Positions 1 to 64,000 of a stretch of 64,000 nt of DNA are shown piece by piece. The translations under genes were made by a program, and so were the position numbers. The stretch covers positions 379,501 to 443,500 of the forward strand of contig NZ_FUYX01000002.1 of NCBI RefSeq assembly GCF_900168195.1. Reading direction: 5' to 3'. Numbering within the stretch: position 1 is the first letter of the stretch; every line of letters begins with the position of its first letter. The notes beneath the pieces are model-generated. The model was given only the letters and a program-made list of their open reading frames with translations. It was not told where the DNA came from and did not search any database. This stretch comes from Allobosea thiooxidans. Its GTDB lineage: Bacteria > Pseudomonadota > Alphaproteobacteria > Rhizobiales > Beijerinckiaceae.

Positions 1-1
1 C

Positions 2-136
2 AATGCCGAGTGGGAATTCCTGACGATGCTGCATGACGAGGGCCGGCGCTCCGCCGAGGCGTTCTACCGGGCGCATCGCGATGCGATCGGAAAGCGCTCC
101 ACGCTCGATCTCGCCGAATTCACCAAGGGGGTTTGA
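2..136 (+). CDS. C-terminal end of a patatin-like phospholipase (partial)
   Basis: Only the last 44 codons lie in the window, open from the left edge to a TGA at 134-136. The tail, with the pattern NAEWEFL then GRR then GKRSTLDL, resembles the C-terminus of RssA-type patatin-like phospholipases of alphaproteobacteria, which are Ser-Asp lipid acyl hydrolases. The catalytic GXSXG region is outside the window, so activity cannot be judged. The next gene follows on the same strand after about 65 bases. The family call rests on recalled C-terminal wording rather than on catalytic motifs. Confidence 0.55.
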   Translation, partial: NAEWEFLTMLHDEGRRSAEAFYRAHRDAIGKRSTLDLAEFTKGV

Positions 137-201
137 AAGGTGCTCTTGCTGCAGGATCGAGCCGGACCGGCAAAGCCTCGGACAGGGAAGCGGGCAGGTC
201 G

Positions 202-1260
202 ATGACGAGCGGCGGCATCCATCAGGGAGCCCAGGTCGTGGTCGCCACGATCATGGCGATTGCGGCCCTTTCCATCGCGAGCTCGGTGTTCGCGCCGGTT
301 GCCTTCGCGCTCTTCATCATCGCGCTGGTCTGGCCGCTGCAGAAAGCGCTGCAGGCTTTTCTGCCGCGGCTGCTCGCGCTCGCCGTCAGCGTCGTCGTCA
401 TGACCGTCGCATTCGTCTATGTCGGCTCGCTGGTGGTGTCTGCCTTCGGGCGCGTCGGACGCTGGATCGTCAATGACGCTGCCCGCTTCCAGGCTTTCTA
501 CGACCAGATCACGCTCTGGCTCGAAGGGCACGGAATCGCGGTGGCCGGAGCCTGGTCGGAGGCCTTCAGCGTAGGCTGGATGCTGCGCACCGCGCAGACC
601 GTCACCGGCCGCCTGAACAGCACGATGAGCTTCTGGCTCGTGGTGCTGGTCTATGTCTTTCTCGGGCTGCTGGAGGTCGATGATTTCGGCCGCAAGCTCA
701 AAGGCATGCGCAACCGGGCGGCTGGCGCCTTGCTGCTGCAGGGCAGCATGCTGACGGCGGCCAAGATCAGGCGCTACATGCTGGTGCGGACGCTGATGAG
801 CGTGATCACCGGTGTCCTCGTCTGGCTCTTCGCCCGAGCCGTCGGGCTTCAACTGGCCGAGGAATGGGGCTTCATCGCCTTCTCGCTGAATTATATCCCG
901 TTCCTGGGCCCGCTCGTCGCCACCGTCTTCCCGACCTTGTTCGCGATGACGCAGTTCGGCTCCTGGCAGGCGGTGGTCGCTGTCTTCGCCTGCCTCAACC
1001 TGATCCAGTTCGTCGTCGGCAGCTATGTCGAGCCGCGGGTCGCCGGCAGCGCGCTCGCGATCTCGCCGGTGACGGTGTTGTTCTCGGTGTTCTTCTGGAG
1101 CTATCTCTGGGGCGTGTTCGGCGCCTTCATCGGCGTGCCGATCACCATCGCCTTCCTCACCTTCTGCGCCCTGCACCCGTCGAGCCTGTGGCTCGCCGAG
1201 ATTTTCGGCTCGCCGCAGAAGGAGGAGAAGGCCGCCGAGGGGGCGGCCGTCACGCCGTGA
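202..1260 (+). CDS. AI-2E family transporter (PerM/YdiK-like membrane protein)
   Basis: The 352-residue protein is mostly hydrophobic, with paired N-terminal helices, a polar central segment (about residues 90-190) and a cluster of C-terminal helices containing FSLNYIPFLGPL and a PR-VAGSALAISPV segment, the usual signature of the AI-2E exporter family (former UPF0118). Family members include autoinducer-2 exporters and Na+/H+ antiporter-like proteins, so the substrate is open. The ATG at 202 is preferred over the in-frame TTG at 133 because the hydrophobic region starts soon after it and the TTG would overlap the upstream stop. Its 3' end overlaps the convergent metallophosphoesterase gene by 11 bases. 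Confidence 0.85.
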   Translation: MTSGGIHQGAQVVVATIMAIAALSIASSVFAPVAFALFIIALVWPLQKALQAFLPRLLALAVSVVVMTVAFVYVGSLVVSAFGRVGRWIVNDAARFQAFYDQITLWLEGHGIAVAGAWSEAFSVGWMLRTAQTVTGRLNSTMSFWLVVLVYVFLGLLEVDDFGRKLKGMRNRAAGALLLQGSMLTAAKIRRYMLVRTLMSVITGVLVWLFARAVGLQLAEEWGFIAFSLNYIPFLGPLVATVFPTLFAMTQFGSWQAVVAVFACLNLIQFVVGSYVEPRVAGSALAISPVTVLFSVFFWSYLWGVFGAFIGVPITIAFLTFCALHPSSLWLAEIFGSPQKEEKAAEGAAVTP

Positions 1261-2995
1261 CGGCGGGCGGCACGGGCTCGATCATGACGCGCTGCGGTGC
1301 GAGCAGCGCGATCCCTTGCGGCGCCGCCGCCAGCGTGTGGATGTAGAAGCAGGTCGGCTCGGCATCCGTCGCCTCCATCACCGGCGAGGGCGCGGAGACG
1401 ATCTTCAGGCCGCCGCAGCGGCCGATCCAGTCGATATGGCGGTGACCATGCATCGCGACCGTGCGGGGCGCGACCGGGCGCAGCAGGCGCAACAGGCGGC
1501 TGCCGTTGATCAGGGCCGTCCCGATCCGCTCCGAAAAGGCCTTGGCCGGCCGTGGGTACTCGATCGGATGATGGTGGAGTGCCAGGATCCAGCGCGCCTG
1601 CGGGAAGGTGCGGGTCGCGGCGAGGAGCGCCTGCATATCCTCTTCGGCGACGAGGCCGAGCGCGTTGGTGAAGGAGAAGTGCGCCTCCGCGTTCGAGTTC
1701 AGCAGGATGACGCCGAGCCCGTCCGGCTCGGTCGGTGGCAGCACCATCGGAAAGGCATCCGCCCAGATCGCGGCAAGCCCGGCAGAGAGGCGCAGGCCGC
1801 CGGCATCGGCAAAGGCTGCGATCGCCTCGCGATGCGGCTCCAATGCGGTGGCGAGGCTGCCGGCGAGCCGGCTGCGGCTTTCATCGAAGACCCGCACGCG
1901 CTCGCCCTGCAACGCCGCGATGGCCGACAGCGTCCGCATCTGGCGCAGGCGCTTGCCGGGACTGCCTGGCAATTCCAGGCGGGCGGGATTGGCGCGGTCG
2001 ACGATGTTGACGTCGTGGTTCCCGGGCAGGATCAGGCTGCGCGCGGCGAGCGCGGGATGGCGCTGCATCGCATCGAGGAATTCGGCCCATTCGGCCGAGC
2101 GGCCGGCGTCAGTCATGTCACCGGTGATCAGCAGGAGGTCGAGCGGCTCGCTCTCGTGGATCTCGGACAGCCGGTCGAGCACCCGCAGGAAGCGCTCGTT
2201 GCCGCGCGGCCCGGCACGCCCGCTCTCGATCCGGAAGCCATAGCGTTCGCCGACGACATGGACGTCGGAGAGATGGGCGACGCGCCATCTCCGCGCTGAC
2301 GGAGGCGCGCTGTCGAAGCCGCCGAGATCGCGCGGCTGGTCCATCAGGCCATCCGCCATGCCCCAGAGCAGCGAGGCCAGCGCCAGATAAAGCGACATCA
2401 GCGCGACGGCATTGGCGAGGGCGGGAACGACGAGCTGGAAGGGATCGATGAAATCGGCAAAGCCGCCGCTCCAGCGCGTGGCCGGCCAGACCAGGGCGAG
2501 GACTGTGCCGGCGACGAGGCCGCCGAGGAGGCCGGCGCCGATGGCGCTGCCGGCCCGCAGTGCCGCGCGCCTGTCGGGGGCGGAGCCGACGGGAAGCAGG
2601 CGTTCGGCGAGATGCTGCAACCCTTCGCGGCAGACGGCATAGCCCGGTTGCACCACCAGCGCGTTCAGCGACCAGAAGCTCTTCTCGGCCATGCGGAAGA
2701 GCGGCCTGAAGCCATACCAGCCGATCACGGCGATGAGCGCGAGCAGGGCGAGCGAGCCGATCCCCGCCAGCGCCGCCACGCGACCAGAGATCGAGGCGAT
2801 CCAGGCAGTGATGACCAGCGGTGCGGCCCCGAGCAGGAGGCTGGGCAGCAGCGCGCCCAGCACCCAGGCGAGCGCGAGTTTCAGCAGGCTGATCTCTCCT
2901 AGAAGGCTGCCGGCGATGGCAATCAGTGAGCGCTTCTTGGTGCTGCTGGCATCGTCCTCGGCGTCGCCGTCGCGCGGTTCGATGATCATCGGCAT
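1250..2995 (-). CDS. Membrane-anchored calcineurin-like metallophosphoesterase
   Basis: The 581-residue protein has several N-terminal hydrophobic segments (about residues 30-200) and then a metallophosphoesterase domain with all the expected metal-ligand blocks: LSDVHVVG near 242, GDMTD near 292, GNHD near 327, LHHHP, and HGHRH near 516. Such enzymes use a two-metal centre to hydrolyse phosphomonoesters or phosphodiesters; lipid-linked phosphates such as UDP-diacylglucosamine are known substrates of relatives, but none can be assigned here. The ATG at 2995 with an upstream GGAG is chosen; the open frame continues upstream to 3190, but the extra residues look non-coding. It is divergent from the Mrp operon. 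Confidence 0.85.
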   Translation of the reverse strand: MPMIIEPRDGDAEDDASSTKKRSLIAIAGSLLGEISLLKLALAWVLGALLPSLLLGAAPLVITAWIASISGRVAALAGIGSLALLALIAVIGWYGFRPLFRMAEKSFWSLNALVVQPGYAVCREGLQHLAERLLPVGSAPDRRAALRAGSAIGAGLLGGLVAGTVLALVWPATRWSGGFADFIDPFQLVVPALANAVALMSLYLALASLLWGMADGLMDQPRDLGGFDSAPPSARRWRVAHLSDVHVVGERYGFRIESGRAGPRGNERFLRVLDRLSEIHESEPLDLLLITGDMTDAGRSAEWAEFLDAMQRHPALAARSLILPGNHDVNIVDRANPARLELPGSPGKRLRQMRTLSAIAALQGERVRVFDESRSRLAGSLATALEPHREAIAAFADAGGLRLSAGLAAIWADAFPMVLPPTEPDGLGVILLNSNAEAHFSFTNALGLVAEEDMQALLAATRTFPQARWILALHHHPIEYPRPAKAFSERIGTALINGSRLLRLLRPVAPRTVAMHGHRHIDWIGRCGGLKIVSAPSPVMEATDAEPTCFYIHTLAAAPQGIALLAPQRVMIEPVPPAVTA

Positions 2996-3220
2996 GGCGG
3001 CCGCTCCGGACGGTGGGACGATAGCGGCGAGAGCCTCGATTGATGCATGCGATCCTACGGAACGGCGCGAAAAACCATCCTGCGCATATCGTGCGGGCGG
3101 CTTCCAGCGACCGGGGCGAGAAAGGGACGTGGCGCACAGGAGTGAGACGTCGGGCTGATGTTGCGCGCCGAGGCGGGCGATACCCTGCAACGGCAGCAGC
3201 GATCACGGACGGGCGATGGA

Positions 3221-3730
3221 ATGACGGGCGCGGCCGCAGCCGACGACTTGCCGCTTACGGCGCTCCTCGGCCGGGGGCTTTGCCTGCTGCTGCTCTGGGT
3301 CGTCATGATCGGCCCCGCTCCGGCCGATCTGCCGTTCGGGCTCGTCGCCAGCGCCGCGGGCGTCTGGGCGAGCACCAGGCTCTGGCCCGGCGGCGGGACG
3401 CTGTCGCTGTCCGGCATCGTCCGGTTCACGCTGCGCTTCCTGGCGCAATCGGTGGTGGCGGGGCTGGATGTGGCGCGGCGTGCCTTTGCGGGCGAGCCGG
3501 ATCTGAGGCCTGGCTTCGCGACCTGCCGCTCGACGATTCCCGTCGGGCTCGCGCTGGACTCAGCCTGTGCCGTGATGAGCCTGCAGCCGGGCAAGCTGCC
3601 GGTTTCCGCCGAGGCTGACGGGACGCTCCACATCCATTGCCTCGACCTGCGCGAAGCCATCGGCGCGCAGGTTGCGGCCGACGAGGCTGCTTTCCGTCGG
3701 ATCCTCGGGCCGGAGCCGCGCCATGGCTGA
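3221..3730 (+). CDS. mrpE: Na+/H+ antiporter subunit E (MrpE/MnhE)
   Basis: A 169-residue protein with two N-terminal hydrophobic helices (LLLLWVVMIGPAPADLPFG) and a soluble C-terminal part containing the family's TCRSTIPVGLALDSACAVMSLQPG segment, as in MrpE. It is the first gene of a compact Mrp-type operon in the order E-F-G-B-C-D-(A-like). Mrp complexes exchange monovalent cations for protons across the cytoplasmic membrane and support salt and alkali tolerance. The start at 3221 is chosen by alignment to the usual length; an in-frame ATG at 3158 would add 21 polar residues. The 3' end overlaps mrpF by 8 bases. Confidence 0.88.
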   Translation: MTGAAAADDLPLTALLGRGLCLLLLWVVMIGPAPADLPFGLVASAAGVWASTRLWPGGGTLSLSGIVRFTLRFLAQSVVAGLDVARRAFAGEPDLRPGFATCRSTIPVGLALDSACAVMSLQPGKLPVSAEADGTLHIHCLDLREAIGAQVAADEAAFRRILGPEPRHG

Positions 3731-4010
3731 TGTCCTGACCGCGGCGGCGCTCTTCATCCTGGCGGCGACGGCCGTTGCGCTGTTTCGCGTGTTGCGTTCC
3801 GGCGTCGTCGCCGAGCGCATGATGGCGGTGCAACTGCTCGGGACGGGCGGCGCGGCGGCGCTTCTCCTGCTCGGCAGCGCCTCGGGCTCGGCGGCGGCCA
3901 GCGATGTCGCGCTGCTGCTGGCGTTGTTCGCGGCCTTCTCCTGCGTGGCGTTCGTGATCGGCGCGGCCGAGCCAGAGGCGGAGCCCGATCCGCCGGAGGA
4001 GCGGCCGTGA
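3723..4010 (+). CDS. mrpF: Na+/H+ antiporter subunit F (MrpF/MnhF)
   Basis: A 95-residue protein with three hydrophobic helices and the MrpF-type segment FRVLRSGVVAERMMAVQLLGT after helix 1, followed by an acidic proline-rich tail. Size and motif fit MrpF, a small structural subunit of the Mrp cation/proton antiporter. The gene starts inside the end of mrpE and overlaps mrpG by 4 bases at an GTGA junction, indicating translational coupling. No unusual residue is visible. Confidence 0.88.
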   Translation: MADVLTAAALFILAATAVALFRVLRSGVVAERMMAVQLLGTGGAAALLLLGSASGSAAASDVALLLALFAAFSCVAFVIGAAEPEAEPDPPEERP

Positions 4011-4300
4011 GCGCTGTCCTGGGCATCGTCACGATCGTCCTGGTGACGGCGGGCGCGGTGCTCTTCCTGGCCGGCACGCTCGGCCTGCTGCGCTTTCCCG
4101 ACACGCTGAGCCGGCTCCATGCCATCAGCAAGGCCGACAATCTCGGGCTCGGACTGATCGTGCTCGGCCTCCTGCCGCAGGCGGCGAGCGTAACGGGGGG
4201 CCTCAAGCTGATCTGCGTCTGGCTGCTGGCGCAGCTCTCGGCCGCGACGGCGAGCCAACTGCTCGGCCGGGCCGTCTATCGCGGCAGGCGCGAGCCATGA
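4007..4300 (+). CDS. mrpG: Na+/H+ antiporter subunit G (MrpG/MnhG)
   Basis: A 97-residue, three-helix membrane protein. It carries the conserved MrpG block GTLGLLRFPDTLSRLHAISKADNLG (residues about 22-46) that links helices 1 and 2. It begins with GTG overlapping the mrpF stop and ends overlapping the next gene by 4 bases (ATGA). MrpG is required for assembly and activity of Mrp antiporters; the operon context agrees. Confidence 0.88.
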   Translation: MSAVLGIVTIVLVTAGAVLFLAGTLGLLRFPDTLSRLHAISKADNLGLGLIVLGLLPQAASVTGGLKLICVWLLAQLSAATASQLLGRAVYRGRREP

Positions 4301-5229
4301 CGCTGCTGCTCGACCTCGCCCTCGTCGCCTGGCTGCTGGCGCTCGCGGTCCATGTCGTCGTGCAGCGGGGCGAGCGCAGCGCCATCATTGCCTTTCTTGC
4401 CTTCGGCCTCCTGCTCGGGCTGGCCTGGGTCCGGCTGGCGGCGCCCGACGTCGCCCTGACCGAGATCGCCATCGGCGGCGGCGGAACCGGGATCCTGCTG
4501 CTGCGGGCGGAAGCGGTGCTGCGCGGCCGCGGCAAGGAGGAGGAGCCGATGACGCGCGCCGGCAAGCTCGCCGTCGCGGTTGGCTGCGCCGCCATTTCCG
4601 CCGGGCTCGGCCTCGCCGTGCTGAGCTTCGCCTCTCCGGCGCCGACGCTGGCCCCGGCCGCCGCCGAGGCGCTCGGCGCGACGGGGCTGGGCAACCCCGT
4701 CACCGCCGTGCTGCTGGCCTATCGCGCGCTCGACACGCTGCTGGAGAAGATCGTGGTGCTGCTCGCCCTGATCGGAGTCTGGTCGCTGGCGCCCGACGGC
4801 GTCTGGGACGGGGCTCCGGAGGTGAAGCCCGCGATCGTCCCCGGGCCGCTCACCTATCTCGCGCGCATCCTGCCTCCTTTCGGCATCGTCATCGGCGTCT
4901 ACATGTTCTGGGTCGGGGCGGATGCGCCGGGCGGAACCTTCCAGGCCGGGACGGTGCTGGCCGCGATGTGGCTGCTGGTGATGATGGCGGGGCTCAAGCC
5001 GCCGCCGGATACGTCGCGGCCCTTGCTGGTGCTGGCGCTGACCGGCGGTCCGGCGCTGTTCCTGGCGATCGCGTTTCTCGGCTCGATCTTCGCCGAGGGC
5101 TTCCTCGCTTATCCGGAAGGCCTTGCCAAGCCGCTCATCGTCGCGATCGAGGCGGCCCTGACGCTGTCGGTCGCGGCGGCGCTCGCCATGCTGGTCGCGG
5201 GACCAGCGCGAAAGGCGCCGGCGCGATGA
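4297..5229 (+). CDS. mrpB: Fused DUF4040 (MbhD-like) and MnhB-like Mrp subunit
   Basis: The 310-residue protein combines two domains that in Bacillus are the C-terminal part of MrpA and the separate MrpB. Residues about 1-85 form a DUF4040/MbhD domain, with LLLGLAWVRLAAPDVALTEIAIGGG holding the conserved PDVALTE motif. Residues about 130-305 form an MnhB domain with the VGADAPGGTFQAGTVLA motif. The large NuoL-like part of MrpA is missing here and is probably supplied by the last gene of the operon. It overlaps mrpG and mrpC by 4 bases each. The fused DUF4040-MnhB form occurs in alphaproteobacterial group II Mrp operons. Confidence 0.85.
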   Translation: MTLLLDLALVAWLLALAVHVVVQRGERSAIIAFLAFGLLLGLAWVRLAAPDVALTEIAIGGGGTGILLLRAEAVLRGRGKEEEPMTRAGKLAVAVGCAAISAGLGLAVLSFASPAPTLAPAAAEALGATGLGNPVTAVLLAYRALDTLLEKIVVLLALIGVWSLAPDGVWDGAPEVKPAIVPGPLTYLARILPPFGIVIGVYMFWVGADAPGGTFQAGTVLAAMWLLVMMAGLKPPPDTSRPLLVLALTGGPALFLAIAFLGSIFAEGFLAYPEGLAKPLIVAIEAALTLSVAAALAMLVAGPARKAPAR

Positions 5230-5570
5230 CGGCGTCGCTATCGCCCGGCGCCCTGTTCGGCCTGTGCGGGGCGGCGCTCGTCGGCATCGGGCTCTACGCC
5301 ATCGTCACGCATCCCGGGCTGCTGCGCCGGATCGTCGGCTGCAACATCCTCGGCGCGGGCATCTTCCTCGTCTTCGGCGCCGTGGCGCGCCGCGGCGGCG
5401 GCGCCGGTTTTGAGGCTGACCCCGTGCCGCAGGCGCTGGTGATTACCGGCATCGTCGTCGCCTTTTCGGCAAGCGCGCTTGCAGTCGCCCTGCTGAAGCG
5501 GCTCTCCGAACTGAATGTCGGCGAGCGAAACGGGACGGCCGCTCCCACCGAACAGCGGGGCAGGCTGTGA
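5226..5570 (+). CDS. mrpC: Na+/H+ antiporter subunit C (MrpC/MnhC, NuoK-like)
   Basis: A 114-residue, three-helix protein homologous to NuoK. It has the MrpC features LRRIVGCNILGAGIFLVF in the second helix and DPVPQALVITGIVVAFSASALAVAL in the third. The C-terminal 20 residues are polar and variable. ATG at 5226 overlaps the previous gene's stop, and its own stop overlaps the GTG start of mrpD, so the junctions are translationally coupled. Confidence 0.88.
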   Translation: MTASLSPGALFGLCGAALVGIGLYAIVTHPGLLRRIVGCNILGAGIFLVFGAVARRGGGAGFEADPVPQALVITGIVVAFSASALAVALLKRLSELNVGERNGTAAPTEQRGRL

Positions 5571-7090
5571 CGCCGTTCGCCCATGCCACGACGCCGGGCG
5601 GCTTCCTGCTCGTTCTGGCCGTGATCCTGCCGGTCTGTGCCGTGCTCGCCATCTTCGCCTGCGGGCCACGCAGCGCGGCGCGGATCGCGATGACGACGCT
5701 CGCGGCGGGGCTCGCGATCGCCATCGCGATCGCCGTGGAGCTGATCGCTAGCGGTGCGGCCCTGTCCTATGTCGTCGGCGCCTGGCGGCCGCCGCTCGGC
5801 ATCGCGCTGCGGGCGGACGGGCTGTCTGGGGCGATGCTCGTCATGACGGCCCTGGTCGTCGTCACGGTCGGGCTGTTCGCGCGGGTCCAGTATGGGCTGC
5901 ATGACGGTGCCGGCGGGGGGCGCGCGCAGACGACCTTCTGGCTGATGCTGCTCGCGCTCTGGAGCGCGCTCAATGCCGTCTTCGTCGGGGAAGACCTGTT
6001 CAACCTCTATGTCGCGCTGGAGCTATTGACCTTCGCGGCCGTGCCGCTCGTCTGCCTCGACGGCCGGGCGGAGACCGTCAAGGCTGCCCTGCGCTATCTG
6101 TTGTTCGCGCTCGTCGGCTCGCTGCTCTATTTGCTCGGGACCGGGTTGATCTACGGCCAGTACGGCACGCTCGACCTGCTCACCCTGTCGCGGCTGAGCC
6201 GGCAGGAACCGGCCTTGTCCGCCGCGCTGGCGCTGATGATCGTCGGGCTCCTCGCCAAGGCGGCGCTGTTTCCGCTGCATCTGTGGCTGCCGCCGGCCCA
6301 TGCCGGGGCGCCGGCGCCGGCCAGTGCCGTGCTCTCGGCCCTGGTGGTCAAGGCGCCGGTCTTCCTGATCCTGCGGCTGGTGCTCGACGTCGCTCCGCCT
6401 CAGGCGGCCGCGATTGCCGGGCAACTGCTCGCCGTTCTCGGCGCCGCCTCGATCCTGTTCTGCAGCGTCATGGCGCTGAGGCAGGCGCGGCTCAAGCTGA
6501 TGATCGCTTATTCGACGGTCGCGCAGATCGGCTATCTCTTCATCGTCTTTCCGCTTGCTGCCGGCAGCGCCGAGCTGCCGCCCTGGGGCACGATCGCCTG
6601 GACGGGCGGCGCGCTCCAACTCGTCTCCCACGCCCTGGCGAAAGCGGCGATGTTCCTGGCGGCGGGCGTCATCGCCGAGGCCTTCGGCCATGACCGCATC
6701 GCCGATCTCGGCGGCTTCGGCCGGGCCCTGCCGCTGAGCGCGGCTGCCTTCGGCCTGGCGGGCCTCTCGCTGATGGGCATCCCGCCGAGCGGCGGCTTCG
6801 TCGCGAAATGCCTGCTGCTGACCGCGGCGGTGATCGAGGGATATCCCTGGCTGGCGGCGACCATCCTGGCGGGTGGACTGCTTGCCGGCGGCTATGTCTT
6901 CAGGGTGATCGATACCGCCCTCGCCATTCCGGCCGTCCCCGTCGCGCCGCGTCGGCCGGTGCCGCGCCGGCTCGAACTCGCGGCGCTCGCCCTGGCCGTG
7001 GCCGCGGTGCTGCTCGGCTTGGTGCCGCTGCGCCCCTTCGGGCTTCTGCAGATTGGCCGCGACGGCCTCGCCATGGCGGGGCTACCATGA
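5567..7090 (+). CDS. mrpD: Na+/H+ antiporter subunit D (MrpD, NuoM/N-like)
   Basis: A 507-residue polytopic membrane protein of the proton-conducting transporter family shared with complex I subunits NuoL/M/N. Visible family elements include a glutamate in the fifth helix region (LFNLYVALELLTFAAVPLV), the lysine helix AKAALFPLHLWLPPAHAGAPAPASAVLSALVVK, and the segment QARLKLMIAYSTVAQIGY. These lysine and glutamate positions form the proton path in the family. It starts with GTG overlapping mrpC and ends overlapping the next gene by 4 bases. MrpD is one of the two large antiporter-like subunits. Confidence 0.9.
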   Translation: MTPFAHATTPGGFLLVLAVILPVCAVLAIFACGPRSAARIAMTTLAAGLAIAIAIAVELIASGAALSYVVGAWRPPLGIALRADGLSGAMLVMTALVVVTVGLFARVQYGLHDGAGGGRAQTTFWLMLLALWSALNAVFVGEDLFNLYVALELLTFAAVPLVCLDGRAETVKAALRYLLFALVGSLLYLLGTGLIYGQYGTLDLLTLSRLSRQEPALSAALALMIVGLLAKAALFPLHLWLPPAHAGAPAPASAVLSALVVKAPVFLILRLVLDVAPPQAAAIAGQLLAVLGAASILFCSVMALRQARLKLMIAYSTVAQIGYLFIVFPLAAGSAELPPWGTIAWTGGALQLVSHALAKAAMFLAAGVIAEAFGHDRIADLGGFGRALPLSAAAFGLAGLSLMGIPPSGGFVAKCLLLTAAVIEGYPWLAATILAGGLLAGGYVFRVIDTALAIPAVPVAPRRPVPRRLELAALALAVAAVLLGLVPLRPFGLLQIGRDGLAMAGLP

Positions 7091-8718
7091 CCCCGGCCGC
7101 CCTTCTTCTCGCCGCCGCGCTGCTCTTTCCTCTCCTGCTCGCGATTGGCTGCCTGTCGGCTCGGTTCAGGGCGCGGGCGCTGTCCGTGCTCGTCGCCGCG
7201 CCGCTGCCGGCGCTCGCGGCGGCGATCCTGGTGCCGGAAGGCCGTTTCGCCTTCTTCCCCCAGCCGTTCCGCCTGACGCTGGTGCTCGACCAGCCGGGCG
7301 CGATCCTGCTCGGGGGCGCAGCCCTGCTCTGGAGCGCGGCCGGTGCCTTTGCCGCCTCGTCGATGACGCGCGATCCTGCGGCGCCGCGTTTCGCGGTCTG
7401 GTGGCTCTTGACGCTCGCCGGCTGCCTCGGCCTCTTCCTCGTCGGCGACGTCGTGAATTTCTACCTGCTGTTCACACTGGCGAGCCTCGCCGCCTATGGG
7501 CTGATCATCCATGAGCAGAGTGCGGCGGCTCACCGGGCCGGCGTGATCTATGTCGTGCTCGCGCTGCTGGCCGAGGCGTTCCTGCTGATCGCGCTGGTGA
7601 TGCTGGCTGCGACCCATCCCGACGCCAATCCGCCGATCCGCAGCGTCGTCGCCGACCTGCCGGCCTCGCCGATGCGCGACGGCACGGTCGCGCTGCTGAT
7701 TCTCGGCTTTGCGCTGAAGATGGGGCTGGTGCCGCTGCATGTCTGGCTGCCGCTGGCGCATCCGGCGGCGCCGACGCCGGCCTCCGCGGTGCTGAGCGGC
7801 GTCGTGGTCAAGGCGGGGGTGATCGGGCTGATCCGCTTCCTGCCCTTCGAGGCCGGGATGCCGGCCTGGGGCGCCGCCCTGATCGGGCTCGGCATCGTTA
7901 CCTCCTGTTACGGCGTCGTGGTCGGCATCACCCAGCGGCGGGCCAAGACGGTCCTGGCCTACTCAACCGTCAGCCAGATGGGGCTGCTCGCCGTGCTGCT
8001 CGGCGTCGGCCTCGAGACCGCCGACCCGGACGCGACCAACCTCGCCGCCTACTACGCCGTGCACCATACGCTGGTGAAGGGCGCGCTCTTCCTCGGCATC
8101 GGTATCCTGGCCGCGACCGGCGGGCGTCGCCTGGGGCTCGTGCTGCTGCTCATGGCCGTGCTCGCGCTCAGCCTCGGCGGGTTGCCGCTGACCAGCGGCG
8201 CGCTGGCCAAGCTCGCGACCAAGCCGATGCTCGGCTATGGCTGGCTGGCCGGCGCGATGACGCTCGCCGCCGCCGGCAGCACCGCGCTGATGGTGCATTT
8301 CCTGCTGATCGTCCGTCGCGACGCCGCCGGCAACCCGGCGATGTCACCGCCGATCGGGCAGTTCGCGCCGTGGCTTGTCGTCCTCGCAGCCTCGCTCGTC
8401 ATTCCCTGGTCGCTCTACCCGGCGGTCTCGGGCGAGACGGTTGCGAGCCTGCTGCAGCCGGAGGCGCTCTGGAAGGTGACATGGCCCATGCTGCTCGGCG
8501 CGGTCGTGATGCTGTTCGTCGATCGCCTGCCGCGGCGCCTCGGCCTGATCCCGGAGGGCGACATCGTCGTTCTGGCGCAGGCGGGCGCGCCGCTCGTCCG
8601 CGGTCTGTCGAACCGGATCGGCGAGGTCGACGTCAACCTCCGGCGCTGGCCCGTGGCCGGGCTCGGGCTGATCGCGCTTGCCATCCTGCTCGGCGGCGCT
8701 TTGATGTTTCGCGCCTGA
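7087..8718 (+). CDS. Second antiporter-like subunit, stands in for the NuoL-like part of MrpA
   Basis: A 543-residue proton-conducting membrane subunit, related to but different from the upstream MrpD. It has NFYLLFTLASLAAYGLI, where MrpD has an acidic residue, then ALKMGLVPLHVWLPLAHPAAPTPASAVLSGVVVK and TVLAYSTVSQMG. A typical MrpA of about 800-960 residues is absent, so this protein plus the DUF4040-MnhB fusion together supply its domains. It is the last of seven overlapping Mrp genes; the SLC13 gene follows after 24 bases. The glutamate normally seen in the LYxxWE-type helix is not evident in the TLASLAAYG segment, which deserves an alignment. Confidence 0.8.
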   Translation: MTPAALLLAAALLFPLLLAIGCLSARFRARALSVLVAAPLPALAAAILVPEGRFAFFPQPFRLTLVLDQPGAILLGGAALLWSAAGAFAASSMTRDPAAPRFAVWWLLTLAGCLGLFLVGDVVNFYLLFTLASLAAYGLIIHEQSAAAHRAGVIYVVLALLAEAFLLIALVMLAATHPDANPPIRSVVADLPASPMRDGTVALLILGFALKMGLVPLHVWLPLAHPAAPTPASAVLSGVVVKAGVIGLIRFLPFEAGMPAWGAALIGLGIVTSCYGVVVGITQRRAKTVLAYSTVSQMGLLAVLLGVGLETADPDATNLAAYYAVHHTLVKGALFLGIGILAATGGRRLGLVLLLMAVLALSLGGLPLTSGALAKLATKPMLGYGWLAGAMTLAAAGSTALMVHFLLIVRRDAAGNPAMSPPIGQFAPWLVVLAASLVIPWSLYPAVSGETVASLLQPEALWKVTWPMLLGAVVMLFVDRLPRRLGLIPEGDIVVLAQAGAPLVRGLSNRIGEVDVNLRRWPVAGLGLIALAILLGGALMFRA

Positions 8719-8742
8719 CGCCACCCGGCAGGAGAGCGCGAC

Positions 8743-10539
8743 GTGACACCGATCGAAAGCACCGCCATCGTCATCGTCGCGACGATCGCGCTGTTCACCT
8801 GGAACCGGTTGCCGGTCATCGTCGTCGCGATCGGGGCGGCGCTGGCGCTCTGGGCGTCCGGGGTGGTCTCGCTCGACCAGGCCTTCGCCGGCTTCGGCGA
8901 CCGGGCCGCCCTCTTCGTCGCCAGCCTCTTCATCATCAGCGCGGCGCTGGACAAGACGGGCGTAACCGCCTGGGCGGGCCAGTACCTGATCGCCAAGGCC
9001 GGGTCCGGGCAGGCGCGACTGCTGATCATCATCATGGTGGCGGCCGGCTGTCTCAGCGCCCTGATCAGCGGCAGCGGGGCGGTCGCGGCGCTGATGCCGG
9101 TGGCGGTGATGGCGGCCATCAGGCTGCGCCAGTCGCCGGCCCAGCTCTTGATGCCGCTCGCCTTCGCCTCGCATGCGGGCTCCAACCTGCTGCTGACGGG
9201 CGCGCCGAAGAACATCCTCGTCTCGGAAGCGCTGGAAGACGCGGGGCTCGACGGCTTCGGCTTCGCCGAGTTCGCGCTGGTCGGCCTGCCGCTCCTGGCC
9301 GGGACGGTCGCGATCATCCTGCTGCTCGGTAGGCGCCTGCTGCCGCGAGAGAGCAGCGCGCGGCTTCCCGCCGATTTCAGCCGGCATGCCCAGACCCTCG
9401 TCGAGCATTACGGGCTGAGCGACGGCGTCTTTCGCCTGCGCGTGCGTGCGACATCCGGCTATGTCGGCGTCGCGCCTGAGGGCATCGATGTCGGCTCGGA
9501 CGGGCGGCTCAGCCTGATGGCGGTGCAGGCCGGCGCCTCGGGCCTGCCGTCGCGGGCGGCCGCGGTCTCGGAGGGCGACTATCTCCTCGTTCGCGGAGAT
9601 GCCGAGGCCGTCGCGAGGCTGGCTGCCGAAATGCACCTGGCCCTGCGCGAGGACGGCGCCGAGACAGGCCTGTTCAGCCGGCGTTCCGGCCTCGCCGAGG
9701 TCGTCATCCCGCCACGCTCGGCGCTGATCGGCCGCGCCCTGTTTCCGGGCATGGTGACCGATAGCGGCGACCTCGTGGTTCTCGCGGTGCAGCGGGCCGG
9801 CGTCGACATCGAGCCGGGCGATACCCTGCTCGCCGGCGATACGCTCCTGCTCGAAGGCGGCTGGGAGGCACTCGATCTGCGCCTCGACGACCCCGACGTG
9901 CTGGTCGTCAATTCGCCGGATCTGGTCAGGCGCCAGGCGGTGCCGATGGGGGCGGGTGCCGGCGTCGCGCTGGCGGTGCTGGCCGCTCTCGTCACCATGC
10001 TGGCGACGGGCATCGTGCCGCCGGCCGTCGCCGGCCTCCTCAGTGCCGGAGCCCTCATCTTCGCCCGCATCATGACGGTGGAGCAGGCCTATCGCGCGAT
10101 CAACTGGACGACCGTCATCCTGATCGCGGCGATGATGCCGCTCTCGACCGCGATGGTGCAGTCGGGCGCCGCCAAGGTCGTGGCCGACCATCTGGTGACG
10201 CTGACCGGCGGGGCAGGGCCGATCGTCTTCCTCGCGGGGCTTTTCCTGCTCACGGCGAGCCTCGGCCAGGTCATGAGCAATACGGCGACGACGATGCTGG
10301 TCATCCCGATCGCGATGGCGGCGGCGGCCGGCATGGGCGTCTCGCCGCGGCCGGTGCTGATGAGCCTGTGCATCGCCGGCTCGGCCTCGTTCCTGACGCC
10401 GATCGCGACGGCGACCAACATGATGGTGATGGGACCGGGCGGCTACAGCTTCAACAGCTATTGGAAACTCGGCCTGCCGCTGATGATCTGGTTCTTCGTC
10501 ATGGCGGTGTTCTACGTGCCGCTGGTCTGGCGCTTCTAG
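8743..10539 (+). CDS. SLC13 family permease with two RCK_C/TrkA_C-like domains
   Basis: A 598-residue protein of the divalent anion:sodium symporter (DASS) superfamily. The N-terminal and C-terminal membrane halves carry the paired family motifs SGSGAVAALMPVAVM with HAGSNLLLTGAPKN, and MSNTATTMLVIPIA with ASFLTPIATATNMMV. Between them, at about residues 205-380, are two soluble TrkA_C-like regulatory domains. Family members carry sulfate, dicarboxylates or other anions with Na+; a sulfur oxyanion is possible next to sulfur genes but unproven. GTG at 8743 has the ribosome binding site GGAGAG. Position 24 bases after the Mrp genes suggests cotranscription and use of the sodium gradient. Confidence 0.83.
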   Translation: MTPIESTAIVIVATIALFTWNRLPVIVVAIGAALALWASGVVSLDQAFAGFGDRAALFVASLFIISAALDKTGVTAWAGQYLIAKAGSGQARLLIIIMVAAGCLSALISGSGAVAALMPVAVMAAIRLRQSPAQLLMPLAFASHAGSNLLLTGAPKNILVSEALEDAGLDGFGFAEFALVGLPLLAGTVAIILLLGRRLLPRESSARLPADFSRHAQTLVEHYGLSDGVFRLRVRATSGYVGVAPEGIDVGSDGRLSLMAVQAGASGLPSRAAAVSEGDYLLVRGDAEAVARLAAEMHLALREDGAETGLFSRRSGLAEVVIPPRSALIGRALFPGMVTDSGDLVVLAVQRAGVDIEPGDTLLAGDTLLLEGGWEALDLRLDDPDVLVVNSPDLVRRQAVPMGAGAGVALAVLAALVTMLATGIVPPAVAGLLSAGALIFARIMTVEQAYRAINWTTVILIAAMMPLSTAMVQSGAAKVVADHLVTLTGGAGPIVFLAGLFLLTASLGQVMSNTATTMLVIPIAMAAAAGMGVSPRPVLMSLCIAGSASFLTPIATATNMMVMGPGGYSFNSYWKLGLPLMIWFFVMAVFYVPLVWRF

Positions 10540-10565
10540 CGGGCTGCGGTGCGCCCGCGGAAAGC

Positions 10566-10589
10566 GAGGCCCGGCCGGGGCCGGGCCTC
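10566..10589. terminator. Candidate bidirectional terminator hairpin
   Basis: A perfect 10-base inverted repeat (GAGGCCCGGC at 10566-10575 and GCCGGGCCTC at 10580-10589) with a 4-base loop lies between the convergent SLC13 and Bug-type binding-protein genes. There is no clear T-run on the plus strand, so rho-independent termination is plausible but not certain. Confidence 0.55.
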
Positions 10590-10595
10590 ATCGTG

Positions 10596-11585
10596 TCACT
10601 TTGCCGCCTGCAGCGCGACGCCGGCGGCCTTCAGGGTCGCCGCCCATTTGTCGACCTCCGCCGCGAAGCGGGCGCCATGCGCCTCGCGCGTCCATTCGGC
10701 CTGCGGGAAGGGCTTGGTGCCGACCGCCTGGAAGCGTTCGATCACGGTCTTGTCCGCCAGCGCCGCGCGCAAGGCGCCGTTGAGCTTGTCGAGCGCGGCG
10801 GCCGGCGTGCCCTTCGGCGCGTAGAGGCCGTGCCAGATCGTCATGTCGAGTTTCACGGCGAGCTCGGCCGTGGTCGGAGTGTCCTTCAGGACGTCGAGCC
10901 GATCCGGCGAGGTCACGGCGAAGGCCTTGATCTTCTTGCTCTCGATCTGGGGCACCGCCGTCGTCGATTGGTCGCAGAGGATATCGACCTGGCCGGCGAC
11001 CAGGTCGTTCATCGCCGGCCCGGTGCCGCGATAGGCGACCTGCGCGAATTTGGCACTGAGCGCCTGCGAGAGCAGCACCGCGCAGAGATGCGAGTTCGAG
11101 CCGACGCCGGCATGCGCGACCGTCAGCTTGTCGGCATTCGCCTTGGCATAGGTGAAGAAGGCCTTGCCGTCGGCCGGCGCCAGCGCAGCCTTGCCGGCCA
11201 TGACCATCGGCCCGGTGTTGACCAGGCCGACGGGCGCGAAGGCCGTCTTCGTGTCATAGCCGAGATTCTCGTAGAGGGACGGCGCAGCCGCCAGCGCCAG
11301 GTGATGGATGAGCAGCGTGTAGCCGTCCGGGTCGGCCGCTGCCAGGCGCTTGGCCCCGGCGGTGCCGCCCGCGCCCGCCACGTTCTCGACGACGACCTGC
11401 TGGCCGAGCGTGCGACCCATATGGTCGCCGAGCAGCCTTGCGATCACGTCACTCGGCCCGCCCGCCGCAAACGGCACGATCAGGGTCAGGGGCTTCGTCG
11501 GAAAATTCTGCGCAGTTGCCGGCCCCGCCAACCCGAACGCCAACAACCCGGTCAACACGACGCGTCTGACTGTCTTCACGATCAT
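10596..11585 (-). CDS. Bug/TctC-type tripartite tricarboxylate transporter binding protein
   Basis: A 329-residue periplasmic binding protein with a Sec signal peptide (residues 1-26, ending GPATAQ), followed by the Bug motif FPTKPLTLIVPFAAGGPSD and the ATPDGYTLL-like block AADPDGYTLLI. Bug proteins bind carboxylates and deliver them to a TctAB membrane pair. Chromohalobacter uses such a system (SlcHFG) for sulfolactate, which fits the neighbouring suy-like genes; that substrate is inferred. No tctA or tctB is in the window. ATG at 11585 has a GGAGGAAG ribosome binding site. It lies 73 bases downstream of the GntR gene and is probably cotranscribed with it. Confidence 0.85.
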   Translation of the reverse strand: MIVKTVRRVVLTGLLAFGLAGPATAQNFPTKPLTLIVPFAAGGPSDVIARLLGDHMGRTLGQQVVVENVAGAGGTAGAKRLAAADPDGYTLLIHHLALAAAPSLYENLGYDTKTAFAPVGLVNTGPMVMAGKAALAPADGKAFFTYAKANADKLTVAHAGVGSNSHLCAVLLSQALSAKFAQVAYRGTGPAMNDLVAGQVDILCDQSTTAVPQIESKKIKAFAVTSPDRLDVLKDTPTTAELAVKLDMTIWHGLYAPKGTPAAALDKLNGALRAALADKTVIERFQAVGTKPFPQAEWTREAHGARFAAEVDKWAATLKAAGVALQAAK

Positions 11586-11658
11586 CTGCTTCCTCCGTGC
11601 TTGAAAGGACCGCTCTCCGGCGGCTTGGTGTGACAAACGCGGCGTGACGGCTGCGGGC

Positions 11659-12399
11659 TCAGCGCAGGTCGGACAGGTAGTGAGCCTCCTCCGTCAGGCA
11701 CAGACTCAGGCGCCGCTCGACCGGCATGCCGTCGAGCGCGAGCGCAATGCGGTCGATCCTCAGGGCCGGCGTGCCGGTGGCGACGGACAGCGCGGCCGCG
11801 TCATCCGCGGACAGCGCCACAGCCTTCAGCCGCTCGCGGGCACGGGCGATGGTGATGCCGTAGCGCGAGGCGAAGAGGCTGTAGAGGTTGTTCGGGATCT
11901 CGGCGCGATCCAGGCCCGCGAACACCTTCTGCGGCAGGCTGAGCGTCTCGAGGATCAGGGGCCGCCCGTCCAGCGCCCGCAGCCGCCGGATCCGGATGAC
12001 GCCGGCGGCCGGCTCGATCGCGAGCGCGGCGCTCTCCTCGGCATCGGCCGGGGCGACGGTGACGTTGAGGACGGCGCTCTCCGGAAAGCGGCGCTCGCCA
12101 TGGTCCGGCACCAGCTTGAAGAACTGGAAGAGGATGCGGCGCTCGTCATGCTCGGCGACGAAGGTGCCGCGCCCCTGCCGGCGCACCAGCAGGTTCTCGG
12201 CGGCGAGCTCGTCGAGCGCCTTGCGCACCGTGCCCTGGCTCACGCCGATCTCGGCGGCGAGCTGGATTTCGCTGGGCAGCAGGCTGCCAGGTACCCAGAC
12301 GCCGTCGACGAGGCGCTGCAGGAGCACCGACTTCACCTGCTGATAGAGCGGGCTGAAGCCGATCGCCGGCGCCGCGTCCCGCTTTTGCTTGAGCGTCAT
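11659..12399 (-). CDS. GntR/HutC family regulator (UTRA domain)
   Basis: A 246-residue repressor-type protein. Residues about 17-85 are a GntR winged helix (PLYQQVKSVLLQRLVDGVW, then LPSEIQLAAEIGVSQGTVRKAL), and the rest is a UTRA effector-binding domain typical of HutC-type regulators. It lies divergent from the suyAB-yeiH-slcC-comC-like operon, and a perfect 20-base palindrome starts 21 bases before its start codon. The likely role is control of sulfolactate use, with sulfolactate or a derivative as inducer; this is an inference from position. Confidence 0.85.
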   Translation of the reverse strand: MTLKQKRDAAPAIGFSPLYQQVKSVLLQRLVDGVWVPGSLLPSEIQLAAEIGVSQGTVRKALDELAAENLLVRRQGRGTFVAEHDERRILFQFFKLVPDHGERRFPESAVLNVTVAPADAEESAALAIEPAAGVIRIRRLRALDGRPLILETLSLPQKVFAGLDRAEIPNNLYSLFASRYGITIARARERLKAVALSADDAAALSVATGTPALRIDRIALALDGMPVERRLSLCLTEEAHYLSDLR

Positions 12400-12420
12400 T
12401 CAGGGTCTTGCCTTCTATCT

Positions 12421-12440
12421 TATGTCTTATATAAGACATA
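12421..12440. promoter_or_regulatory. Perfect 20-base palindrome, likely GntR operator
   Basis: The half-site TATGTCTTAT at 12421-12430 is followed directly by its exact complement ATAAGACATA to 12440. It sits between the divergent GntR gene and the suyA-like gene and is AT-rich in a GC-rich region. Size and symmetry suit a GntR/HutC dimer. No second copy was found near the binding-protein gene. Confidence 0.75.
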
Positions 12441-12557
12441 TTATGTGATGCGTCGAGAGCGGCGCGGTCACGCCTGGTTTCGCTGGAGACCGCTTCGCCG
12501 ATCGGGCCGTTCGGACCTGATCGACACCGGCTCCGGTTCATGCGGAGGAGGTCCGGG

Positions 12558-12845
12558 ATGAGCAACCCACAGCTGCTGGTACATGAGAAGAAGGACACGG
12601 TCGGTGTCGTCGTGGTCGAGGGCCTGAAGGCGGGCACGGACATGCTCTGCGTGGTCACCCACGACAATTCGGATTTCCGCCTGACCGCGAAGATGGACAT
12701 CCCGATCGGCCACAAGGTCGCGCTCAAGGACATCAAGAAGGGCGACACGATCTGGAAATACGGCCAGGACATCGGCAAGGCGGTCGCCGACATCGGCAAG
12801 GGCGAACATCTCCACGTCCACAACGTCAAGACCAAGCGCTGGTGA
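12558..12845 (+). CDS. suyA: Small subunit of a UxaA-family lyase, probably sulfolactate sulfo-lyase alpha
   Basis: A 95-residue SAF-domain protein ([25 protein letters not shown], then [15 protein letters not shown] at the end), as in the small subunits of altronate-type dehydratases and SuyA. With SuyB it would cleave (R)-3-sulfolactate to pyruvate and sulfite in the cytoplasm. Altronate or another sugar acid is the alternative, but the neighbours are a YeiH exporter, SlcC- and ComC-like dehydrogenases and sulfite dehydrogenase, not sugar-acid genes. ATG at 12558 follows a GGAGGT ribosome binding site; the large-subunit gene begins 71 bases after its stop. Confidence 0.75.
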
Positions 12846-12916
12846 GCGCCGGCCTAAAGCCAGCCCCTCCATCCGGGCTCCCCGCGGGTCGAGCCCTCAA
12901 TCTCCAGGAACGCGCC

Positions 12917-14200
12917 ATGTCGTCCATCGTCGCCAATTTCGACCTCGTCAAGGGTAAGCTCGCCAAGGTGAAGGGCCGCAAGATCGAGGCGCCCGAGTTC
13001 AAGGTCCCGCAGATCAAGCGCCCGACCGGCCGCAGCCTCGATTCCTTCTTCGGCTGGCGCCGGGAGAATGGCCGCGTCGGCGTGCGCAACCATGTGCTGC
13101 TGCTGCCGCTCGACGATCTCTCCAACGCCGCCTGCGAGGCTGTCGCCAACAACATCAAGGGCACGCTCGCGATCCCGCACGCTTATGGCCGCCTGCAGTT
13201 CGGCGAGGATCTGGATATCCATTTCCGCACGCTGATCGGCACGGGCTCGAACCCGAACGTCGCCGCCGTGGTGGTGATCGGCATCGAGGACGGCTGGACC
13301 AAGCGCGTCGTCGACGGCATCGCCAAGACCGGCAAGCCGGTCGTCGGCTTCGGCATCGAGGGCCATGGCGACATCGCCACGATCGCCAGGGCCTCCTACG
13401 TCGCCAAGGAGTTCGTGCAGTGGGCGAGCGAGCTGCAGCGCGAGAAATGCGGCATCGAGGACCTCTGGGTCTCGACCAAATGCGGTGAATCGGACACCAC
13501 CACCGGCCTCTCCTCCTGCCCGACCGTCGGCAACATGTACGACAAGTGGATTCCGCGCGGCATCCACGGCGTCTTCGGCGAGACCTCCGAGATCACCGGC
13601 GCCGAACATCTGTGCAAGGCGCGCGCGGCCACGCCCGAAGTCGGCGAGCGCTGGTACAAGATGTGGAAGGCCTATCAGGATGACGTGATCGAGGCCCACA
13701 AGACCGATGATCTCTCCGACTCGCAGCCGACCAAGGGCAATATCGCCGGCGGCCTGACCACGATCGAGGAGAAGGCTCTCGGCAATCTCGAAAAGATCGG
13801 CCGCGACTGCAAGTTCATCGACATCCTGCAGCCGGCCGAGACCCCGCAGAACGGGCCGGGCCTCTACTACATGGACACCTCCTCGGCCGCGGCCGAATGC
13901 GTCACCCTGATGGCGGCCGGCGGCTATGTGGTCCACACCTTCCCGACCGGGCAGGGCAACGTCATCGGCAACCCGATCGTCCCGGTCATCAAGATCAGCG
14001 GCAATCCGAAGACGGTCCGCACCATGCCCGAGCATATCGACCTCGACGTGTCCGGCATCCTGCGGCGCGACATGACGATCCCGCAGGCGGGCGATGCGCT
14101 GATCCAGAGCATCGTGCGCACGGCCAATGGCCGGCTGACGGCTTCCGAAGCGCTCGGCCATCGCGAATTCTCGATGACCAAGCTCTATCGCAGCGCCTGA
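12917..14200 (+). CDS. suyB: Large subunit of a UxaA-family lyase, probably sulfolactate sulfo-lyase beta
   Basis: A 427-residue UxaA C-terminal-domain protein. The [21 protein letters not shown] block holds Cys189 and Cys201, and the family's [21 protein letters not shown] and [22 protein letters not shown] blocks are present. The family uses iron. The N-terminal about 40 residues before [15 protein letters not shown] are extra compared with a minimal UxaA protein. Joined with SuyA it would release sulfite from (R)-sulfolactate. Assignment against altronate dehydratase depends on context, especially the two sulfolactate-dehydrogenase-type genes downstream. ATG at 12917 is preceded by CAGGAAC. 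Confidence 0.75.
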
Positions 14201-14224
14201 GGCCGATCGGCGAAGGGTCCCGCA

Positions 14225-15283
14225 ATGAGCGCGATCGGAGCCTTCCGCCAGTTCGGAGGGTCTTTCGCCACGGTGCTGTGGCCCGGGGTGCTGGTTTCCG
14301 TGGCGGTGGCCGCGGCGGCGACCTTGGCCAATCCCTGGCTCAAGGCCGCGCTCGGCGGGCGCGTCGGCGTGCCGGTCGTGGTGATCGCCCTGGTGATCGG
14401 GATGGCGCTCCATCCGCTCGCGGGCCGGGCCGTCTTCGAGCCCGGCCTGACCTTCTGCGTCAAGAAGTTGCTGCGCTGGGCGATCGCGCTGCTGGGCCTA
14501 CGCATCGCGCTGGGGGACATCGTCTCGCTCGGCCTTGGCACGGCCCTCCTGGTGATCGTCGCCATGGCGGCGACGGTGACGACGGGCTTCCTGCTGGCGC
14601 GGCTGCTGGGGCGGGAGCCCGGCATGGGCGCGCTCGGCGGGGTGGCGACCGCGGTTTGCGGCGCCTCCGCCGCGCTGGCGACGGCGACGGTGGTGCCCGA
14701 TTATCGCGGCAAGGCCGCCGATGTCGCCTTCACCGTCATTGCGATGAACGCGCTGTCGACCATCGCGATGCTGGCCTATCCGCTGCTGTGCCTCTGGCTC
14801 GGGCTGTCGGAGCAGCAGACCGGCATCCTGCTCGGCGCGACGATCCACGACGTCGCGCAGGTGGTCGGCGCCGGCCAGTCGGTCTCGGACGACGCCGCCA
14901 ACGCCGCCGTCATCGTCAAGCTGTTCCGGGTCTTCATGCTGCTGCCGGCGGTGCTGATCGTGGGCTGGTGGATGACGCGGCATGTCGGCGAGCATGGCGA
15001 CGCCAAGGTCCCCGTCCCGGTTTTCGCCATCGTCTTCCTGATCCTGTGTCTGCTCAACAGCGTGCTGGCGGCGCAGCCCGCGTTCGCGGAGACCTACCGG
15101 CCGGTCAGGGAGATCCTGCTGACGGCCTCGGCCTGGGGCCTGCTGGTCGCGATCGCGGCGCTCGGCATCGGCACGTCGCTCGGCGCCATGGCCCGGCTCG
15201 GCTGGCGCCATCTCGCGCTCGTCACGGGGACGAGCCTGGTGATCCTCGCCGTCGCCGGCGGCGGCCTTGTCATCCTGAGGTGA
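14225..15283 (+). CDS. suyZ: YeiH family putative sulfate/sulfite exporter (SuyZ-like)
   Basis: A 352-residue membrane protein of the YeiH family, with about ten hydrophobic segments and the family blocks LLRWAIALLGLRIALGDI, TAVCGASAALATATV and TIHDVAQVVGAG. YeiH relatives beside suyAB in Paracoccus were proposed to export sulfate (SuyZ). Here the protein would remove sulfite or sulfate produced by SuyAB so that the periplasmic sulfite dehydrogenase can act; the transported ion is not proven. The gene lies 24 bases after suyB and 17 before slcC. Confidence 0.8.
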   Translation: MSAIGAFRQFGGSFATVLWPGVLVSVAVAAAATLANPWLKAALGGRVGVPVVVIALVIGMALHPLAGRAVFEPGLTFCVKKLLRWAIALLGLRIALGDIVSLGLGTALLVIVAMAATVTTGFLLARLLGREPGMGALGGVATAVCGASAALATATVVPDYRGKAADVAFTVIAMNALSTIAMLAYPLLCLWLGLSEQQTGILLGATIHDVAQVVGAGQSVSDDAANAAVIVKLFRVFMLLPAVLIVGWWMTRHVGEHGDAKVPVPVFAIVFLILCLLNSVLAAQPAFAETYRPVREILLTASAWGLLVAIAALGIGTSLGAMARLGWRHLALVTGTSLVILAVAGGGLVILR

Positions 15284-15300
15284 GACCGTCCGGAGCTGCC

Positions 15301-16230
15301 ATGGCCGATATCCTGATCAGCGAATTCCTCGACGAGACGGCTCTCGAGCTCGTTCCGGGCAACTACAGCCTGCATTATGATCCCGCCCTGGTGGACAAGC
15401 CGGGCGAGCTCGCTGCCCGCGCGGCCGAGGCGGTCGCGCTCGTGGTGCGCAACCGCACCCAGGTCGATGCCGCGCTGCTTGCGGCGGCGCCGAAGCTCAA
15501 GGTGGTCGGGCGCCTTGGCGTCGGTCTCGACAACATCGATGTCGAGGCCTGCCGGCGCCGCGGGATCGCCGTCTGCCCAGCGAGCGGCGCGAACGATGTG
15601 GCGGTGGCGGAATACGTCATCTGCACGGCGATGATGCTCCGGCGCCGGGCCTATCAGGCGAGCGAGCGCGTCGCTGCCGGAGCCTGGCCGCGCAATGCGC
15701 TGATCGGCGGCGAGGTCGCCGGCGCCACGCTCGGGCTCGTCGGCTTCGGCTCGATTGCGCGCCATGTCGCGCGGCGCGCGGCGGCGCTCGACATGGTGGT
15801 GGTCGCGCATGACCCCTTCGTGCCCGCCTCCGACCCGGTCTGGGAGAGGTCGGGCGTTGCGCGCGTCGATCTCGACACGCTCGTCGCGGCGGTCGACATC
15901 GCGAGCCTGCACGTGCCGCTGACCGAGGAGACGCGTGGGCTGTTCGATGCCTGGCGCCTGGCGCGGATGAAACCCTCGGCGATCCTGATCAACGCCGCGC
16001 GCGGCGGGATTGTCGACGAGGCGGCACTTGCGGCGGCGCTGAGCGGGGGGCGGCTCGCCGGAGCGGCCCTCGACGTCTTCGACAGCGAACCCCTGGCGGG
16101 GCCCGCCGCGGCGCGTCTCGCCGGCGTGCCCAACCTGATCCTGACGCCCCATATCGGCGGCGTAACCGAGGAATCGAATGCGCGCGTCTCGAAGGTGACG
16201 ATCGAGAACGTGCTGAGGGTGATCGCATGA
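15301..16230 (+). CDS. slcC: D-isomer-specific 2-hydroxyacid dehydrogenase, probably (S)-sulfolactate dehydrogenase
   Basis: A 309-residue NAD-dependent dehydrogenase. The nucleotide-binding GFGSIA is at 148-153, with catalytic Arg234 (AARGGIVDE), Glu263 (DSEPL) and His284 (TPHIGG). SlcC of Chromohalobacter belongs to this family and oxidises (S)-sulfolactate to sulfopyruvate. Placement between a YeiH exporter and a ComC-type gene matches that pathway. A generic hydroxyacid role cannot be excluded from motifs alone. ATG at 15301; the stop overlaps comC by 4 bases. Confidence 0.75.
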   Translation: MADILISEFLDETALELVPGNYSLHYDPALVDKPGELAARAAEAVALVVRNRTQVDAALLAAAPKLKVVGRLGVGLDNIDVEACRRRGIAVCPASGANDVAVAEYVICTAMMLRRRAYQASERVAAGAWPRNALIGGEVAGATLGLVGFGSIARHVARRAAALDMVVVAHDPFVPASDPVWERSGVARVDLDTLVAAVDIASLHVPLTEETRGLFDAWRLARMKPSAILINAARGGIVDEAALAAALSGGRLAGAALDVFDSEPLAGPAAARLAGVPNLILTPHIGGVTEESNARVSKVTIENVLRVIA

Positions 16231-17210
16231 AGCTGAGCCTGCAAGATGCGACCGACCGGATCGCGGCCGTCTTCGAGCGGCGCGGCTGTTCCGCCGCGGT
16301 CGCGCGCTCCGTCGCCCGCGCGCTGGTGGCGGCGGAGGCCGACGGCCTGAAGGGGCACGGGCTGTCGCGCATCCCGACCTATCTCGCCATGCTCGCGACC
16401 GGAAAGGTCGACGGCAGGGCGGTGCCGCAGATGCGGAAGACCGCGCCCGGCGTCCTCGGCATCGACGCGGCCGATGGCTATGCCTATCCCGCGATCGACC
16501 TTGCGCTCGACACCTTGCCGGCGCTCACGCACAGCCAGGGCGTGGCGATCGCAGCGATCCGCCGGTCGAACCATTGCGGCGTCGCCGGACACCATGCCGA
16601 GGCGCTAGCGCGCGAGGGGCTGGTCGCCCTGCTCTTTGCCAACGCACCCGCGGCGATCGCGCCCTGGGGCGGCCGTGCGCCGGTGTTCGGCACCAATCCC
16701 ATCGCCTTCGCTGCCCCGCTCGAGGGGGCGGAGCCGATCGTCGTCGACCTGTCGGTCTCCAAGGTCGCCCGCGGCAACATCCTGGCGGCGAAGCAGCGCA
16801 ACCAGCCGATCCCGGAGGGCTGGGCGCTCGACGCGGAGGGAAATGCGACGACGGATCCCGCCGCCGCGCTCGCGGGCACGATGATCCCCTTCGGCGACGC
16901 CAAGGGGGCGGCGCTGGCCCTGATGGTCGAGATCCTCTCCGCCTGCCTCGTCGGGGCCAATCTCTCGGCCGAGGCGACGAACTTCTTCGACGGCGAGGGG
17001 CCGCCTCCCGGTGTCGGCCAGTTGATCGTCGCCTTCGATCCGGCCGCCTTCGGCCATGACGGCTTCGGTGCACGGATGGCGATGCTGGCGCAGATCGTGC
17101 TGGGGCAGGAGGGGGTGCGCCTGCCCGGCGCCCGGCGCGTCGCGTTGCGGCGCCAGGCGCAGGAACAGGGGCTCGAGATCCCGCCGGAGATCGCCGACGC
17201 CTTCAGCTGA
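16227..17210 (+). CDS. comC: Ldh family oxidoreductase, probably (R)-sulfolactate dehydrogenase
   Basis: A 327-residue protein of the malate/L-lactate (YlbC/ComC) family. It has the family blocks RRSNHCGVAGHHAEALA, FGTNPIAFAAP and VDLSVSKVARGNI, with the catalytic His near residue 114 and NAD(P)-binding region typical of this non-Rossmann fold. ComC enzymes interconvert sulfopyruvate and (R)-sulfolactate, so the SlcC-ComC pair would act as a two-step racemase feeding SuyAB. The gene ends the suy-like operon and is convergent with the cytochrome gene 16 bases away. Confidence 0.75.
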   Translation: MKLSLQDATDRIAAVFERRGCSAAVARSVARALVAAEADGLKGHGLSRIPTYLAMLATGKVDGRAVPQMRKTAPGVLGIDAADGYAYPAIDLALDTLPALTHSQGVAIAAIRRSNHCGVAGHHAEALAREGLVALLFANAPAAIAPWGGRAPVFGTNPIAFAAPLEGAEPIVVDLSVSKVARGNILAAKQRNQPIPEGWALDAEGNATTDPAAALAGTMIPFGDAKGAALALMVEILSACLVGANLSAEATNFFDGEGPPPGVGQLIVAFDPAAFGHDGFGARMAMLAQIVLGQEGVRLPGARRVALRRQAQEQGLEIPPEIADAFS

Positions 17211-17225
17211 GCGGCGGGAGCGGCG

Positions 17226-17612
17226 TCAGGGCTGCTTCTTGCCGGCCGCGTCGAACTGCTTGAGGAAGGCGAGGAGATCGGCGACGCGCTTCTCGTCCTT
17301 GAGGCCGGCATAGATCATCTTCGTGCCGGGCACCTTGGCACGCGGGTTCTGGATATAGGATGAGAAGGTCGCCTCGTCCCAGGTCAGGCCCGAATCCTTC
17401 ATCGCGCTGCTGTAGCTGTAGCCCTCGCGCGCGCCGGCCTTCTGCCCGATGAAGCCGTTGAGGATCGGACCGACGGTGTTCTTGGCGGTCTCGCCGACCT
17501 GATGGCAGGAACGGCACTGGGCATAGGCCTTCTCACCGGCGGCTGCGTCCTGGGCACGGCCGGGCTGGATCGCCGCCGCGAGCAGCGCGGCGGCGAGGAT
17601 GGCGGACTTCAT
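17226..17612 (-). CDS. Small class I cytochrome c (c2/c550 type)
   Basis: A 128-residue periplasmic cytochrome with a signal peptide (to about residue 20), haem motif CRSCH at 33-37 and likely Met99 ligand in PGTKM. It is the third gene of the sulfite dehydrogenase operon, 12 bases after the sorB-like gene, and would accept electrons from it and pass them to a terminal oxidase. It is close in sequence, by eye well over half identical, to the cytochrome encoded at 34990-35376, so the two may have arisen by duplication. Confidence 0.85.
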   Translation of the reverse strand: MKSAILAAALLAAAIQPGRAQDAAAGEKAYAQCRSCHQVGETAKNTVGPILNGFIGQKAGAREGYSYSSAMKDSGLTWDEATFSSYIQNPRAKVPGTKMIYAGLKDEKRVADLLAFLKQFDAAGKKQP

Positions 17613-17624
17613 CGTGGTCGTATC

Positions 17625-17972
17625 CTATGATTTGGGGGCGAAGGGGCTGGTCCAGCCGCCACCCTGGGCCGGCGCCTGCGGGGGGAAAGCCTGGGATAGA
17701 TAGTCGAGCAGGATCTTGCGCATCTCTGCGTCCGGCTCCGGCATGTTGTGCTTTTCCGTCATCCAGCGGAGCGTGTCGTCCCAGCGCACGCGATCCATGC
17801 CCTGGCGGGCGACGACTTTCATCGAATGGCAGCCGATGCAGTAGCCGAAGGTCTCGTCGCGGCCGGGGAAGTCCGGCAGGGTCTCGGGGGTCTCTTCCTG
17901 GGCGAAGCTGCCGGCGGAGGAGAGCAGAGCGGCCGCAAGAGCGGCCGCCCGAAGAGCGGAGTGGAACGACAT
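17625..17972 (-). CDS. sorB: Monohaem cytochrome of sulfite dehydrogenase (SorB/SorU-like)
   Basis: A 115-residue protein with signal peptide MSFHSALRAAALAAALLSSA-GSFAQ, haem site CIGCH at 45-49 and the downstream RWDDTLRWMTEKHNMPE segment with possible Met ligand, like cytochrome partners of SorA/SorT. It starts 2 bases after the sorA stop, so the two are surely coexpressed. Role: immediate electron acceptor of the sulfite dehydrogenase in the periplasm. The start at 17972 is chosen because it opens directly on the signal peptide. Confidence 0.82.
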   Translation of the reverse strand: MSFHSALRAAALAAALLSSAGSFAQEETPETLPDFPGRDETFGYCIGCHSMKVVARQGMDRVRWDDTLRWMTEKHNMPEPDAEMRKILLDYLSQAFPPQAPAQGGGWTSPFAPKS

Positions 17973-17974
17973 CG

Positions 17975-19291
17975 TCAACCGACCAGGACGGCGATGCGGT
18001 GGAGCGGATTGGACCCGTAGCCCTGCGGGTTCCAGTTGGTCGCGACATGCGGCTGGGCGACGCCTCGGGAATCCGTGGCGCGGACCCAAAGCTCGAAATA
18101 GCCCTCGCTCGGCAGGGTGATCTGACCGGTCCAGCGGACCCAGTCATAGCGGTTCTTCGGCTTGGCCATCGTCATGGCGTGCCAGCGCTGGCCGGCGTCG
18201 AAGGAAACCTCGACCTTGGCGACCTCGTGGTCGCCGGCCCAGGCGGCGCCGCGCAGCGCGACGTCGCGCGTCGCGGCCGGCAGGCGCGTGCCGTTGGCCG
18301 GGGCGCTGATGATCGAGCGCACCGGCATCGAGGTCAGATCGGTGAAGTTCGTCTTGCCGTCGACATTCGAGCCGGGGACGATCGGGACGGTCGGCACGCG
18401 ATAGGAGGTGCCGCCCATGCCCTGCCCGTCATGCGGCGTCGCGCGCACCAGGATGCGGTTGAGCCATTTCGAGGAGAGCGAGGCCGGCCAGCCGGGAACA
18501 ACGAGGCGCAGCGGTCCGCCATGGATATGCGGCAGCGGCTCGCCATTCATCGCCCAGACGATCAGGGAATGCGGTTCCAGCGCCTTCTCGATCGGCATGC
18601 CGCGCGAGACGGCGTCACGGCCGGTGTCGCCGGAGAGATGCGGGTCGGCGCCGTAATGGCCGGTGAACTTGGCGCTGCTCTTCAGGCCGGCGGCCTTCAG
18701 CACGTCGGCCAGGCGCACGCCGGTCCATTCGGCGCAGCCGGCGCCGCCATGGGTCCATTGATTGCCGCGCGCCGCCGGCTGGTAGAAGGAACGGCCATTG
18801 CCGCCGCATTCCAGCACCATGCGGAAGGTCTGCGGGGCGAAGCGGGATTTCAGCTCCGCGACCGTGAGGGTGAGCGGCTTGTCGACCTCGCCCTCGATCT
18901 TGAGCTGCCAGCCGTCGACATCCTTGATCGGCTCCGGAATCTGGCCGTTGTTGCGGACGAAGAATTTCGCGATCGGCGTGGTGTCGTCATCGAGCAGGTT
19001 CGCCGGGGTCTCGGCGACGAGAGGACGATCCCCCAGCAGGGTCAGGCCCTTGTCCTTGCCCGGATAATCGAAGGGCTGGGGCCCCTTGGGCGGGGCTGCG
19101 GCCGGCGTGCCCTGGGCTGCGGCGGGCGACACCGGCGACAGGCGCGGTAGGCCTCCGGCGGCGAGGCCGAGTGCGGCCAGGCTGCCGCCGAGCACGAGGC
19201 GGCGCGATGCGCGCGAGGTTACGGGACGGTCGGCGGAAGGCGTGGCAGCGGATTCGGCCGCGGCATCCCGCGGCGGCGCTTCATTGAGCAT
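17975..19291 (-). CDS. sorA: Sulfite dehydrogenase molybdenum subunit (SorA/SorT-like)
   Basis: A 438-residue sulfite oxidase family protein. It carries a Tat signal (SRRLVLGG near residue 29, cleavage after about residue 60), the Moco domain with Cys162 in LECGGNGRSFY, and a C-terminal dimerisation domain (GAAWAGDHEVAKVEVSFDAGQRW, then VRATDSRG). It would oxidise sulfite to sulfate in the periplasm. The sulfite may come from SuyAB through the YeiH exporter. It is distinct from SoxC at 30717-31991, which has the same fold. An ECF-type promoter is visible about 35 bases upstream. Confidence 0.87.
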   Translation of the reverse strand: MLNEAPPRDAAAESAATPSADRPVTSRASRRLVLGGSLAALGLAAGGLPRLSPVSPAAAQGTPAAAPPKGPQPFDYPGKDKGLTLLGDRPLVAETPANLLDDDTTPIAKFFVRNNGQIPEPIKDVDGWQLKIEGEVDKPLTLTVAELKSRFAPQTFRMVLECGGNGRSFYQPAARGNQWTHGGAGCAEWTGVRLADVLKAAGLKSSAKFTGHYGADPHLSGDTGRDAVSRGMPIEKALEPHSLIVWAMNGEPLPHIHGGPLRLVVPGWPASLSSKWLNRILVRATPHDGQGMGGTSYRVPTVPIVPGSNVDGKTNFTDLTSMPVRSIISAPANGTRLPAATRDVALRGAAWAGDHEVAKVEVSFDAGQRWHAMTMAKPKNRYDWVRWTGQITLPSEGYFELWVRATDSRGVAQPHVATNWNPQGYGSNPLHRIAVLVG

Positions 19292-19325
19292 GACGTTTCT
19301 CCCGAGGACATATTCCTCAATGGAG

Positions 19326-19353
19326 AAGACGCAGGCCGGCTTCGATTTATTCC
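19326..19353 (-). promoter_or_regulatory. ECF sigma-type promoter upstream of sorA
   Basis: Read on the minus strand, GGAATA (19348-19353) and CGTCTT (19326-19331) are separated by exactly 16 bases. This is a typical ECF -35/-10 arrangement, and it lies 35 bases before the sorA start and just downstream of the ECF sigma/anti-sigma genes. Recognition by that sigma factor is inferred. Confidence 0.6.
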
Positions 19354-19385
19354 AGCTCGCAGGTTTTTCTTTTTGGCCCCGTCGC

Positions 19386-20171
19386 TCAGCCGATGCAGGC
19401 CGGCCGCACGCTGCGCGCCTCGGCCAGCGCCGCGACCTGCTCGCGCGGGACGCCGGGCTCGTCGCGCGTGATCCGGGCGACGAGGGCGGCTATGCCGTCC
19501 AGGCGCACGGCATCGATCCCGCGGCCGAGTAGGGCGTAGCTCGCATGCTCGCCGCGCCAGGCCCGGATCGCGAGTCCGTCGCGATCGCGCATCGCGGGCT
19601 CGGCCGGGAGCGCCGCATCGGCAGGCGCGATCCACAGGCCGACGCGGCAGCCATTCGGGCCGACATAGCCGGCGAGCATGCCGCCGCCGCGGCGGCCGGA
19701 CGGATCGAGCGACAGATGCACGAGACGCAGCGAGGCGAGCGACAGATCGGGCAGGGACGAGGCCTCCGCGCCGGCGAGCTCGACGCCGAGGCGCGCCGGC
19801 GCATCCGGCGGGGATTGAGCCAGCCAGAGCTGGTGGGCGGCGATCGCCGCCGCGAGCGGCGAGGCGCCGGGGCGCAGCCGGTCGCCGCCGAGCATGACTG
19901 CGCCGAGCACGGCGGCGACGAGCAGGGCCGCAGCCCAGGGCATCAGGCGTGCCGCCCTCGGCCGGGCCCGCGGCAGGACGAAGGGCGGCGCGACCTCGGC
20001 CGGAGCGGTTGCCCTGACGGCGGCGCGCAGCCGCGTCAGCGTCGCCACCTTCGCCGCGGCCTGCCGGTCGCGCGCCAGCGCGGCCGCGACCCTCGCAGCA
20101 CGATCCGGCTCCAGCTCGCCATCGACATAGGCGTTGAGCGTGGTCCAGGAGAGGAGGTCGCTGTCGGTCAC
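19386..20171 (-). CDS. Single-pass membrane anti-sigma factor
   Basis: A 261-residue protein. The N-terminal cytoplasmic part has the anti-sigma pattern LNAYVDGELEPDRAARVAAALARD, one transmembrane helix spans about residues 83-106 (MPWAAALLVAAVLGAVMLGG), and about 150 residues lie outside. The zinc motif HxxxCxxC is not present. The GTG start at 20171 lies 7 bases after the sigma factor stop, the usual pairing. It probably holds the adjacent ECF sigma until a periplasmic signal, possibly sulfite, is sensed; the signal is a guess. The family assignment is by architecture. Confidence 0.75.
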   Translation of the reverse strand: MTDSDLLSWTTLNAYVDGELEPDRAARVAAALARDRQAAAKVATLTRLRAAVRATAPAEVAPPFVLPRARPRAARLMPWAAALLVAAVLGAVMLGGDRLRPGASPLAAAIAAHQLWLAQSPPDAPARLGVELAGAEASSLPDLSLASLRLVHLSLDPSGRRGGGMLAGYVGPNGCRVGLWIAPADAALPAEPAMRDRDGLAIRAWRGEHASYALLGRGIDAVRLDGIAALVARITRDEPGVPREQVAALAEARSVRPACIG

Positions 20172-20178
20172 GTGTTCG

Positions 20179-20691
20179 CTAGCTCGTTTGGCGGAGGCGC
20201 GTCGGGAGTGGGTGCAGATTGCCGCCCTCGATCGCATTCAGGAGGGACAGTCGCGCCCGGCTGAGGCGGCTCATCACGGTGCCGACCGGCACGCCGAGGA
20301 TACGCGCGGCCTCGCCGTAGCGAAACCCGGCCAGGTCGACCAGTTCGACGATCTCGCGCTGTGCGGGGTCGAGGCGCTCGAGCGCCTGCCGCACCGTGAT
20401 CGTCGCGATCAACCGATCGTCATGGCGCCAGTCGCCGTCTTCCGGGGCCTCCTCTGCCGCGAGCAGGGCGGCCTGCCCGCGGCGGTGCTCGTCGATCCAG
20501 ATGTTGCGCATGATCGTGAACAGCCAGGCACGCAGATGCTCGTCGTCATCGGGTGGCACGGCGGCCAGCGCCTTCGTCGCGCAGGATTGCAGGAGGTCGG
20601 CGGCATGGTCCCGGCTGCCGCTCAGCCGCAGCCCATAGGAGAACAGGCGCTCCCAATTCTGGCGCAAGGCGCGTTCGACGGTGGCACGCAA
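20179..20691 (-). CDS. ECF family RNA polymerase sigma factor
   Basis: A 170-residue sigma-70 ECF protein. Region 2 includes DHAADLLQSCATKALA and HLRAWLFTIMRNIWIDEHRR; region 4 includes LDPAQREIVELVDLAGFRYGEAARILGVPVGTVMSRLSRAR. The start is TTG at 20691 behind a strong GGAGGGAG. Its gene sits between soxW and the anti-sigma gene, and an ECF promoter motif lies in front of sorA, so it likely controls sulfite oxidation and perhaps itself. Confidence 0.88.
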   Translation of the reverse strand: MRATVERALRQNWERLFSYGLRLSGSRDHAADLLQSCATKALAAVPPDDDEHLRAWLFTIMRNIWIDEHRRGQAALLAAEEAPEDGDWRHDDRLIATITVRQALERLDPAQREIVELVDLAGFRYGEAARILGVPVGTVMSRLSRARLSLLNAIEGGNLHPLPTRLRQTS

Positions 20692-20766
20692 GGACGATCT
20701 CCCTCCGCGATGATCCGTTGCGATCTACCCCAACAGCGCGCCGGGCTCCAGAGCGGGAAGAGGCGG

Positions 20767-21285
20767 TCAGGTTCCGCCGCGGACCGTGCGGAACAGCGCA
20801 AGGAAGGCCTCCGGCTCGGGAAGCGAGGCCATTCGCGCCGCTTCCCGTTCCTGCGGGCGGCGGGCGGCGAGGCCCTCGGCACTGGCCGGAAAGAACTGGA
20901 TCGCCGGCGTCCCGACGATGCCATAGCGCGCGGCGAACGCCTTCTCGCTCAGCTTCGTGCCGTCGAAATCGGTCACCTCGCGCGCGCCGAGGATGTTGAG
21001 GTGGAGGATCGCGAAGTTCTCGCGGATATAGGCTTCGGTGGCCGGATCGGCGAGGTGGACCTCATGCATGCGCCGGCAGGCGGGGCAGTTGCGCAGGCCC
21101 CACAGGATCGCGAAGCGCTTGCCGTCGCGGCTGGCGGTTCCGAGGTCCTCGGCGAGGTCGAGGAAGCTGTCGAGATACCATTCGGTTTGGTAGAGCCCGT
21201 CCTCGCTCAGGCGGGCCTTGCCATATGCCGGGGCGAGGCCGGCCATCACCGCCAAGCCAGCTGCCATCTCGCGTCGCGTAATCAC
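20767..21285 (-). CDS. soxW: Periplasmic thioredoxin SoxW
   Basis: A 172-residue thioredoxin-like protein with an N-terminal signal segment and redox motif CPAC (Cys67 and Cys70) in GLRNCPACRRMHEVH, plus a YGIVGTPAIQFF cis-proline segment. SoxW-type proteins keep Sox components in reduced form. The start is GTG at 21285 behind GGGAGGCG. No SoxV/CcdA electron donor gene is nearby. It is divergent from soxS, with a small inverted repeat in the gap, and lies 75 bases upstream of the ECF sigma gene. Confidence 0.8.
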   Translation of the reverse strand: MITRREMAAGLAVMAGLAPAYGKARLSEDGLYQTEWYLDSFLDLAEDLGTASRDGKRFAILWGLRNCPACRRMHEVHLADPATEAYIRENFAILHLNILGAREVTDFDGTKLSEKAFAARYGIVGTPAIQFFPASAEGLAARRPQEREAARMASLPEPEAFLALFRTVRGGT

Positions 21286-21325
21286 GGTGTCGCCTCCCTC
21301 ATGCGCCTTCCGCGGCTCTGGTATA

Positions 21326-21347
21326 AACATATGAATACGACTATGTT
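21326..21347. promoter_or_regulatory. Inverted repeat between soxW and soxS
   Basis: The 6-base arms AACATA (21326-21331) and TATGTT (21342-21347) are separated by 10 bases in an AT-rich spot just before soxS. It is a candidate operator for SoxR, the ArsR-type repressor encoded two genes downstream. No experimentally known consensus is being matched. Confidence 0.45.
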
Positions 21348-21353
21348 CAGCGC

Positions 21354-21758
21354 ATGTTTGCAAGCGGAAGACATCGGGTACGAGCGGCCGCAGCCTTCGC
21401 GCTGTGGATCGGAGCGTCGATGCCCGCGCTTGCCGCCGAGCTCGTGATGTATACCCGCGACAGCTGTCCCTTCTGCCGGCGCTTCGAGCGCGAGGTCGCG
21501 CCGGTCTATGCGGCGACGCCGGAGGGCAGGCGGGCTCCGCTGAGGCGCGTCGAGCTGCCGGCCGGCGGCATCCGCGGCGGCGGGCTGAACGAGCCGGTGA
21601 TCGCGACGCCGACCTTCGTGCTGGTCGATGACGGGCGCGAACGCGGCCGCATCACCGGTTATCTCAACGACGACATGTTCTGGGGTTTGCTTGGACGGCT
21701 CGTTGCTGGCATTGACACTGCGGAACGGACCCAGGAACACCGAGCGGAGACGCCATGA
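21354..21758 (+). CDS. soxS: Periplasmic thioredoxin-like SoxS
   Basis: A 134-residue protein with a signal sequence (to about Ala28), redox motif CPFC (Cys38, Cys41) in YTRDSCPFCRRFEREV, and a cis-proline segment ATPTFVLVDDG. In Paracoccus, SoxS reactivates SoxYZ and its gene is paired with soxR, as here. The stop overlaps soxR by 4 bases (ATGA). The inverted repeat at 21326-21347 lies just upstream. Confidence 0.82.
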   Translation: MFASGRHRVRAAAAFALWIGASMPALAAELVMYTRDSCPFCRRFEREVAPVYAATPEGRRAPLRRVELPAGGIRGGGLNEPVIATPTFVLVDDGRERGRITGYLNDDMFWGLLGRLVAGIDTAERTQEHRAETP

Positions 21759-22135
21759 CCGCGATTGTCTCGAAGGCGCTCGAAACCGAGCTGCGCGACG
21801 GCGCCGAATTCTCGCCGGAGCTCGACCAGCTCATGCGCAAGGCGCGCAAGGCGAGCGATTTCCTCAAGGCGCTCTCGCATGAGAACCGGCTGCTGCTGCT
21901 CTGCCTGCTCGCCGAGCGGGAGCGCACGGTGACCGAGCTCGAGAACCTGCTGTCGCTGCGCCAGCCAATGGTCTCGCAGCAGCTCGCGCGCCTGCGGCTC
22001 GACCAGCTCGTCACCACCCGCCGCGACGGCAAGGCGATCTATTACAGCCTCGCCAATGACGATGTCCGGCGCGTCATCGCCGTGATCTACGACATCTTCT
22101 GCGGCACCGCCGCAGGCGAAAACGTCAAATCGTGA
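21755..22135 (+). CDS. soxR: ArsR family sulfur-responsive repressor SoxR
   Basis: A 126-residue winged-helix protein (KALSHENRLLLLCLLAERERTVTELENLL, then LRQPMVSQQLARLRLDQLVTTRRDGKAIYYSL). Cys50 and Cys116 are 66 residues apart, the same spacing as the reactive pair of BigR/SqrR persulfide sensors. SoxR represses sox genes and releases DNA on reaction with sulfane sulfur or thiosulfate-derived species. It is coupled to soxS and followed 31 bases later by the SoxT-like transporter gene. Confidence 0.87.
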   Translation: MTAIVSKALETELRDGAEFSPELDQLMRKARKASDFLKALSHENRLLLLCLLAERERTVTELENLLSLRQPMVSQQLARLRLDQLVTTRRDGKAIYYSLANDDVRRVIAVIYDIFCGTAAGENVKS

Positions 22136-22166
22136 CTGCTCGTCGGTTGGCGCGGCATTTGCGGCG

Positions 22167-23240
22167 ATGACCGAGCTGTCCGCCTGGGCCGCGACGCTGG
22201 TCGGTGTCCTGGCGGGCGCAGCCTGCGGCTTCACGGTGCGGCGAGCGCGCCTATGCTCCTTCGGAGCGATCGAGGATGCCTGGATGGGAGGCGACACGCG
22301 TCGCTTGCGGGTCTTCGGGCTCGCGCTTGCGATCGCGCTCGTCGGGGCGCAGGGCTTCATCGGCCTGGGCCTGCTCGACCCTGCCAGCTCGACCTATGTG
22401 CAGCCGGGCCTGCCCTGGCTCTCGATCCTCTTCGGCAGCACGCTGTTCGGCCTCGGCATGGCGCTGGTCGGCACCTGCGGCTTCGGCTGCCTGGTGCGTC
22501 TCGGCGCGGGTGACCTGCGCAGCCTGATCGTGATGATAGTCTTCGGCGCAGTCGCCTATGCGACGCTGCGCGGAATGTTCGCGCCGATCCGGATCGAGAT
22601 CATCGAGCGGGTCTACTGGCCGGTCCCAGGCGGCCTCAAGGCCGATCTCGCCAGCATCCTCGCCTATCTCGGCGTTCCGCAGGCGCGCATTGCGATCACG
22701 GTCGCCGCCGCGCCGGTGCTGGTCGCGGTGGTCGTTGCCGATCGCCGCCTGCGGCGCTCGCCGCGGCTGCTGCTCGCGGGCGCCACGCTCGGGCTCGCCG
22801 TCGTCGCCGGCTGGTGGGTGACGGGAGTGGCGGTCGACGCCTTCGAGACCGTGCCGCGGGCCCAGAGCCTGACCTTCGTCTCGCCGGTCGGTCGCGCGCT
22901 CTATGCGGTGCTGACCGCGCCGGCGGCGCTGCTCGAATTCGGGATCGCGACCCTGGTCGGGGTGACGCTGGGCTCGTTCCTGTCGGCGCTCTACGACCGC
23001 GAGTTCCGCTGGGAAGCCTTCGACGACGACCGCGAGATGCGCAGACACCTCGCCGGCGCGGTGCTGATGGGCGGGGGCGGCGTGCTCGCCGGCGGCTGCA
23101 CGATCGGGCAGGGGATCTCGGCCGGCTCGATGATGGCGCTGTCCTGGCCGCTGGCCATCCTGGGAATGATGCTGGGCGCGCGGATCGGCATCGCCTTCCT
23201 GGTGGAGGGCTCGATCAGGGGCCTCTGGCAGCATCGCTGA
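22167..23240 (+). CDS. soxT: YeeE/YedE family thiosulfate transporter (SoxT-like)
   Basis: A 357-residue membrane protein with two YeeE/YedE halves. The conserved cysteines and glycines are visible in RRARLCSFGAIEDAW, GMALVGTCGFGCLVRLGAG and GGGVLAGGCTIGQGIS. TsuA of this family imports thiosulfate, and soxT genes of this family accompany soxSR in other sulfur oxidisers. Its gene follows soxR by 31 bases, and its 3' end overlaps the convergent ArsR gene by 26 bases. Confidence 0.83.
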   Translation: MTELSAWAATLVGVLAGAACGFTVRRARLCSFGAIEDAWMGGDTRRLRVFGLALAIALVGAQGFIGLGLLDPASSTYVQPGLPWLSILFGSTLFGLGMALVGTCGFGCLVRLGAGDLRSLIVMIVFGAVAYATLRGMFAPIRIEIIERVYWPVPGGLKADLASILAYLGVPQARIAITVAAAPVLVAVVVADRRLRRSPRLLLAGATLGLAVVAGWWVTGVAVDAFETVPRAQSLTFVSPVGRALYAVLTAPAALLEFGIATLVGVTLGSFLSALYDREFRWEAFDDDREMRRHLAGAVLMGGGGVLAGGCTIGQGISAGSMMALSWPLAILGMMLGARIGIAFLVEGSIRGLWQHR

Positions 23241-23565
23241 CCGGGCCGGCTTCGGCGCAGTAGAGCGCATGAAGCGTCTCCAGCACGGCCACCGCCTGGG
23301 GGCTGGCCAGCGTGAACAGGACCGAGACGCCCCGCCTGCGGGCCGCGATCAGCCCAAGCCGCCGCAGCTGCGACAGATGGGCCGCCACGCCAGCCAGACT
23401 CAGACCGGTGACCTGGGCGAGCTCGGCTGCCGCCGCCTCTCCCTCCACCAGCCGGCAGAGAATAGCGAGGCGACGCGGATTCGCCATGGCGGCGAGCAAG
23501 GATGCGGCTTCCGCGATCGGCGGGGTGACCGGCGCGGCCTGGATATCGGTTTTCCCGATTGACAT
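23215..23565 (-). CDS. ArsR family regulator with BigR/SqrR-type cysteine pair
   Basis: A 116-residue winged-helix protein. Cys37 (RLAILCRLVEGE) and Cys103 (LHALYCAEAG) are 66 residues apart, as in BigR and SqrR, where they form a di- or trisulfide on exposure to sulfide or persulfide. The recognition helix, LSLAGVAAHLSQLRRLGLI, differs from the usual LSQSALSQHLAKLR. It diverges from a split YeeE/YedE transporter operon with a rhodanese, as expected for a local persulfide-sensing repressor. The AT-rich gap upstream probably holds its operator. Confidence 0.82.
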   Translation of the reverse strand: MSIGKTDIQAAPVTPPIAEAASLLAAMANPRRLAILCRLVEGEAAAAELAQVTGLSLAGVAAHLSQLRRLGLIAARRRGVSVLFTLASPQAVAVLETLHALYCAEAGPVSDAARGP

Positions 23566-23616
23566 ATCTTATTTTCAATATATATGGATTTTTCGATCTT
23601 ATTATAGGAGGCAGCC
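23566..23616. promoter_or_regulatory. AT-rich divergent control region with direct repeats
   Basis: This gap is strongly AT-rich. ATCTTATT occurs twice (23566-23573 and 23596-23603), flanking an ATATATAT core. It probably contains the promoter of the transporter operon and the operator of the ArsR regulator, whose start codon is at 23565. It ends in a perfect AGGAGG at about 23606-23611. Confidence 0.5.
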
Positions 23617-23745
23617 TTGGTCAATCTCGTGCCGCCAGGTCGGGGACCTTGCTCCGTCGGCAACGCGCGTCGCCGATCCACCGCCAGACGAAGCTGCCCG
23701 GCCCATGTGCTGGGAGCGCATTCCTGCCCTTCGGGACACCGCTGA
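23617..23745 (+). CDS. Possible 42-residue leader peptide, Arg- and Cys-rich
   Basis: A TTG codon at 23617 lies 5 bases after a perfect AGGAGG and opens a 42-codon frame ending in TGA at 23743-23745, one base before the ATG of the transporter gene. The product has four cysteines and many arginines. It resembles nothing I recognise. It may be a translated leader coupling the transporter to a sulfur signal, or a chance frame with a real ribosome binding site whose gene was truncated. Confidence 0.3.
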   Translation: MVNLVPPGRGPCSVGNARRRSTARRSCPAHVLGAHSCPSGHR

Positions 23746-23746
23746 C

Positions 23747-24175
23747 ATGATCGAGACATCCTTTACGCCGCTGGCCTCGCTCCTCGGTGGGGCGGTGATC
23801 GGGGCGGCCGCCGTGATGCTGATGGCGTTCGAGGGCCGCATCGCCGGGATCAGCGGGATCCTGTCGCGGCTGCTGCCCCCCGCTCCCGAACGCCCCGCTG
23901 CGGGCCGCGTCGCGTTCGTCGCCGGGTTGATCGCGGCGCCCATCGTTACCTTCGCATTCACCGGAGCCTGGCCGGTGCCGCAGATCGCGAGCGGGCTGCC
24001 CGTGCTGATCGTGGCGGGCCTGCTCGTCGGGTTCGGTTCCGTCTGGGGCAATGGTTGCACCTCCGGCCATGGCATCTGTGGCCTGTCGCGCTTCTCCCTG
24101 CGTTCGGCCATCGCCGTCGCCGTCTTCATGACGACTGCGATCGCGACGGTCTTCGTCGTCAGGCACATCCTGTGA
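23747..24175 (+). CDS. YeeE/YedE half-transporter, first part
   Basis: A 142-residue, four-helix membrane protein. It has the YeeE/YedE signature FGSVWGNGCTSGHGICGLSRFSLRS, with two conserved cysteines at the sulfur-conducting site. It pairs with the next gene, which codes for the other half, as in PmpA/PmpB. The pair probably moves a sulfur species such as thiosulfate or a persulfide across the membrane. The ATG at 23747 is one base past the stop of the short upstream frame. Confidence 0.82.
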   Translation: MIETSFTPLASLLGGAVIGAAAVMLMAFEGRIAGISGILSRLLPPAPERPAAGRVAFVAGLIAAPIVTFAFTGAWPVPQIASGLPVLIVAGLLVGFGSVWGNGCTSGHGICGLSRFSLRSAIAVAVFMTTAIATVFVVRHIL

Positions 24176-24183
24176 GGTCGCCC

Positions 24184-24642
24184 ATGTCGATCCTGATCCA
24201 GTTCGCGGCGGGGCTCGTCTTCGGAATCGGGCTGATCGTCGCCGGCATGTCCGATCCGGCGAAGGTGCTGAATTTTCTCGACCTCGGCGCGATTCCGAGC
24301 GGCGGCTGGGATGCGAGCCTGCTCTTCGTCATGGCGGGCGGCGTCGCCGTCACCACGCTCGGCTACCGCTTCGTCCTGGCGTGGCCGCGACCGCTCCTGG
24401 CGGAACGCTTTTCCCTGCCGGCGGCCGGAAGGCCCGATGCTCGGCTGCTGACCGGCGCCGCATTGTTCGGCATCGGCTGGGGCTTGGCCGGGTTCTGCCC
24501 CGGCCCGGCGCTGGTCGCTACCTTGACCGGCGGCATGCCGGCGCTGGTCTTCCTCGCCGCGATGCTGGCCGGCATGACGCTCGCCCGCTGGAGAGCCTCG
24601 GCCAAGGCGCCCCTGCCGATGCAGGAGCGCGGCCGCGCCTGA
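24184..24642 (+). CDS. YeeE/YedE half-transporter, second part (DUF6691, PmpB-like)
   Basis: A 152-residue membrane protein. It carries GLIVAGMSDPAKVLNFLDLGAIPSGGWDASL near the N-terminus and FGIGWGLAGFCPGPALVATLTGG near the C-terminus. These are the DUF6691 half of split YeeE/YedE transporters. It begins 8 bases after its partner and ends in a short polar tail. The FCPGP cysteine is the usual conserved one. Confidence 0.82.
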   Translation: MSILIQFAAGLVFGIGLIVAGMSDPAKVLNFLDLGAIPSGGWDASLLFVMAGGVAVTTLGYRFVLAWPRPLLAERFSLPAAGRPDARLLTGAALFGIGWGLAGFCPGPALVATLTGGMPALVFLAAMLAGMTLARWRASAKAPLPMQERGRA

Positions 24643-24718
24643 AAAACGCCGCCGCGCTGCTGCCCATGCGCCGGCGCGACGATTCCATCCGAATACGCGA
24701 CATGACGAGGAGGTTGCG

Positions 24719-25315
24719 ATGGATCGCAGGAAGGTTCTGACGCTGGCGGCCGGTGCCATGCTGGGCGGTGCGGCGCAGGGAGCGCGTCCGGCCGCTGCGG
24801 CCCCGGATACCGCTCTCCCGAAGTCCAAGCAGACGGTGCTCGGGCTCTACATGACGCCGCGCGAGACGGCCGAGACGATGGCGAAGGAGGGCAAGAAGAC
24901 GCTTTTCGTCGACGTCCGGACCCGCGGCGAGATGATGTTCACCGGCTGGGCGCCTGCCATTGACGGCCATGTGCCCTTCGTCGACGTCACCGAGTTCTGG
25001 GACTGGGACGACAAGGAGGGGCGCTACCGGCTCGAGGCGCATCCGACCTTCTCGCAGGATGTCGGCCGGCTGCTGGCAGCCAAGGGGCTGGCCAAGACCG
25101 ACCGCGTCATCGTCATGTGCCGCTCGGGCGATCGCTCGGCCCGTGCCGTCGACAAGCTGGCGGAGGCCGGGTTCACGCAGGTCTACAGCCAGCATGAGGG
25201 CTTCGAGGGCGATCTCGCCGCCGATGGCCGGCGGTCCGTCAATGGCTGGAAGAATGCCGGGCTGCCCTGGACCTTCAAACCCGACAAGGCGAAGTTCTAC
25301 CTCGGGAACCGCTGA
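24719..25315 (+). CDS. Exported rhodanese-like sulfurtransferase
   Basis: A 198-residue protein with a signal sequence (about residues 1-28), followed by a rhodanese domain (TLFVDVRTRGEMMFTGW) with active Cys134 in the loop CRSGDRSARA. It could transfer sulfane sulfur in the periplasm, for example polysulfide or thiosulfate-derived sulfur. A GAGGAGG ribosome binding site precedes the ATG. It follows the split transporter after 76 bases and is probably in the same unit controlled by the upstream ArsR protein. Confidence 0.85.
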   Translation: MDRRKVLTLAAGAMLGGAAQGARPAAAAPDTALPKSKQTVLGLYMTPRETAETMAKEGKKTLFVDVRTRGEMMFTGWAPAIDGHVPFVDVTEFWDWDDKEGRYRLEAHPTFSQDVGRLLAAKGLAKTDRVIVMCRSGDRSARAVDKLAEAGFTQVYSQHEGFEGDLAADGRRSVNGWKNAGLPWTFKPDKAKFYLGNR

Positions 25316-25330
25316 AACGGCGTCTAAGAA

Positions 25331-25434
25331 CCCGTTTGGAAACTCCAACCCTCATCCTCTGGAGCATCCTTCGGGACGCCATTCCTGACGGAATGGCTCC
25401 TCAGGATGGGGGCTTGAGCGGATTCCCAAATGGG
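25331..25434. repeat. Palindromic intergenic repeat, partial copy
   Basis: It contains CCCTCATCCT, CATCCTTCGGGACGCC, CCATTC/GAATGG arms and GGCTCCTCAGGATGG, with outer arms CCCGTTTGGA and TCCCAAATGGG. It shares words with the larger element at 46760-46868. It fills the gap between the convergent rhodanese and SoxH-like genes. Confidence 0.65.
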
Positions 25435-25437
25435 CTC

Positions 25438-26325
25438 TCAGGCCGGGACGAAACGATAGGCCGTGCCCTGGCGCTCGACGCGGCCGGTCCCGCCGGGCAG
25501 GTGATAGCCGATCACCAGCATGCGCTCCTGGCTGAGCCTGTCGAGCAGTTGCCGCCGCGTCGCGACCGCGAGATCGGCGTCATGGTCGGATGCCGGCCGC
25601 CAGTCCGGATGGGCGAAGGAGATGCGCGGATGGGTCAGCGCGTCGCCGAGCACCATCGTCGGCTCGCCGGCTAGGTGGAAGGCGAAGGAGACATGGCCCG
25701 GCGTGTGGCCTGCCGTCGCGACCGCAGTGATTCCGGGCAGCCATTCCTGCCCGAGTTCCAGCCGTTCCAATTTATCGCCCAGCCCCTTCGCGATCCGCTG
25801 CGCGCCGGCGGCGAAGGCATGCCGGTCCTCGGGCAGGCCCTCATAGACCTTCGGGCTCGTCCAGAAGCCGATCTCGCCGGCGGCGACCAGCCAGCGGGCG
25901 TTGGGGAAGAGCGGGCTGTCGAACTCGTCGAGCGCGCCCCAGAAGTGGTCGGGGTGGAGATGCGTGAACAAGACATGCGTCACCGCCTCGGGCTCGATGC
26001 CGGCCGCCTTCAGGCTTTCGCCGAGCTGCCCCGAGCCGGGCAGGAAATTGGCGCCCGAGCCGCAGTCGAACAGGATCACCTCGCTGCCTCGCCGCAGGCA
26101 TGTGACGTTGAGCACGGTCCGCATCGGTTCCGTCTGCTGCGCCGCCGCGGCGATCTCCGCCGGCGCCACGCCCTGCGCCAGCATGGACAGGGGCATCTCG
26201 AAGCCGCCGTCGCTGAGGACGGTCACCCGCCCGTCGCCCTGGCTCGGAGCCGCGGCGGGCTGGGCGAAGGATGGCGAGGCGAGGGCGGCGGCGCCCGAAG
26301 CGAGCAGCAGGCGTCGCGACAGCAT
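25438..26325 (-). CDS. soxH: Exported metallo-beta-lactamase-fold hydrolase (SoxH-like)
   Basis: A 295-residue protein with a twin-arginine signal (MLSRRLLLASGAAALASPSFAQ-type N-terminus) and the zinc motif HLHPDH (FTHLHPDHFWG), plus GHTPGHVSF and GDAL metal-ligand blocks. SoxH in Paracoccus is a metallohydrolase of this fold encoded at the end of the sox cluster, whose role is not settled. ATG at 26325 with GAAGGA is chosen over a TTG 18 bases upstream. The gene lies 85 bases after soxX on the same strand and may be cotranscribed. Confidence 0.75.
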   Translation of the reverse strand: MLSRRLLLASGAAALASPSFAQPAAAPSQGDGRVTVLSDGGFEMPLSMLAQGVAPAEIAAAAQQTEPMRTVLNVTCLRRGSEVILFDCGSGANFLPGSGQLGESLKAAGIEPEAVTHVLFTHLHPDHFWGALDEFDSPLFPNARWLVAAGEIGFWTSPKVYEGLPEDRHAFAAGAQRIAKGLGDKLERLELGQEWLPGITAVATAGHTPGHVSFAFHLAGEPTMVLGDALTHPRISFAHPDWRPASDHDADLAVATRRQLLDRLSQERMLVIGYHLPGGTGRVERQGTAYRFVPA

Positions 26326-26410
26326 GGGGCATTCCTTCTTCAAGCTTTGCGGGGCAGGCGCGGCGGGCGCAGCGAGCGCCTTCCGCTGCGTCTGCCTTCG
26401 GCGCGGGCGG

Positions 26411-27019
26411 CTATTTGTTCACCGGCGATTCCGGGTCGAACAGATAGGCCATCACGTCCTTGATCTGCTCCTCGTCCAGCACCTTGTTGACGCCGAAGCG
26501 CGGCATGTTCGAGCAGGGCACGACCGCCATCGAGTTGTAGACCTTGGTGTAGGCCTCCTTGATCGTCTCGGGGTCGTATTTGCGGTCCTTGCCATAGGCG
26601 GCGAGGCTCGGGCCCAGCGTGCCGTAGCTGACCTCCTTCGGATCGAGCTGGTGGCAGGCGAAGCAGTTGCCGCCGGAAACCGTGCCGGGCGGGTCCGAGA
26701 ACTGCCCGCCGCGGCCGTTATTGGCGACCTTGTAGCCCTTCTTCCAGTCACCCAGGAACTTGCCGTCGGCCGGGTAGACGACGCGCGCGGCTTCCCGCTT
26801 GAGGATCTCGTCGGTCTGGGCCGAGGAGGGCTGGTTCCGGGTGGCGTTGCAGACCGCGAGCGAATCGTCGGGCTTGATCCGCGCCTGCCATTCGGCCGAT
26901 GCCTTGCCGAAGGTCGATTTCAGATAGGCGTCGATGGTGGCCTGGGCGGGGCGATCCTGCGCGCTTGCGGCGCCAGCCGCGAGCAAAGCGAACGCCAGGG
27001 AAGCGAGAGACTTGATCAT
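26411..27019 (-). CDS. soxX: Thiosulfate-oxidising cytochrome subunit SoxX
   Basis: A 202-residue periplasmic cytochrome with a signal peptide (to Ala20), haem site CFACH at 119-123, and Met172 in CSNMPRFG as likely distal ligand. Cys57 and Cys169 could form a disulfide. With SoxA it makes the SoxAX enzyme that links thiosulfate to the SoxY cysteine. It is 11 bases downstream of soxA and preceded by AGGGGAAA. Confidence 0.88.
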   Translation of the reverse strand: MIKSLASLAFALLAAGAASAQDRPAQATIDAYLKSTFGKASAEWQARIKPDDSLAVCNATRNQPSSAQTDEILKREAARVVYPADGKFLGDWKKGYKVANNGRGGQFSDPPGTVSGGNCFACHQLDPKEVSYGTLGPSLAAYGKDRKYDPETIKEAYTKVYNSMAVVPCSNMPRFGVNKVLDEEQIKDVMAYLFDPESPVNK

Positions 27020-27030
27020 GGCGTTTCCCC

Positions 27031-27861
27031 TCAGCGCTTGATCGACGGGACCTTGAGCTCGCCGCCTTCAGCCTGCTTCTGCAGGAAGACGGTGAGCGCG
27101 GTCAGGGCCTCGGAGCCGTATTCCGGCACCGGCCAGCGCTGCTGGCGATAGCAGTCCCAGAGGCGGTGCTGCATGGTGCGAAGCGCGCTCTGCGAGACGC
27201 GGTAGGTCGGCCAGGTGCCCATCGTCTCCTGCGCCGTCTTGCCCTTGACCGAGAGGTTGGGCAGGCCCTGCAGGCGGATGCGCTTGCCTTCGTCGGCATG
27301 GCAGGTCGCGCAGGAGAAGTCGTTGACGCCCCCGCGGGTGTAGAACAGCGCCTCGCCGACCGCGGCCATCTCCTTCTCCTTGGGATGGGAGAGCTGCGGC
27401 TCGATCTTCATCTCGCTCGACTTGTTGGCGATGAAGGCGACGAGATCCTCCATGTCGGAGGCGCGGCCCGGCCCTGAAAAGCGGCGGGCGACCACATCCT
27501 TGGTGTCGAGCCCCTGGATCTTGTCCATGCACCAGAGCAGGCGCTGCTCGGTGTCCATCACCCGGTCGGCATCGGCGAAATGGCGCGGCAGCCTGGCATA
27601 GGCGCCTTCGAGCTTGCCCGGCCCCTCGCCGAGGTCGCAGCTCTCCAACGAGGCGTTCTTCGTCCCGCGCTTCTCCGACCAGAGCGCTTCGCCGCGGTCC
27701 ACCGCCAGGAAGCCCGGGTTGGAGAACGGGTCCGAGAGCATCTGCCGGTAGCGCTCGATCTCCTTCTCGCTGTCGTCTTGTGGTGACTGTGCTATCAGCG
27801 GCCCTGCCGCCAAGGTCATGGCAGCCGCCAACAGCGCCGCCCCAATGATGGGTAGCTTCAT
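27031..27861 (-). CDS. soxA: Thiosulfate-oxidising cytochrome subunit SoxA, monohaem form
   Basis: A 276-residue protein with a signal peptide (to about Ala24). It has one haem site, CATCH at 184-188, and the active-site Cys237 ([17 protein letters not shown]) that carries a persulfide in the family. The N-terminal haem of dihaem SoxA proteins is missing; Cys75 and Cys111 remain there and may form a disulfide, as inferred from other monohaem SoxA. It is transcribed away from soxYZ. Start ATG at 27861 is chosen because the signal peptide begins there. Confidence 0.9.
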
Positions 27862-28036
27862 CCCGAGCCCTTTCGTTTCCTCCGCGGCCACGTAGGATGG
27901 TGGCCGCCGTTATTGCCGCCCTCACTGAATGGAGGGCTTTACATTCACAAAAAACAATATCACGATACGTGCAAATGATGTGCGTCGAACTGCCGCGCCG
28001 TCAAGCGTTAAAACAAGACCAGTTCCAGGGAGGAAC
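27862..28036. promoter_or_regulatory. Divergent soxA / soxY control region
   Basis: This 175-base gap has a marked AT-rich stretch at about 27937-28015, with a short symmetric CACG-ATA-CGTG. It must hold promoters for soxAX and soxYZBCD. No confident -35/-10 pair or strong operator was recognised. A GGGAGGAAC ribosome binding site for soxY ends it. Confidence 0.55.
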
Positions 28037-28504
28037 ATGATGAGGAAGAGCCCCAAGGCTCCGTCGCGTCGCGACGCCGTCAGGATGGCCGCATTGGCCT
28101 TTGCCGCGTGCGCGATCGCGCCCCGGCTGGCATTCGCGGACGAGAAGACGGTCGCCGCCGAACTCAAGAAGCTCTATGGCGGCAAGCCGATGGCCGAAGG
28201 CAAGATCCGGCTCGACGTGCCCGAGATCGCGGAGAACGGCCTCGTGGTGCCGGTCAATGTCGAGATCGAAAGCCCGATGACGGAGGCCGACTACGTCAAG
28301 GCCGTCCATGTCTTCGCCGAAGGCAATCCGCAGCCCGGCGTCGTCAGCTACCAGTTCACGCCGGCTTGCGGAAAGGCCTCGGCCGCGACGCGCATGCGCC
28401 TCGCCCAGACCCAGGACGTGATCTGCGTCGCCGAGATGTCGAACGGCGCGCTCCACATGGCGAAGGCCAACGTCAAGGTCACGATCGGCGGCTGCGGCGG
28501 CTGA
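28037..28504 (+). CDS. soxY: Sulfur carrier protein SoxY
   Basis: A 155-residue protein with a Tat-type signal (SRRDAVRMAALAF) and the carrier tail GGCGG at the C-terminus (Cys153), to which the thiosulfate sulfur is attached. Two further cysteines (TPACGKA, DVICVAE) lie in the Ig-like fold. It works with SoxZ as the substrate-carrying platform for SoxAX, SoxB and SoxCD in the periplasm. A second ATG directly follows the first; the first is closest to the GGGAGGAAC site. Confidence 0.92.
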   Translation: MMRKSPKAPSRRDAVRMAALAFAACAIAPRLAFADEKTVAAELKKLYGGKPMAEGKIRLDVPEIAENGLVVPVNVEIESPMTEADYVKAVHVFAEGNPQPGVVSYQFTPACGKASAATRMRLAQTQDVICVAEMSNGALHMAKANVKVTIGGCGG

Positions 28505-28548
28505 GCCGCCCGGATCCCGTCCCAGAAAAGACTAGGCGAGGAAACCTC

Positions 28549-28878
28549 ATGACGACCAAACCCACGCCGCGGGTGCGCGTTCCGGCCAAGGCCGCCGCCG
28601 GCGAGATGATCGAGATCAAGACGCTGATCTCGCACGAAATGGAGTCCGGCCAGCGCAAGGACGCCAAGGGCGAGACGATCCCGCGCAAGATCATCAACAA
28701 GTTCACGGCGAGCTTCAACGGCAAGCCCGTCTTCGCCGCCGACTGGCACCCCGCGATTTCCGCCAATCCCTATCAGTCGTTCTTCTTCAAGGCGACGGAG
28801 TCCGGCGAGTTCACCTTCACCTGGAAGGATGACGACGGCTCCGAATACAGCGCGAAGAACAAGCTGACGGTGGCGTGA
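28549..28878 (+). CDS. soxZ: Sulfur carrier partner SoxZ
   Basis: A 109-residue protein without signal peptide, as usual: it is exported with SoxY. It shows the SoxZ pattern PRVRVPAKAAAGEMIEIKTLI, SHEMESGQRKDAKGETIPRKIINKF and FFFKATESGEFTFTWKDDDG. It follows soxY by 44 bases with a GCGAGGAAAC ribosome binding site. Confidence 0.92.
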   Translation: MTTKPTPRVRVPAKAAAGEMIEIKTLISHEMESGQRKDAKGETIPRKIINKFTASFNGKPVFAADWHPAISANPYQSFFFKATESGEFTFTWKDDDGSEYSAKNKLTVA

Positions 28879-28981
28879 ACGCCCGCTTCTGTCTGGCAGG
28901 GCGCGCGGGCGCTCCGCCGGACAGGCTGGCAATTCGGGCAATTCCCTGGGTCGCGGCATGCGCGCGCCCGAAGGATGAGTC

Positions 28982-30679
28982 ATGATCTCGAGACGTGAAT
29001 TTCTTCAGGCGACGGCTGCCGCCGGAGCGCTGGTGAGCGCATCGGGCCTGGGCCCGCTGGGGCGCGCGGCCGCGCAGCAGAGACTGTCCCAGGCCGACAT
29101 CCTGCGCTTCGATCCGCTGGGGCAGGTGACGATCCTGTATCTGGCCGACATCCACGCCCAGCTGGTGCCGCTGCATTTCCGCGAGCCCTCGGTCAATCTC
29201 GGCGTGGGCGAGGCGAAGGGCCTGCCGCCGCATCTGACGGATGCCGCGTTCCGGGCCCATTTCAACATCGCCGCCGGTTCGCCCGAGGCGTTTGCCCTGA
29301 CATCCGACGATTTCGTCCAGCTCGCCCGCAACTATGGCAGGATGGGCGGGCTCGACCGCATCGCCACGTTGGTCAAGGCTGTGCGCGCCGAGCGCGGCGC
29401 GGACAAGGTGCTGCTGCTCGACGGCGGCGACACCTGGCAGGGCAGCTGGAGCGCGCTCCAGACCAAGGGCCAGGACATGGTCGACGCCATGTCGGCGCTG
29501 AAGCTCGACGCCATGACCTCGCATTGGGAATTCACGCTCGGCGCCGAGCGGGTGAAGGAGATCGTCGAGGCGGCTCCCTTCGCCTTCCTAGCGCAGAACA
29601 TCCGCGACAAGGAATGGAACGAGCCGGTCTTCCCGCCGCGCAAGCTGTTCGAGACGGGCGGCGTCAAGGTCGCCGTCATCGGCCAGGCGCTGCCGCGCAC
29701 CGCCATCGCCAATCCGCGCTGGATGATCCCGGACTGGGAGTTCGGCATCCGCGAGGAGGAGCTGCAGAAGCAGGTCGAGGAAGCCCGCGGCGAGGGCGCG
29801 GCCGTGGTCGTGCTGCTCTCGCATGACGGCTACGATGTCGACCGCAAGCTCGCGAGCCGGGTGAAGGGGATCGACGTCATCCTCACGGCCCATACGCATG
29901 ACGCGATGCCGGGCCTGGTCCGCGTCGGCGACACCGTGCTCGTCGCCACCGGCTCGCACGGCAAGTTCCTGTCGCGGCTCGACATCGCAGTGAAGGACGG
30001 CAGGGTCGCGGATATCCGCTTCAAGCTGATGCCGGTCTTCACCGACGCCATCGCGCCGGACGCCGAGATGGCCGCGCTGATCGCCAAGGCACGCGCACCC
30101 TACGCCGCCGATCTCGCCAAGGAGATCGGCCGGACGGATTCGCTGCTTTATCGCCGCGGCAACTTCAACGGCACCTTCGACGACCTGATCTGTCAGGCGA
30201 TGCTCTCGCAGCGCGATGCCGAGATCGCGCTGTCGCCGGGTTTCCGCTGGGGCGGGTCCCTGCTGCCCGGCGATCCGATCACCTGGGAAGCGATCACCAA
30301 TGCCACGGCGATCACCTATCCGAACTGCTACCGCATGGAGATGACCGGTGCGCAGCTCAAGGACATCCTTGAGGACGTCGCCGACAACATCTTCCACCCC
30401 GATCCCTATTTCCAGGGCGGCGGCGACATGGTCCGGGTCGGCGGCGTCGGCTACGCCATCGATATCGGCAAGCCGATGGGCAGCCGCATCTCCGGGCTCA
30501 CCCATCTGAAGACCGGCCAGCCGCTCGAGGCGAGCAAGCGCTACGTCGTCTCCGGCTGGGCCAGCGTCAACGAGGGCACGCAGGGCCCGCCGATCTGGGA
30601 CGTGGTGCGCGACCATGTCGCCGCGACCAAGACCGTCACCATCAAAGCCAATGACGCGGTGAAGGTGAGCGGCGCCTGA
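28982..30679 (+). CDS. soxB: Thiosulfohydrolase SoxB
   Basis: A 565-residue protein with Tat signal (SRREFLQATAAAG) and a 5'-nucleotidase-type fold: metallophosphatase ligands in YLADIHAQLVPL, DGGDTWQGS and AHTHDAMPG. SoxB uses a two-manganese centre to release sulfate from the SoxY-bound thiosulfonate. The length fits the family. The gene starts 103 bases after soxZ, in the sox operon soxYZBCD. Confidence 0.92.
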   Translation: MISRREFLQATAAAGALVSASGLGPLGRAAAQQRLSQADILRFDPLGQVTILYLADIHAQLVPLHFREPSVNLGVGEAKGLPPHLTDAAFRAHFNIAAGSPEAFALTSDDFVQLARNYGRMGGLDRIATLVKAVRAERGADKVLLLDGGDTWQGSWSALQTKGQDMVDAMSALKLDAMTSHWEFTLGAERVKEIVEAAPFAFLAQNIRDKEWNEPVFPPRKLFETGGVKVAVIGQALPRTAIANPRWMIPDWEFGIREEELQKQVEEARGEGAAVVVLLSHDGYDVDRKLASRVKGIDVILTAHTHDAMPGLVRVGDTVLVATGSHGKFLSRLDIAVKDGRVADIRFKLMPVFTDAIAPDAEMAALIAKARAPYAADLAKEIGRTDSLLYRRGNFNGTFDDLICQAMLSQRDAEIALSPGFRWGGSLLPGDPITWEAITNATAITYPNCYRMEMTGAQLKDILEDVADNIFHPDPYFQGGGDMVRVGGVGYAIDIGKPMGSRISGLTHLKTGQPLEASKRYVVSGWASVNEGTQGPPIWDVVRDHVAATKTVTIKANDAVKVSGA

Positions 30680-30716
30680 GCCGGCGCTCCCGCCCGAAAG
30701 CCGAGGAGATCCGTTC

Positions 30717-31991
30717 ATGACCTCTTCCAAGACCTCCCCCGCGCTGAGCCGCCGGCGCTTCCTCGGCGCCGCGACGGCGGCCGGGGCCGGCCTCGCCGCC
30801 GCCGGGTCGGCGCGTGCCGAGGCGCCCAAGCCCGATCCGCTGATCACCGACGTCCAGGATTGGAACCGCTATCTCGGCGAGGGGGTCGACAAGCGCCCCT
30901 ATGGCACGCCCTCCCGCTTCGAGAAACATGTCGTGCGCCGCGACGTCTCCTGGCTGACGGCCTCGCCGGAATCCTCGGTGAACTTCACGCCGCTGCACGA
31001 GCTCGACGGCATCATCACGCCGTCCGGCCTGTGCTTCGAGCGCCATCATGGCGGCATCGCCGATATCGATCCCGCCAGTCACCGGCTGATGATCCATGGC
31101 CTCGTCGACAAGCCGCTCGTCTTCACCATGGAAGACATCAAGCGGATGCCGCGCGAGAACCGGGTCCACTTCCTCGAATGTGCAGCGAATTCCGGCATGG
31201 AATGGCGCGGAGCACAGCTCAATGGCTGCCAGTTCACGCACGGCATGGTCCACAACGTCATGTATACCGGCGTGCCGCTGCGCGTGCTGCTGGCGGAGGC
31301 CGGGCTGAAGCCGAACGCCAAATGGCTGATGCTGGAAGGTGCCGACGCTTCAGGCATGAACCGCTCGCTGCCGGTCGAGAAGGCGCTCGACGACGTGCTC
31401 ATCGCCTTCGCGATGAACGGCGAGGCGCTGCGCCCGGAGCAGGGCTACCCGCTGCGGGCGGTGATCCCGGGCTGGGAAGGCAATCTCTGGGTGAAATGGC
31501 TGCGCCGCATCGAGGTCGGCGACATGCCCTGGCAGGCCCGCGAGGAGACCTCGAAATACACCGACCTGCTGGCGGATGGCCGTTCGCGCCGCTTCACCTT
31601 CTTCATGGACGCCAAGTCGGTGGTGACCAATCCGTCGCCGCAGGCGCCGCTGAAGCACAAGGGCAGCAACGTCCTCTCCGGCCTTGCCTGGTCGGGACGC
31701 GGCACGATCAAGCGCGTCGACGTCACCCTCGACGGCGGCAGGAACTGGCAGCATGCGAGGATCGACGGTCCGGTTCTCGAAAAGTCGCTGACCCGCTTCT
31801 ACGTCGATTTCGACTGGAACGGGCAGCCGCTGCTGATCCAGTCCCGCGCGATGGACTCGACCGGCTACGTCCAGCCGACGAAGGAGGAGCTGCGCAAGAT
31901 CCGCGGCACGAACTCCATCTACCACAACAACGGCATCCAGACCTGGCATGTGAAGGCGAATGGGGAGACCGAGAATGTCGAGATCGGCTAG
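30717..31991 (+). CDS. soxC: Sulfane dehydrogenase molybdenum subunit SoxC
   Basis: A 424-residue sulfite oxidase fold protein with Tat signal (SRRRFLGAATAAG), Moco Cys155 in HFLECAANSGMEW, and the SoxC-typical long insert before it. Together with SoxD it oxidises the sulfane sulfur on SoxY, releasing six electrons. Presence of soxCD predicts complete oxidation of thiosulfate to sulfate without sulfur globules. The stop overlaps soxD by 17 bases. Confidence 0.9.
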   Translation: MTSSKTSPALSRRRFLGAATAAGAGLAAAGSARAEAPKPDPLITDVQDWNRYLGEGVDKRPYGTPSRFEKHVVRRDVSWLTASPESSVNFTPLHELDGIITPSGLCFERHHGGIADIDPASHRLMIHGLVDKPLVFTMEDIKRMPRENRVHFLECAANSGMEWRGAQLNGCQFTHGMVHNVMYTGVPLRVLLAEAGLKPNAKWLMLEGADASGMNRSLPVEKALDDVLIAFAMNGEALRPEQGYPLRAVIPGWEGNLWVKWLRRIEVGDMPWQAREETSKYTDLLADGRSRRFTFFMDAKSVVTNPSPQAPLKHKGSNVLSGLAWSGRGTIKRVDVTLDGGRNWQHARIDGPVLEKSLTRFYVDFDWNGQPLLIQSRAMDSTGYVQPTKEELRKIRGTNSIYHNNGIQTWHVKANGETENVEIG

Positions 31992-32700
31992 ACCCCTGCT
32001 GTTCGCAGGCCTGCTGGCGACGGCCATGCTGGCGGCCGGGCCGCTCATCGCCCAGGGAAAGCCGGCGCCCAAGCCCGCCGCTCCGGCGGCAGGCGCCGCC
32101 GCGGCGCAGCCGAAGAAGCTCGGCCTCGGCCGCGAGGCCCTGCCCGAGGAGATCAAGGCCTGGGACATCGACGTGCGCCCGGACGGCCACGGCCTGCCGC
32201 CAGGCAAGGGCACGGTGAAGCAGGGCGACGAGATCTTCCAGACGCAATGCGCGAGCTGTCATGGCGAGTTCGGCCAGGGCAATGGCCGCTGGCCGGTGCT
32301 GGCCGGCGGGCAGGGCAGCCTCACCTCGGACAGGCCGGAGAAGACGATCGGCTCGTTCTGGCCCGACCTGTCGACGGTGTTCGACTACGTCCACCGCGCC
32401 ATGCCCTACGGCAATGCGCAGTCGCTGACGCCGGACGAGACCTACGCGCTCACCGCCTATCTCCTCTACCTCAACGACATCGTGAAGGACGAGGAGTTCG
32501 AGCTCTCCGACAAGAACTTCACCAGCGTGAAGCTGCCGAACGCCGCGACCTTCTACGACGACGATCGCGAGAAGACGGAGAAGGGATTCTGGGGCAAGGA
32601 GCCGTGCATGGTCAATTGCCGGGGCGAGGTGAAGATCACCGGCCGGGCGGCGGTGCTCGACGTGACGCCCGACTCCAAGACTGCACCGAAGGTGGATTGA
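31975..32700 (+). CDS. soxD: Sulfane dehydrogenase cytochrome subunit SoxD, monohaem
   Basis: A 241-residue cytochrome with a signal peptide and a single haem motif CASCH at 92-96, followed by GEFGQGNGRWPVLAGGQGSL. The dihaem SoxD of Paracoccus is longer (about 380 residues); here the second CxxCH is absent and the tail has only CMVNCRGEV. Monohaem SoxD forms are known in other organisms. ATG at 31975 lies inside the end of soxC. Its stop overlaps the next gene's ATG by one base. Confidence 0.87.
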   Translation: MSRSARPLLFAGLLATAMLAAGPLIAQGKPAPKPAAPAAGAAAAQPKKLGLGREALPEEIKAWDIDVRPDGHGLPPGKGTVKQGDEIFQTQCASCHGEFGQGNGRWPVLAGGQGSLTSDRPEKTIGSFWPDLSTVFDYVHRAMPYGNAQSLTPDETYALTAYLLYLNDIVKDEEFELSDKNFTSVKLPNAATFYDDDREKTEKGFWGKEPCMVNCRGEVKITGRAAVLDVTPDSKTAPKVD

Positions 32701-33029
32701 TGGCGGGTGCGGCGGAGGTCACCGGCTGGTCCGCCTTCGTGGCGGTCGCCATCGCGTTGTCGGGGAGCCCGGCGCGGGCCTCCGGGGATCGTGCGCTCGG
32801 GGAATATCTGTCCTCCGAATGCGTGACCTGCCATCAGGCGAGCGGCCGGCGCAGCGACGGCATCCCCGCGATCGTAGGCGTGCCGGCAGACCAGTTCATC
32901 GCGCTGATGGAGACCTACAAGCAACGACAGCGCGAAAACCCGGTCATGCAGGCGATCGCCGTTCGGCTTTCGGCGGAGGAGATCGCGGCACTCGCCGCCT
33001 ATTACGGCAGCCTGAAACCGCAGCATTGA
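32700..33029 (+). CDS. soxE: Small cytochrome c, FccA/SoxE-like
   Basis: A 109-residue exported cytochrome (signal to about Ala27) with haem motif CVTCH at 41-45 and a C-terminal AIAVRLSAEEIAALAAYYGSL, typical of the small c-type subunits of flavocytochrome c sulfide dehydrogenase. It would pass electrons from SoxF, encoded two genes later. It begins with a TGATG overlap of the soxD stop, so it belongs to the sox operon. SoxE in Paracoccus is a longer cytochrome, so the symbol is functional by position. Confidence 0.78.
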   Translation: MAGAAEVTGWSAFVAVAIALSGSPARASGDRALGEYLSSECVTCHQASGRRSDGIPAIVGVPADQFIALMETYKQRQRENPVMQAIAVRLSAEEIAALAAYYGSLKPQH

Positions 33030-33064
33030 ACCATGTCGGGCGACAGCCAGAACAGGAGGCCAGC

Positions 33065-33592
33065 ATGTCGAATCGCAATCCCGGGACGTCGCGGCGCGGG
33101 CTGATGGCGGCGGCCGCCTCGGGGCTCATCATCGGCGCGGCGGCGCCGGCGCAGGCCGCGCCGCAAACCGTCGCGCTTGCCGAGCTGAAGAAGGAGGCGG
33201 ACGTCGCCTGCCTCTACCATTGCGATTTCGGCGAGGCGCCGCGCTTCGTCCAGATGCTGACGAACATCGCCAACCACTACTCGGCCTATGGCGCCGATCC
33301 CTTCGCCCTCCAGCTCGCGATCGTCGCCCACGGCGCCGGCGTGAAGTTCTTCCTCGACAGCTTCGAAGGGACGAGCTGGCAAGGCGAGCCGGCGGTCCCG
33401 GAGATCCGCGAGCGCCTCGACAGCCTCGCCAAGAACGGCCTCAAGGTGCATCTCTGCGAGATCACCTTCGCGCGGATGAAGCTCGACAAGGGCAAGGTCC
33501 ACAAGGCCGATTTCATCGGATTCGTGCCCTCGGGAGTCGCCGCAGTCGCCGCGCTCCAGACCAAGGGCTTCGCCTATCTGAAGGTGGGGTAG
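33065..33592 (+). CDS. Tat-exported DsrE family protein
   Basis: A 175-residue protein with a twin-arginine-type N-terminus (SRRGLMAAAASG, cleavage near residue 32) and then a DsrE/DsrF-like fold with cysteines at 49, 53 and 131 (DVACLYHC, VHLCEITF). DsrE proteins relay persulfide sulfur; most act in the cytoplasm, so an exported one between a sulfide-dehydrogenase cytochrome and flavoprotein is notable. It may take up the sulfane sulfur made by SoxF. This role is inferred from fold and position. Confidence 0.75.
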   Translation: MSNRNPGTSRRGLMAAAASGLIIGAAAPAQAAPQTVALAELKKEADVACLYHCDFGEAPRFVQMLTNIANHYSAYGADPFALQLAIVAHGAGVKFFLDSFEGTSWQGEPAVPEIRERLDSLAKNGLKVHLCEITFARMKLDKGKVHKADFIGFVPSGVAAVAALQTKGFAYLKVG

Positions 33593-33644
33593 CCCGCCAC
33601 GGGCCCATAGCCGGAAACGTTCGGAACGGGAGGTCGAGAAGGTC

Positions 33645-34922
33645 ATGCAGGCAACGCGCCGTTCTTTCATGCGCATCGGGTTCACCGCATCGGGGGTGCT
33701 GGCGCTCGGGGTGCCGGCCGTGCTCGGCCAGGCCAAGCCGCGGGTGGTCGTGATCGGCGGCGGCGCCGGCGGCGCGACGGCCGCTCGCTACCTCGCCAAG
33801 GATTCCAACGGCGCGATCGCGGTGACGCTGGTCGAGGAGAACGAGGTCTACCAGACCTGCTTCCACTCGAACCTCTTCCTCGGCGGGTTCAAGAGCTATG
33901 CCGACATCACGCATCGCTATGACGATCTGGCGAGGAAGCACGGCATCGCCGTCGTGCGGGCGCGTGCAGAGCGGATCGACCGCGACAAGAAGGAGGTCGT
34001 GCTCTCGACCGGTCAGCGCCTGCCCTATGACCGGCTCGTCGTCGCCCCGGGCATCGACCTGAAATACGATTCGGTGCCCGGCTGGTCGAAGGAGGCCGAG
34101 GAGGCGATGCCCCATGGCTGGAAGCCCGGCCGGCAGACGCAGCTCATCCGGCAGAAGCTCGACGCCGTCCCCGATGGCGGGCTCATCGTCATGGTCGCGC
34201 CGCCCAATCCCTATCGCTGCCCGCCGGGCCCCTATGAGCGCGCCTCGATGTTCGCCCATGTGCTGAAGAAGACGGGCCGGGGGAACACCAGGATCGTGAT
34301 CCTCGATCCCAAGGAGAGCTTCTCCAAGCAGGGCACCTTCCAGGCCGCCTGGGAGCAGCATTACGGTGCGATGATCGAATGGCTCGGGCCGAAGATCCAT
34401 GACGGGGTCAAATCGGTCGATCCGAAGACCAACACCGTGGTGACCGGCTTCGAAACCTACAAAAATGCCGCCCTCGTCAACGTCATCCCCGCGCAGATGG
34501 CGGGCGAGATCGCGCGGCTCGCCGGCCTCGCCCCGGCCGGAGGCTACTGCGCCATCGATCCCGCTTCGATGCGTTCCGCGGTCGACCCCGCGATCTTCAT
34601 CCTCGGCGATGCCTGCATCGCCGGCGACATGCCGAAATCGGCCTTCTCGGCCAACAGCCAGGCGAAGGTCGCCGCCATGACGATCCGTGGGGAGCTGACC
34701 GGCGCCCGGACCTTCCCGGCCCGCTACGTCAACACCTGCTGGTCCCTGGTGGAGACCGACGACGCGATCAAGGTCGGCGGTCGCTACGAGGCGAAGGACG
34801 GCAAGATCGCGGCGACCGAAACCTTCGTCTCCCAGCCGGACGAGGCGGCCGATCTGCGCAAGGCGAACCAGGCCGAGAATATCGGCTGGTACGAGGCTAT
34901 CTCGGCGGACATGTTCGGCTGA
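33645..34922 (+). CDS. soxF: Flavocytochrome c sulfide dehydrogenase flavoprotein SoxF
   Basis: A 425-residue Tat-exported (TRRSFMRIGF) FAD protein. The Rossmann glycine motif VIGGGAGGATAA is at 36-47 and Cys72 in EVYQTCFHSNLFLGG matches the cysteine that binds FAD covalently in FccB. It oxidises sulfide and passes electrons to a c-type cytochrome, probably the product of the gene at 32700. Length and C-terminal sulfide-dehydrogenase domain fit the family. It lies in the sox operon, 52 bases after the DsrE-like gene. Confidence 0.88.
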   Translation: MQATRRSFMRIGFTASGVLALGVPAVLGQAKPRVVVIGGGAGGATAARYLAKDSNGAIAVTLVEENEVYQTCFHSNLFLGGFKSYADITHRYDDLARKHGIAVVRARAERIDRDKKEVVLSTGQRLPYDRLVVAPGIDLKYDSVPGWSKEAEEAMPHGWKPGRQTQLIRQKLDAVPDGGLIVMVAPPNPYRCPPGPYERASMFAHVLKKTGRGNTRIVILDPKESFSKQGTFQAAWEQHYGAMIEWLGPKIHDGVKSVDPKTNTVVTGFETYKNAALVNVIPAQMAGEIARLAGLAPAGGYCAIDPASMRSAVDPAIFILGDACIAGDMPKSAFSANSQAKVAAMTIRGELTGARTFPARYVNTCWSLVETDDAIKVGGRYEAKDGKIAATETFVSQPDEAADLRKANQAENIGWYEAISADMFG

Positions 34923-34989
34923 CCCGCCCGTTTTCCGCCGGCGCGGCCAGGGGCCGCGCAGGTATTCCATCAACCGTCAGAGGACCTCG

Positions 34990-35376
34990 ATGAAGCTTCC
35001 GATTGCCGCCGCTGCCGTGACGCTGGCCTTGTTCGCCGCTCCCGCCTTCGCGCAGGACATCGCCGCCGGCGAGCGCTCCTGGAACAAGTGCCGGGCCTGC
35101 CACCAGCTCGGAGAGAACGCGAAGAACGGCGTGGGCCCGCATCTGAACGGCCTGTTCGGCCGCCATACCGGCGAGGTCGAGGGCTACAGCTATTCGAACG
35201 CCAACAAGGGCGCGAACATCACCTGGGACGAGGCCGTCTTCGCCGAATACATCAAGGATCCGCGGGCGAAGATCCCGGGCACGAAGATGGTCTTCGCCGG
35301 GATCAAGAACGACAAGGAAATCACCGACCTCACCGCCTTCCTCAAGCAGTTCGGCAAGGACGGCAAGAAGATGTGA
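34990..35376 (+). CDS. Small class I cytochrome c (c2/c550 type)
   Basis: A 128-residue protein with a signal peptide (to about Ala21), haem motif CRACH at 34-38, and Met100 in PGTKM. It ends the sox operon. It matches closely the cytochrome beside sorA (17226-17612), sharing GYSYS, TWDEA and AFLKQF segments. It probably carries electrons from SoxAX, SoxCD or SoxF to the oxidase. Confidence 0.85.
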   Translation: MKLPIAAAAVTLALFAAPAFAQDIAAGERSWNKCRACHQLGENAKNGVGPHLNGLFGRHTGEVEGYSYSNANKGANITWDEAVFAEYIKDPRAKIPGTKMVFAGIKNDKEITDLTAFLKQFGKDGKKM

Positions 35377-35394
35377 TCAGGGCTGCAGCCCGCG

Positions 35395-35415
35395 CGCCGG
35401 CCGCAGCGGCCGGCG
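35395..35415. terminator. Candidate terminator hairpin after sox operon
   Basis: Nine-base arms GCCGGCCGC (35396-35404) and GCGGCCGGC (35406-35414) form a GC-rich palindrome, extended by one more pair, between the convergent cytochrome and DUF3008 genes. There is no T-run, so it may instead be a bidirectional roadblock. Confidence 0.5.
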
Positions 35416-35432
35416 GCGAATGGCGCAGGCCT

Positions 35433-35621
35433 TCAGTGCCTGGTCTTGTGCTCGGGCTTACCCTTGCGCTTGGTCGAGGCCATCTTCTCCAGCTCGGTCT
35501 CGCTCATCGACTTCTCCATCGATTTCGAGGCGCCCTTGAGCTCGCTCTTCTTGATGTCGCCGCGCTTGGCCGCGAGCGCGGCGCCGGCGGCCTTCTGCTG
35601 GGCGGCCGATTTTGCTGGCAT
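35433..35621 (-). CDS. DUF3008 family small basic protein
   Basis: A 62-residue lysine-rich protein opening with MPAKSAAQQKAAGAAL and ending in KRKGKPEHKTRH, the DUF3008 pattern. Function is unknown. ATG at 35621 follows AAGGAGGAC. The frame stays open for another 42 codons upstream to an ATG at 35750 (MPEPTSAYPFRD start) that also has a GGGAG, so a 104-residue form is possible; the short form equals the family's usual length. Confidence 0.8.
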   Translation of the reverse strand: MPAKSAAQQKAAGAALAAKRGDIKKSELKGASKSMEKSMSETELEKMASTKRKGKPEHKTRH

Positions 35622-35866
35622 GTCGTCCTCCTTCACGTGGATGAGTGGATGACGGCTAGACGCGAAGGCTTCGCCGTCGGGAAAGGCCATGAGCAGGCGA
35701 TTGGTCTCGGGCTCGTCGCGGAACGGATAAGCGCTCGTCGGTTCCGGCATGGCGGCTCCCTCGCGATAGGCGCTGCCTGACGATGAACCCCCTGCCGGGA
35801 TGGGAGTTCCACAAGCCGAGGGCTGTGGCTTCACTCGCCGCCTCGAGCAGCAGGGACATCACGACC

Positions 35867-36058
35867 ATGAAAACACGTGTCGAACGTGATTCGGACGAGC
35901 GGGCTTCCGAGCCTGCCACGGATATCGAGATCGAAACCGAGGCGGATGCTCTGCGCGCCGAGCGCCGCGTCGACGCCCTGCGCGCAGGATCGCGTAGCGA
36001 AGATGAGGAGGACGAGCTGAAAAGCCTGGAGCGCGCGCTCGTCCGCTGGCGCGCGTAA
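35867..36058 (+). CDS. Small acidic/charged hypothetical protein
   Basis: A 63-residue frame rich in Glu, Arg and Asp (RVERDSDERASEPATD-type start, and ADALRAERRVDALRAG). It is predicted to be largely helical or disordered and has no domain I recognise. It sits in the gap between the divergent DUF3008 frame and the convergent SDR gene. An upstream AGGGACATCACG is a weak ribosome site. It may be real, since amino-acid use is not that of a shadow frame, but support is thin. Confidence 0.35.
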   Translation: MKTRVERDSDERASEPATDIEIETEADALRAERRVDALRAGSRSEDEEDELKSLERALVRWRA

Positions 36059-36083
36059 AGCCTGAGCGCCGGCGTCCCCCGGT

Positions 36084-36851
36084 TCAGGCCATCACCAGCC
36101 CGCCATCGACATGCAGCGTCTGGCCGGTGACGAAGCCGCTCCAGTCGCTGGCGAGGAAGAGCACGGGGCCGGCGATGTCGGCTGGTGTCGCGATGCGGCG
36201 CAAGGGCGTCTGTGCGATCAGCGTCTCGCGTACCGCCTCGGGCGTCGCCTCGCTCGCCTGCGTCGGATAGACCAGCCCCGGCGCGACGCAGTTCACCCGG
36301 ATGCCGAGCGGACCGAGTTCGGCGGCGAGGTTGCGGCTGAATCCCACCAGAGCTGCCTTGGCGGTGGTGTAGTCGTGATAGGGGATGCTCGGTCGGGTCA
36401 CGAGATCGCTTGCCAGGTTGACGATGCTGGCGCCCGTGCGGCGCTGGAGCAGCGGCAGCATCGCCCGGCTGACCGTGTAGGCCGCCTTCACCGCCCCCTC
36501 GAACTGCTGGCCATAGGCCTCCCAGGGCGTTTCCCAGAAGCGGGCGCGGTTGTCCGGGTCGAAGCGATAGGGCGCGAAGGCATTGTTGACGACGACATCG
36601 AGCCGGCCGACCTCTTCGGCGATGCGTGCGGCCATGGTGCCGACCGCTTCCGCCGAGGTCACGTCGGCAGCGATGGCGAGCGCCTCGCCGCCGAGGCCGC
36701 GGCATTCGGCGACGACAGCTTCGGCCGCTTCTGCGTTCGTGAGATAGTTGGCGACGACGATGCCGCCCTCGGCCGCGAAGGCCTTCGCGATCGCTGCGCC
36801 GATGCCGCGGCTCGCGCCGGTGACGAGGATGGCCCGGTCGCGGAACTTCAT
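36084..36851 (-). CDS. Short-chain dehydrogenase/reductase (FabG-like) of the TPP-riboswitch operon
   Basis: A 255-residue SDR with cofactor motif TGASRGIG (11-18), NNA motif (VVNNAFAPY), catalytic Ser (NLASDLV) and YxxxK (YTTAK). It is the last gene of the six-gene operon and overlaps the binding-protein gene by 4 bases (ATGA), with AAGGAGGG as ribosome site. SDRs reduce aldehydes or ketones with NAD(P)H. In this operon it could reduce the aldehyde from the LuxC-like enzyme to an alcohol, or convert another oxo group; the substrate is unknown. Confidence 0.82.
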   Translation of the reverse strand: MKFRDRAILVTGASRGIGAAIAKAFAAEGGIVVANYLTNAEAAEAVVAECRGLGGEALAIAADVTSAEAVGTMAARIAEEVGRLDVVVNNAFAPYRFDPDNRARFWETPWEAYGQQFEGAVKAAYTVSRAMLPLLQRRTGASIVNLASDLVTRPSIPYHDYTTAKAALVGFSRNLAAELGPLGIRVNCVAPGLVYPTQASEATPEAVRETLIAQTPLRRIATPADIAGPVLFLASDWSGFVTGQTLHVDGGLVMA

Positions 36852-37840
36852 GGCGCGCCCTCCTTCTGCGGGAGGAGGTCGCTCTTCACGACGGCCTTCA
36901 TGTCGATCTGGCGGGCGATCAGGCCGAGGCTGCGGAAGGTGTCCGCGCCTTTCTGCAAGGCCTCGAGATCGAAGCGGCCGAGGCCCTCGCGCTCGGTCGT
37001 CGCAGAGACGCTCGAAGCGTTGCGCAGCTTGATGATCTCGAGATTGACGGCCTCGTCCCGGCCGTTGATGGCGCGGGTGACGGCGATGCGCGCGGCTTCC
37101 TCGGGCTTGGCGATCATCCAGGCGGCGGAGTCGCGATAGGCGGCGAGGAAGCGCTGCAGCAGCGGCCTGTTCTGCTCGTAATAGCTCTCCTTCACGACGA
37201 AGATGTCGCTCGGCAGGTTGAGCTGGTCGCGGACCTCGATGACGTTGGCCTCGCCCAGTCCCTTGGCGCGGGCGACGAGCAGGCCGGTATCGGTCGCGGC
37301 GGTGGCGTCGACCTGGCCCTGCATCAGCGGCGCGAAGTTGAGCAGGCCGGTGGGCTGGATGGTGACATCCTTCTCGCCCAGACCCACCTGGTGCAGCAGC
37401 ACGAGCAGGTTCTGGTAGGTGCCGCTGGCGAGGCTGTAGACGCCGATGCGCTTGCTCTTGAGATCGGCGGCGGAGCGGATGCCGCTGCTCTTCAGCGCGA
37501 CGACGTTGAAGACGTTCTGCGGATAGATGTTGTAGATCGCGACGAGCTTTTCGCCCTTGTCGAGCGCGAGATAGAGCGCGGCCGGGTCGGTGAAGGCGAT
37601 GTCGGCCTGCCCCGCGATCAGGGTCTGGAGCGCGGCGCCGCCGCCATTGCCGGGCACATAGTCGAGCGCGATGCCCTTGGCCTTGAAGAAGCCCTTGTCC
37701 GGTTCCGCGAGCAGGTTGGTGATCTCGCTGATCGGCTGGCTCCAGCCGGCGACGGTAACCTTGTCGAGCGACTGGGCCGCGGCGGGCGCAGCAACGAGCA
37801 GCGACAGGGCAAGCAGGAGGAAGGCGCGCAGGGCGGGCAT
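36848..37840 (-). CDS. NMT1/THI5-type ABC substrate-binding protein
   Basis: A 330-residue exported binding protein (signal MPALRAFLLLALSLLVAAPA then AAQ), NMT1/THI5 domain: DKVTVAGWSQPISEITNLLAEPDKGFFKAKGIALDYVPGNGG and the DIAFTDPAALYLAL block. Related proteins bind thiamin pyrimidine compounds (ThiY), but also sulfonates and nitrate. The TPP riboswitch upstream favours a thiamin-linked ligand. It is encoded 5 bases after the permease. Confidence 0.82.
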   Translation of the reverse strand: MPALRAFLLLALSLLVAAPAAAQSLDKVTVAGWSQPISEITNLLAEPDKGFFKAKGIALDYVPGNGGGAALQTLIAGQADIAFTDPAALYLALDKGEKLVAIYNIYPQNVFNVVALKSSGIRSAADLKSKRIGVYSLASGTYQNLLVLLHQVGLGEKDVTIQPTGLLNFAPLMQGQVDATAATDTGLLVARAKGLGEANVIEVRDQLNLPSDIFVVKESYYEQNRPLLQRFLAAYRDSAAWMIAKPEEAARIAVTRAINGRDEAVNLEIIKLRNASSVSATTEREGLGRFDLEALQKGADTFRSLGLIARQIDMKAVVKSDLLPQKEGAP

Positions 37841-37845
37841 GGGGG

Positions 37846-38595
37846 CTAGCCTTTCGAGAAGCGGTGCAGGACGCGGCGCTCGAGCAGGCGCACGGCCTCG
37901 TAGAGCAACATTCCAAGGGCGGTGATGACGATGAAGAGCGCGAAGATCAGACTCGAATCCATCACGCTCTGGGCGGCGATGATCGAAGCGCCGAGGCCGA
38001 TGCGACCGCCGATGAACTCGCCGACCACCGCGCCCACAAGCGCTAGCACGACCGCGACGCGCAGGCCCGCCATGATGACGGGCAGGGCCGCCGGAAGCTT
38101 CAGGCGCAGCAGGGTCTGGAGGCGGCTCGCGCCCAGCATGCGGAAGAGTTCGCGCCGCGCCGGATCGACCTCGCTCACGCCTGTCAGCGTATTCTCCATC
38201 AGCGGGAAGAAGCAGATCAGAGCGGTGATCACGACCGTCGGCGTCATGCCGAAGCCGAACCAGATGATGAAGAGCGGCCCGAGCGCGAGTTTCGGCACCA
38301 GCTGGCTCGCCAGCACATAGGGCCGCAGCAACCGGCTGAGCGCCGGGAATTCCGCCAGCAGGATGCCGACTCCGAGGCCGACGACGGCGCCGATGGCAAG
38401 GCCCAGCGCCATCTCCGTGGCCGTGACGGCGAGATGCGGCCAGAGCCGGCCGGTGGCGATCTCGCTCCATAGCGTGGCCAGTACCGCCGAGGGCGGCGGC
38501 AGGACGAGAGCCGACACGCCGCCGAGGCGGCACCAGGCCTCCCAGCCCGCGAGCAGAGCGACGAGCAGCAGGAGCGAGGGCAGCCGCGCGCTCAT
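37846..38595 (-). CDS. ABC transporter permease (SsuC/ThiX-like)
   Basis: A 249-residue BPD_transp_1 permease with six hydrophobic helices and the EAA-like loop RRELFRMLGASRLQTLLRLKLPAALPVIMAGLRVA. It forms the membrane part for the NMT1-type binding protein and the ATPase encoded on either side. It overlaps the ATPase gene by 4 bases. Substrate specificity follows the binding protein; thiamin-related import is inferred from the riboswitch. Confidence 0.87.
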   Translation of the reverse strand: MSARLPSLLLLVALLAGWEAWCRLGGVSALVLPPPSAVLATLWSEIATGRLWPHLAVTATEMALGLAIGAVVGLGVGILLAEFPALSRLLRPYVLASQLVPKLALGPLFIIWFGFGMTPTVVITALICFFPLMENTLTGVSEVDPARRELFRMLGASRLQTLLRLKLPAALPVIMAGLRVAVVLALVGAVVGEFIGGRIGLGASIIAAQSVMDSSLIFALFIVITALGMLLYEAVRLLERRVLHRFSKG

Positions 38596-39389
38596 GCTGC
38601 CGGCCTCTGGCTTGCGGCGGTGCCGGCCTCGCCATCCATCGCGTCGCGCAAGTCGCGGCAGGCGGCGATGAAGGAGGGCGCATAGCGGATGTCGCGGTGC
38701 CGCGGGCGCGGCAGCTCGATCCGGCGCCTGTGGGCTAGCCGGCCGGCTGCCATCACCGCGACCTTGTCGGCCAGATAGACGGCCTCGCCGATGTCATGGG
38801 TGACGAAGAGCGCGGTGGTGCCGTTGAGCGCGCAGAGCCGCAGCAGATCGTCCTGCAATTCCTCGCGTGTTAGCGCGTCGAGCGCGGCGAAGGGCTCGTC
38901 GAGCAGGAGCAGGTCCGGGTTGCCGATCAGCGCGCGGGCGAGGGCGACGCGGCTCTGCTGGCCGCCGGAAAGCTCGGCCGGTCGGCGCGTGGCGAAATCG
39001 GCGAGGCCAATGCGGGCGAGCAGATCGCGCGCGGCATCGCGGTCGGCGGCCGTGACGCGGCGCCTCAGCGAGACCGGGAGGAGGACATTGTCGAGCGCGC
39101 TCAGCCAGTCGAGCAGGGTCGGAGCCTGGAAGACGAAGCCGGCATGAAGGCTCGGGCCATGCAGCGCCTCGCCGCTGATGCGGATGGCACCTTCGCTCGG
39201 GCCGAGCAGGCCGGCAGCGAGCTTCAGCAGCGTGGTCTTGCCGCAACCGCTGCGGCCGAGAAGGCAATGGATCTCGCCGCGCGGGATCGCCCAGTCGACG
39301 CCGTCGACGATGGCGGGGTCGTTCGCGCCGTAGCGGTAGCGGACCTGCTCGATCGCGACGAAGCCAGGAGTGGAGCGATCAGTCGACAT
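38592..39389 (-). CDS. ABC transporter ATP-binding protein (SsuB/ThiZ-like)
   Basis: A 265-residue nucleotide-binding subunit. Walker A GRSGCGKTT at 45-53, signature LSGGQQSRVALARAL near 138, Walker B LLLLDEPFAALD near 158, and the switch His (VTHDIGEAV). It overlaps the LuxC-like gene by 11 bases upstream and the permease by 4 bases downstream, so it is inside a single operon. Type matches the nitrate/sulfonate/thiamin-precursor group. Confidence 0.88.
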   Translation of the reverse strand: MSTDRSTPGFVAIEQVRYRYGANDPAIVDGVDWAIPRGEIHCLLGRSGCGKTTLLKLAAGLLGPSEGAIRISGEALHGPSLHAGFVFQAPTLLDWLSALDNVLLPVSLRRRVTAADRDAARDLLARIGLADFATRRPAELSGGQQSRVALARALIGNPDLLLLDEPFAALDALTREELQDDLLRLCALNGTTALFVTHDIGEAVYLADKVAVMAAGRLAHRRRIELPRPRHRDIRYAPSFIAACRDLRDAMDGEAGTAASQRPAA

Positions 39390-40827
39390 AGGGCGCGAAC
39401 CCTTCCGCCGCGGCCTCGGCGCTCTGCTCGATCTCGGTCAGGGTGACGAGGTCGAGCAGGCTGAAGCGGCCGTCATGGTGCCAGCCGGCTTCCGGCGCCG
39501 TCATGCGGCCGAGCGGCGCGATGCGGCTGACGCCGATTTCGCCCAGCTGCTGCGCGAGCCGGAACAGCCGCTCCGGCGCCGCGGCGACCCCGGCTGTCTG
39601 CAGGAAACTGCGCTGGGGGGCGACCAAGGCGGGAACGTCGTCGAGGCTGTCGAGCGCAACCAGCTTGAGCGTGCGGTTCAGGCCCGTCGGGCTCAGGGCT
39701 TCGGGCGTCTCGACATGGACGACGCTCCAGGAATCCGAAGGCTCGCCCAGGAGCTCCGCCGCCCCCTCCATCGCGCAGATCTCCTGCGCGCCGCGCCATG
39801 TGGCGATCGACGCGGCTTCGCCCTGCGAGAGGGCGCGGCGCGGATGGTGGGGGGCGAGGGCGGCGAGTTCCTGCGCGACATGGCGGGCGAATTCGGCCGG
39901 CGCGACGCGCCCGCCGCGCTCGACGAAGAGCAGTTGCGGCGAGTAGCAGCCTTGTTGCTCGTAGCGGGCGACGTCATGAGCGGCGAGCCGCGCCAGCGCC
40001 GGAGCCTTGCGGCTGTCGAGCGCTTCGCGCCCGATCACGCCGAAGCCGATCTTGTGGCCATGCGGCAGGAAGCGGGTGGTGATCGGCAGTTTTGCACGCA
40101 GTGCCGTCAGCGTATCGTTGCCGCCATAGGCCATGACGGTGTCGGCTTCACGCAGGAAGACAGGCTCGGCGGCCGCTTCCCCGCCTTTCCACCAGGTGAT
40201 GGCGAGGCATTCGCCGATCTCCGGGTCGATCTCGGCGAGGAGGCTCGCGAACCAGCTGGCCGTCAGCGGCTCGGCCGAGGCGAGCTTGCCGATGCTGCCC
40301 GCCTTGACCAGCAATCCGCAGATCAGGCTCCAGAGCGAGAGCGCCGGGACATTGCCGGCCCAGACATGCAGCAACAGATCCGGGCCATGGGCGCAGAGAT
40401 AACCGCCCTTGGGTGTCGGCTGGAAGCCGTCGAGCATGGCGGGATTGGCGAAATCCTCCGCCAGGAAGCGCAGCAGCTGCGGGCGCCGAAAAGTCTTGAG
40501 ATAACCGGTCAGCCCGAGCCGGACCGTCTCGCGGTCATAGCCGGTGACGATCGGCAGCAGATGCTCGGCCTTGCGGCGCAGCGGGTGTGTGCGGTCGAGC
40601 AGGCGCGCGATCGTGGCGTCAATCGCGGCGGCGATCCGGGCGACCGGCATCTGCTTCAGCCGGGTGCGGGCGTTGCCGCGCACATGCGTGCAGAGCGCGG
40701 CCGCCTGTGCCTCGTCCAGTTCCGGCAGTGCGATGATGGCGCTCTCGCCCCAGGCGTGGTGACTGACCTCGCGCCAGCGCAGCGCCTCGCGGCTCAGGCC
40801 CGGCAGATGGCCCGCATGCTCGATCAC
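39379..40827 (-). CDS. LuxC-like acyl-CoA/acyl-enzyme reductase
   Basis: A 482-residue protein of the LuxC (PF05893) family. The active Cys294 lies in RYEQQGCYSPQLLFVE, matching the thioester-forming cysteine of LuxC, and the GPDLLLHVWAGNVPALSLWSLICGLLVKAGSIGK segment is the NADPH-binding region. LuxC reduces an activated acyl group to an aldehyde. GTG at 40827, directly after the luxE stop (40832), is chosen because upstream residues read as Arg-rich non-coding sequence. It is the second gene after a TPP riboswitch and no lux light genes are near, so it is not bioluminescence. Confidence 0.83.
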   Translation of the reverse strand: MIEHAGHLPGLSREALRWREVSHHAWGESAIIALPELDEAQAAALCTHVRGNARTRLKQMPVARIAAAIDATIARLLDRTHPLRRKAEHLLPIVTGYDRETVRLGLTGYLKTFRRPQLLRFLAEDFANPAMLDGFQPTPKGGYLCAHGPDLLLHVWAGNVPALSLWSLICGLLVKAGSIGKLASAEPLTASWFASLLAEIDPEIGECLAITWWKGGEAAAEPVFLREADTVMAYGGNDTLTALRAKLPITTRFLPHGHKIGFGVIGREALDSRKAPALARLAAHDVARYEQQGCYSPQLLFVERGGRVAPAEFARHVAQELAALAPHHPRRALSQGEAASIATWRGAQEICAMEGAAELLGEPSDSWSVVHVETPEALSPTGLNRTLKLVALDSLDDVPALVAPQRSFLQTAGVAAAPERLFRLAQQLGEIGVSRIAPLGRMTAPEAGWHHDGRFSLLDLVTLTEIEQSAEAAAEGFAPYVD

Positions 40828-40831
40828 GGTC

Positions 40832-41908
40832 TCAACCTCGCGCCGCAGCCAGGAACTCGGCCACGGCGACCGAGCAGCCCTTCGAATCCTCGCCGTCGAC
40901 GCGACCGAGCAGCTTGAAACCACCCGGGACGATCTCGCCGGCATCCTCGGTCAGGATCGCCGAGACGCAGTTGAAATGGGCGAGGTCGTGATGGACGATC
41001 ACGCCGCGCTCGCCTTCGGGAAGGTCTACGCCGGTCAGCGGGTCGACGACGCGGCTGCGGATCCAGTGTGGGCCGGATTTCACGGAGGGGCAGACCGCAT
41101 TGCCGTCGTCGTAGAGCTGGGAGCTCAGCTCGGTCATCCCGTACATGTTGATGCAGGATGAGCGCGGCACGCCGAAGGCGGCGGCGAGCCCATCATAGAA
41201 CTCGTCGGGACCGAGCTCGCGCGACTGGCCTTTGAAGCCGCCGGTGTCGAGGATGAGGCTGCCCTCCGGCAAGGCGAAGCGCCGGCCGCTCGCGGCGAGC
41301 GCATCCAGCACGGGAACGAAGGAATAGCTCGCGCCGAGCAGGGCATAGGGTTCGCCGCTGGCCTCGGCACGTTCGAGCGCCGGCAGCAGCCGGTCGAGGT
41401 CGAGACCGGTCGCGTTGATGAAGGTCTCGGAATCCGGCGTGCCGCATTCGCGCTTGGCGAGCGAGAGATAGGTGGCGAGCGAGGAGTTCGGCAGCTCCGT
41501 CTCGTCGGGGAAGAGGATGCCCATCCGGAGGCGCTCCCGGCCGCGCATGAAGCGCTTGCGGAAATTGCGCAGCATCGAGCGCTTCCAGACGGCGAGCGTC
41601 GGGTGATAGCTGCGGCCGCGCACGCCTTGCGTCGTGCCGCTCGTCATGAACACGCGCTCGGCCTGCTCCGGCGGGCTGCAGCTCAGCGTCAGGTCCTTGA
41701 AGGCGGTGATCGGCACGGCCGGGATATCGCGCCAGCGCCTGACCGAGAGCGGCGTGCGGCCGCGCTGCAGGGCGAAGCGCCTATAGGGCTCGTTGTTACG
41801 GAACTGATAGGCGAAGACTTTCAGCGCCATCGCCTCGAATTCGGCTTCCGACGCATCGGGAAGCGCGATGAACGCCAGCAGCGCCTCGATGATCTCGGCT
41901 TGCGTCAC
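40832..41908 (-). CDS. LuxE-like acyl-protein synthetase
   Basis: A 358-residue protein of the LuxE (PF04443) family. The adenylate motif MTSGTTQG is at 88-95, and a C-terminal GCS (Cys about 345) matches the acylated cysteine of LuxE. LuxE activates a carboxylate with ATP and passes the acyl group to a cysteine for LuxC. It is the first gene after the TPP riboswitch, and starts with GTG at 41908 preceded by GGAG (an in-frame GTG is also at 41917). Its acid substrate is unknown; thiamin-derived carboxylates are suggested by the regulation. Confidence 0.82.
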   Translation of the reverse strand: MTQAEIIEALLAFIALPDASEAEFEAMALKVFAYQFRNNEPYRRFALQRGRTPLSVRRWRDIPAVPITAFKDLTLSCSPPEQAERVFMTSGTTQGVRGRSYHPTLAVWKRSMLRNFRKRFMRGRERLRMGILFPDETELPNSSLATYLSLAKRECGTPDSETFINATGLDLDRLLPALERAEASGEPYALLGASYSFVPVLDALAASGRRFALPEGSLILDTGGFKGQSRELGPDEFYDGLAAAFGVPRSSCINMYGMTELSSQLYDDGNAVCPSVKSGPHWIRSRVVDPLTGVDLPEGERGVIVHHDLAHFNCVSAILTEDAGEIVPGGFKLLGRVDGEDSKGCSVAVAEFLAAARG

Positions 41909-42012
41909 TGTGCCCACTCCGTCCTGACGCTCGCGGGCAAGCCGGTAGCGTCGATCGCGACAGGATCACGGGCGCAAGCTGGAGTCAGGGCCGTATTGGC
42001 CGCATGTCCCGC

Positions 42013-42116
42013 ATCCCTACGCCGGCATGATCCGGATCAGGTTCGTAGGGTCACAGCGTCGCCGGGCTCGAAAGCCCAGCCGGCGGAATCTCAGCCTCCT
42101 AGCGAGGCCCCCCTGG
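42013..42116 (-). ncRNA. TPP riboswitch (THI element)
   Basis: Read on the minus strand, the aptamer is complete: GGGGGGCC and AGGAGG stem 1, the conserved CUGAGA (42089-42094 in plus coordinates), a variable stem with a GGGCU-UUCG-AGCCC hairpin, then ACCUGAUCCGGAU, AUGCCGGCGUAGGGA. These are the thiamin-pyrophosphate-binding THI box residues. It lies 104 bases upstream of the LuxE-like gene, with no other gene between, so it controls the six-gene operon. The leader after it has no clear terminator, and CCTGAC/GTCAGG near the ribosome site could form a translation-blocking stem. Confidence 0.95.
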
Positions 42117-42184
42117 GAACGGCCTTTACGTGGGGTTTGGCAGGGTGCCTTGTCAAGCGGGCGGGTGCGGCGGGCTGGCCGCCT

Positions 42185-43363
42185 TCACAAGCGCGGGGTC
42201 TCATAAAGCCGGCGGCCGCCGACGCTGATCTCGACCTGCTGGAGATAGGGCCGCAGCGCCGCCGGAGCGACCGCGATGCCGAGGCCCGGCGCCTCCGGCG
42301 CCGCCACCTGCCCCTGCGCGTCGCGCTCCAGATGATTGGCGGCGATCGCGATGGCGAGCGGTTTCGGCATGGCCGGATATTCGCAGATCTCATGATCGCC
42401 GAAGCCGGCATAGGGCTGCAGCGAGGCGGACAGGGCCAGATGCGAGGTGAAGGTGTGGTTGACGAAGGTCACGCCCTTGGCGACCGCGTAATCGGCTACC
42501 GCCTTGGATGGGCCGATGCCGCCGATCCGGCCGCAGTCGATCTGGACATAGCCGATGCCGCCATAGTCGATGAGCTGCTTGGCCATGGACTCGTTATGGG
42601 CGCCTTCGCCGCCGGCCAGGCGGACTTTCGCGCTGCGCCCGGCGAGGGCGCCATAGGCTTCGAGCGCGCTGGCGTGGAAGGGCTCCTCGAACCAGAGCAC
42701 ATTCGCCTTCTCCATGGCGGGCAGCCGGGCGGCGGCGCGCTCGACATCCTCGATGAAGATCTGGCCGGTATCGACCAGCAGGATGCCGTCCTGTCCAAGC
42801 CCCTCGCGGGCAGCGACGAAATGCTCGGCATCGGCCGCGACGCTGCCGCGGCCGATCGGCCCCCAGCCGAATTTGGCCGCGCGGAAGCTGCGGCTGCGGG
42901 CATCGCGGGCGCGTTCGAGGGTCTCCTGCGGCGTGTCGCCGAACAGGACCGAGGCATAGGGCGTCTTGGGATGGCTTTTGTCGTAGCCGAGCAGGCGCCA
43001 GACCGGCTCGGAGCGCATCTTGCCGAGGATGTCCCATAGCGCCATCTCGACGCCGGAGAAGGTGTGCGGCGCCTGCAGCAGGTCCATCGAGTTATAGGCG
43101 ACCGCGGAGGCGATGCGGGCTATATCCTCAGGGCTTTCAAGCGTCTGACCGAGCACGGAATCGGCCACGGGGCGGCAGACGCCATGCGACATCGGGCAGA
43201 TGAAGGCGGCGATGGAGGGGAGTGGTGCCGCCTCGCATTCGCCCCAGCCGACATGGCCGCCGGCGGCGACCCTGACCAGCAGCGCATCCTGGCTGCCATC
43301 GGCCTCGTCGGTGACGACGGGCATGGCGAGATAGAAGAAATCGACGGCCTCGATTCTGGGCAC
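42185..43363 (-). CDS. Enolase superfamily enzyme, mandelate racemase-type
   Basis: A 392-residue MR_MLE protein. It has the KFGWGPIGRG strand with the catalytic Lys, metal ligands in LLVDTGQ, FEEPF and GGEGAH, and His in VNHTFTSH. Such enzymes remove a proton next to a carboxylate, for dehydration or racemisation of sugar acids or dipeptides. It starts with GTG at 43363 behind GAGGAGAAG. A paralogue with the same K-x-GWGP-x-GR strand is at 50329-51528. The gene is the last of a minus-strand run with an M81 peptidase and ABC genes. Confidence 0.82.
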   Translation of the reverse strand: MPRIEAVDFFYLAMPVVTDEADGSQDALLVRVAAGGHVGWGECEAAPLPSIAAFICPMSHGVCRPVADSVLGQTLESPEDIARIASAVAYNSMDLLQAPHTFSGVEMALWDILGKMRSEPVWRLLGYDKSHPKTPYASVLFGDTPQETLERARDARSRSFRAAKFGWGPIGRGSVAADAEHFVAAREGLGQDGILLVDTGQIFIEDVERAAARLPAMEKANVLWFEEPFHASALEAYGALAGRSAKVRLAGGEGAHNESMAKQLIDYGGIGYVQIDCGRIGGIGPSKAVADYAVAKGVTFVNHTFTSHLALSASLQPYAGFGDHEICEYPAMPKPLAIAIAANHLERDAQGQVAAPEAPGLGIAVAPAALRPYLQQVEISVGGRRLYETPRL

Positions 43364-43374
43364 GGGTCTTCTCC

Positions 43375-44862
43375 TCACAGCTCGTAGATCGTGGCGCGAG
43401 GCGCGAAATCGACGCCTTCGTCAAGCGGGTAGATCGGCCGGGCGCAGATGGTGTGGCCGAGGCTCTTCAGGTTTGCGGAGGTGGCGCCTGGCGCGTCGAT
43501 GTTGAAATTCCGCGCGCACCACTGGTCGAACATGTGGAATTCGGTGTGGGGCGACTTCACCACGATCAGGTCGAAATCGGTCGGGTCGAGGCCGTTGGCG
43601 TAGTACATTGCGCGGTCGAACAGGCTGACCGAGCGGCTCATCACCACAACGGTGACATTGTCCCAGGTCAGCACCGCGGTCGGCCCGGCACTCAAGGGTG
43701 CCTTCATCGTCTCCAGCGCGGCTTCGCCATCGGAGAGCAATTTGACCTTAGCTTTCACCTTCATCGGCGGGAAGCGTGCGGGATCGATCGAGCCGCCGAG
43801 CGTGACCTCGATCGTCGCGCCGACGCCGGCCTTGTGCGCGGCGGCGGCAGCCGGCGCATCGACGATCTGGGCCAGCACCCGCTTGCCGTAGCCGGCCGCG
43901 CGCAAGGCGGCGAGGATCGCGTTGCTGTCGCCGGACGCGCCGGAAGAGGTCGCATCGGCGGCATCGGTGAAGATCACCGGACCGTCGATGCTGCGGGCCT
44001 GGGCGATGGCGCGGTCGAGCGGGACGAGCTTGCCCTGCATGCGGAAGCGCAAGGGCCAGAACTCCTCAGCCAGTCGGATGGCCTCGCGCTCGGCGCTCGC
44101 CTTGTCGCCGTCGGTGAGGATCAGCACCTGCGAGCAGAGTTCCGGCACGTCGGTGAAGGGGTTGCCGATCATGATGCCGGCGGCGAGCGCCCGGCCTTCC
44201 TCCTCCAGTCGGCGGCATTCCGCCAGCAACTCGCCATAGCAGCCGGTCTTGGTGATGAGCTCGTCGCCGCGCACGAGCGCGGGGATGACGACCCGCGCCG
44301 CGACGGGCCTGACCCCGCCATCCATCAGCTTCAGCAGCAGCTCGGCTGCGCGCCGCCCGGTATCGGCGAAATCGACATGCGGGTAGGTCCGATAGATCGC
44401 GAAGCCATCGACCTGCCGCAGCATCCGGTCGGTCAGGATGCCGTGCAGATCGAGCGAGATGACGATCGGAATGCCGGGCCCGGCGTGCTCGCGCAGCTTC
44501 TCCAGCAGATAGCCTTCCGGGTCGAGCTCGCCATCGGCGCCCATCGCGCCATGCAGCGAGACATAGATGCCGTCGATCCCGTCGAGTTTCGCGAAGATCG
44601 CGGCGAGGATTTCTTCGGAGAGCTTCTTCCAGCCTTCGGCCGAGAGCAGGCCGGCGCTGCCGGCGCGGGCGCAGATCGTCGGCACGATCTCGATATCGGG
44701 CCGCGCCTCGAAGACGGCGAGCGCGCCGCCGAGTTCCTGGTTCTTGCCACGCTGGTCGTAGAGACCGTCGCCATGGCGGATCAGGAAGTTCTCGTAATGC
44801 GACGGCAGCGGATTGAAGGAGGAGATCTCCTGCTTGCAGTCGGCGATCAGGATGCGCTTCAT
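43375..44862 (-). CDS. M81 family metallopeptidase (MlrC-like)
   Basis: A 495-residue protein with the MlrC layout: N-terminal DUF1485 domain starting MKRILIADCKQEISSFNP, SLHGAMGADGELDPEGYLL, and DLHG as zinc-ligand block, then the C-terminal MlrC_C domain (DAADATSSGASGDSNAIL). MlrC hydrolyses small peptides in microcystin breakdown; most relatives act on unknown small amide compounds. It lies 18 bases after the permease operon and 12 before the enolase gene. Confidence 0.85.
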   Translation of the reverse strand: MKRILIADCKQEISSFNPLPSHYENFLIRHGDGLYDQRGKNQELGGALAVFEARPDIEIVPTICARAGSAGLLSAEGWKKLSEEILAAIFAKLDGIDGIYVSLHGAMGADGELDPEGYLLEKLREHAGPGIPIVISLDLHGILTDRMLRQVDGFAIYRTYPHVDFADTGRRAAELLLKLMDGGVRPVAARVVIPALVRGDELITKTGCYGELLAECRRLEEEGRALAAGIMIGNPFTDVPELCSQVLILTDGDKASAEREAIRLAEEFWPLRFRMQGKLVPLDRAIAQARSIDGPVIFTDAADATSSGASGDSNAILAALRAAGYGKRVLAQIVDAPAAAAAHKAGVGATIEVTLGGSIDPARFPPMKVKAKVKLLSDGEAALETMKAPLSAGPTAVLTWDNVTVVVMSRSVSLFDRAMYYANGLDPTDFDLIVVKSPHTEFHMFDQWCARNFNIDAPGATSANLKSLGHTICARPIYPLDEGVDFAPRATIYEL

Positions 44863-44879
44863 CGGGCGGCTCCTACAGG

Positions 44880-45728
44880 TCAGAACTTCAGGCGGGGGTC
44901 GAGCACGTCGCGCAGGCCGTCGCCGAGAAGGTTGAGGCCGAGCACGCAGACGATGATCGCGAGGCCCGGGAACACCGTGATCCACGGCGCCTCGCGCATG
45001 AAATCGCGGCCTTGCGCGATGATCGAGCCGAAGGAGGCGGCCGGCGGCGGCGGGCCGGCGCCGACGAAGGAGAGCGCAGCCTCGGCCAAGACCGCGATGG
45101 CGAAGACATAGGTCAGCCGCACGATCAGCGGCCCGGCCGCGTTGCGCAGCACATGCTTGAACAGGATCGTCATTTCGCCGACGCCGATCGAGCGGGCGGC
45201 GGAGACGTATTCCTGTTCCTTTTCGAGCAGGACCGAGGCGCGCACGATGCGGGCCGTATGCGGCGTCGTGGCGATGGCGAGCGCGATCACGACATTGGTC
45301 AGCGAGGCGCCGAGCACGGCCGAGACGACCATGGCGAGCACGATCGAGGGGAACGCCATCAGCGCGTCCATGATCCGCATGATGGGCTGGTCGAGATGAT
45401 AGAAGAAGCCGGCGATCGCGCCGCTCAGCGTGCCCGCGATGCCGGCCAGCACCACGGTGAAGGCGCCGATGGCGAGCGAGATGCGGGCGCCTATCATCAC
45501 GCGCGAGAGGATGTCGCGGCCGAAATGATCGGTGCCGAACCAGTGCACGGCGCTGGGCGCCGCGAGCCGGGCGCGGACATTGCTGCGCAGCGGGTCGAAG
45601 GGCGAGAGCAGGTCGGCGGAGAGCGCGACCACGACCATCAACAGCACCAGCGCCGCCCCGATCACGAAGGAGCGGTTGCGCAGCAGGCGCCCCCAGAGGG
45701 CGCGGCCGACGAGTGGCGTACCTTGCAT
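44880..45728 (-). CDS. Peptide-type ABC permease (DppC-like)
   Basis: A 282-residue permease. N-terminal oligopeptide-permease extension (RNRSFVIGAALVLLMVVVALSADLLSPFDPL), HWFGTDHFGRDILSRVMIGARISL and the EAA loop AARSIGVGEMTILFKHVLRNAAG. It forms a pair with the DppB-like permease, overlapping its gene by 1 base. No ATPase gene is in this locus. Confidence 0.87.
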   Translation of the reverse strand: MQGTPLVGRALWGRLLRNRSFVIGAALVLLMVVVALSADLLSPFDPLRSNVRARLAAPSAVHWFGTDHFGRDILSRVMIGARISLAIGAFTVVLAGIAGTLSGAIAGFFYHLDQPIMRIMDALMAFPSIVLAMVVSAVLGASLTNVVIALAIATTPHTARIVRASVLLEKEQEYVSAARSIGVGEMTILFKHVLRNAAGPLIVRLTYVFAIAVLAEAALSFVGAGPPPPAASFGSIIAQGRDFMREAPWITVFPGLAIIVCVLGLNLLGDGLRDVLDPRLKF

Positions 45729-46672
45729 CAGGCCAGCCTCACCCGCGGATCGACCACGGCGTAGAGGATGTCGACGACGAGATTGATCGCGAGATAGACG
45801 ACCGCAAGGAAGAGCAAACCGCCCTGCAGAACCGGGAAATCGCGCGAGGCGATGGCGCCGACGATCAGGCGGCCGACGCCCGGAATGGAGAAGACCTGCT
45901 CGACGATGACGGCACCGCCGAGCAGCGCGCCGGAGACGATGCCGATCACGGTGAGGATCGGGATCATCGCGTTCGGCAGCGCGTGGCGCAGCACGACATG
46001 GAGCTTGGCCAGCCCCTTGGCATCGGCGGTGCGGACATAGTCCTGGCTGAGCGTGTCGAGCATCGAGGCGCGCGCCATGCGGGCGATGAAGCCGACCTGC
46101 ACCAGTCCCAGCGTCAGCGCCGGCAAGACCATGCCGCGCAGCCATTGGCTCGGGGATTCGAGGAAGGGCGTGAAGCCGCCGCTCGGCAGCCAGCCGAGCG
46201 AGACGGCGAAGACCAGCACCATGACGAGGCCGAGCCAGAAATCCGGGACCGAGAGCCCGAGCAGAGCCGTGGTCATCACCGCCTGATCGGGCCAGCGGTT
46301 GTGGTTGACGGCCGCGATAATGCCGGCGGCGACACCGAAGAATACGGCGAAGGCGAGTGCCAGCGCTGCCAGCGAAAGCGTGACCGGCAGGCGCTCGATC
46401 AGGGCTGCCGTCACCGAACGGTTGAGCAGGATCGACTGGCCGAGATCGCCGCTGAGGATGCGCCCGTACCAGCCGAACATCTGCTGCGGCAGCGACAGAT
46501 CGAGACCTAGCGCGCTGCGCAGCTTGGCGACCTGCTCGGGCGTCGCAGAGGCGTCGAGAAAGGCCGCTGCCGGATCGCCCGGCACCAGCCAGATCAGCGC
46601 GAAGGACATCAGCGAGACCAGGACGAGCACGAGAAAGGCGCCCGCGAGCCGGCGGATCAGGAAATGTCCCAT
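45728..46672 (-). CDS. Peptide-type ABC permease (DppB-like)
   Basis: A 314-residue permease. It has the DppB N-terminal GHFLIRRLAGAFLVLVLVSLMSFALIWLVPGDPAAAF pattern, LPALTLGLVQVGFIARMARASMLDTLSQDYVRTADAKGL as EAA loop, and a C-terminal AINLVVDILYAVVDPRVRL. It works with the DppC-like and DppA-like genes flanking it. The 212-base gap upstream contains a palindromic repeat. Confidence 0.88.
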   Translation of the reverse strand: MGHFLIRRLAGAFLVLVLVSLMSFALIWLVPGDPAAAFLDASATPEQVAKLRSALGLDLSLPQQMFGWYGRILSGDLGQSILLNRSVTAALIERLPVTLSLAALALAFAVFFGVAAGIIAAVNHNRWPDQAVMTTALLGLSVPDFWLGLVMVLVFAVSLGWLPSGGFTPFLESPSQWLRGMVLPALTLGLVQVGFIARMARASMLDTLSQDYVRTADAKGLAKLHVVLRHALPNAMIPILTVIGIVSGALLGGAVIVEQVFSIPGVGRLIVGAIASRDFPVLQGGLLFLAVVYLAINLVVDILYAVVDPRVRLA

Positions 46673-46759
46673 GCCGCTCCTCGTCGAGTGAAAAGTGAAG
46701 GCGCCGCCGCCAAGACGGCTCGCAGGGTCAGCTCCGCGGGCCGGGTTCGTTTCTGCGAG

Positions 46760-46868
46760 CCCTCATCCTGAGGAGCCGCGTAGCGGCGTCTCGAAGGATG
46801 TTTCAGGAGGCTCCGGAGATATCTGGAGCATCCTTCGAGACAGCCCTGCGGGCCTCCTCAGGATGAGG
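46760..46868. repeat. Long palindromic intergenic repeat
   Basis: Two arms of about 40 bases, at 46760-46800 and 46829-46868, are nearly inverted copies. Both have CCTCATCCTGAGGAG and TCGAAGGATG words, with differences in the middle (GCCGCTACGCGGC against AGCCCTGCGGGCC). The spacer contains the partial palindrome CTCCGGAGATATCTGGAG. It lies between binding-protein and permease genes of one transporter, and related words occur at 25331-25434. Confidence 0.75.
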
Positions 46869-46884
46869 TGGCCCAGAAGACCAC

Positions 46885-48423
46885 TCAAGGCTCCAGCCAG
46901 ACGCCCCACATGCGCGGGATGCGATAGGGCTTGAAGTTCTTGAGCTTGGCCGTGGAGGCCTGGAAGACCCCGTAATTGCCAGCCTTCATCGCGACACCCG
47001 CGTCGTACATGTGCTTCTGGAAGGCGTCGAAGAGGGCCTTGCGCTTGGCTTCGTCCATCTCGGCGTTGAAGGCGGCGGCGATCCGGTCGATCTCCGGGTC
47101 CTTCGCCTGCTGCGAGAGGCCGTTGACCCAGGGGGCCATGACCGAGCCCGGGCCTTCATAGGGCTCGATGCCGAAGCCATGCGTCCAGAAGGTCCAGCCG
47201 GTCGGCGTGAAGCCGATCTTGGAAACGGTCGGCCAGTCGGAGACGGCGATGTCGACCTCGATGCCGATCTCCTTCAGCTTCTGCTGCACCAGCGTCGCGG
47301 TGTCGACATTGGGGCGCAGATTGTCGGTGATGAAGGTGACCTTGCCGCCCTTGTAGGCGGATTTGGCGAGGAGTTCCTTGGCGAGCTTCAGGTCGGACTT
47401 GTTGTACTTGTCGCTGCCGGCCGCCGAATGGAAGGCCGCGCCGGGATAGAGCCAGCTCGGATCCATCTGGTAGATGTCGGCATAGGAGATCGCCATGATC
47501 TCCTCCATGTCCAGCGCAGCCTGGACGGCGAGCCGGAAGTTCACGTCGTTGGCGGGCGGCTGCGCCTGGTTGAACTTGATCACCTGCAGGCCGAACGGCA
47601 CCACCTTGTGGACGGTGAAGCGGTTGTCGCTGCCGAGCCGCTTCGCGGTCGGGCCGTCGACGGTCTCGTTGAACTGGATCTGCCCGGCTTCGAGCGCCGC
47701 GGTGCGGGCCCCGCCCTCCGGCATGAAGCGGAAGGTCACGGTGTCCAGGAAGGCTTCCTTCTTGCCGGCGAAGCCGTCGCGGCCGGTGCCCTTCGGATTG
47801 GGCGAATAGCCATCATAGCGCGTGAGCTTGACGTGGCTGTCGGGCTTGTACTCGACGAATTTGTACGGGCCGGTGCCGATGACCTCGATCTTGCCGGCCT
47901 CCTTGGCCGCCTCGCTCGCCGGATAGATCGCGATCGGCGCGCGCGGCGAGGAGAGGTTCTCGAGAAAGGTCGATTGCGGTTGCTTCAGCGTGACCGTGAC
48001 CTCGCTCGGGCCGGTCGCCGCGACCTTGTCGATGGCTGCGACGAGTGCGGGCGAAGCGCCGATCTTGCGATAGCGTTCGAGCGAGGCGACGACGTCGTCG
48101 GCATCGAGCTTCTTGCCGTTGTGGAAGGTCACGTCCTTGCGGATCGGGAAGACATAGGTCTTGCCGTCCGGCGAGATCGTGACGCCCTCCGCAAGCTCGG
48201 GCACGGGCTTCGCGTTCTCGTCGCGGGCGTAGAGCGTCTCGAAAATGTGGAGCGTGATGTTGCGCGCGGCCTGGGCCGAGGTGATCTGGGCGTCGAGCGA
48301 AGGCGGCGCCTGGCTGATGCCGATGACGATGTCGCCGCCCTTGCGCTGGGCCAGCGCATCGGGTGCACCTCCCAGCATGAGGGCAACCGCCAGGGCGGCG
48401 CCGAAGATGGTGTGCTTTGCCAT
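46885..48423 (-). CDS. ABC substrate-binding protein (DppA/peptide family)
   Basis: A 512-residue SBP_bac_5 protein with Sec signal (MAKHTIFGAALAVALMLGGA, cleavage after ALAQ), the KDVTFHNGKKLDADDVVASLERYRKIG block and ETLYARDENAKPVPELAEGV. It captures peptides or other solutes for the adjacent permeases. It follows the aspartoacylase-like gene by 40 bases on the same strand. Confidence 0.87.
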   Translation of the reverse strand: MAKHTIFGAALAVALMLGGAPDALAQRKGGDIVIGISQAPPSLDAQITSAQAARNITLHIFETLYARDENAKPVPELAEGVTISPDGKTYVFPIRKDVTFHNGKKLDADDVVASLERYRKIGASPALVAAIDKVAATGPSEVTVTLKQPQSTFLENLSSPRAPIAIYPASEAAKEAGKIEVIGTGPYKFVEYKPDSHVKLTRYDGYSPNPKGTGRDGFAGKKEAFLDTVTFRFMPEGGARTAALEAGQIQFNETVDGPTAKRLGSDNRFTVHKVVPFGLQVIKFNQAQPPANDVNFRLAVQAALDMEEIMAISYADIYQMDPSWLYPGAAFHSAAGSDKYNKSDLKLAKELLAKSAYKGGKVTFITDNLRPNVDTATLVQQKLKEIGIEVDIAVSDWPTVSKIGFTPTGWTFWTHGFGIEPYEGPGSVMAPWVNGLSQQAKDPEIDRIAAAFNAEMDEAKRKALFDAFQKHMYDAGVAMKAGNYGVFQASTAKLKNFKPYRIPRMWGVWLEP

Positions 48424-48463
48424 GTTCTTCTCCCCTCCGGATGATGGTCAGGCACGAAGACGG

Positions 48464-49495
48464 TCAGGCTGCGGCGCGTAGCGCGTCGTAATCCTCCATC
48501 AGCACGGCGACGGCGTCGCCGCGTTGCACGCGGCCGGGCCCGGCCGACATCCACAGCACGCCGTCGCGGCGGTAGCGCACGTCCAGCGGCGCGCGGTCGA
48601 TATCCTCGACGAAGTGCAGATAGCCGGCGAGGTCGCCGGCACGGCAGAGATCGCCGACGACGTTGCGCGGCTCGAACAGGCCGCCGGCCGGTGCGAAGGA
48701 ATAGCCGGCGGCGTCGCGCACCATCATGTGGCGGGTGCCGGGCGAGCCGTCGCGCTGGCTCGTATCGGGCTGACCTTCCATCAGGCCGAAATGCCTGAGG
48801 ATGTTGGTCAGCGCCCGGTCTGCAATGCGCACGCCTTCGACATTGACCCGTCCCCAGCCGCCGAGCTCGGTGCCGAGCGAGAGGATGCCGCGCCGCTCGA
48901 CCGAGGAGGTCAGCGTCGCGCCTTCGTCGACGCCCCAGAAGACGACGTTGTAGGGCGCGCCGAAGGCGGCTGCCGCCGCCATGGTGCGTTCGCGCAGCTT
49001 GGCGTCTGCGACGTAGTGCATGTTGGTCGAGAGCGCCGAGTCGCCGGAATGTCCGGCGGTGTGGAGATCGACGGAGACATCGACCAGCGGCAGCAGCACC
49101 GCATCGACGAAATGCGCGAGCATTTCCGAAAAGGTGCCCCTGGGATTGCCGGGAAAGCAGCGATTCATGTCGCGGTTGTCGACCGGCGAGAGCCGCGTGT
49201 CGTTCATGACGGCCGGGATGTTGAGCGCCGGGATCATGATCACCCGCCCCTGCACCTTTGCCGGGTCGAGGCCGCGGGAGAGGCGCGAGACCGCGATCTG
49301 GCCCTCGTACTCGTCGCCATGGACGCCGCCGGTGAAGAGTATCGTCGGCCCTGAGCCGTTTTTCACGCTGACGACCGGGATCTCGACGACGCCCCAGCCG
49401 GACGTGTTGCGAGACAAGGGCGCCCGCAGATAGCCTGCCTGCCGACCCGAAGCTTCAAAGTCGATCTCGCACCGAACCCGACTTTCCGACGCCAT
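48464..49495 (-). CDS. Succinylglutamate desuccinylase/aspartoacylase family deacylase
   Basis: A 343-residue zinc enzyme. The first two zinc ligands lie in GGVHGDEYEG (H-x-x-E), the third in DLHTAGHSGD, and NPRGTFSEMLA plus NRDMNRCFPG are typical of the DoeB/AstE group. It would hydrolyse an N-acyl amino acid in the cytoplasm. It is the first gene of a minus-strand operon (deacylase, binding protein, permeases, peptidase, enolase), starting 26 bases left of a palindromic operator. AGGGGATC precedes the ATG. Confidence 0.83.
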   Translation of the reverse strand: MASESRVRCEIDFEASGRQAGYLRAPLSRNTSGWGVVEIPVVSVKNGSGPTILFTGGVHGDEYEGQIAVSRLSRGLDPAKVQGRVIMIPALNIPAVMNDTRLSPVDNRDMNRCFPGNPRGTFSEMLAHFVDAVLLPLVDVSVDLHTAGHSGDSALSTNMHYVADAKLRERTMAAAAAFGAPYNVVFWGVDEGATLTSSVERRGILSLGTELGGWGRVNVEGVRIADRALTNILRHFGLMEGQPDTSQRDGSPGTRHMMVRDAAGYSFAPAGGLFEPRNVVGDLCRAGDLAGYLHFVEDIDRAPLDVRYRRDGVLWMSAGPGRVQRGDAVAVLMEDYDALRAAA

Positions 49496-49520
49496 GGCGA
49501 TCCCCTCTCGCTCTTGCGTT

Positions 49521-49546
49521 TCGTATGATTGTATACGATCATACGA
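49521..49546. promoter_or_regulatory. 26-base near-perfect palindrome, likely GntR operator
   Basis: Arms TCGTATGAT (49521-49529) and ATCATACGA (49538-49546) flank TGTATACG; 12 of 13 base pairs are symmetric. It is in the middle of the 78-base gap between the divergent deacylase and GntR genes. The TGTATACG core also occurs (reverse complement) at 52313-52320 next to the second FCD-type GntR gene. Confidence 0.78.
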
Positions 49547-49573
49547 TCTGTCAAGCGAAGGGCAGAGAGCCGG

Positions 49574-50332
49574 ATGACGGATATGGGCGAGCAGGTGCAC
49601 GCAGCCGAGACGGCAACGCAGGAGCGGGCGAAAGGCTCGGGTCCCGACTGGCAGCCCTTGCAGCCGCAGACCCTCGTCGATCGCGCGATCGAGGCGATCA
49701 TCGCCGGCGCCGCCGCCGGGCTGATTCTGCCGGGAGACCGGATCGTCGAGGTCGATCTCGCCCGCAAGCTCGGAGTCAGCCGTGTGCCGGTGCGCGAGGC
49801 GCTGCGCCTGCTCGAGAGCCAGGGCGTCGTCGTCAGCGAGCCCTATAAGGGGATCAGGCTGCGCCCCGTCACGAACGAGCGGATCGCCGACCTGATCGAG
49901 GCCCGCATCGCGCTCGAGGCCAGCGCGACCGCGCGCGCCGTCGCTGCCGGGCGCAATCGCGGCCGCCATCTCGACGAATTGCGCGGCGCCGTTGCCGAGA
50001 TGGAGCTGATGGCGGCGCGCGGCAGCGCCTATGGCGTCGCGGTCGCCGACACCAATTTCCACCGCGCGCTCTGCAGGCTCGGCGGCAACAGCGTCACCTT
50101 CGACCTGTGGGAGACGCTGGCGCCGCAATGCACGATCATCTTCGGCCTCGCCACCTTCGGCAAGCCGATGGCCGGCGTCGTCGAGGAGCATGTCGACTTG
50201 CTCGCGGCCTTCGAGGCCGGCGACATCGCCGTGATCGCGCGCACGCTCGACGAGCACATCACCGTCATGAACCACGCGATGGACTACGAGGCCATCGTCG
50301 CCCAACGCCGCCAGGAAAGGGACGCATCGTGA
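49574..50332 (+). CDS. GntR family regulator, FCD subfamily
   Basis: A 252-residue protein. The winged helix (PGDRIVEVDLARKLGVSRVPVREALRLLESQGVV) covers about residues 45-110 and an FCD effector domain follows (LIEARIALEASATARAV, then ADTNFHRALCRLGGN). It likely binds the palindrome 28 bases upstream and controls both the divergent deacylase-transport operon and the enolase gene that overlaps its stop. The ATG at 49574 is preferred over a TTG at 49529 that would lie inside the operator. Confidence 0.85.
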   Translation: MTDMGEQVHAAETATQERAKGSGPDWQPLQPQTLVDRAIEAIIAGAAAGLILPGDRIVEVDLARKLGVSRVPVREALRLLESQGVVVSEPYKGIRLRPVTNERIADLIEARIALEASATARAVAAGRNRGRHLDELRGAVAEMELMAARGSAYGVAVADTNFHRALCRLGGNSVTFDLWETLAPQCTIIFGLATFGKPMAGVVEEHVDLLAAFEAGDIAVIARTLDEHITVMNHAMDYEAIVAQRRQERDAS

Positions 50333-51528
50333 CCGAGCAGGCCATCCAGCAGACGTTCGCCGGCAGCTGGCGCGCCGGCCTCCCGCCCTTCCGGATCACG
50401 CGCATCGAGGCCGCGCCGCTTTTCGGCGAAAGCCCGAAGGGCGGCTGGTCCGCCGAGATCCGGCCGGAGGATTCGATCCACGCGCTGATCGCGGTGCACA
50501 CCGACCAGGGCCTGATCGGCCATGGCAGCGTCTTCACCGACGGGCGGCTCGTCCAGGCGGGCCTGAAGGTGCTGGAGCCGCTCTTCCTCGGGGCCGACGC
50601 GCTCTCGCCCGATTTCGTCAGCGAGAAGCTGCACCAGAACACCTTCTGGATGGGGCGCGGCGGCACGCTGACCCATGTGATCAGCGGCATCGACATCGCG
50701 CTCTGGGACATTCTCGGCCAGGCGACGGGACTCAGCGTCGGGCGGCTGCTCGGTGGCCGCTATCGCGAGCGCGTGCAGCCCTATTGTTCGCTCCTGATGG
50801 AGGAGCCCGACGCGATGCGGGATGTGGTCGCGAGCTATCGCGACAAGGGCTTCAGCGCCTTCAAGATCGGCTGGGGGCCGTTCGGTCGGGCGCTCGATGT
50901 GAAGCTCGACGAAGCGATCGTGCGCGCCGCACGCGAAGCCGCGGGCGAGCGCGCGAAGCTTTTCGTCGATGCCGGTGCCAGCGACGCGCTCTGGCCGCAC
51001 GGACTGAAATGGGCCAAGCGCACCGCCGAGATGCTGGCCGATTACGAGGTCGGCTGGTTCGAGGAGCCGGTGCGTCCCGACGCGATCGACGACTATCGCG
51101 AGCTGCGCCGCTCCTCGCCCGTGCCGATCGCCGGCTGCGAGGTTCTGACCCGGCGCCAGAGCTTCATTCCCTGGCTGACCACCGGCGCTGTCGACATCGT
51201 GCAGCCCGACGTGACCAAGGTCGGCGGCATCTCGGAGCAGCGCCGGATCGCCTGGATGGCCTATGATCTCGGCATCCGCTATGTCGGCCATGGCTGGAAC
51301 ACCGCGCTCGGGTTGGCTGCGGACCTTCAGATGGCCTCGGCCTTCCCGGATGCCGATCTCGTCGAGTTCATCGGCGGCAGCCCCTATGTCGACGGCATCC
51401 TGGCGGAGCCTTTCGATCTGGATGGCGAGGGCTGGTTGACGATCCCCGACCGGCCGGGGCTCGGCCTGCGGCTGGATCGGGACAAGGTGGCGCGCTACAC
51501 GCCGGACCCCGACGCCCTGTTCCGCTGA
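50329..51528 (+). CDS. Enolase superfamily enzyme, mandelate racemase-type, second copy
   Basis: A 399-residue MR_MLE protein. The K-strand is AFKIGWGPFGRA, metal ligands are in LFVDAGASD, FEEPVRP and GCEVLTRR, and the active His in VGHGWNT. It is a paralogue of the protein encoded at 42185-43363. The GTG start overlaps the GntR stop (GTGA), so the pair is translationally coupled, which suggests that its substrate is linked to the regulator's effector. Exact reaction unknown. Confidence 0.83.
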   Translation: MTEQAIQQTFAGSWRAGLPPFRITRIEAAPLFGESPKGGWSAEIRPEDSIHALIAVHTDQGLIGHGSVFTDGRLVQAGLKVLEPLFLGADALSPDFVSEKLHQNTFWMGRGGTLTHVISGIDIALWDILGQATGLSVGRLLGGRYRERVQPYCSLLMEEPDAMRDVVASYRDKGFSAFKIGWGPFGRALDVKLDEAIVRAAREAAGERAKLFVDAGASDALWPHGLKWAKRTAEMLADYEVGWFEEPVRPDAIDDYRELRRSSPVPIAGCEVLTRRQSFIPWLTTGAVDIVQPDVTKVGGISEQRRIAWMAYDLGIRYVGHGWNTALGLAADLQMASAFPDADLVEFIGGSPYVDGILAEPFDLDGEGWLTIPDRPGLGLRLDRDKVARYTPDPDALFR

Positions 51529-51578
51529 TCGGTTTTCCCCGAGCCGGGCGGCCGAAAGAAGAGCAAGCTGCGCCGGCG

Positions 51579-52247
51579 CTAATCCGGCAGGCGCGAGACC
51601 ACGCCGACGATCGGGCGCAGATGCTGCTCCAGGATGGCGAGCGCCTTCTCCTCGTCCCATGCGGCGAGCGCCGCGATCAGGGCGTGGTGCTCCCGGCTGA
51701 TCCGCACGATCCGGGTCGGGTCGGTGTTGATCGCAGTCATCGCCACGCGCTGCTGGCGGGCGCCCAGCGACTGGTAGAGCTCCGACAGCACGACATTGCC
51801 GACCGCGGCGACCATGACGAAATGGAACCGGCGATTCAGCTCGACCCGGTTGAAGTAATCGCCCTGCGGCAGATGCTCGAGCTCGTCGAGGACGGCGTGC
51901 ATCTCGGCCGGCAGCGGAATCTCCTCCCTGCAGATGCGGCTGATCGCATGACCCTCGATCATGCGCCGCGCCTCGTAGAGATCGAGCAGCTCCTGGGCGG
52001 TGACCTGCCGGACAAGGGCGCCACGGCGCGGCAGAAGATCGATGAAGCGCTCGGCCTCGAGCCGGTGGAAGGCCTCGCGCACCGGCGTCCGCGAGACGCC
52101 GAGCGCCGAGGAGATCTCCTCCTCCTCGATGAAGGAGCCGCCCGGAAAGCGGCCGCGCAGGATCTGCTCGCGCACATAGAGATAGACCCGCTCGCGGGTC
52201 GGCTTGCCGCGCGAGGCCGCCGTTTCGTCTTGTTCTAACACGGTCAT
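51579..52247 (-). CDS. GntR family regulator, FCD subfamily, second
   Basis: A 222-residue protein. Winged helix at about residues 15-85 (GGSFIEEEEISSALGVSRTPVREAFHRLEAERF), then an FCD domain with the metal-binding type helices (YEARRMIEGHAI, RRFHFVMV). It diverges from the second peptide-type transporter operon. A GTATAC-containing site in the gap (52313-52320) resembles the core of the operator at 49521-49546. It probably represses the downstream transport genes. Confidence 0.85.
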   Translation of the reverse strand: MTVLEQDETAASRGKPTRERVYLYVREQILRGRFPGGSFIEEEEISSALGVSRTPVREAFHRLEAERFIDLLPRRGALVRQVTAQELLDLYEARRMIEGHAISRICREEIPLPAEMHAVLDELEHLPQGDYFNRVELNRRFHFVMVAAVGNVVLSELYQSLGARQQRVAMTAINTDPTRIVRISREHHALIAALAAWDEEKALAILEQHLRPIVGVVSRLPD

Positions 52248-52557
52248 GGACAGCCTCGCCCCCACCGGTCTCCTATAGGGCAGGATGAGAGTAGACAGCA
52301 AAAAATCCGCCACGTATACACGATGCATCAAGAGCGATGCCGTGCGCGCCCTGCGCCGAAGCCTCGCCGGGGAACCACATGACCGTGCTGCCTCTTTCGA
52401 CGCCGCCACACCGGGTACCGGGCCGACGCCCGGGGCACCTCCGGATGGCTGGCGCGGTCATTGCTTGCGCCCCTTCCGTCCCGCACTGTCCCCCGATCGC
52501 CCGGAGCGAGCGGGGATAGGCGCCAGGGGCCAGGACTCAGCAGCAGAGGATCAGCCG
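52248..52557. promoter_or_regulatory. 310-base divergent gap before the second peptide transporter
   Basis: CGTATACA at 52313-52320, an AAAAAA run at 52301-52306 and a TATAGGG-like spot near 52273 lie in the first 80 bases, where the promoters probably are. The remaining about 230 bases before the ATG at 52558 are GC-rich and contain no gene or structure I recognise. Confidence 0.45.
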
Positions 52558-54090
52558 ATGACCATTTCTCGTCGTTCCGTCCTTGGTGCCGGCCTAGCCG
52601 CTCCGCTCCTGAGCTCGCCCCTGCTGATCGGCCCCGCACGGGCTCAGCGCTCCGCCGGCATCCTGCGCTACGGGCTGTCCGCCTTCCCGCCCAATTTGCA
52701 GCCCTGGGTCTCGACCGGCGCGTCCGCCGGCACGGTGAAGATGCTGACCAACCGCAGCCTCGTCTCCTACGACCCCAAGGGAGAGCTGCGCGGCGAACTC
52801 GCCGAATCCTGGTCGCGCGATGCCGATGGCGCCTGGGTCTTCAAGCTGCGCAAGGGCTGCGTCTTCCATAACGGCGAGCCGGTCACCGCCGATGACGTGA
52901 AGTGGTCGATCGAGCAGATCGCCGGAGAGAAGTCGACCGCCTATATGCGGGCGCAGTTCCAGCTGATCGAGCGGGTCGAGATCCCCGACCCGCAGACGGT
53001 CCGCCTCGTCACCAAGGGGCCGCAGGCGACGTTGCCGAGCTGGTTCGGCAACTACAACACCTTCATCATCTGGCGGAAATCGAGCCCGAACGAGCCGATC
53101 GGCGCCGGCCCCTTCCGCCTCGTCGGCCAGGAACGCGGCACCTCGCTGGAGCTCGCCGCCTTCGACAAGTTCTACAAGCCGGGCATCCCGAAGCTCAAAG
53201 GCATCAAGTTCATCGTCTATGCCGACGAGAACCTGCGCAACGCCGCGCTGATGTCCGGCGATGTCGACATGATCGAATACGTTCCCTGGCAGTCGATGGC
53301 GGCGGTGGAGGCCGATCCGCGGCTCAAGCTCGACACCCAGGAAGGGCCGTTCATGGACGTGCTGTTCAACGGCACGAAGCCGCCCTTCAACGACCCGCGC
53401 GTACGCCGGGCCGTCGCCCATGCGGTGAAGCGCGAGGACATTGTCAAGGTCGCCTTCTTCGGGCGCGGCAAGCCGCTCGAGGGCCTGCCCATCGTCGAGG
53501 GTACGCCCTGGTACGACAAGGAGCTGGCGCATGGCTGGAACTATGATCCGGCCCGGGCCAAGGCGCTGCTTGCGGAGGCCGGCTTCGCCAACGGCTTCCA
53601 GACGACGCTGCTCGCCACGGCGCAGTTCGGCATGCACAAGGACACCGCCGAGATCGTCCAGCAATACCTCGCCGCCATCGGCATCCAGGCCGAGCTGCAG
53701 CTGCCGGACTGGTCGACGCGGGTGAGCCGCGGCTCGCGCGGGCAGTACGACATCGCCATCCACGGCGTCTCCTCCGACAACAACGACCCGGATGGGCTGA
53801 CCGTGGTGCTCGACACGACGCTGTCGCCCTCGCATGGCCGCTCGTTCAAGGTCGATGCGCCCCGCACCATCGCGGCGCTGGCCAAGGGGCGGGCCGAGTT
53901 CGACCAGGCCAAGCGCGTCGAGATCTACAAGGAGATGCAGCGCGCCGCGCTGGAGGAGGTGCCGCTCGTCGGCCTCGCCTGGCGCCAGCAGGGCTACGGC
54001 ATGGACAAGAGCGTGCAAGGCTTCACGAACCTGCCGGGCGCGCTCACGAACTCCTCCGGCAACATGCTCGAGGAGACCTCTTTCGGATGA
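52558..54090 (+). CDS. ABC substrate-binding protein (peptide family), second
   Basis: A 510-residue SBP_bac_5 protein with a Tat-type signal (MTISRRSVLGAGLAAPLL, ending RAQ). It has the KLRKGCVFHNGEPVTADDVKWSIEQI block and the ESWSRDADGAWVF strand. It overlaps the permease gene by 4 bases. Tat export is unusual for this family but seen in alphaproteobacteria. The ligand may be a peptide, opine or nickel complex; it cannot be decided. Confidence 0.85.
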   Translation: MTISRRSVLGAGLAAPLLSSPLLIGPARAQRSAGILRYGLSAFPPNLQPWVSTGASAGTVKMLTNRSLVSYDPKGELRGELAESWSRDADGAWVFKLRKGCVFHNGEPVTADDVKWSIEQIAGEKSTAYMRAQFQLIERVEIPDPQTVRLVTKGPQATLPSWFGNYNTFIIWRKSSPNEPIGAGPFRLVGQERGTSLELAAFDKFYKPGIPKLKGIKFIVYADENLRNAALMSGDVDMIEYVPWQSMAAVEADPRLKLDTQEGPFMDVLFNGTKPPFNDPRVRRAVAHAVKREDIVKVAFFGRGKPLEGLPIVEGTPWYDKELAHGWNYDPARAKALLAEAGFANGFQTTLLATAQFGMHKDTAEIVQQYLAAIGIQAELQLPDWSTRVSRGSRGQYDIAIHGVSSDNNDPDGLTVVLDTTLSPSHGRSFKVDAPRTIAALAKGRAEFDQAKRVEIYKEMQRAALEEVPLVGLAWRQQGYGMDKSVQGFTNLPGALTNSSGNMLEETSFG

Positions 54091-55043
54091 GTGCGGCCTG
54101 GCTGACGCGTCGCATCCTGCTGACGCTACTGATGGCCTGGGTCGTGGCGACGATCGTCTTCCTGGCGCTGCACATGGTGCCGGGCGACCCGGCCGAACTG
54201 CTGCTATCGACGGCCGGCGTCGTGCCCGACCCGGCTTCCGTCGCCGAGCTTCGCGAGAAGCTCGGTCTCGACCGGCCGCTGCTGGCCCAGTACGGCCAGT
54301 TCCTGCTCGGGCTGACGCGCGGTGATCTCGGCAATTCGCTGGTCGACGACTATCCGGTGATCCAGGAGATCGGGCTCAGGCTGCCGCGCACGCTCGAGCT
54401 CATCCTGGCCGGAACGCTGATCGCCCTCGTCGTCGGGGTGCCTTCCGGGGTCTATGCCGCGGTCCATCGCGGCGGTGCCTTCGACCGTGCCGCGTCCTGG
54501 ATCACGGCGCTGCTTTTGGCCGTGCCGGTCTTCGTTATCGGCACGCTGCTCGTGCTGCTGCTGGCGCAGACGCTCCGGCTGATGCCGGCCGGTGGCTATG
54601 CCCCCTTCGCGCAGGACCCGGGGCAGCATCTCAAGCTCCTGACGTTGCCGGCGGTCGCGATCGCCAAGGGACTCTCGGCCGTGCTCTTCCGGATGACGCG
54701 GGCGGCGACGCTCGACGCGCTCGCCCATGACTATGTCCGCACCGCGCGGGCCAAGGGGCTCTCGCCGCGGCGCGTGCTCGTCGTGCATGTGCTGCGCAAC
54801 GCGCTGAACCCGGTCGTCACCGTGCTCGGCCTGCAGATGGGCACGCTGCTCGGCGGCACGGTCCTGGTCGAATACGTCTTCAACTGGCCGGGCCTGTCGA
54901 CACCGCTCCTGCGCGCCGTCGAGGGGCGCGACTATCCGATGGTAGTCGGCATCATCCTGACGATCTCGGTGCTCTTCCTGCTGATCAACCTCCTCGTCGA
55001 GATGCTGCATGCGGCGATCGACCCGCGGGTCCAGGCGGCATGA
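54087..55043 (+). CDS. Peptide-type ABC permease (DppB-like), second
   Basis: A 318-residue permease with the DppB patterns AWLTRRILLTLLMAWVVATIVFLALHMVPGDPAELLLS, EAA loop LAHDYVRTARAKGLSPRRVLVVHVLRNALNPVVTV, and the C-terminal LINLLVEMLHAAIDPRVQ. Its ATG overlaps the binding-protein stop, and its stop overlaps the DppC-like gene. Confidence 0.88.
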   Translation: MSAAWLTRRILLTLLMAWVVATIVFLALHMVPGDPAELLLSTAGVVPDPASVAELREKLGLDRPLLAQYGQFLLGLTRGDLGNSLVDDYPVIQEIGLRLPRTLELILAGTLIALVVGVPSGVYAAVHRGGAFDRAASWITALLLAVPVFVIGTLLVLLLAQTLRLMPAGGYAPFAQDPGQHLKLLTLPAVAIAKGLSAVLFRMTRAATLDALAHDYVRTARAKGLSPRRVLVVHVLRNALNPVVTVLGLQMGTLLGGTVLVEYVFNWPGLSTPLLRAVEGRDYPMVVGIILTISVLFLLINLLVEMLHAAIDPRVQAA

Positions 55044-55858
55044 GGCGGCGCGGTTTCGGAAAACTGGCGCTGCCGGGCGCCTGTGTCGTGCTGATCCTGC
55101 TGATCGCGCTCGCGGCCCCGCTGCTGCCGCTGCCCGACCCGATCCGGCAGGATGTCGCGAACCGGCTCGCAGGCCCGACGACCGGCTCCTGGCTGGGGCG
55201 GGACGAGTTCGGGCGCGACGTGCTCTCGCGGCTGGTCTGGGGCGCGCGTACCAGCCTCTCCGTTGCCTTCGCCTCGGCGCTGGCGGCGGGACTGGTCGGT
55301 ATCACACTCGGGCTGATCGGCGGCTGGGCGCGGAGCTGGGGCGCGTTCCTCACCGTGCGCAGCGTCGAGATCATCATGTGCTTCCCGCCGATCCTGCTCG
55401 CGCTGCTGGTGGTGACTCTGCTCGGCCCCGGCGCTGCGACGCTGATCCTGGTGCTGTCGGTGCTTTATTTGCCGGGCTTCGCGCGGGTGACCTATGCCGA
55501 GGTGCTGGCCGTCAAGGGCCGCGACTATGTCGAGGCGACGCGGGCGCTCGGTGCCAGGCCGGCGCATCTGCTGTTCCGGACCGTGCTGCCCAATATCGCC
55601 GGGCCGCTGCTCGTGCAGTTCTCGCTCGCGGTCGCGGCGGCGGTGGTGATCGAGAGCGGTCTGTCCTTCCTGGGGTTGGGCGTGGTGCCGCCGGCGCCCT
55701 CCTGGGGGCTGATGATCCGTGGCGCGCGCTCGACCATGGAGCAGGCCCCGCTCCTGCTGCTCTGGCCCTGCGCCGTGCTGACCCTGACCATCCTCGCGAT
55801 GAACCTGCTCTGCGATGCCCTGCGCGACATCCTCGACCCGCGCACGGGCGAGCGCTGA
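55040..55858 (+). CDS. Peptide-type ABC permease (DppC-like), second
   Basis: A 272-residue permease. It has SWLGRDEFGRDVLSRLVWGARTSL, the EAA loop YVEATRALGARPAHLLFRTVLPNIAGPLL and C-terminal NLLCDALRDILDPR. The gene is immediately followed, after 29 bases, by a creatininase-family gene, not by dppD/dppF ATPases. The ATPase must be encoded elsewhere, or be shared. Confidence 0.87.
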   Translation: MRRRGFGKLALPGACVVLILLIALAAPLLPLPDPIRQDVANRLAGPTTGSWLGRDEFGRDVLSRLVWGARTSLSVAFASALAAGLVGITLGLIGGWARSWGAFLTVRSVEIIMCFPPILLALLVVTLLGPGAATLILVLSVLYLPGFARVTYAEVLAVKGRDYVEATRALGARPAHLLFRTVLPNIAGPLLVQFSLAVAAAVVIESGLSFLGLGVVPPAPSWGLMIRGARSTMEQAPLLLLWPCAVLTLTILAMNLLCDALRDILDPRTGER

Positions 55859-55887
55859 AGACGAACCGAACAAGGAAGGACCCTGCC

Positions 55888-56712
55888 ATGGCCGCCAAGA
55901 CCGAACCCCTCGTCCATATGGGCACCATCACCGGCGGCGAGGCGCGCGAGCTGCTCAAATCAAACCCGGTCATCCTGCTGCCGATGGGCAGCCATGAGGA
56001 CCAGGGCCCGCACGCCCCGATGGGCGACTATCTGCTCGCCGAGAAGATCGCCGAGCTCGCCGCGCTGCAGGCGAGCAAGGCCGGGGTGCGCACGCTGGTC
56101 GCGCCCGTGCTGCCCTATGGCGGCGCCGACTGGTTCGGCCCGATGATCGGCGGCATCGCGATCTCGCAGGGGACGCTGACGGCGGTGATCGCCGAGATGG
56201 TCGATTCCCTGCATCGCAACGGGCTGACCCGGCTCATCGTCATCAACGGGCATGGCGGTAATGTCGGGCCGATCGCGGAGGTAGCGCGCGAGATCTACCA
56301 GCGCGAGGGCATCGTCCTGCCGAGCCTCTATCTTTGGCGGATCGCCTACGGGCTGCTGCCCGGGCTCGTCGGGGCGGAGATGTCGGCCAAGGTCTCTGGC
56401 CATGGCGCCGACCCGCTGACCAGCCTCGGCATGCATCTCTTCCCCGAGCTGATGCGGCCCGATTTCATCCCGGCCGGCAAGCCGCTGAAGCGCGATCCCG
56501 TCCTCGACCTGCCCTTCACCGGACTCGGCACGGCGAGCTTCGAGGGCGCCGAGGTCGGGGTGCCGCATGAATATGACGAGGTCTATCATGCGGGCGTCGG
56601 CAAGGGCGATCCGACGCTCTGCTCGCCCGAGACGGGGGCCAAGGTGGCGGACAAGCTGAGCGACATCGTCGCCCGCTTCGTCGCCCATTTCGCGGCCAAG
56701 ATCCCGGCCTGA
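55888..56712 (+). CDS. Creatininase family amidohydrolase
   Basis: A 274-residue protein. Metal-ligand blocks are PMGSHEDQGPHAPMGDYLLA (Glu, His and Asp), LPYGGADWFG and INGHGGNVGPI. The family hydrolyses small cyclic amides (creatinine) or works on formamide intermediates. It would act in the cytoplasm on a compound taken up by the neighbouring transporters. AAGGAAGGA precedes the ATG. True creatinine specificity cannot be claimed. Confidence 0.85.
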   Translation: MAAKTEPLVHMGTITGGEARELLKSNPVILLPMGSHEDQGPHAPMGDYLLAEKIAELAALQASKAGVRTLVAPVLPYGGADWFGPMIGGIAISQGTLTAVIAEMVDSLHRNGLTRLIVINGHGGNVGPIAEVAREIYQREGIVLPSLYLWRIAYGLLPGLVGAEMSAKVSGHGADPLTSLGMHLFPELMRPDFIPAGKPLKRDPVLDLPFTGLGTASFEGAEVGVPHEYDEVYHAGVGKGDPTLCSPETGAKVADKLSDIVARFVAHFAAKIPA

Positions 56713-56778
56713 GGCCGGCCGCTTCATCGCCTTGGGAGCTTGCCGCCTCGAGGGGCGGCGCCACAGCAGGAGGTTTCG

Positions 56779-57834
56779 ATGCTCACCCGCCGTCTCGTCG
56801 TACAGACCGGTCTCGCCACGATCGCGATGCCCGCCGTGCTCAGGGCGCAGACCCTGTCCGGCCAGATCACGCTGATGTCCTATGCCGGCATCTTCCAGGA
56901 CAACTATACGAAGGCGGTGATCGAGCCGTTCCAGCAGGCGCATCCGGGCGTGAAGGTGAACTTCGTGCCCGGCGGCTCCTCGGCCCAGATGGTCGGCAGC
57001 GTTCGGGCGCAGAAGGCCGACCCGCAGACCGATGTGGTGATCATGGACGTCACCACCTCGAGCATCGGCAATGCGGAGGGGCTGTTCGAGAAGCTGATGC
57101 CGGCCGAGTTTCCGGTCCTGAACGAGCTCCTGCCGGAGGCGCGCGCCGCCGGCGGCGAGTTCGGCCCGGCCGTGACCTTCGACCATCTCGTCATCGTCCA
57201 GGACTCGTCGCTCAAGCCCCAGCTCGCCAAGCTGGCCGATCTCTGGCGGCCGGACCTCAAGGGTGGGATCGCGCTCGCCGCCCCGCCGAACATCCAGGGC
57301 CTGGCGCTGACGGCGATGACCGAGAAGATGGAGGGCGGCGACTATCGCAAGTCGATCGACGCAGCGATGAAGAAGCTCAAGGAGCTGGCGCCGGGCGTGA
57401 CCACCTTCGATCCCAATCCGGACGGCTATTCGCTGATCCTCAACGGCGTCGCCAAGGTCGCGACCGGCTGGAACGCGCGGGCGCAGCTCTATTCCGACCA
57501 GACCGGCGGCAAGATCAACGCGCTGCTGCCGCCGGAAGGTTCGGTCTTCCAGATCAACACGATCAACCTCACCGCCGGCTCGAAGAACCGCGCCGCGGCG
57601 GCGGCCTTCGTCGCCCATGCGCTGTCGCAAGGCGCGCAGAAGGCCTTCACCGAGCGGATGTTCTATGCGCCCACCAATGGCAAGGCCGAGATCGAGGCCA
57701 AGGCGCTGGCGCGCACCGCGGCCTCGCCGGAGAACCGCGCCCGCATGATCCCGGTCGACTGGAACGAGATCCTCAAGATGCGCGACCAGTGGAACAACCG
57801 CTGGCGGCGCGAGGTCATCGCGGCGGGACGCTGA
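56779..57834 (+). CDS. PotD/iron-type ABC substrate-binding protein
   Basis: A 351-residue SBP_bac_8-type protein with a Tat-like signal (MLTRRLVVQTGLATIAMPAVLRAQ) and GQITLMSYAGIFQDNYTKAVIEPFQQAHPGVKVNF. It is encoded with an ATPase and two permeases of the spermidine/putrescine or aminoethylphosphonate class. CAGGAGGTTT gives a strong ribosome site at 56779. Ligand unknown. Confidence 0.85.
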   Translation: MLTRRLVVQTGLATIAMPAVLRAQTLSGQITLMSYAGIFQDNYTKAVIEPFQQAHPGVKVNFVPGGSSAQMVGSVRAQKADPQTDVVIMDVTTSSIGNAEGLFEKLMPAEFPVLNELLPEARAAGGEFGPAVTFDHLVIVQDSSLKPQLAKLADLWRPDLKGGIALAAPPNIQGLALTAMTEKMEGGDYRKSIDAAMKKLKELAPGVTTFDPNPDGYSLILNGVAKVATGWNARAQLYSDQTGGKINALLPPEGSVFQINTINLTAGSKNRAAAAAFVAHALSQGAQKAFTERMFYAPTNGKAEIEAKALARTAASPENRARMIPVDWNEILKMRDQWNNRWRREVIAAGR

Positions 57835-57844
57835 GCGGCTGGCG

Positions 57845-58894
57845 ATGAGCTATCTGGAACTGAGCGGGCTGCAGAAGCGCTACGGCAACTCCGTCGCGGT
57901 CGACGACGTCTCGCTGGCGGTGGAGCAGGGCGAATCCGTCGCGCTGCTCGGCCCCTCCGGCTGCGGCAAGACGACGACCTTGCGCATGCTCGCCGGGCTG
58001 ATCGAACCGAACCGCGGCACAATGACGCTCGACGGCAGCGAGATCACGCAGCTGCCGGCGCACAAGCGCAATATGGGCTACGTCTTCCAGTCCTATGCGC
58101 TGTTTCCGCATCTCTCGGTGGCGCGCAACATCGCTTTCGGGCTGGAGGAACGCGGCGTCGGCCGTGCCGAGATCGCCAAGCGGGTCGAAGAGGCGCTGGC
58201 GCTGGTCCGACTCGCCGGCATGGAGCAGCGCCGCCCGAAGGAATTGTCGGGCGGCCAGCAGCAGCGCGTCGCGCTGGCGCGGGCGCTGGTGATCCAGCCC
58301 TCCGTGCTGCTGCTCGACGAATCCCTGTCCAATCTCGACGCCAAGCTGCGCGACGCGATGCGCCACGAGATCCGCTCGATCCAGCGGTCGCTCGGCATCA
58401 CCACGCTGCTCGTCACGCATGACCAGGTCGAGGCGCTGACGATGTGCGACCGCATCGCGGTGATGCATCGCGGACGCATCGCCCAGATCGGCAGCGCCGA
58501 GGACATCTATGAGCGGCCGGCGACGCGCTTCGTCGCCGAGTTCGTCGGGCGGGCCAACGTGCTGCCGATCCAACGCGATGCCCAGGGCCGCGCTGCCGTC
58601 TGGGGGCAGGCCGTGCCGGTGGAAGCCGCGGCGAATGCCGATCTCTTCGTCCGGCCGCAGCGCATGCGGATCGTGCCGGCGTCCGAGCCGACCGGCGACG
58701 GGATGGCGCGGCTGACCGGGCGAGTGCTGCGCAGCGTCTTCGTCGGCGACCATGTCGAGGTGCTGGTCGAGGGGGCCGGCGGGCAGCTCACCGTCGAGAT
58801 GCCCTCCGGCATGGCGGCCCCGACCGAGGGCGGCGAGGTCGCGGTCGTCTGGCCGCGGGCCGAGAGCCGCGTCTTCGCGCGCGAGGCGCCATGA
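57845..58894 (+). CDS. ABC transporter ATP-binding protein (PotA-like)
   Basis: A 349-residue ATPase. Walker A GPSGCGKTTT is near residue 38, signature LSGGQQQRVALARAL near 135, Walker B LLLDESLSNLD and switch VTHDQVEAL follow, and a C-terminal TOBE domain occupies about residues 240-345. It is the only ATPase gene in this 22-kb region. It lies 10 bases after the binding-protein gene and overlaps the next by 4. Confidence 0.9.
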   Translation: MSYLELSGLQKRYGNSVAVDDVSLAVEQGESVALLGPSGCGKTTTLRMLAGLIEPNRGTMTLDGSEITQLPAHKRNMGYVFQSYALFPHLSVARNIAFGLEERGVGRAEIAKRVEEALALVRLAGMEQRRPKELSGGQQQRVALARALVIQPSVLLLDESLSNLDAKLRDAMRHEIRSIQRSLGITTLLVTHDQVEALTMCDRIAVMHRGRIAQIGSAEDIYERPATRFVAEFVGRANVLPIQRDAQGRAAVWGQAVPVEAAANADLFVRPQRMRIVPASEPTGDGMARLTGRVLRSVFVGDHVEVLVEGAGGQLTVEMPSGMAAPTEGGEVAVVWPRAESRVFAREAP

Positions 58895-59733
58895 CCGCTT
58901 CGCGCCGCCTGCCGCTGCTGCTCGTTCCGGCGACGCTGTTCCTGTTCGTCGTCTATGTCTGGCCGTCGCTGGGGCTGTTCCGCAACGCCTTCAACGAGGT
59001 CGGCCCGACCGGCGCGATGGTCGAGGCCTGGTCGCTGGAGACCTGGCGCGCGACGCTGCATGACAGCTTCACCATCGAGCTGACGCTGAACTCGCTCTGG
59101 CTTTCGAGCATGGCGACGCTGATCGCGCTGTGCATGGCCTATCCGGTCTCGCTCTTCCTGTTCCGCACCGATTCCCGCTTTCGCGGCCTGCTCGCGGTCG
59201 TCGCGATCATGCCGATGCTGGTGTCCGGCGTGGTGCGCGTCTTCGGCTGGCTCGCCATCCTCGGCGATCGCGGACTGGTGAACACGACTCTCCAGTCCCT
59301 CGGGCTGATCACGGCGCCGCTGAGGCTCGTCTTCAACTGGACCGGCGTCACCATCGGCCTGGCCGAGAGCATCATGCCCTATATGATCCTGGCGCTGCTC
59401 GCCGGCTTCGGCCGGCTCGACCGCACGCTCGAGGAGGCGGCCCGCTCGCTCGGCGCCTCGCCCTGGCGGACCTTCTGGCGGGTCACCCTGCCGCTCAGCC
59501 TGCCGGCCATCGCGCTCGCCGCGGGGCTCGGCTTCGTGCTGTCGATGTCGGCCTACATCACACCCAAGCTGCTCGGCGGCGGGCGCGTCTTCGTGCTGGC
59601 GACGGAGATCTTCGAGCAGGCCACCACCAACACCAACTGGCCGGTCGCGTCCGTGCTGGCGATCTATACGCTCCTCCTGTTGCTGGCGCTGCTCGCACTG
59701 TCGAACCTGCTCGCCCGGAGGCTGCAGCGATGA
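58891..59733 (+). CDS. ABC permease (PotB-like)
   Basis: A 280-residue permease with six helices. The EAA loop ARSLGASPWRTFWRVTLPLSLPAIALAAGLGF is typical of PotB. The N-terminal LPLLLVPATLFLFVVYVWPSLGLFRNAFNE also fits. It overlaps both flanking genes by 4 bases (ATGA). Confidence 0.9.
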   Translation: MTASRRLPLLLVPATLFLFVVYVWPSLGLFRNAFNEVGPTGAMVEAWSLETWRATLHDSFTIELTLNSLWLSSMATLIALCMAYPVSLFLFRTDSRFRGLLAVVAIMPMLVSGVVRVFGWLAILGDRGLVNTTLQSLGLITAPLRLVFNWTGVTIGLAESIMPYMILALLAGFGRLDRTLEEAARSLGASPWRTFWRVTLPLSLPAIALAAGLGFVLSMSAYITPKLLGGGRVFVLATEIFEQATTNTNWPVASVLAIYTLLLLLALLALSNLLARRLQR

Positions 59734-60518
59734 CCGGGGCAGGGCGCGTCCTCTCCGGCTTTGCCGCGCTGGTCTATGCGCTGATCCTGGCGCCGATCGT
59801 CGTCGTGGTGATGCTGGCCTTCTCGGCGGACAACTTCATCCTGTTCCCGCCTTCGGGCTATTCGCTGCGCTGGTTCAACCAGCTCGCGAGCAACGGCCCG
59901 CTGCTGACCGCGCTCTGGCTCAGCGTGCGGATCGCGGCGGTGGTGACGCTGCTCTCGCTCGCCATCGGCGTGCCGGCGGCGCTGGCTTTGGCGAAGGGCC
60001 GCTTCGCCGGCAAGGAGGCGCTGAGCGGCTTCTTCCTGGCGCCGCTGCTGCTGCCGACGCTGATCACGGGCCTGGCGCTGCTGCTGTTCTTCTCGCCGCT
60101 GAAGCTGACCGCGACGCTGCCCGGCCTTGTACTGGGCCACATGACGGTGACCGTACCCTTCGTGATCCGGATGATGACGACGGCGCTCGCGAACCTGCCC
60201 GATGACATCGAGGCCGCGGCCGCGACGCTCGGCGCCTCGCCATGGCGCGTCGTACGCCGGGTCACGCTGCCGCTGGCGACGCCGGGGCTGATCGCCTGCG
60301 CCTGCCTGTCCTTCCTGCTCTCCTTCGACGAGACGGTGATCTCGCTCTTCATCGCCGGCCCGCGCGCCTCGACGCTGCCGGTCGAGATGGTTCGCTATGT
60401 CGAGGGGCGCACCGATCCGCTCATCGCTGCATTGTCCGTCGTGCTCATCGTCGCGACGCTCGTCGTCGTCCTCGTGGTCGAACGCCTGGTCGGCGTCGCC
60501 CGCGCCGTCGGAAAATAG
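59730..60518 (+). CDS. ABC permease (PotC-like)
   Basis: A 262-residue permease with PotC features: ALILAPIVVVVMLAFSADNFILFPPSGYSLRWFNQL and EAA loop AAATLGASPWRVVRRVTLPLATPGLIACACLSFL, plus SFDETVISLFIAG. It overlaps the PotB-like gene by 4 bases and the RraA-like gene follows 9 bases later, so transport and metabolism are linked. Confidence 0.9.
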   Translation: MTGAGRVLSGFAALVYALILAPIVVVVMLAFSADNFILFPPSGYSLRWFNQLASNGPLLTALWLSVRIAAVVTLLSLAIGVPAALALAKGRFAGKEALSGFFLAPLLLPTLITGLALLLFFSPLKLTATLPGLVLGHMTVTVPFVIRMMTTALANLPDDIEAAAATLGASPWRVVRRVTLPLATPGLIACACLSFLLSFDETVISLFIAGPRASTLPVEMVRYVEGRTDPLIAALSVVLIVATLVVVLVVERLVGVARAVGK

Positions 60519-60527
60519 GAGGAAGCC

Positions 60528-61205
60528 ATGCCCGATTACCGCATCGAAGCCATGCCGGAGCAGCTGCCGGCGGCGCTGGTCGAAAAGCTGCAGAAGGTCG
60601 AGACGGCGACGATCGGCCATTCGCAGCATTGGGGCTTCATGGATCGCGGCATCCAGCCGCTGCTGCGCGGCAAGCGCATCGCGGCGGCCGCCGTGACGCT
60701 GGCGATCCCGGGCCAGGACTCGACGCTGCTGCATCACACGCTCGGCCTGCTGCGCCCCGGCGACATCCTCGTCGTCGACCGGCTCGGCGACGACAAGCAC
60801 GCCTGCTGGGGCGGCGGCGTTACCGTCGCGGCCAAGGCTGCCGGCGCTGTCGGCGGCATCGTCGACGGACCCTGCACGGACCTCGCCGAGATCGAGGATT
60901 CCGACTTCCCGATGTGGTGCCGCGGCATGTCCCCGATCACCACGCGACTCTACAATCTCGGCGGCACGCTCAACCTGCCGATCTCCTGCGGTAATGTCCC
61001 GGTCAAGGCGGGCGACGTCATCCTGGCCGACGAATCCGGCGTGCTGGTGCTGCCGCGGGCCGAGGCCGAGGCGATTGCGGACGCGGCCATCGCCCGCCAG
61101 GAGCGTGGCGAGCGCAACCAGGCGCGGGTGAAGGCCGGCGAAAAGCTGGGGGACATCTCGGGCGCGACCAAGATGGTGCTCGACGCGCTGGCGCAGAAGG
61201 GCTGA
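60528..61205 (+). CDS. RraA/HMG aldolase-like protein with altered active site
   Basis: A 225-residue protein with the RraA fold (LLRPGDILVVD, WGGGVTVAAKAAGAVGGIVDGPCTDLAEI). In HMG/CHA aldolases the conserved pair is Arg-Asp after the DG; here the sequence is DGPCTD, with Thr117 in place of Arg and Asp118 kept. That speaks against a normal aldolase. The gene is coupled to the PotABCD-like genes and followed 10 bases later by a gamma-glutamyltransferase gene. AGGAGGAAG precedes the ATG. Confidence 0.82.
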   Translation: MPDYRIEAMPEQLPAALVEKLQKVETATIGHSQHWGFMDRGIQPLLRGKRIAAAAVTLAIPGQDSTLLHHTLGLLRPGDILVVDRLGDDKHACWGGGVTVAAKAAGAVGGIVDGPCTDLAEIEDSDFPMWCRGMSPITTRLYNLGGTLNLPISCGNVPVKAGDVILADESGVLVLPRAEAEAIADAAIARQERGERNQARVKAGEKLGDISGATKMVLDALAQKG

Positions 61206-61215
61206 TGTTCCGGCC

Positions 61216-62892
61216 ATGAACGCTCCCGTCCCCGTCCGGCGCGCCGCCGATTTCACCTGCGAGAAGAAGCCCGCGACCGGCTCCCGCGGCATGGTCGTCA
61301 CCAACCATCCGCTCGCCTCGGCGGCCGGCGCGCAGATGCTGCTCGCCGGAGGCAACGCCATCGATGCGGCCGTCGCCTCGCTCTTCGCGCTGACCGTTGC
61401 CGAGCCGATGATGGTCGGCATCCTCGGCGGGGGGCTGAGCCATATCCGCCTCGCGGATGGCCGTCATGTCGTGATCGACAACCTCTCGACCGCGCCGGGC
61501 CATGCCACGCCCGACATGTATGACTGCCTCTCGGACGAGATCGGCAAGCAGCGCGACACCCGCGACCGCGAGAACGTGGTCGGGGCCAAGGCGGTCGCCG
61601 TTCCTGGCGCGCTCAAGGGCTGGTGCGAGGCGGTGGCACGCTTCGGCACGCTGCCACTGGCCGAGGTGCTGCAGCCGGCGATCGGGTTGGCGGAGCGCGG
61701 CTTCGTGGTCACGCCCTATCTCTCGAACTGCATCACCGACAATGCCGCCGACCTTGCCCGCGATCCAGGGCTGGCGGCGATGCTGCTGCCGGGCGGCCGG
61801 CCGCTCCAGCCGGGCATGCGGCTCGTCCAGTCCGACTATGCCGCAAGCCTGAAATTGATCGCGGCCGAAGGGCCGGAGGCGCTTTATGGCGGCAAGCTCG
61901 GGCGGGCGCTGACCGACTACATGGCGAAGAATGGCGGCCTGATCGATCAGGCCGACCTCGCCAACTACCGGATCGAACTGCGCGAGCCGATCCGCGGCTC
62001 CTATCGCGGCTACGAGATCATCGGCCCGCCGCCGCCCTCCTCCTCGGGCGTGCACATCACGCAGATGCTCAACATCCTCGAAGGCTACGATATCGGCGCG
62101 CTCGGTTTCGGCTCGGCCGATGCCGTGCATCTGCTCGCCGAAGCCCTGAAGATCGCCTTCGCCGACCGCGCCGTGGCGACGGCCGATCCCGCCTTCGTCA
62201 AGGTCCCGGTCGAGAAGCTGATCGACAAGGCCTATGCGAATGAGCGCCGCGCGCTGATCGAGATGGGCCAGGCGAAGAGCTGGACGGCCGGGCTCTCGGG
62301 CGGCGAATCCGCCGACACGACCCATGTCACCGTCGCGGATGCCATGGGCAACGTCGTCAGCGCGACGCAGACGATCAACGGGCTGTTCGGCGCCTGCGTG
62401 CAGATTCCCGGCACGGGCATGATCGCCAACAACTACATGTTCAACTTCGATCCGCATCCCGGGCGTGCGCTGTCGATCGCGCCGGGCAAGCGGGTCTTCA
62501 CTTCGATGGCGCCGATGATGGCGCTGAGGGACGGCCGGCTCGCCTTCGCGCTCGGCCTGCCCGGGGCGTTGCGCATCTTCCCCTCGGCGCTGCAGGCGAT
62601 CGTCAATCTGATCGACCACCGGATGACGCTGCAGGAGGCGGTCGAGGCGCCGCGCGTCTGGACCGAGGGCGGCGTGCTCGAGCTCGAGGAAGCCATCCCC
62701 GAGGCGGTGGCGCAGGCGCTTCTGGCGCGCGGCCACAAGGTGGTGCGCTCGCCGCGCGTCGCCGGCGGCATGAACGCGATTGCCTTCAACCCGGACGGCA
62801 CCTTGACCGGCGCCGCCTGCTGGCGCGCCGACGGCACGCCCGTCGCGATCTCCGGCGGGCTTGCCCGCGCCGGCGCGCGCTTCACCATCTGA
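61216..62892 (+). CDS. Gamma-glutamyltransferase family protein
   Basis: A 558-residue Ntn-hydrolase. The autoprocessing site with catalytic Thr368 is in DTTHVTVADAMGN, the full family pattern reaches TQTINGLFG, and the substrate-binding Arg and Ser-Ser block follow (GKRVFTSMAPMM). No signal peptide is visible at the N-terminus, so it is probably cytoplasmic, unlike E. coli GGT. It would hydrolyse or transfer gamma-glutamyl or related amide groups. It is in the same run as the RraA-like gene. Confidence 0.87.
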   Translation: MNAPVPVRRAADFTCEKKPATGSRGMVVTNHPLASAAGAQMLLAGGNAIDAAVASLFALTVAEPMMVGILGGGLSHIRLADGRHVVIDNLSTAPGHATPDMYDCLSDEIGKQRDTRDRENVVGAKAVAVPGALKGWCEAVARFGTLPLAEVLQPAIGLAERGFVVTPYLSNCITDNAADLARDPGLAAMLLPGGRPLQPGMRLVQSDYAASLKLIAAEGPEALYGGKLGRALTDYMAKNGGLIDQADLANYRIELREPIRGSYRGYEIIGPPPPSSSGVHITQMLNILEGYDIGALGFGSADAVHLLAEALKIAFADRAVATADPAFVKVPVEKLIDKAYANERRALIEMGQAKSWTAGLSGGESADTTHVTVADAMGNVVSATQTINGLFGACVQIPGTGMIANNYMFNFDPHPGRALSIAPGKRVFTSMAPMMALRDGRLAFALGLPGALRIFPSALQAIVNLIDHRMTLQEAVEAPRVWTEGGVLELEEAIPEAVAQALLARGHKVVRSPRVAGGMNAIAFNPDGTLTGAACWRADGTPVAISGGLARAGARFTI

Positions 62893-62919
62893 TCCGAGCT
62901 TTTTCGACTGGACCATCCC

Positions 62920-63885
62920 ATGCCCGAGACCATCGTTCTTCTCGACATGACCACGCCCGAGCGGGCCGACCGCCTGCGCGCGTTGCTGCCTGATGGCTTC
63001 GTGCTGACCCATGGCACGGCCCGCGGCGACGAGCACATGAAGGAGATCATCGCCAACGCCGATTATGCGATTTCCGGCCAGGTCGGCGTCTCCGGCGACG
63101 TGCTGCGCGCCGCGAAGAAGCTGAAGCTGCTGCATAAATGGGGCGTCGGCTACGACAATATCGACATCGAGACCGCCAGGGAGCTCGGCATCAAGGTCGC
63201 GCGCACGACCGGCTCGAATGCGGTCGCCGTTTCCGAATTCGCGCTCGGGCTGACGATCTCGACCTTGCGCCACATCGCCTATGGCAATGCCGAAATGAAG
63301 AAGGGCCATTGGCGCACGGGCCAGTTGCCGTCGGATACCTATACGCTCTCCGGCAAGACCGTCGGCATCGTCGGCTTCGGGGCGATCGGCAAGAATGTCG
63401 CGAAGCTGCTGAAGGGCTTCGGCTGCACCATCCTCTACAGCAAGCGCACGCCGCTCGATGCCGCCGAGGAAGCGGCTCTGGGCGTCAAGCATGCCTCGAT
63501 GGAGGAGATCCTGACCCTGGCCGACGTCGTCTCGCTGCATTGCCCGCTGACGCCAGAGACCAAGGACCTGATCGACCTCGCGGCGTTGAAAAAGATGAAG
63601 AAGACGGCGGTTCTGATTAATGTCGCGCGCGGCGGCGTCGTCAACGAGGCCGATCTCGTCACGGCGCTCCGGGCGAAGGAGATCGCGGGCGCGGCGATGG
63701 ATGTCTACGAGATCGAGCCGCTCCCGGCCGAGAGCGAGCTCCTGACCCTCGACAATCTCGTGACCACGCCGCATCTCGCCGCCATGGCCGCCGACAATTT
63801 CGCGCCGGTGGTGAAACGCATGTTCGCAAACATGCAGCACGTCTCGCGTGGGGAGCCGGTGCCGCCGCTCGATCTGGTGGTGTGA
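62920..63885 (+). CDS. D-2-hydroxyacid dehydrogenase (SerA/LdhA-type)
   Basis: A 321-residue NAD-dependent dehydrogenase. Rossmann GFGAIG at 152-157, Arg237 (VARGGVVNEAD), Glu266 (EIEPL) and His285 (TPHLA) make up the catalytic set. It is related to but clearly different from the slcC-like gene at 15301. It ends the plus-strand operon that contains the GGT-like gene; the 28-base gap suggests cotranscription. Substrate unknown. Confidence 0.87.
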   Translation: MPETIVLLDMTTPERADRLRALLPDGFVLTHGTARGDEHMKEIIANADYAISGQVGVSGDVLRAAKKLKLLHKWGVGYDNIDIETARELGIKVARTTGSNAVAVSEFALGLTISTLRHIAYGNAEMKKGHWRTGQLPSDTYTLSGKTVGIVGFGAIGKNVAKLLKGFGCTILYSKRTPLDAAEEAALGVKHASMEEILTLADVVSLHCPLTPETKDLIDLAALKKMKKTAVLINVARGGVVNEADLVTALRAKEIAGAAMDVYEIEPLPAESELLTLDNLVTTPHLAAMAADNFAPVVKRMFANMQHVSRGEPVPPLDLVV

Positions 63886-63893
63886 CGCCTGCT

Positions 63894-63982
63894 CGTCATT
63901 GCGAGGAGCGTTAGCTCCGAAGCAATCCAGAGGCGGCAGTGCTCTACGCCCCCTGGAGTGCTTCGCTGCGCTCGGAATGACG
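63894..63982. repeat. Palindromic intergenic repeat at right edge
   Basis: Left arm CGTCATTGCGAGGAGCGTTA and onward to CAATCCAG (to about 63930), right arm CTGGAGTGCTTCGCTGCGCT to GAATGACG (ending 63982). The arms are imperfect inverted copies. This TCATTGCGAGGAGC-type element is widespread in Hyphomicrobiales genomes, as recalled, and is not related to the elements at 25331 and 46760. Confidence 0.7.
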
Positions 63983-64000
63983 ACGGGGATTCAGTGCAGC

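Follow-up and report, generated by a model that had tools for sequence, protein, structure and literature searches.

A 64-kb stretch of the Allobosea thiooxidans genome, all 64,000 nucleotides of which form the window analysed here, carries a thiamin pyrophosphate (TPP) riboswitch followed by six minus-strand genes (operon 36084..42116) whose products probably import an oxidised, acidic fragment of vitamin B1 and reduce it to a usable building block. The likeliest reading, with a probability of roughly 0.6, is that TPP represses the operon and that its products salvage the thiamin pyrimidine in oxidised form; 4-amino-2-methylpyrimidine-5-carboxylic acid would be converted via the aldehyde to hydroxymethylpyrimidine (HMP). 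The chances also seem somewhat better than even that this conversion by LuxE-LuxC and a short-chain dehydrogenase/reductase (SDR) constitutes an unrecognised form of B1 salvage that, in some lineages, replaces ThiC.

Operon layout and encoded proteins

An earlier note on this DNA had given the gene order as LuxE-like, LuxC-like, ABC ATPase, permease, NMT1 binding protein and SDR, and Pfam bore this out for all six products above cut-off (Table 1). Neighbouring genes overlap by a few bases or are separated by 4-base gaps, and repeats within the operon are short and imperfect only. For the LuxE-like gene the GTG at 41908 (VTQAEII..), where most aligned orthologs begin, is a likelier start than the one at 41917 assigned earlier and yields 358 aa rather than 361; residue numbers such as Cys348 nevertheless count from GTG 41917 in the 361-aa version. 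The start of the LuxC-like gene is likewise corrected to GTG 40827, while that of the substrate-binding protein (SBP) was taken at about 37852, with Pfam scoring done on 36848-37888.

Table 1. Features of the operon, with the matches that identify them.
Feature	Position	Strand	Match
TPP riboswitch aptamer (THI box), operon leader	41996..42124	-	RF00059, 60.3 bits, E 2.5e-9, model 1-105
LuxE-like carboxylate-adenylating/acyl-transfer protein (predicted)	40832..41908	-	PF04443, 57.8 bits; 7xc6 LuxE, E 1.9e-16
LuxC-like acyl-thioester reductase (predicted), 482 aa	39379..40827	-	PF05893, 277.7 bits; 7xc6 LuxC, E 5e-15
ABC importer ATPase	38592..39389	-	PF00005 (ABC_tran), 113 bits
ABC importer permease	37846..38595	-	PF00528 (BPD_transp_1), 105.7 bits
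NMT1/THI5-type substrate-binding protein (SBP)	36848..37852	-	PF09084, 155.8 bits
SDR oxidoreductase, FabG-like; proposed aldehyde-to-alcohol step	36084..36851	-	PF13561 (adh_short_C2), 200.2 bits

The THI-box aptamer is complete, as had been claimed, with a score above the gathering threshold of 54.3 bits, and TPP is the sole Rfam family found at gathering thresholds across the window. Folding of the leader gives an unremarkable minimum free energy (z -0.33); it is the covariance model that identifies the aptamer.

Both Lux-like proteins belong to their superfamilies (gathering thresholds 24.9 bits for PF04443 and 21 for PF05893). The LuxE-like protein, whose best solved relative is the LuxE of 7xc6, contains the stretches SGTT, YGMTE and KGCS, and the LuxC-like protein a QQGCYSPQ stretch; their cysteines, Cys348 and Cys294 respectively, are each invariant in 19 sequences, and the surrounding motifs align with the cysteine motifs of the solved LuxC-LuxE complex 7xc6. 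In the structure model of the LuxE-like protein the nearest folds are PaaK and other acid-adenylating enzymes; 7xc6 is missing from the best 50 matches listed, which are general for adenylating enzymes. A remnant of a lux operon is rejected, because the curated bioluminescence models are missed by far (LuxE NF052244, 61 bits versus a cut-off of 550; LuxC NF052251, 76.6 versus 750). The Pfam scan of 13 window proteins found no luciferase. Tyr161 and Lys165 of the SDR (YTTAK) are invariant in 19 sequences, and its score against NF006393 (276.4 bits) lies under the cut-off of 292.

We infer the substrate, the three reactions and the direction of regulation as follows. The operon would be repressed by TPP, the riboswitch permitting its expression when TPP is low, and the NMT1-type ABC importer would then bring in 4-amino-2-methylpyrimidine-5-carboxylic acid or a similar acid of the pyrimidine. 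The LuxE-like protein would adenylate the carboxylate with ATP and move it onto Cys348, from which the acyl group would pass to Cys294 of the LuxC-like protein for NAD(P)H reduction to the aldehyde. The SDR would reduce the aldehyde to HMP, which could enter thiamin synthesis by being joined to the thiazole made by ThiG.

Recurrence of the gene set and its thiamin context

The earlier note had proposed to look across genomes for LuxE, LuxC and NMT1 ABC genes behind THI boxes, and 80 related loci were found. The possibility, raised with the original proposal, that the arrangement is unique to the source genome is thus excluded; the same order in 80 loci of other genomes rules out a one-genome oddity and makes the gene order more than chance. 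LuxC follows LuxE in 80/80 of these loci, and among the 76 with enough sequence the SDR is present in all and an ABC binding protein in 62. Carriers are found in Alpha-, Beta- and Gammaproteobacteria and in Bacillota. The LuxE-LuxC-SDR triad is constant while the importer is variable, being an NMT1 ABC system, a nucleobase-type SLC23 permease or none adjacent; SLC23 replaces the ABC importer in five loci, two of which have an identical cassette. The three enzymes of the triad fit a conversion from acid to aldehyde to alcohol.

The riboswitch is conserved along with the genes. Of 108 loci, a set that takes in the source genome itself, others of the genus and some loci retrieved more than once, 92 match our own THI-box core pattern within 700 bases 5' of LuxE. 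Eleven of the remaining 16 were submitted to Rfam, giving a TPP match in seven and hence a THI box in 99/108 loci by either method, on which ground a chance riboswitch match was rejected. Among the 80 related loci the count is 72 (68 by pattern and four by Rfam), and a TPP match lies 5' of the operon in 8/9 further bacilli loci sent to Rfam. At the gathering threshold, Rfam gave no TPP match at L082, L088, L093, L099 and L131.

Thiamin genes adjoin the operon in 5 of 97 loci, in a screen limited to a set of genes without thiD, thiE and tenA. Three are single bacilli loci in which the operon and thiamin genes share a transcription unit: in L138 one TPP switch precedes tenI-thiO-thiS-thiG-thiF-LuxE-LuxC-ABC-SDR (tenI and thiS identified by eye), in L108 two TPP switches accompany thiW, SLC23, LuxE, LuxC and SDR, and in L131 thiM lies 23 bases behind the SDR. 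The thiM gene of L131 is neutral on the substrate, as a thiazole substrate would explain it too. In the other two loci thiC lies directly upstream of the operon (L096) or a YkoE-type gene (PF09819) is divergent from it (L135).

Candidate substrates

The genomic evidence fits the general frame of the earlier note, in which TPP governs the uptake of a thiamin-related carboxylate that is then reduced via the aldehyde to the alcohol. The three candidate substrates of the note had been left unranked; the pyrimidine acid is now favoured over the others because of gene content (thiC lost and thiG kept), the thiOSGF and thiW companions, the SLC23 swap and the ThiY-like fold of the binding protein. Among 94 LuxE-positive genomes, 77 have both thiC and thiG, 12 have thiG without thiC, two have thiC without thiG and three have neither. 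Since thiC is present in 79 of the 94, the source genome included, the operon would usually be an extra route and not a replacement. In the source genus, LuxE occurs in 3/3 genomes with thiG and without thiC versus 2/12 with the opposite content (Fisher 0.022, ancestry ignored). Among the thiC-negative genomes are several draft MAGs, G031 for one having a completeness of 92%. In Bacilli, replacement of thiC is unsupported, with thiC in 10/11 LuxE-positive genomes versus 197/398 in the whole sample. The pyrimidine acid itself is a known breakdown product of thiamin; a 1964 title (cited in PMC7780320) names it as a metabolite of the vitamin in the urine of rats.

A substrate that keeps both halves of thiamin, chiefly thiamin acetic acid, imported and turned back into thiamin through the same reactions, is unlikely, although the three LuxE-positive genomes without both thiC and thiG would suit it. 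It predicts enrichment of the operon in genomes lacking both genes, whereas LuxE was found in 0/8 such genomes of the source genus and a real thiG is present in 89/94 LuxE-positive genomes. Also against it, the SLC23 permeases are of nucleobase type, while thiamin acetic acid is a larger, charged molecule. The closest fold of the binding protein speaks for it. In the structure model of that protein (pLDDT 87.9) the closest fold is 4nmy, a thiamin-bound SBP, and the second-best is 3ix1, the formamidopyrimidine (FAMP) binder ThiY (E 7.5e-22, TM 0.79/0.87, 18% identity), followed by a B. bronchiseptica protein and then SsuA and THI5 entries. The protein thus combines an NMT1/THI5 domain with a ThiY fold, and as its closest fold binds whole thiamin, the fold has no power to separate pyrimidine from thiamin acids. 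NMT1 proteins serve many different ligands, and sulfonate binders are also high among the fold matches; against the SsuA aliphatic sulfonate binder model (TIGR01728) the SBP scores 114.8 bits, below the cut-off of 163.5. A 1970 title (cited in PMC7575681) gives thiamin acetic acid as a metabolite of thiamin in the rat.

A thiazole acid (4-methylthiazole-5-acetic acid), reduced by a chemically identical route to hydroxyethylthiazole, would account for thiM directly behind the SDR in L131; it is nonetheless very unlikely, because the thiC-positive, thiG-negative content that it leads one to expect occurs in just two of the 94 LuxE-positive genomes and the opposite in 12, in L138 the operon stands behind genes for making the thiazole, and TPP switches are common to the operon and thiW in L108. 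Those two genomes, which speak for it, belong to the source genus (G034, 90% complete; G064, 99%). Thi4 matches occur in all 67 genomes of the genus and, among the matches listed, have E 1.6e-8 or worse and span at most 128 of 235 positions. Thi4 was therefore rejected as the thiazole source of the thiG-negative genomes, which leaves these two unexplained by it. Rather improbable, finally, is another carboxylate, such as a fatty or aryl acid, with TPP control being physiological or the aldehyde serving another pathway. In bioluminescence LuxE and LuxC do act on fatty acids, and in public plasmid records LuxE is annotated as 'long-chain fatty acid--CoA ligase' or as 'acyl-CoA synthetase'; against this stand the conservation of the THI box across phyla, the thiamin gene companions, the ThiY/THI5-like SBP and the distance from the curated lux models.

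Significance and comparison with known systems

If the proposed pyrimidine acid salvage is correct, the LuxE/LuxC pair would have a small-molecule role outside fatty acids, and a non-luminous subfamily labelled as fatty acid ligases in records would gain a candidate substrate. Thiamin is a limiting factor in many microbial communities. On this reading bacteria of soils, plants, guts and waters would recycle oxidised B1 fragments, surveys would have to include one more vitamer and one more set of genes, and genomes scored as pyrimidine auxotrophs for want of thiC may use an acid. The statement that no such system has been described holds within open-licence PubMed Central without supplements. 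The only paper there that joins LuxC, LuxE, thiamin and riboswitch uses the lux genes as a reporter (PMC3219970). By word search, three recent B1 studies use 'carboxyl' only for the thiazole acid cHET or lack it altogether (PMC10881298, PMC12637900, PMC12442306), and the latter two gave no 'lux'. The name oarX is likewise absent from open-licence PubMed Central papers.

Four known systems resemble the operon in part. OarX, reportedly a THI-regulated 3-oxoacyl-ACP-reductase-like protein in the account of Rodionov et al. 2002, is by that description a FabG-type SDR under TPP control, as is the SDR here. With the bioluminescence reductase 7xc6 the operon shares homologous LuxE and LuxC, adjacent genes and aligned cysteine motifs (KGCS; QQxCxS), whereas it differs in its TPP riboswitch, importer and SDR and falls far under the lux equivalog cut-offs. 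CytX/PLUTO (NCS1) HMP transport clusters are described as nucleobase-type carriers recruited for thiamin pyrimidine uptake, with thiC absence used as evidence (PMC5874261); the nucleobase-type carrier of some of our loci is SLC23/NCS2 and stands beside reductases. The fourth is the ThiXYZ/ThiY importer of thiamin pyrimidines with YlmB-TenA, by which base-degraded thiamin is salvaged (PMC5627462). The operon has the same NMT1-type SBP of ThiY fold, ABC partners, TPP control and pyrimidine-salvage logic, whereas its reductive LuxE-LuxC-SDR set, in place of YlmB and TenA, implies a carboxylic acid as the substrate and not an amine or formamide.

The operon and the thiamin genes of its genome

The earlier note had read a THI box followed by six compact genes, and the Rfam TPP match and Pfam domains agree with it: the riboswitch precedes same-strand genes for a LuxE-like and a LuxC-like protein, an ABC ATPase, a permease, an NMT1-type binding protein and an SDR, which overlap their neighbours or sit 4 bases apart and whose six products all exceed the Pfam cut-offs. 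No Rfam family other than TPP was found at gathering thresholds in the 64 kb window. Two more TPP switches occur elsewhere in the 5.37 Mb genome, one directly upstream of thiC (G000:C21) and the other upstream of a putative thiO that has a co-oriented thiG downstream of it (G000:C26); signature genes for both thiamin halves, pyrimidine (thiC) and thiazole (thiG), are thus present. The MR/MLE, M81 and ABC permease genes next to the riboswitch probably form a separate catabolic cluster.

Locations of the riboswitch and of other features in the window, in loci from other genomes or plasmids (L) and in one further genome (G)
Feature	Location	Strand	Remark
TPP riboswitch	window 41996-42124	-	Rfam match at gathering threshold
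Flavocytochrome c sulfide dehydrogenase flavoprotein gene, then cytochrome c gene	window 33645-35376	+	near operon 3' end
MR/MLE enolase-superfamily, M81 (MlrC-like) peptidase and ABC permease genes	window 42185-46672	-	upstream of riboswitch
TPP-SLC23-LuxE-LuxC-SDR cassette	L104 1390-6321		plasmid
TPP-SLC23-LuxE-LuxC-SDR cassette	L105 2947-7878		plasmid
Tandem TPP riboswitches	L108 5697-5993		ahead of thiW-SLC23-LuxE-LuxC-SDR, Niallia megaplasmid
thiC fragments	G121:C9:13605-14800		L082 genome; all of its thiC, split into four overlapping pieces that lie in different frames, with a stop in one of them

Spread, regulation and gene neighbours

Scanning 84,980 species genomes for LuxE relatives yielded 344 stretches, the best 80 of which were analysed as loci. 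Among these 80, the closest named relatives belong to Bosea (93% identity), and the hosts also include Azorhizobium, Methylobacterium, Azospirillum, Pantoea, Erwinia, Enterobacter, Curvibacter and other Burkholderiales, Geobacillus, Desulforamulus and others. The co-occurrence of LuxE, LuxC and NMT1-type ABC genes behind THI boxes, which the earlier note had proposed to look for, recurs in Proteobacteria and Bacillota: in the best 80 of 344, LuxC follows LuxE in every locus (80/80), and an SDR is present in 76/76 and an ABC binding protein in 62/76 loci with enough sequence. In 92/108 loci, the 700 bases ahead of LuxE contain the THI-box core pattern; counted in the 108 are the genome of the window, its genus and a few loci fetched more than once. 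Rfam, run on 11 of the 16 pattern-negative loci, gave a TPP match in 7/11 and none upstream of LuxE in L082, L088, L093 and L099; in a second bacilli set, it matched upstream of the operon in 8/9 loci run, no match being found in L131. In even samples of the two groups, LuxE occurs in 7/385 genomes of Alphaproteobacteria (the window's own included) and 11/398 of Bacilli (one of the 11 being the Geobacillus that served as centre).

A LuxE tree of 44 sequences, rooted at its midpoint, places the Erwiniaceae with Rhizobiales rows (99/98) within an otherwise alphaproteobacterial clade, which suggests that LuxE has moved between classes. Plasmid-borne relatives (at least 41% identity) were found in Pantoea, Azospirillum, Priestia, Niallia, a Pseudomonas and lactobacilli, and public plasmid records annotate the LuxE-like gene as long-chain fatty acid--CoA ligase or acyl-CoA synthetase. 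The L104 and L105 plasmids, from Lactiplantibacillus and Levilactobacillus, differ in size and share one cassette whose four protein accessions are identical in both, a putative mobile vitamin cassette. A further LuxE-type gene, distantly related (23-24% identity) and annotated as LuxE family acyl-protein synthetase, is present in Priestia plasmid records H29-H40.

The enzyme triad is constant and the importer varies: most loci have the NMT1 ABC system, the L104/L105 cassette, Niallia L108 and bacilli L136 and L139 have an SLC23/NCS2 nucleobase-type permease, and Pantoea-type and some alphaproteobacterial loci have no adjacent importer.

Candidate substrates

The LuxE-LuxC-SDR trio would fit a route from carboxylate through acyl thioester and aldehyde to alcohol. 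We favour 4-amino-2-methylpyrimidine-5-carboxylic acid as the substrate (probability roughly 0.6); its reduction would give HMP directly. A nucleobase carrier in place of the ABC system suits a pyrimidine. The binding-protein model (pLDDT 87.9) has thiamin-bound 4nmy and FAMP-binding 3ix1 as its top folds, ahead of SsuA and THI5 entries, and the ligands of both contain an aminopyrimidine. As 4nmy is the closest, the predicted fold may accommodate a whole thiamin acid, above all thiamin acetic acid, as well as a pyrimidine; such a substrate is nevertheless unlikely, given that 0/8 genomes of the window's genus lacking both thiC and thiG have LuxE. A thiazole acid (4-methylthiazole-5-acetic acid) could also be conceived from L131, where thiM has joined the operon, but it appears very improbable, as other companions already supply thiazole, leaving the pyrimidine for the triad: L138 has a single TPP switch before tenI-thiO-thiS-thiG-thiF-LuxE-LuxC-ABC-SDR (tenI and thiS assigned by eye), and L108 adds thiW, a thiazole importer component. 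Action on something unrelated to thiamin fragments is also judged quite unlikely.

Gene content, with thiG counted only for near-full matches (E < 1e-90), follows the pattern of a pyrimidine supply. Within the window's genus (67 genomes), LuxE is found in 3/3 thiC- thiG+, 2/12 thiC+ thiG- and 29/44 genomes with both. The genomes of 50/80 loci (omitting 17 Bosea-titled, 4 Rhizobiales/Hyphomicrobiales and 9 close relatives of other loci) comprise 8 thiC- thiG+, 3 with neither, 0 thiC+ thiG- and 39 with both, one of the 39 with a fragmented thiC; the 11 LuxE+ Bacilli comprise 1 thiC- thiG+ and 10 with both. Since G120 is common to two sets, there are 94 distinct LuxE+ genomes (12 thiC- thiG+, 3 without both, 2 thiC+ thiG-, 77 with both); thiC is present in 79/94, so the operon would usually be an added route. 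Draft gaps do not explain the missing thiC of L098 (a MAG, thiG+), a single 4.15 Mb contig titled chromosome. The fragmented thiC of the L082 genome is either a broken gene or an assembly error. Three MAGs (L078, L089, L094) have LuxE-LuxC-SDR and a THI box, with neither thiC nor a real thiG found. Ten LuxE- genomes of the window's genus are thiC+ thiG- (G061, G062, G063, G065, G069, G017, G004, G073, G086, G011); no real thiG was found in them, and the matches listed include only partial, weak Thi4 matches.

Relation to the lux enzymes

No TPP-controlled LuxE/LuxC system was found in searches of 5.39 million open-access papers, and 'lux' is absent from the main text of a 2013 TPP regulon survey. 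The operon would represent a salvage route for thiamin precursors, its enzymes and its vitamer having no prior tie to such salvage in the literature covered. Among the matches listed, the folds nearest to the LuxE model (pLDDT 82.3; 62-63 for the other four) are PaaK and further enzymes that adenylate acids, including several for aryl acids; this is compatible with a small aromatic acid without proving it. By sequence, the closest solved relatives of both proteins are the chains of the LuxC-LuxE bioluminescence complex 7xc6, with whose motifs KGCS (LuxE) and QQGCYSPQ (LuxC) align; the motif cysteines, invariant in 19 diverse sequences, are those we take to be catalytic. Because the scores against NCBI's curated lux models fall short (61 vs 550 bits for LuxE, 76.6 vs 750 bits for LuxC), the operon pair shares a superfamily with the bioluminescence LuxC-LuxE but belongs to a different family.
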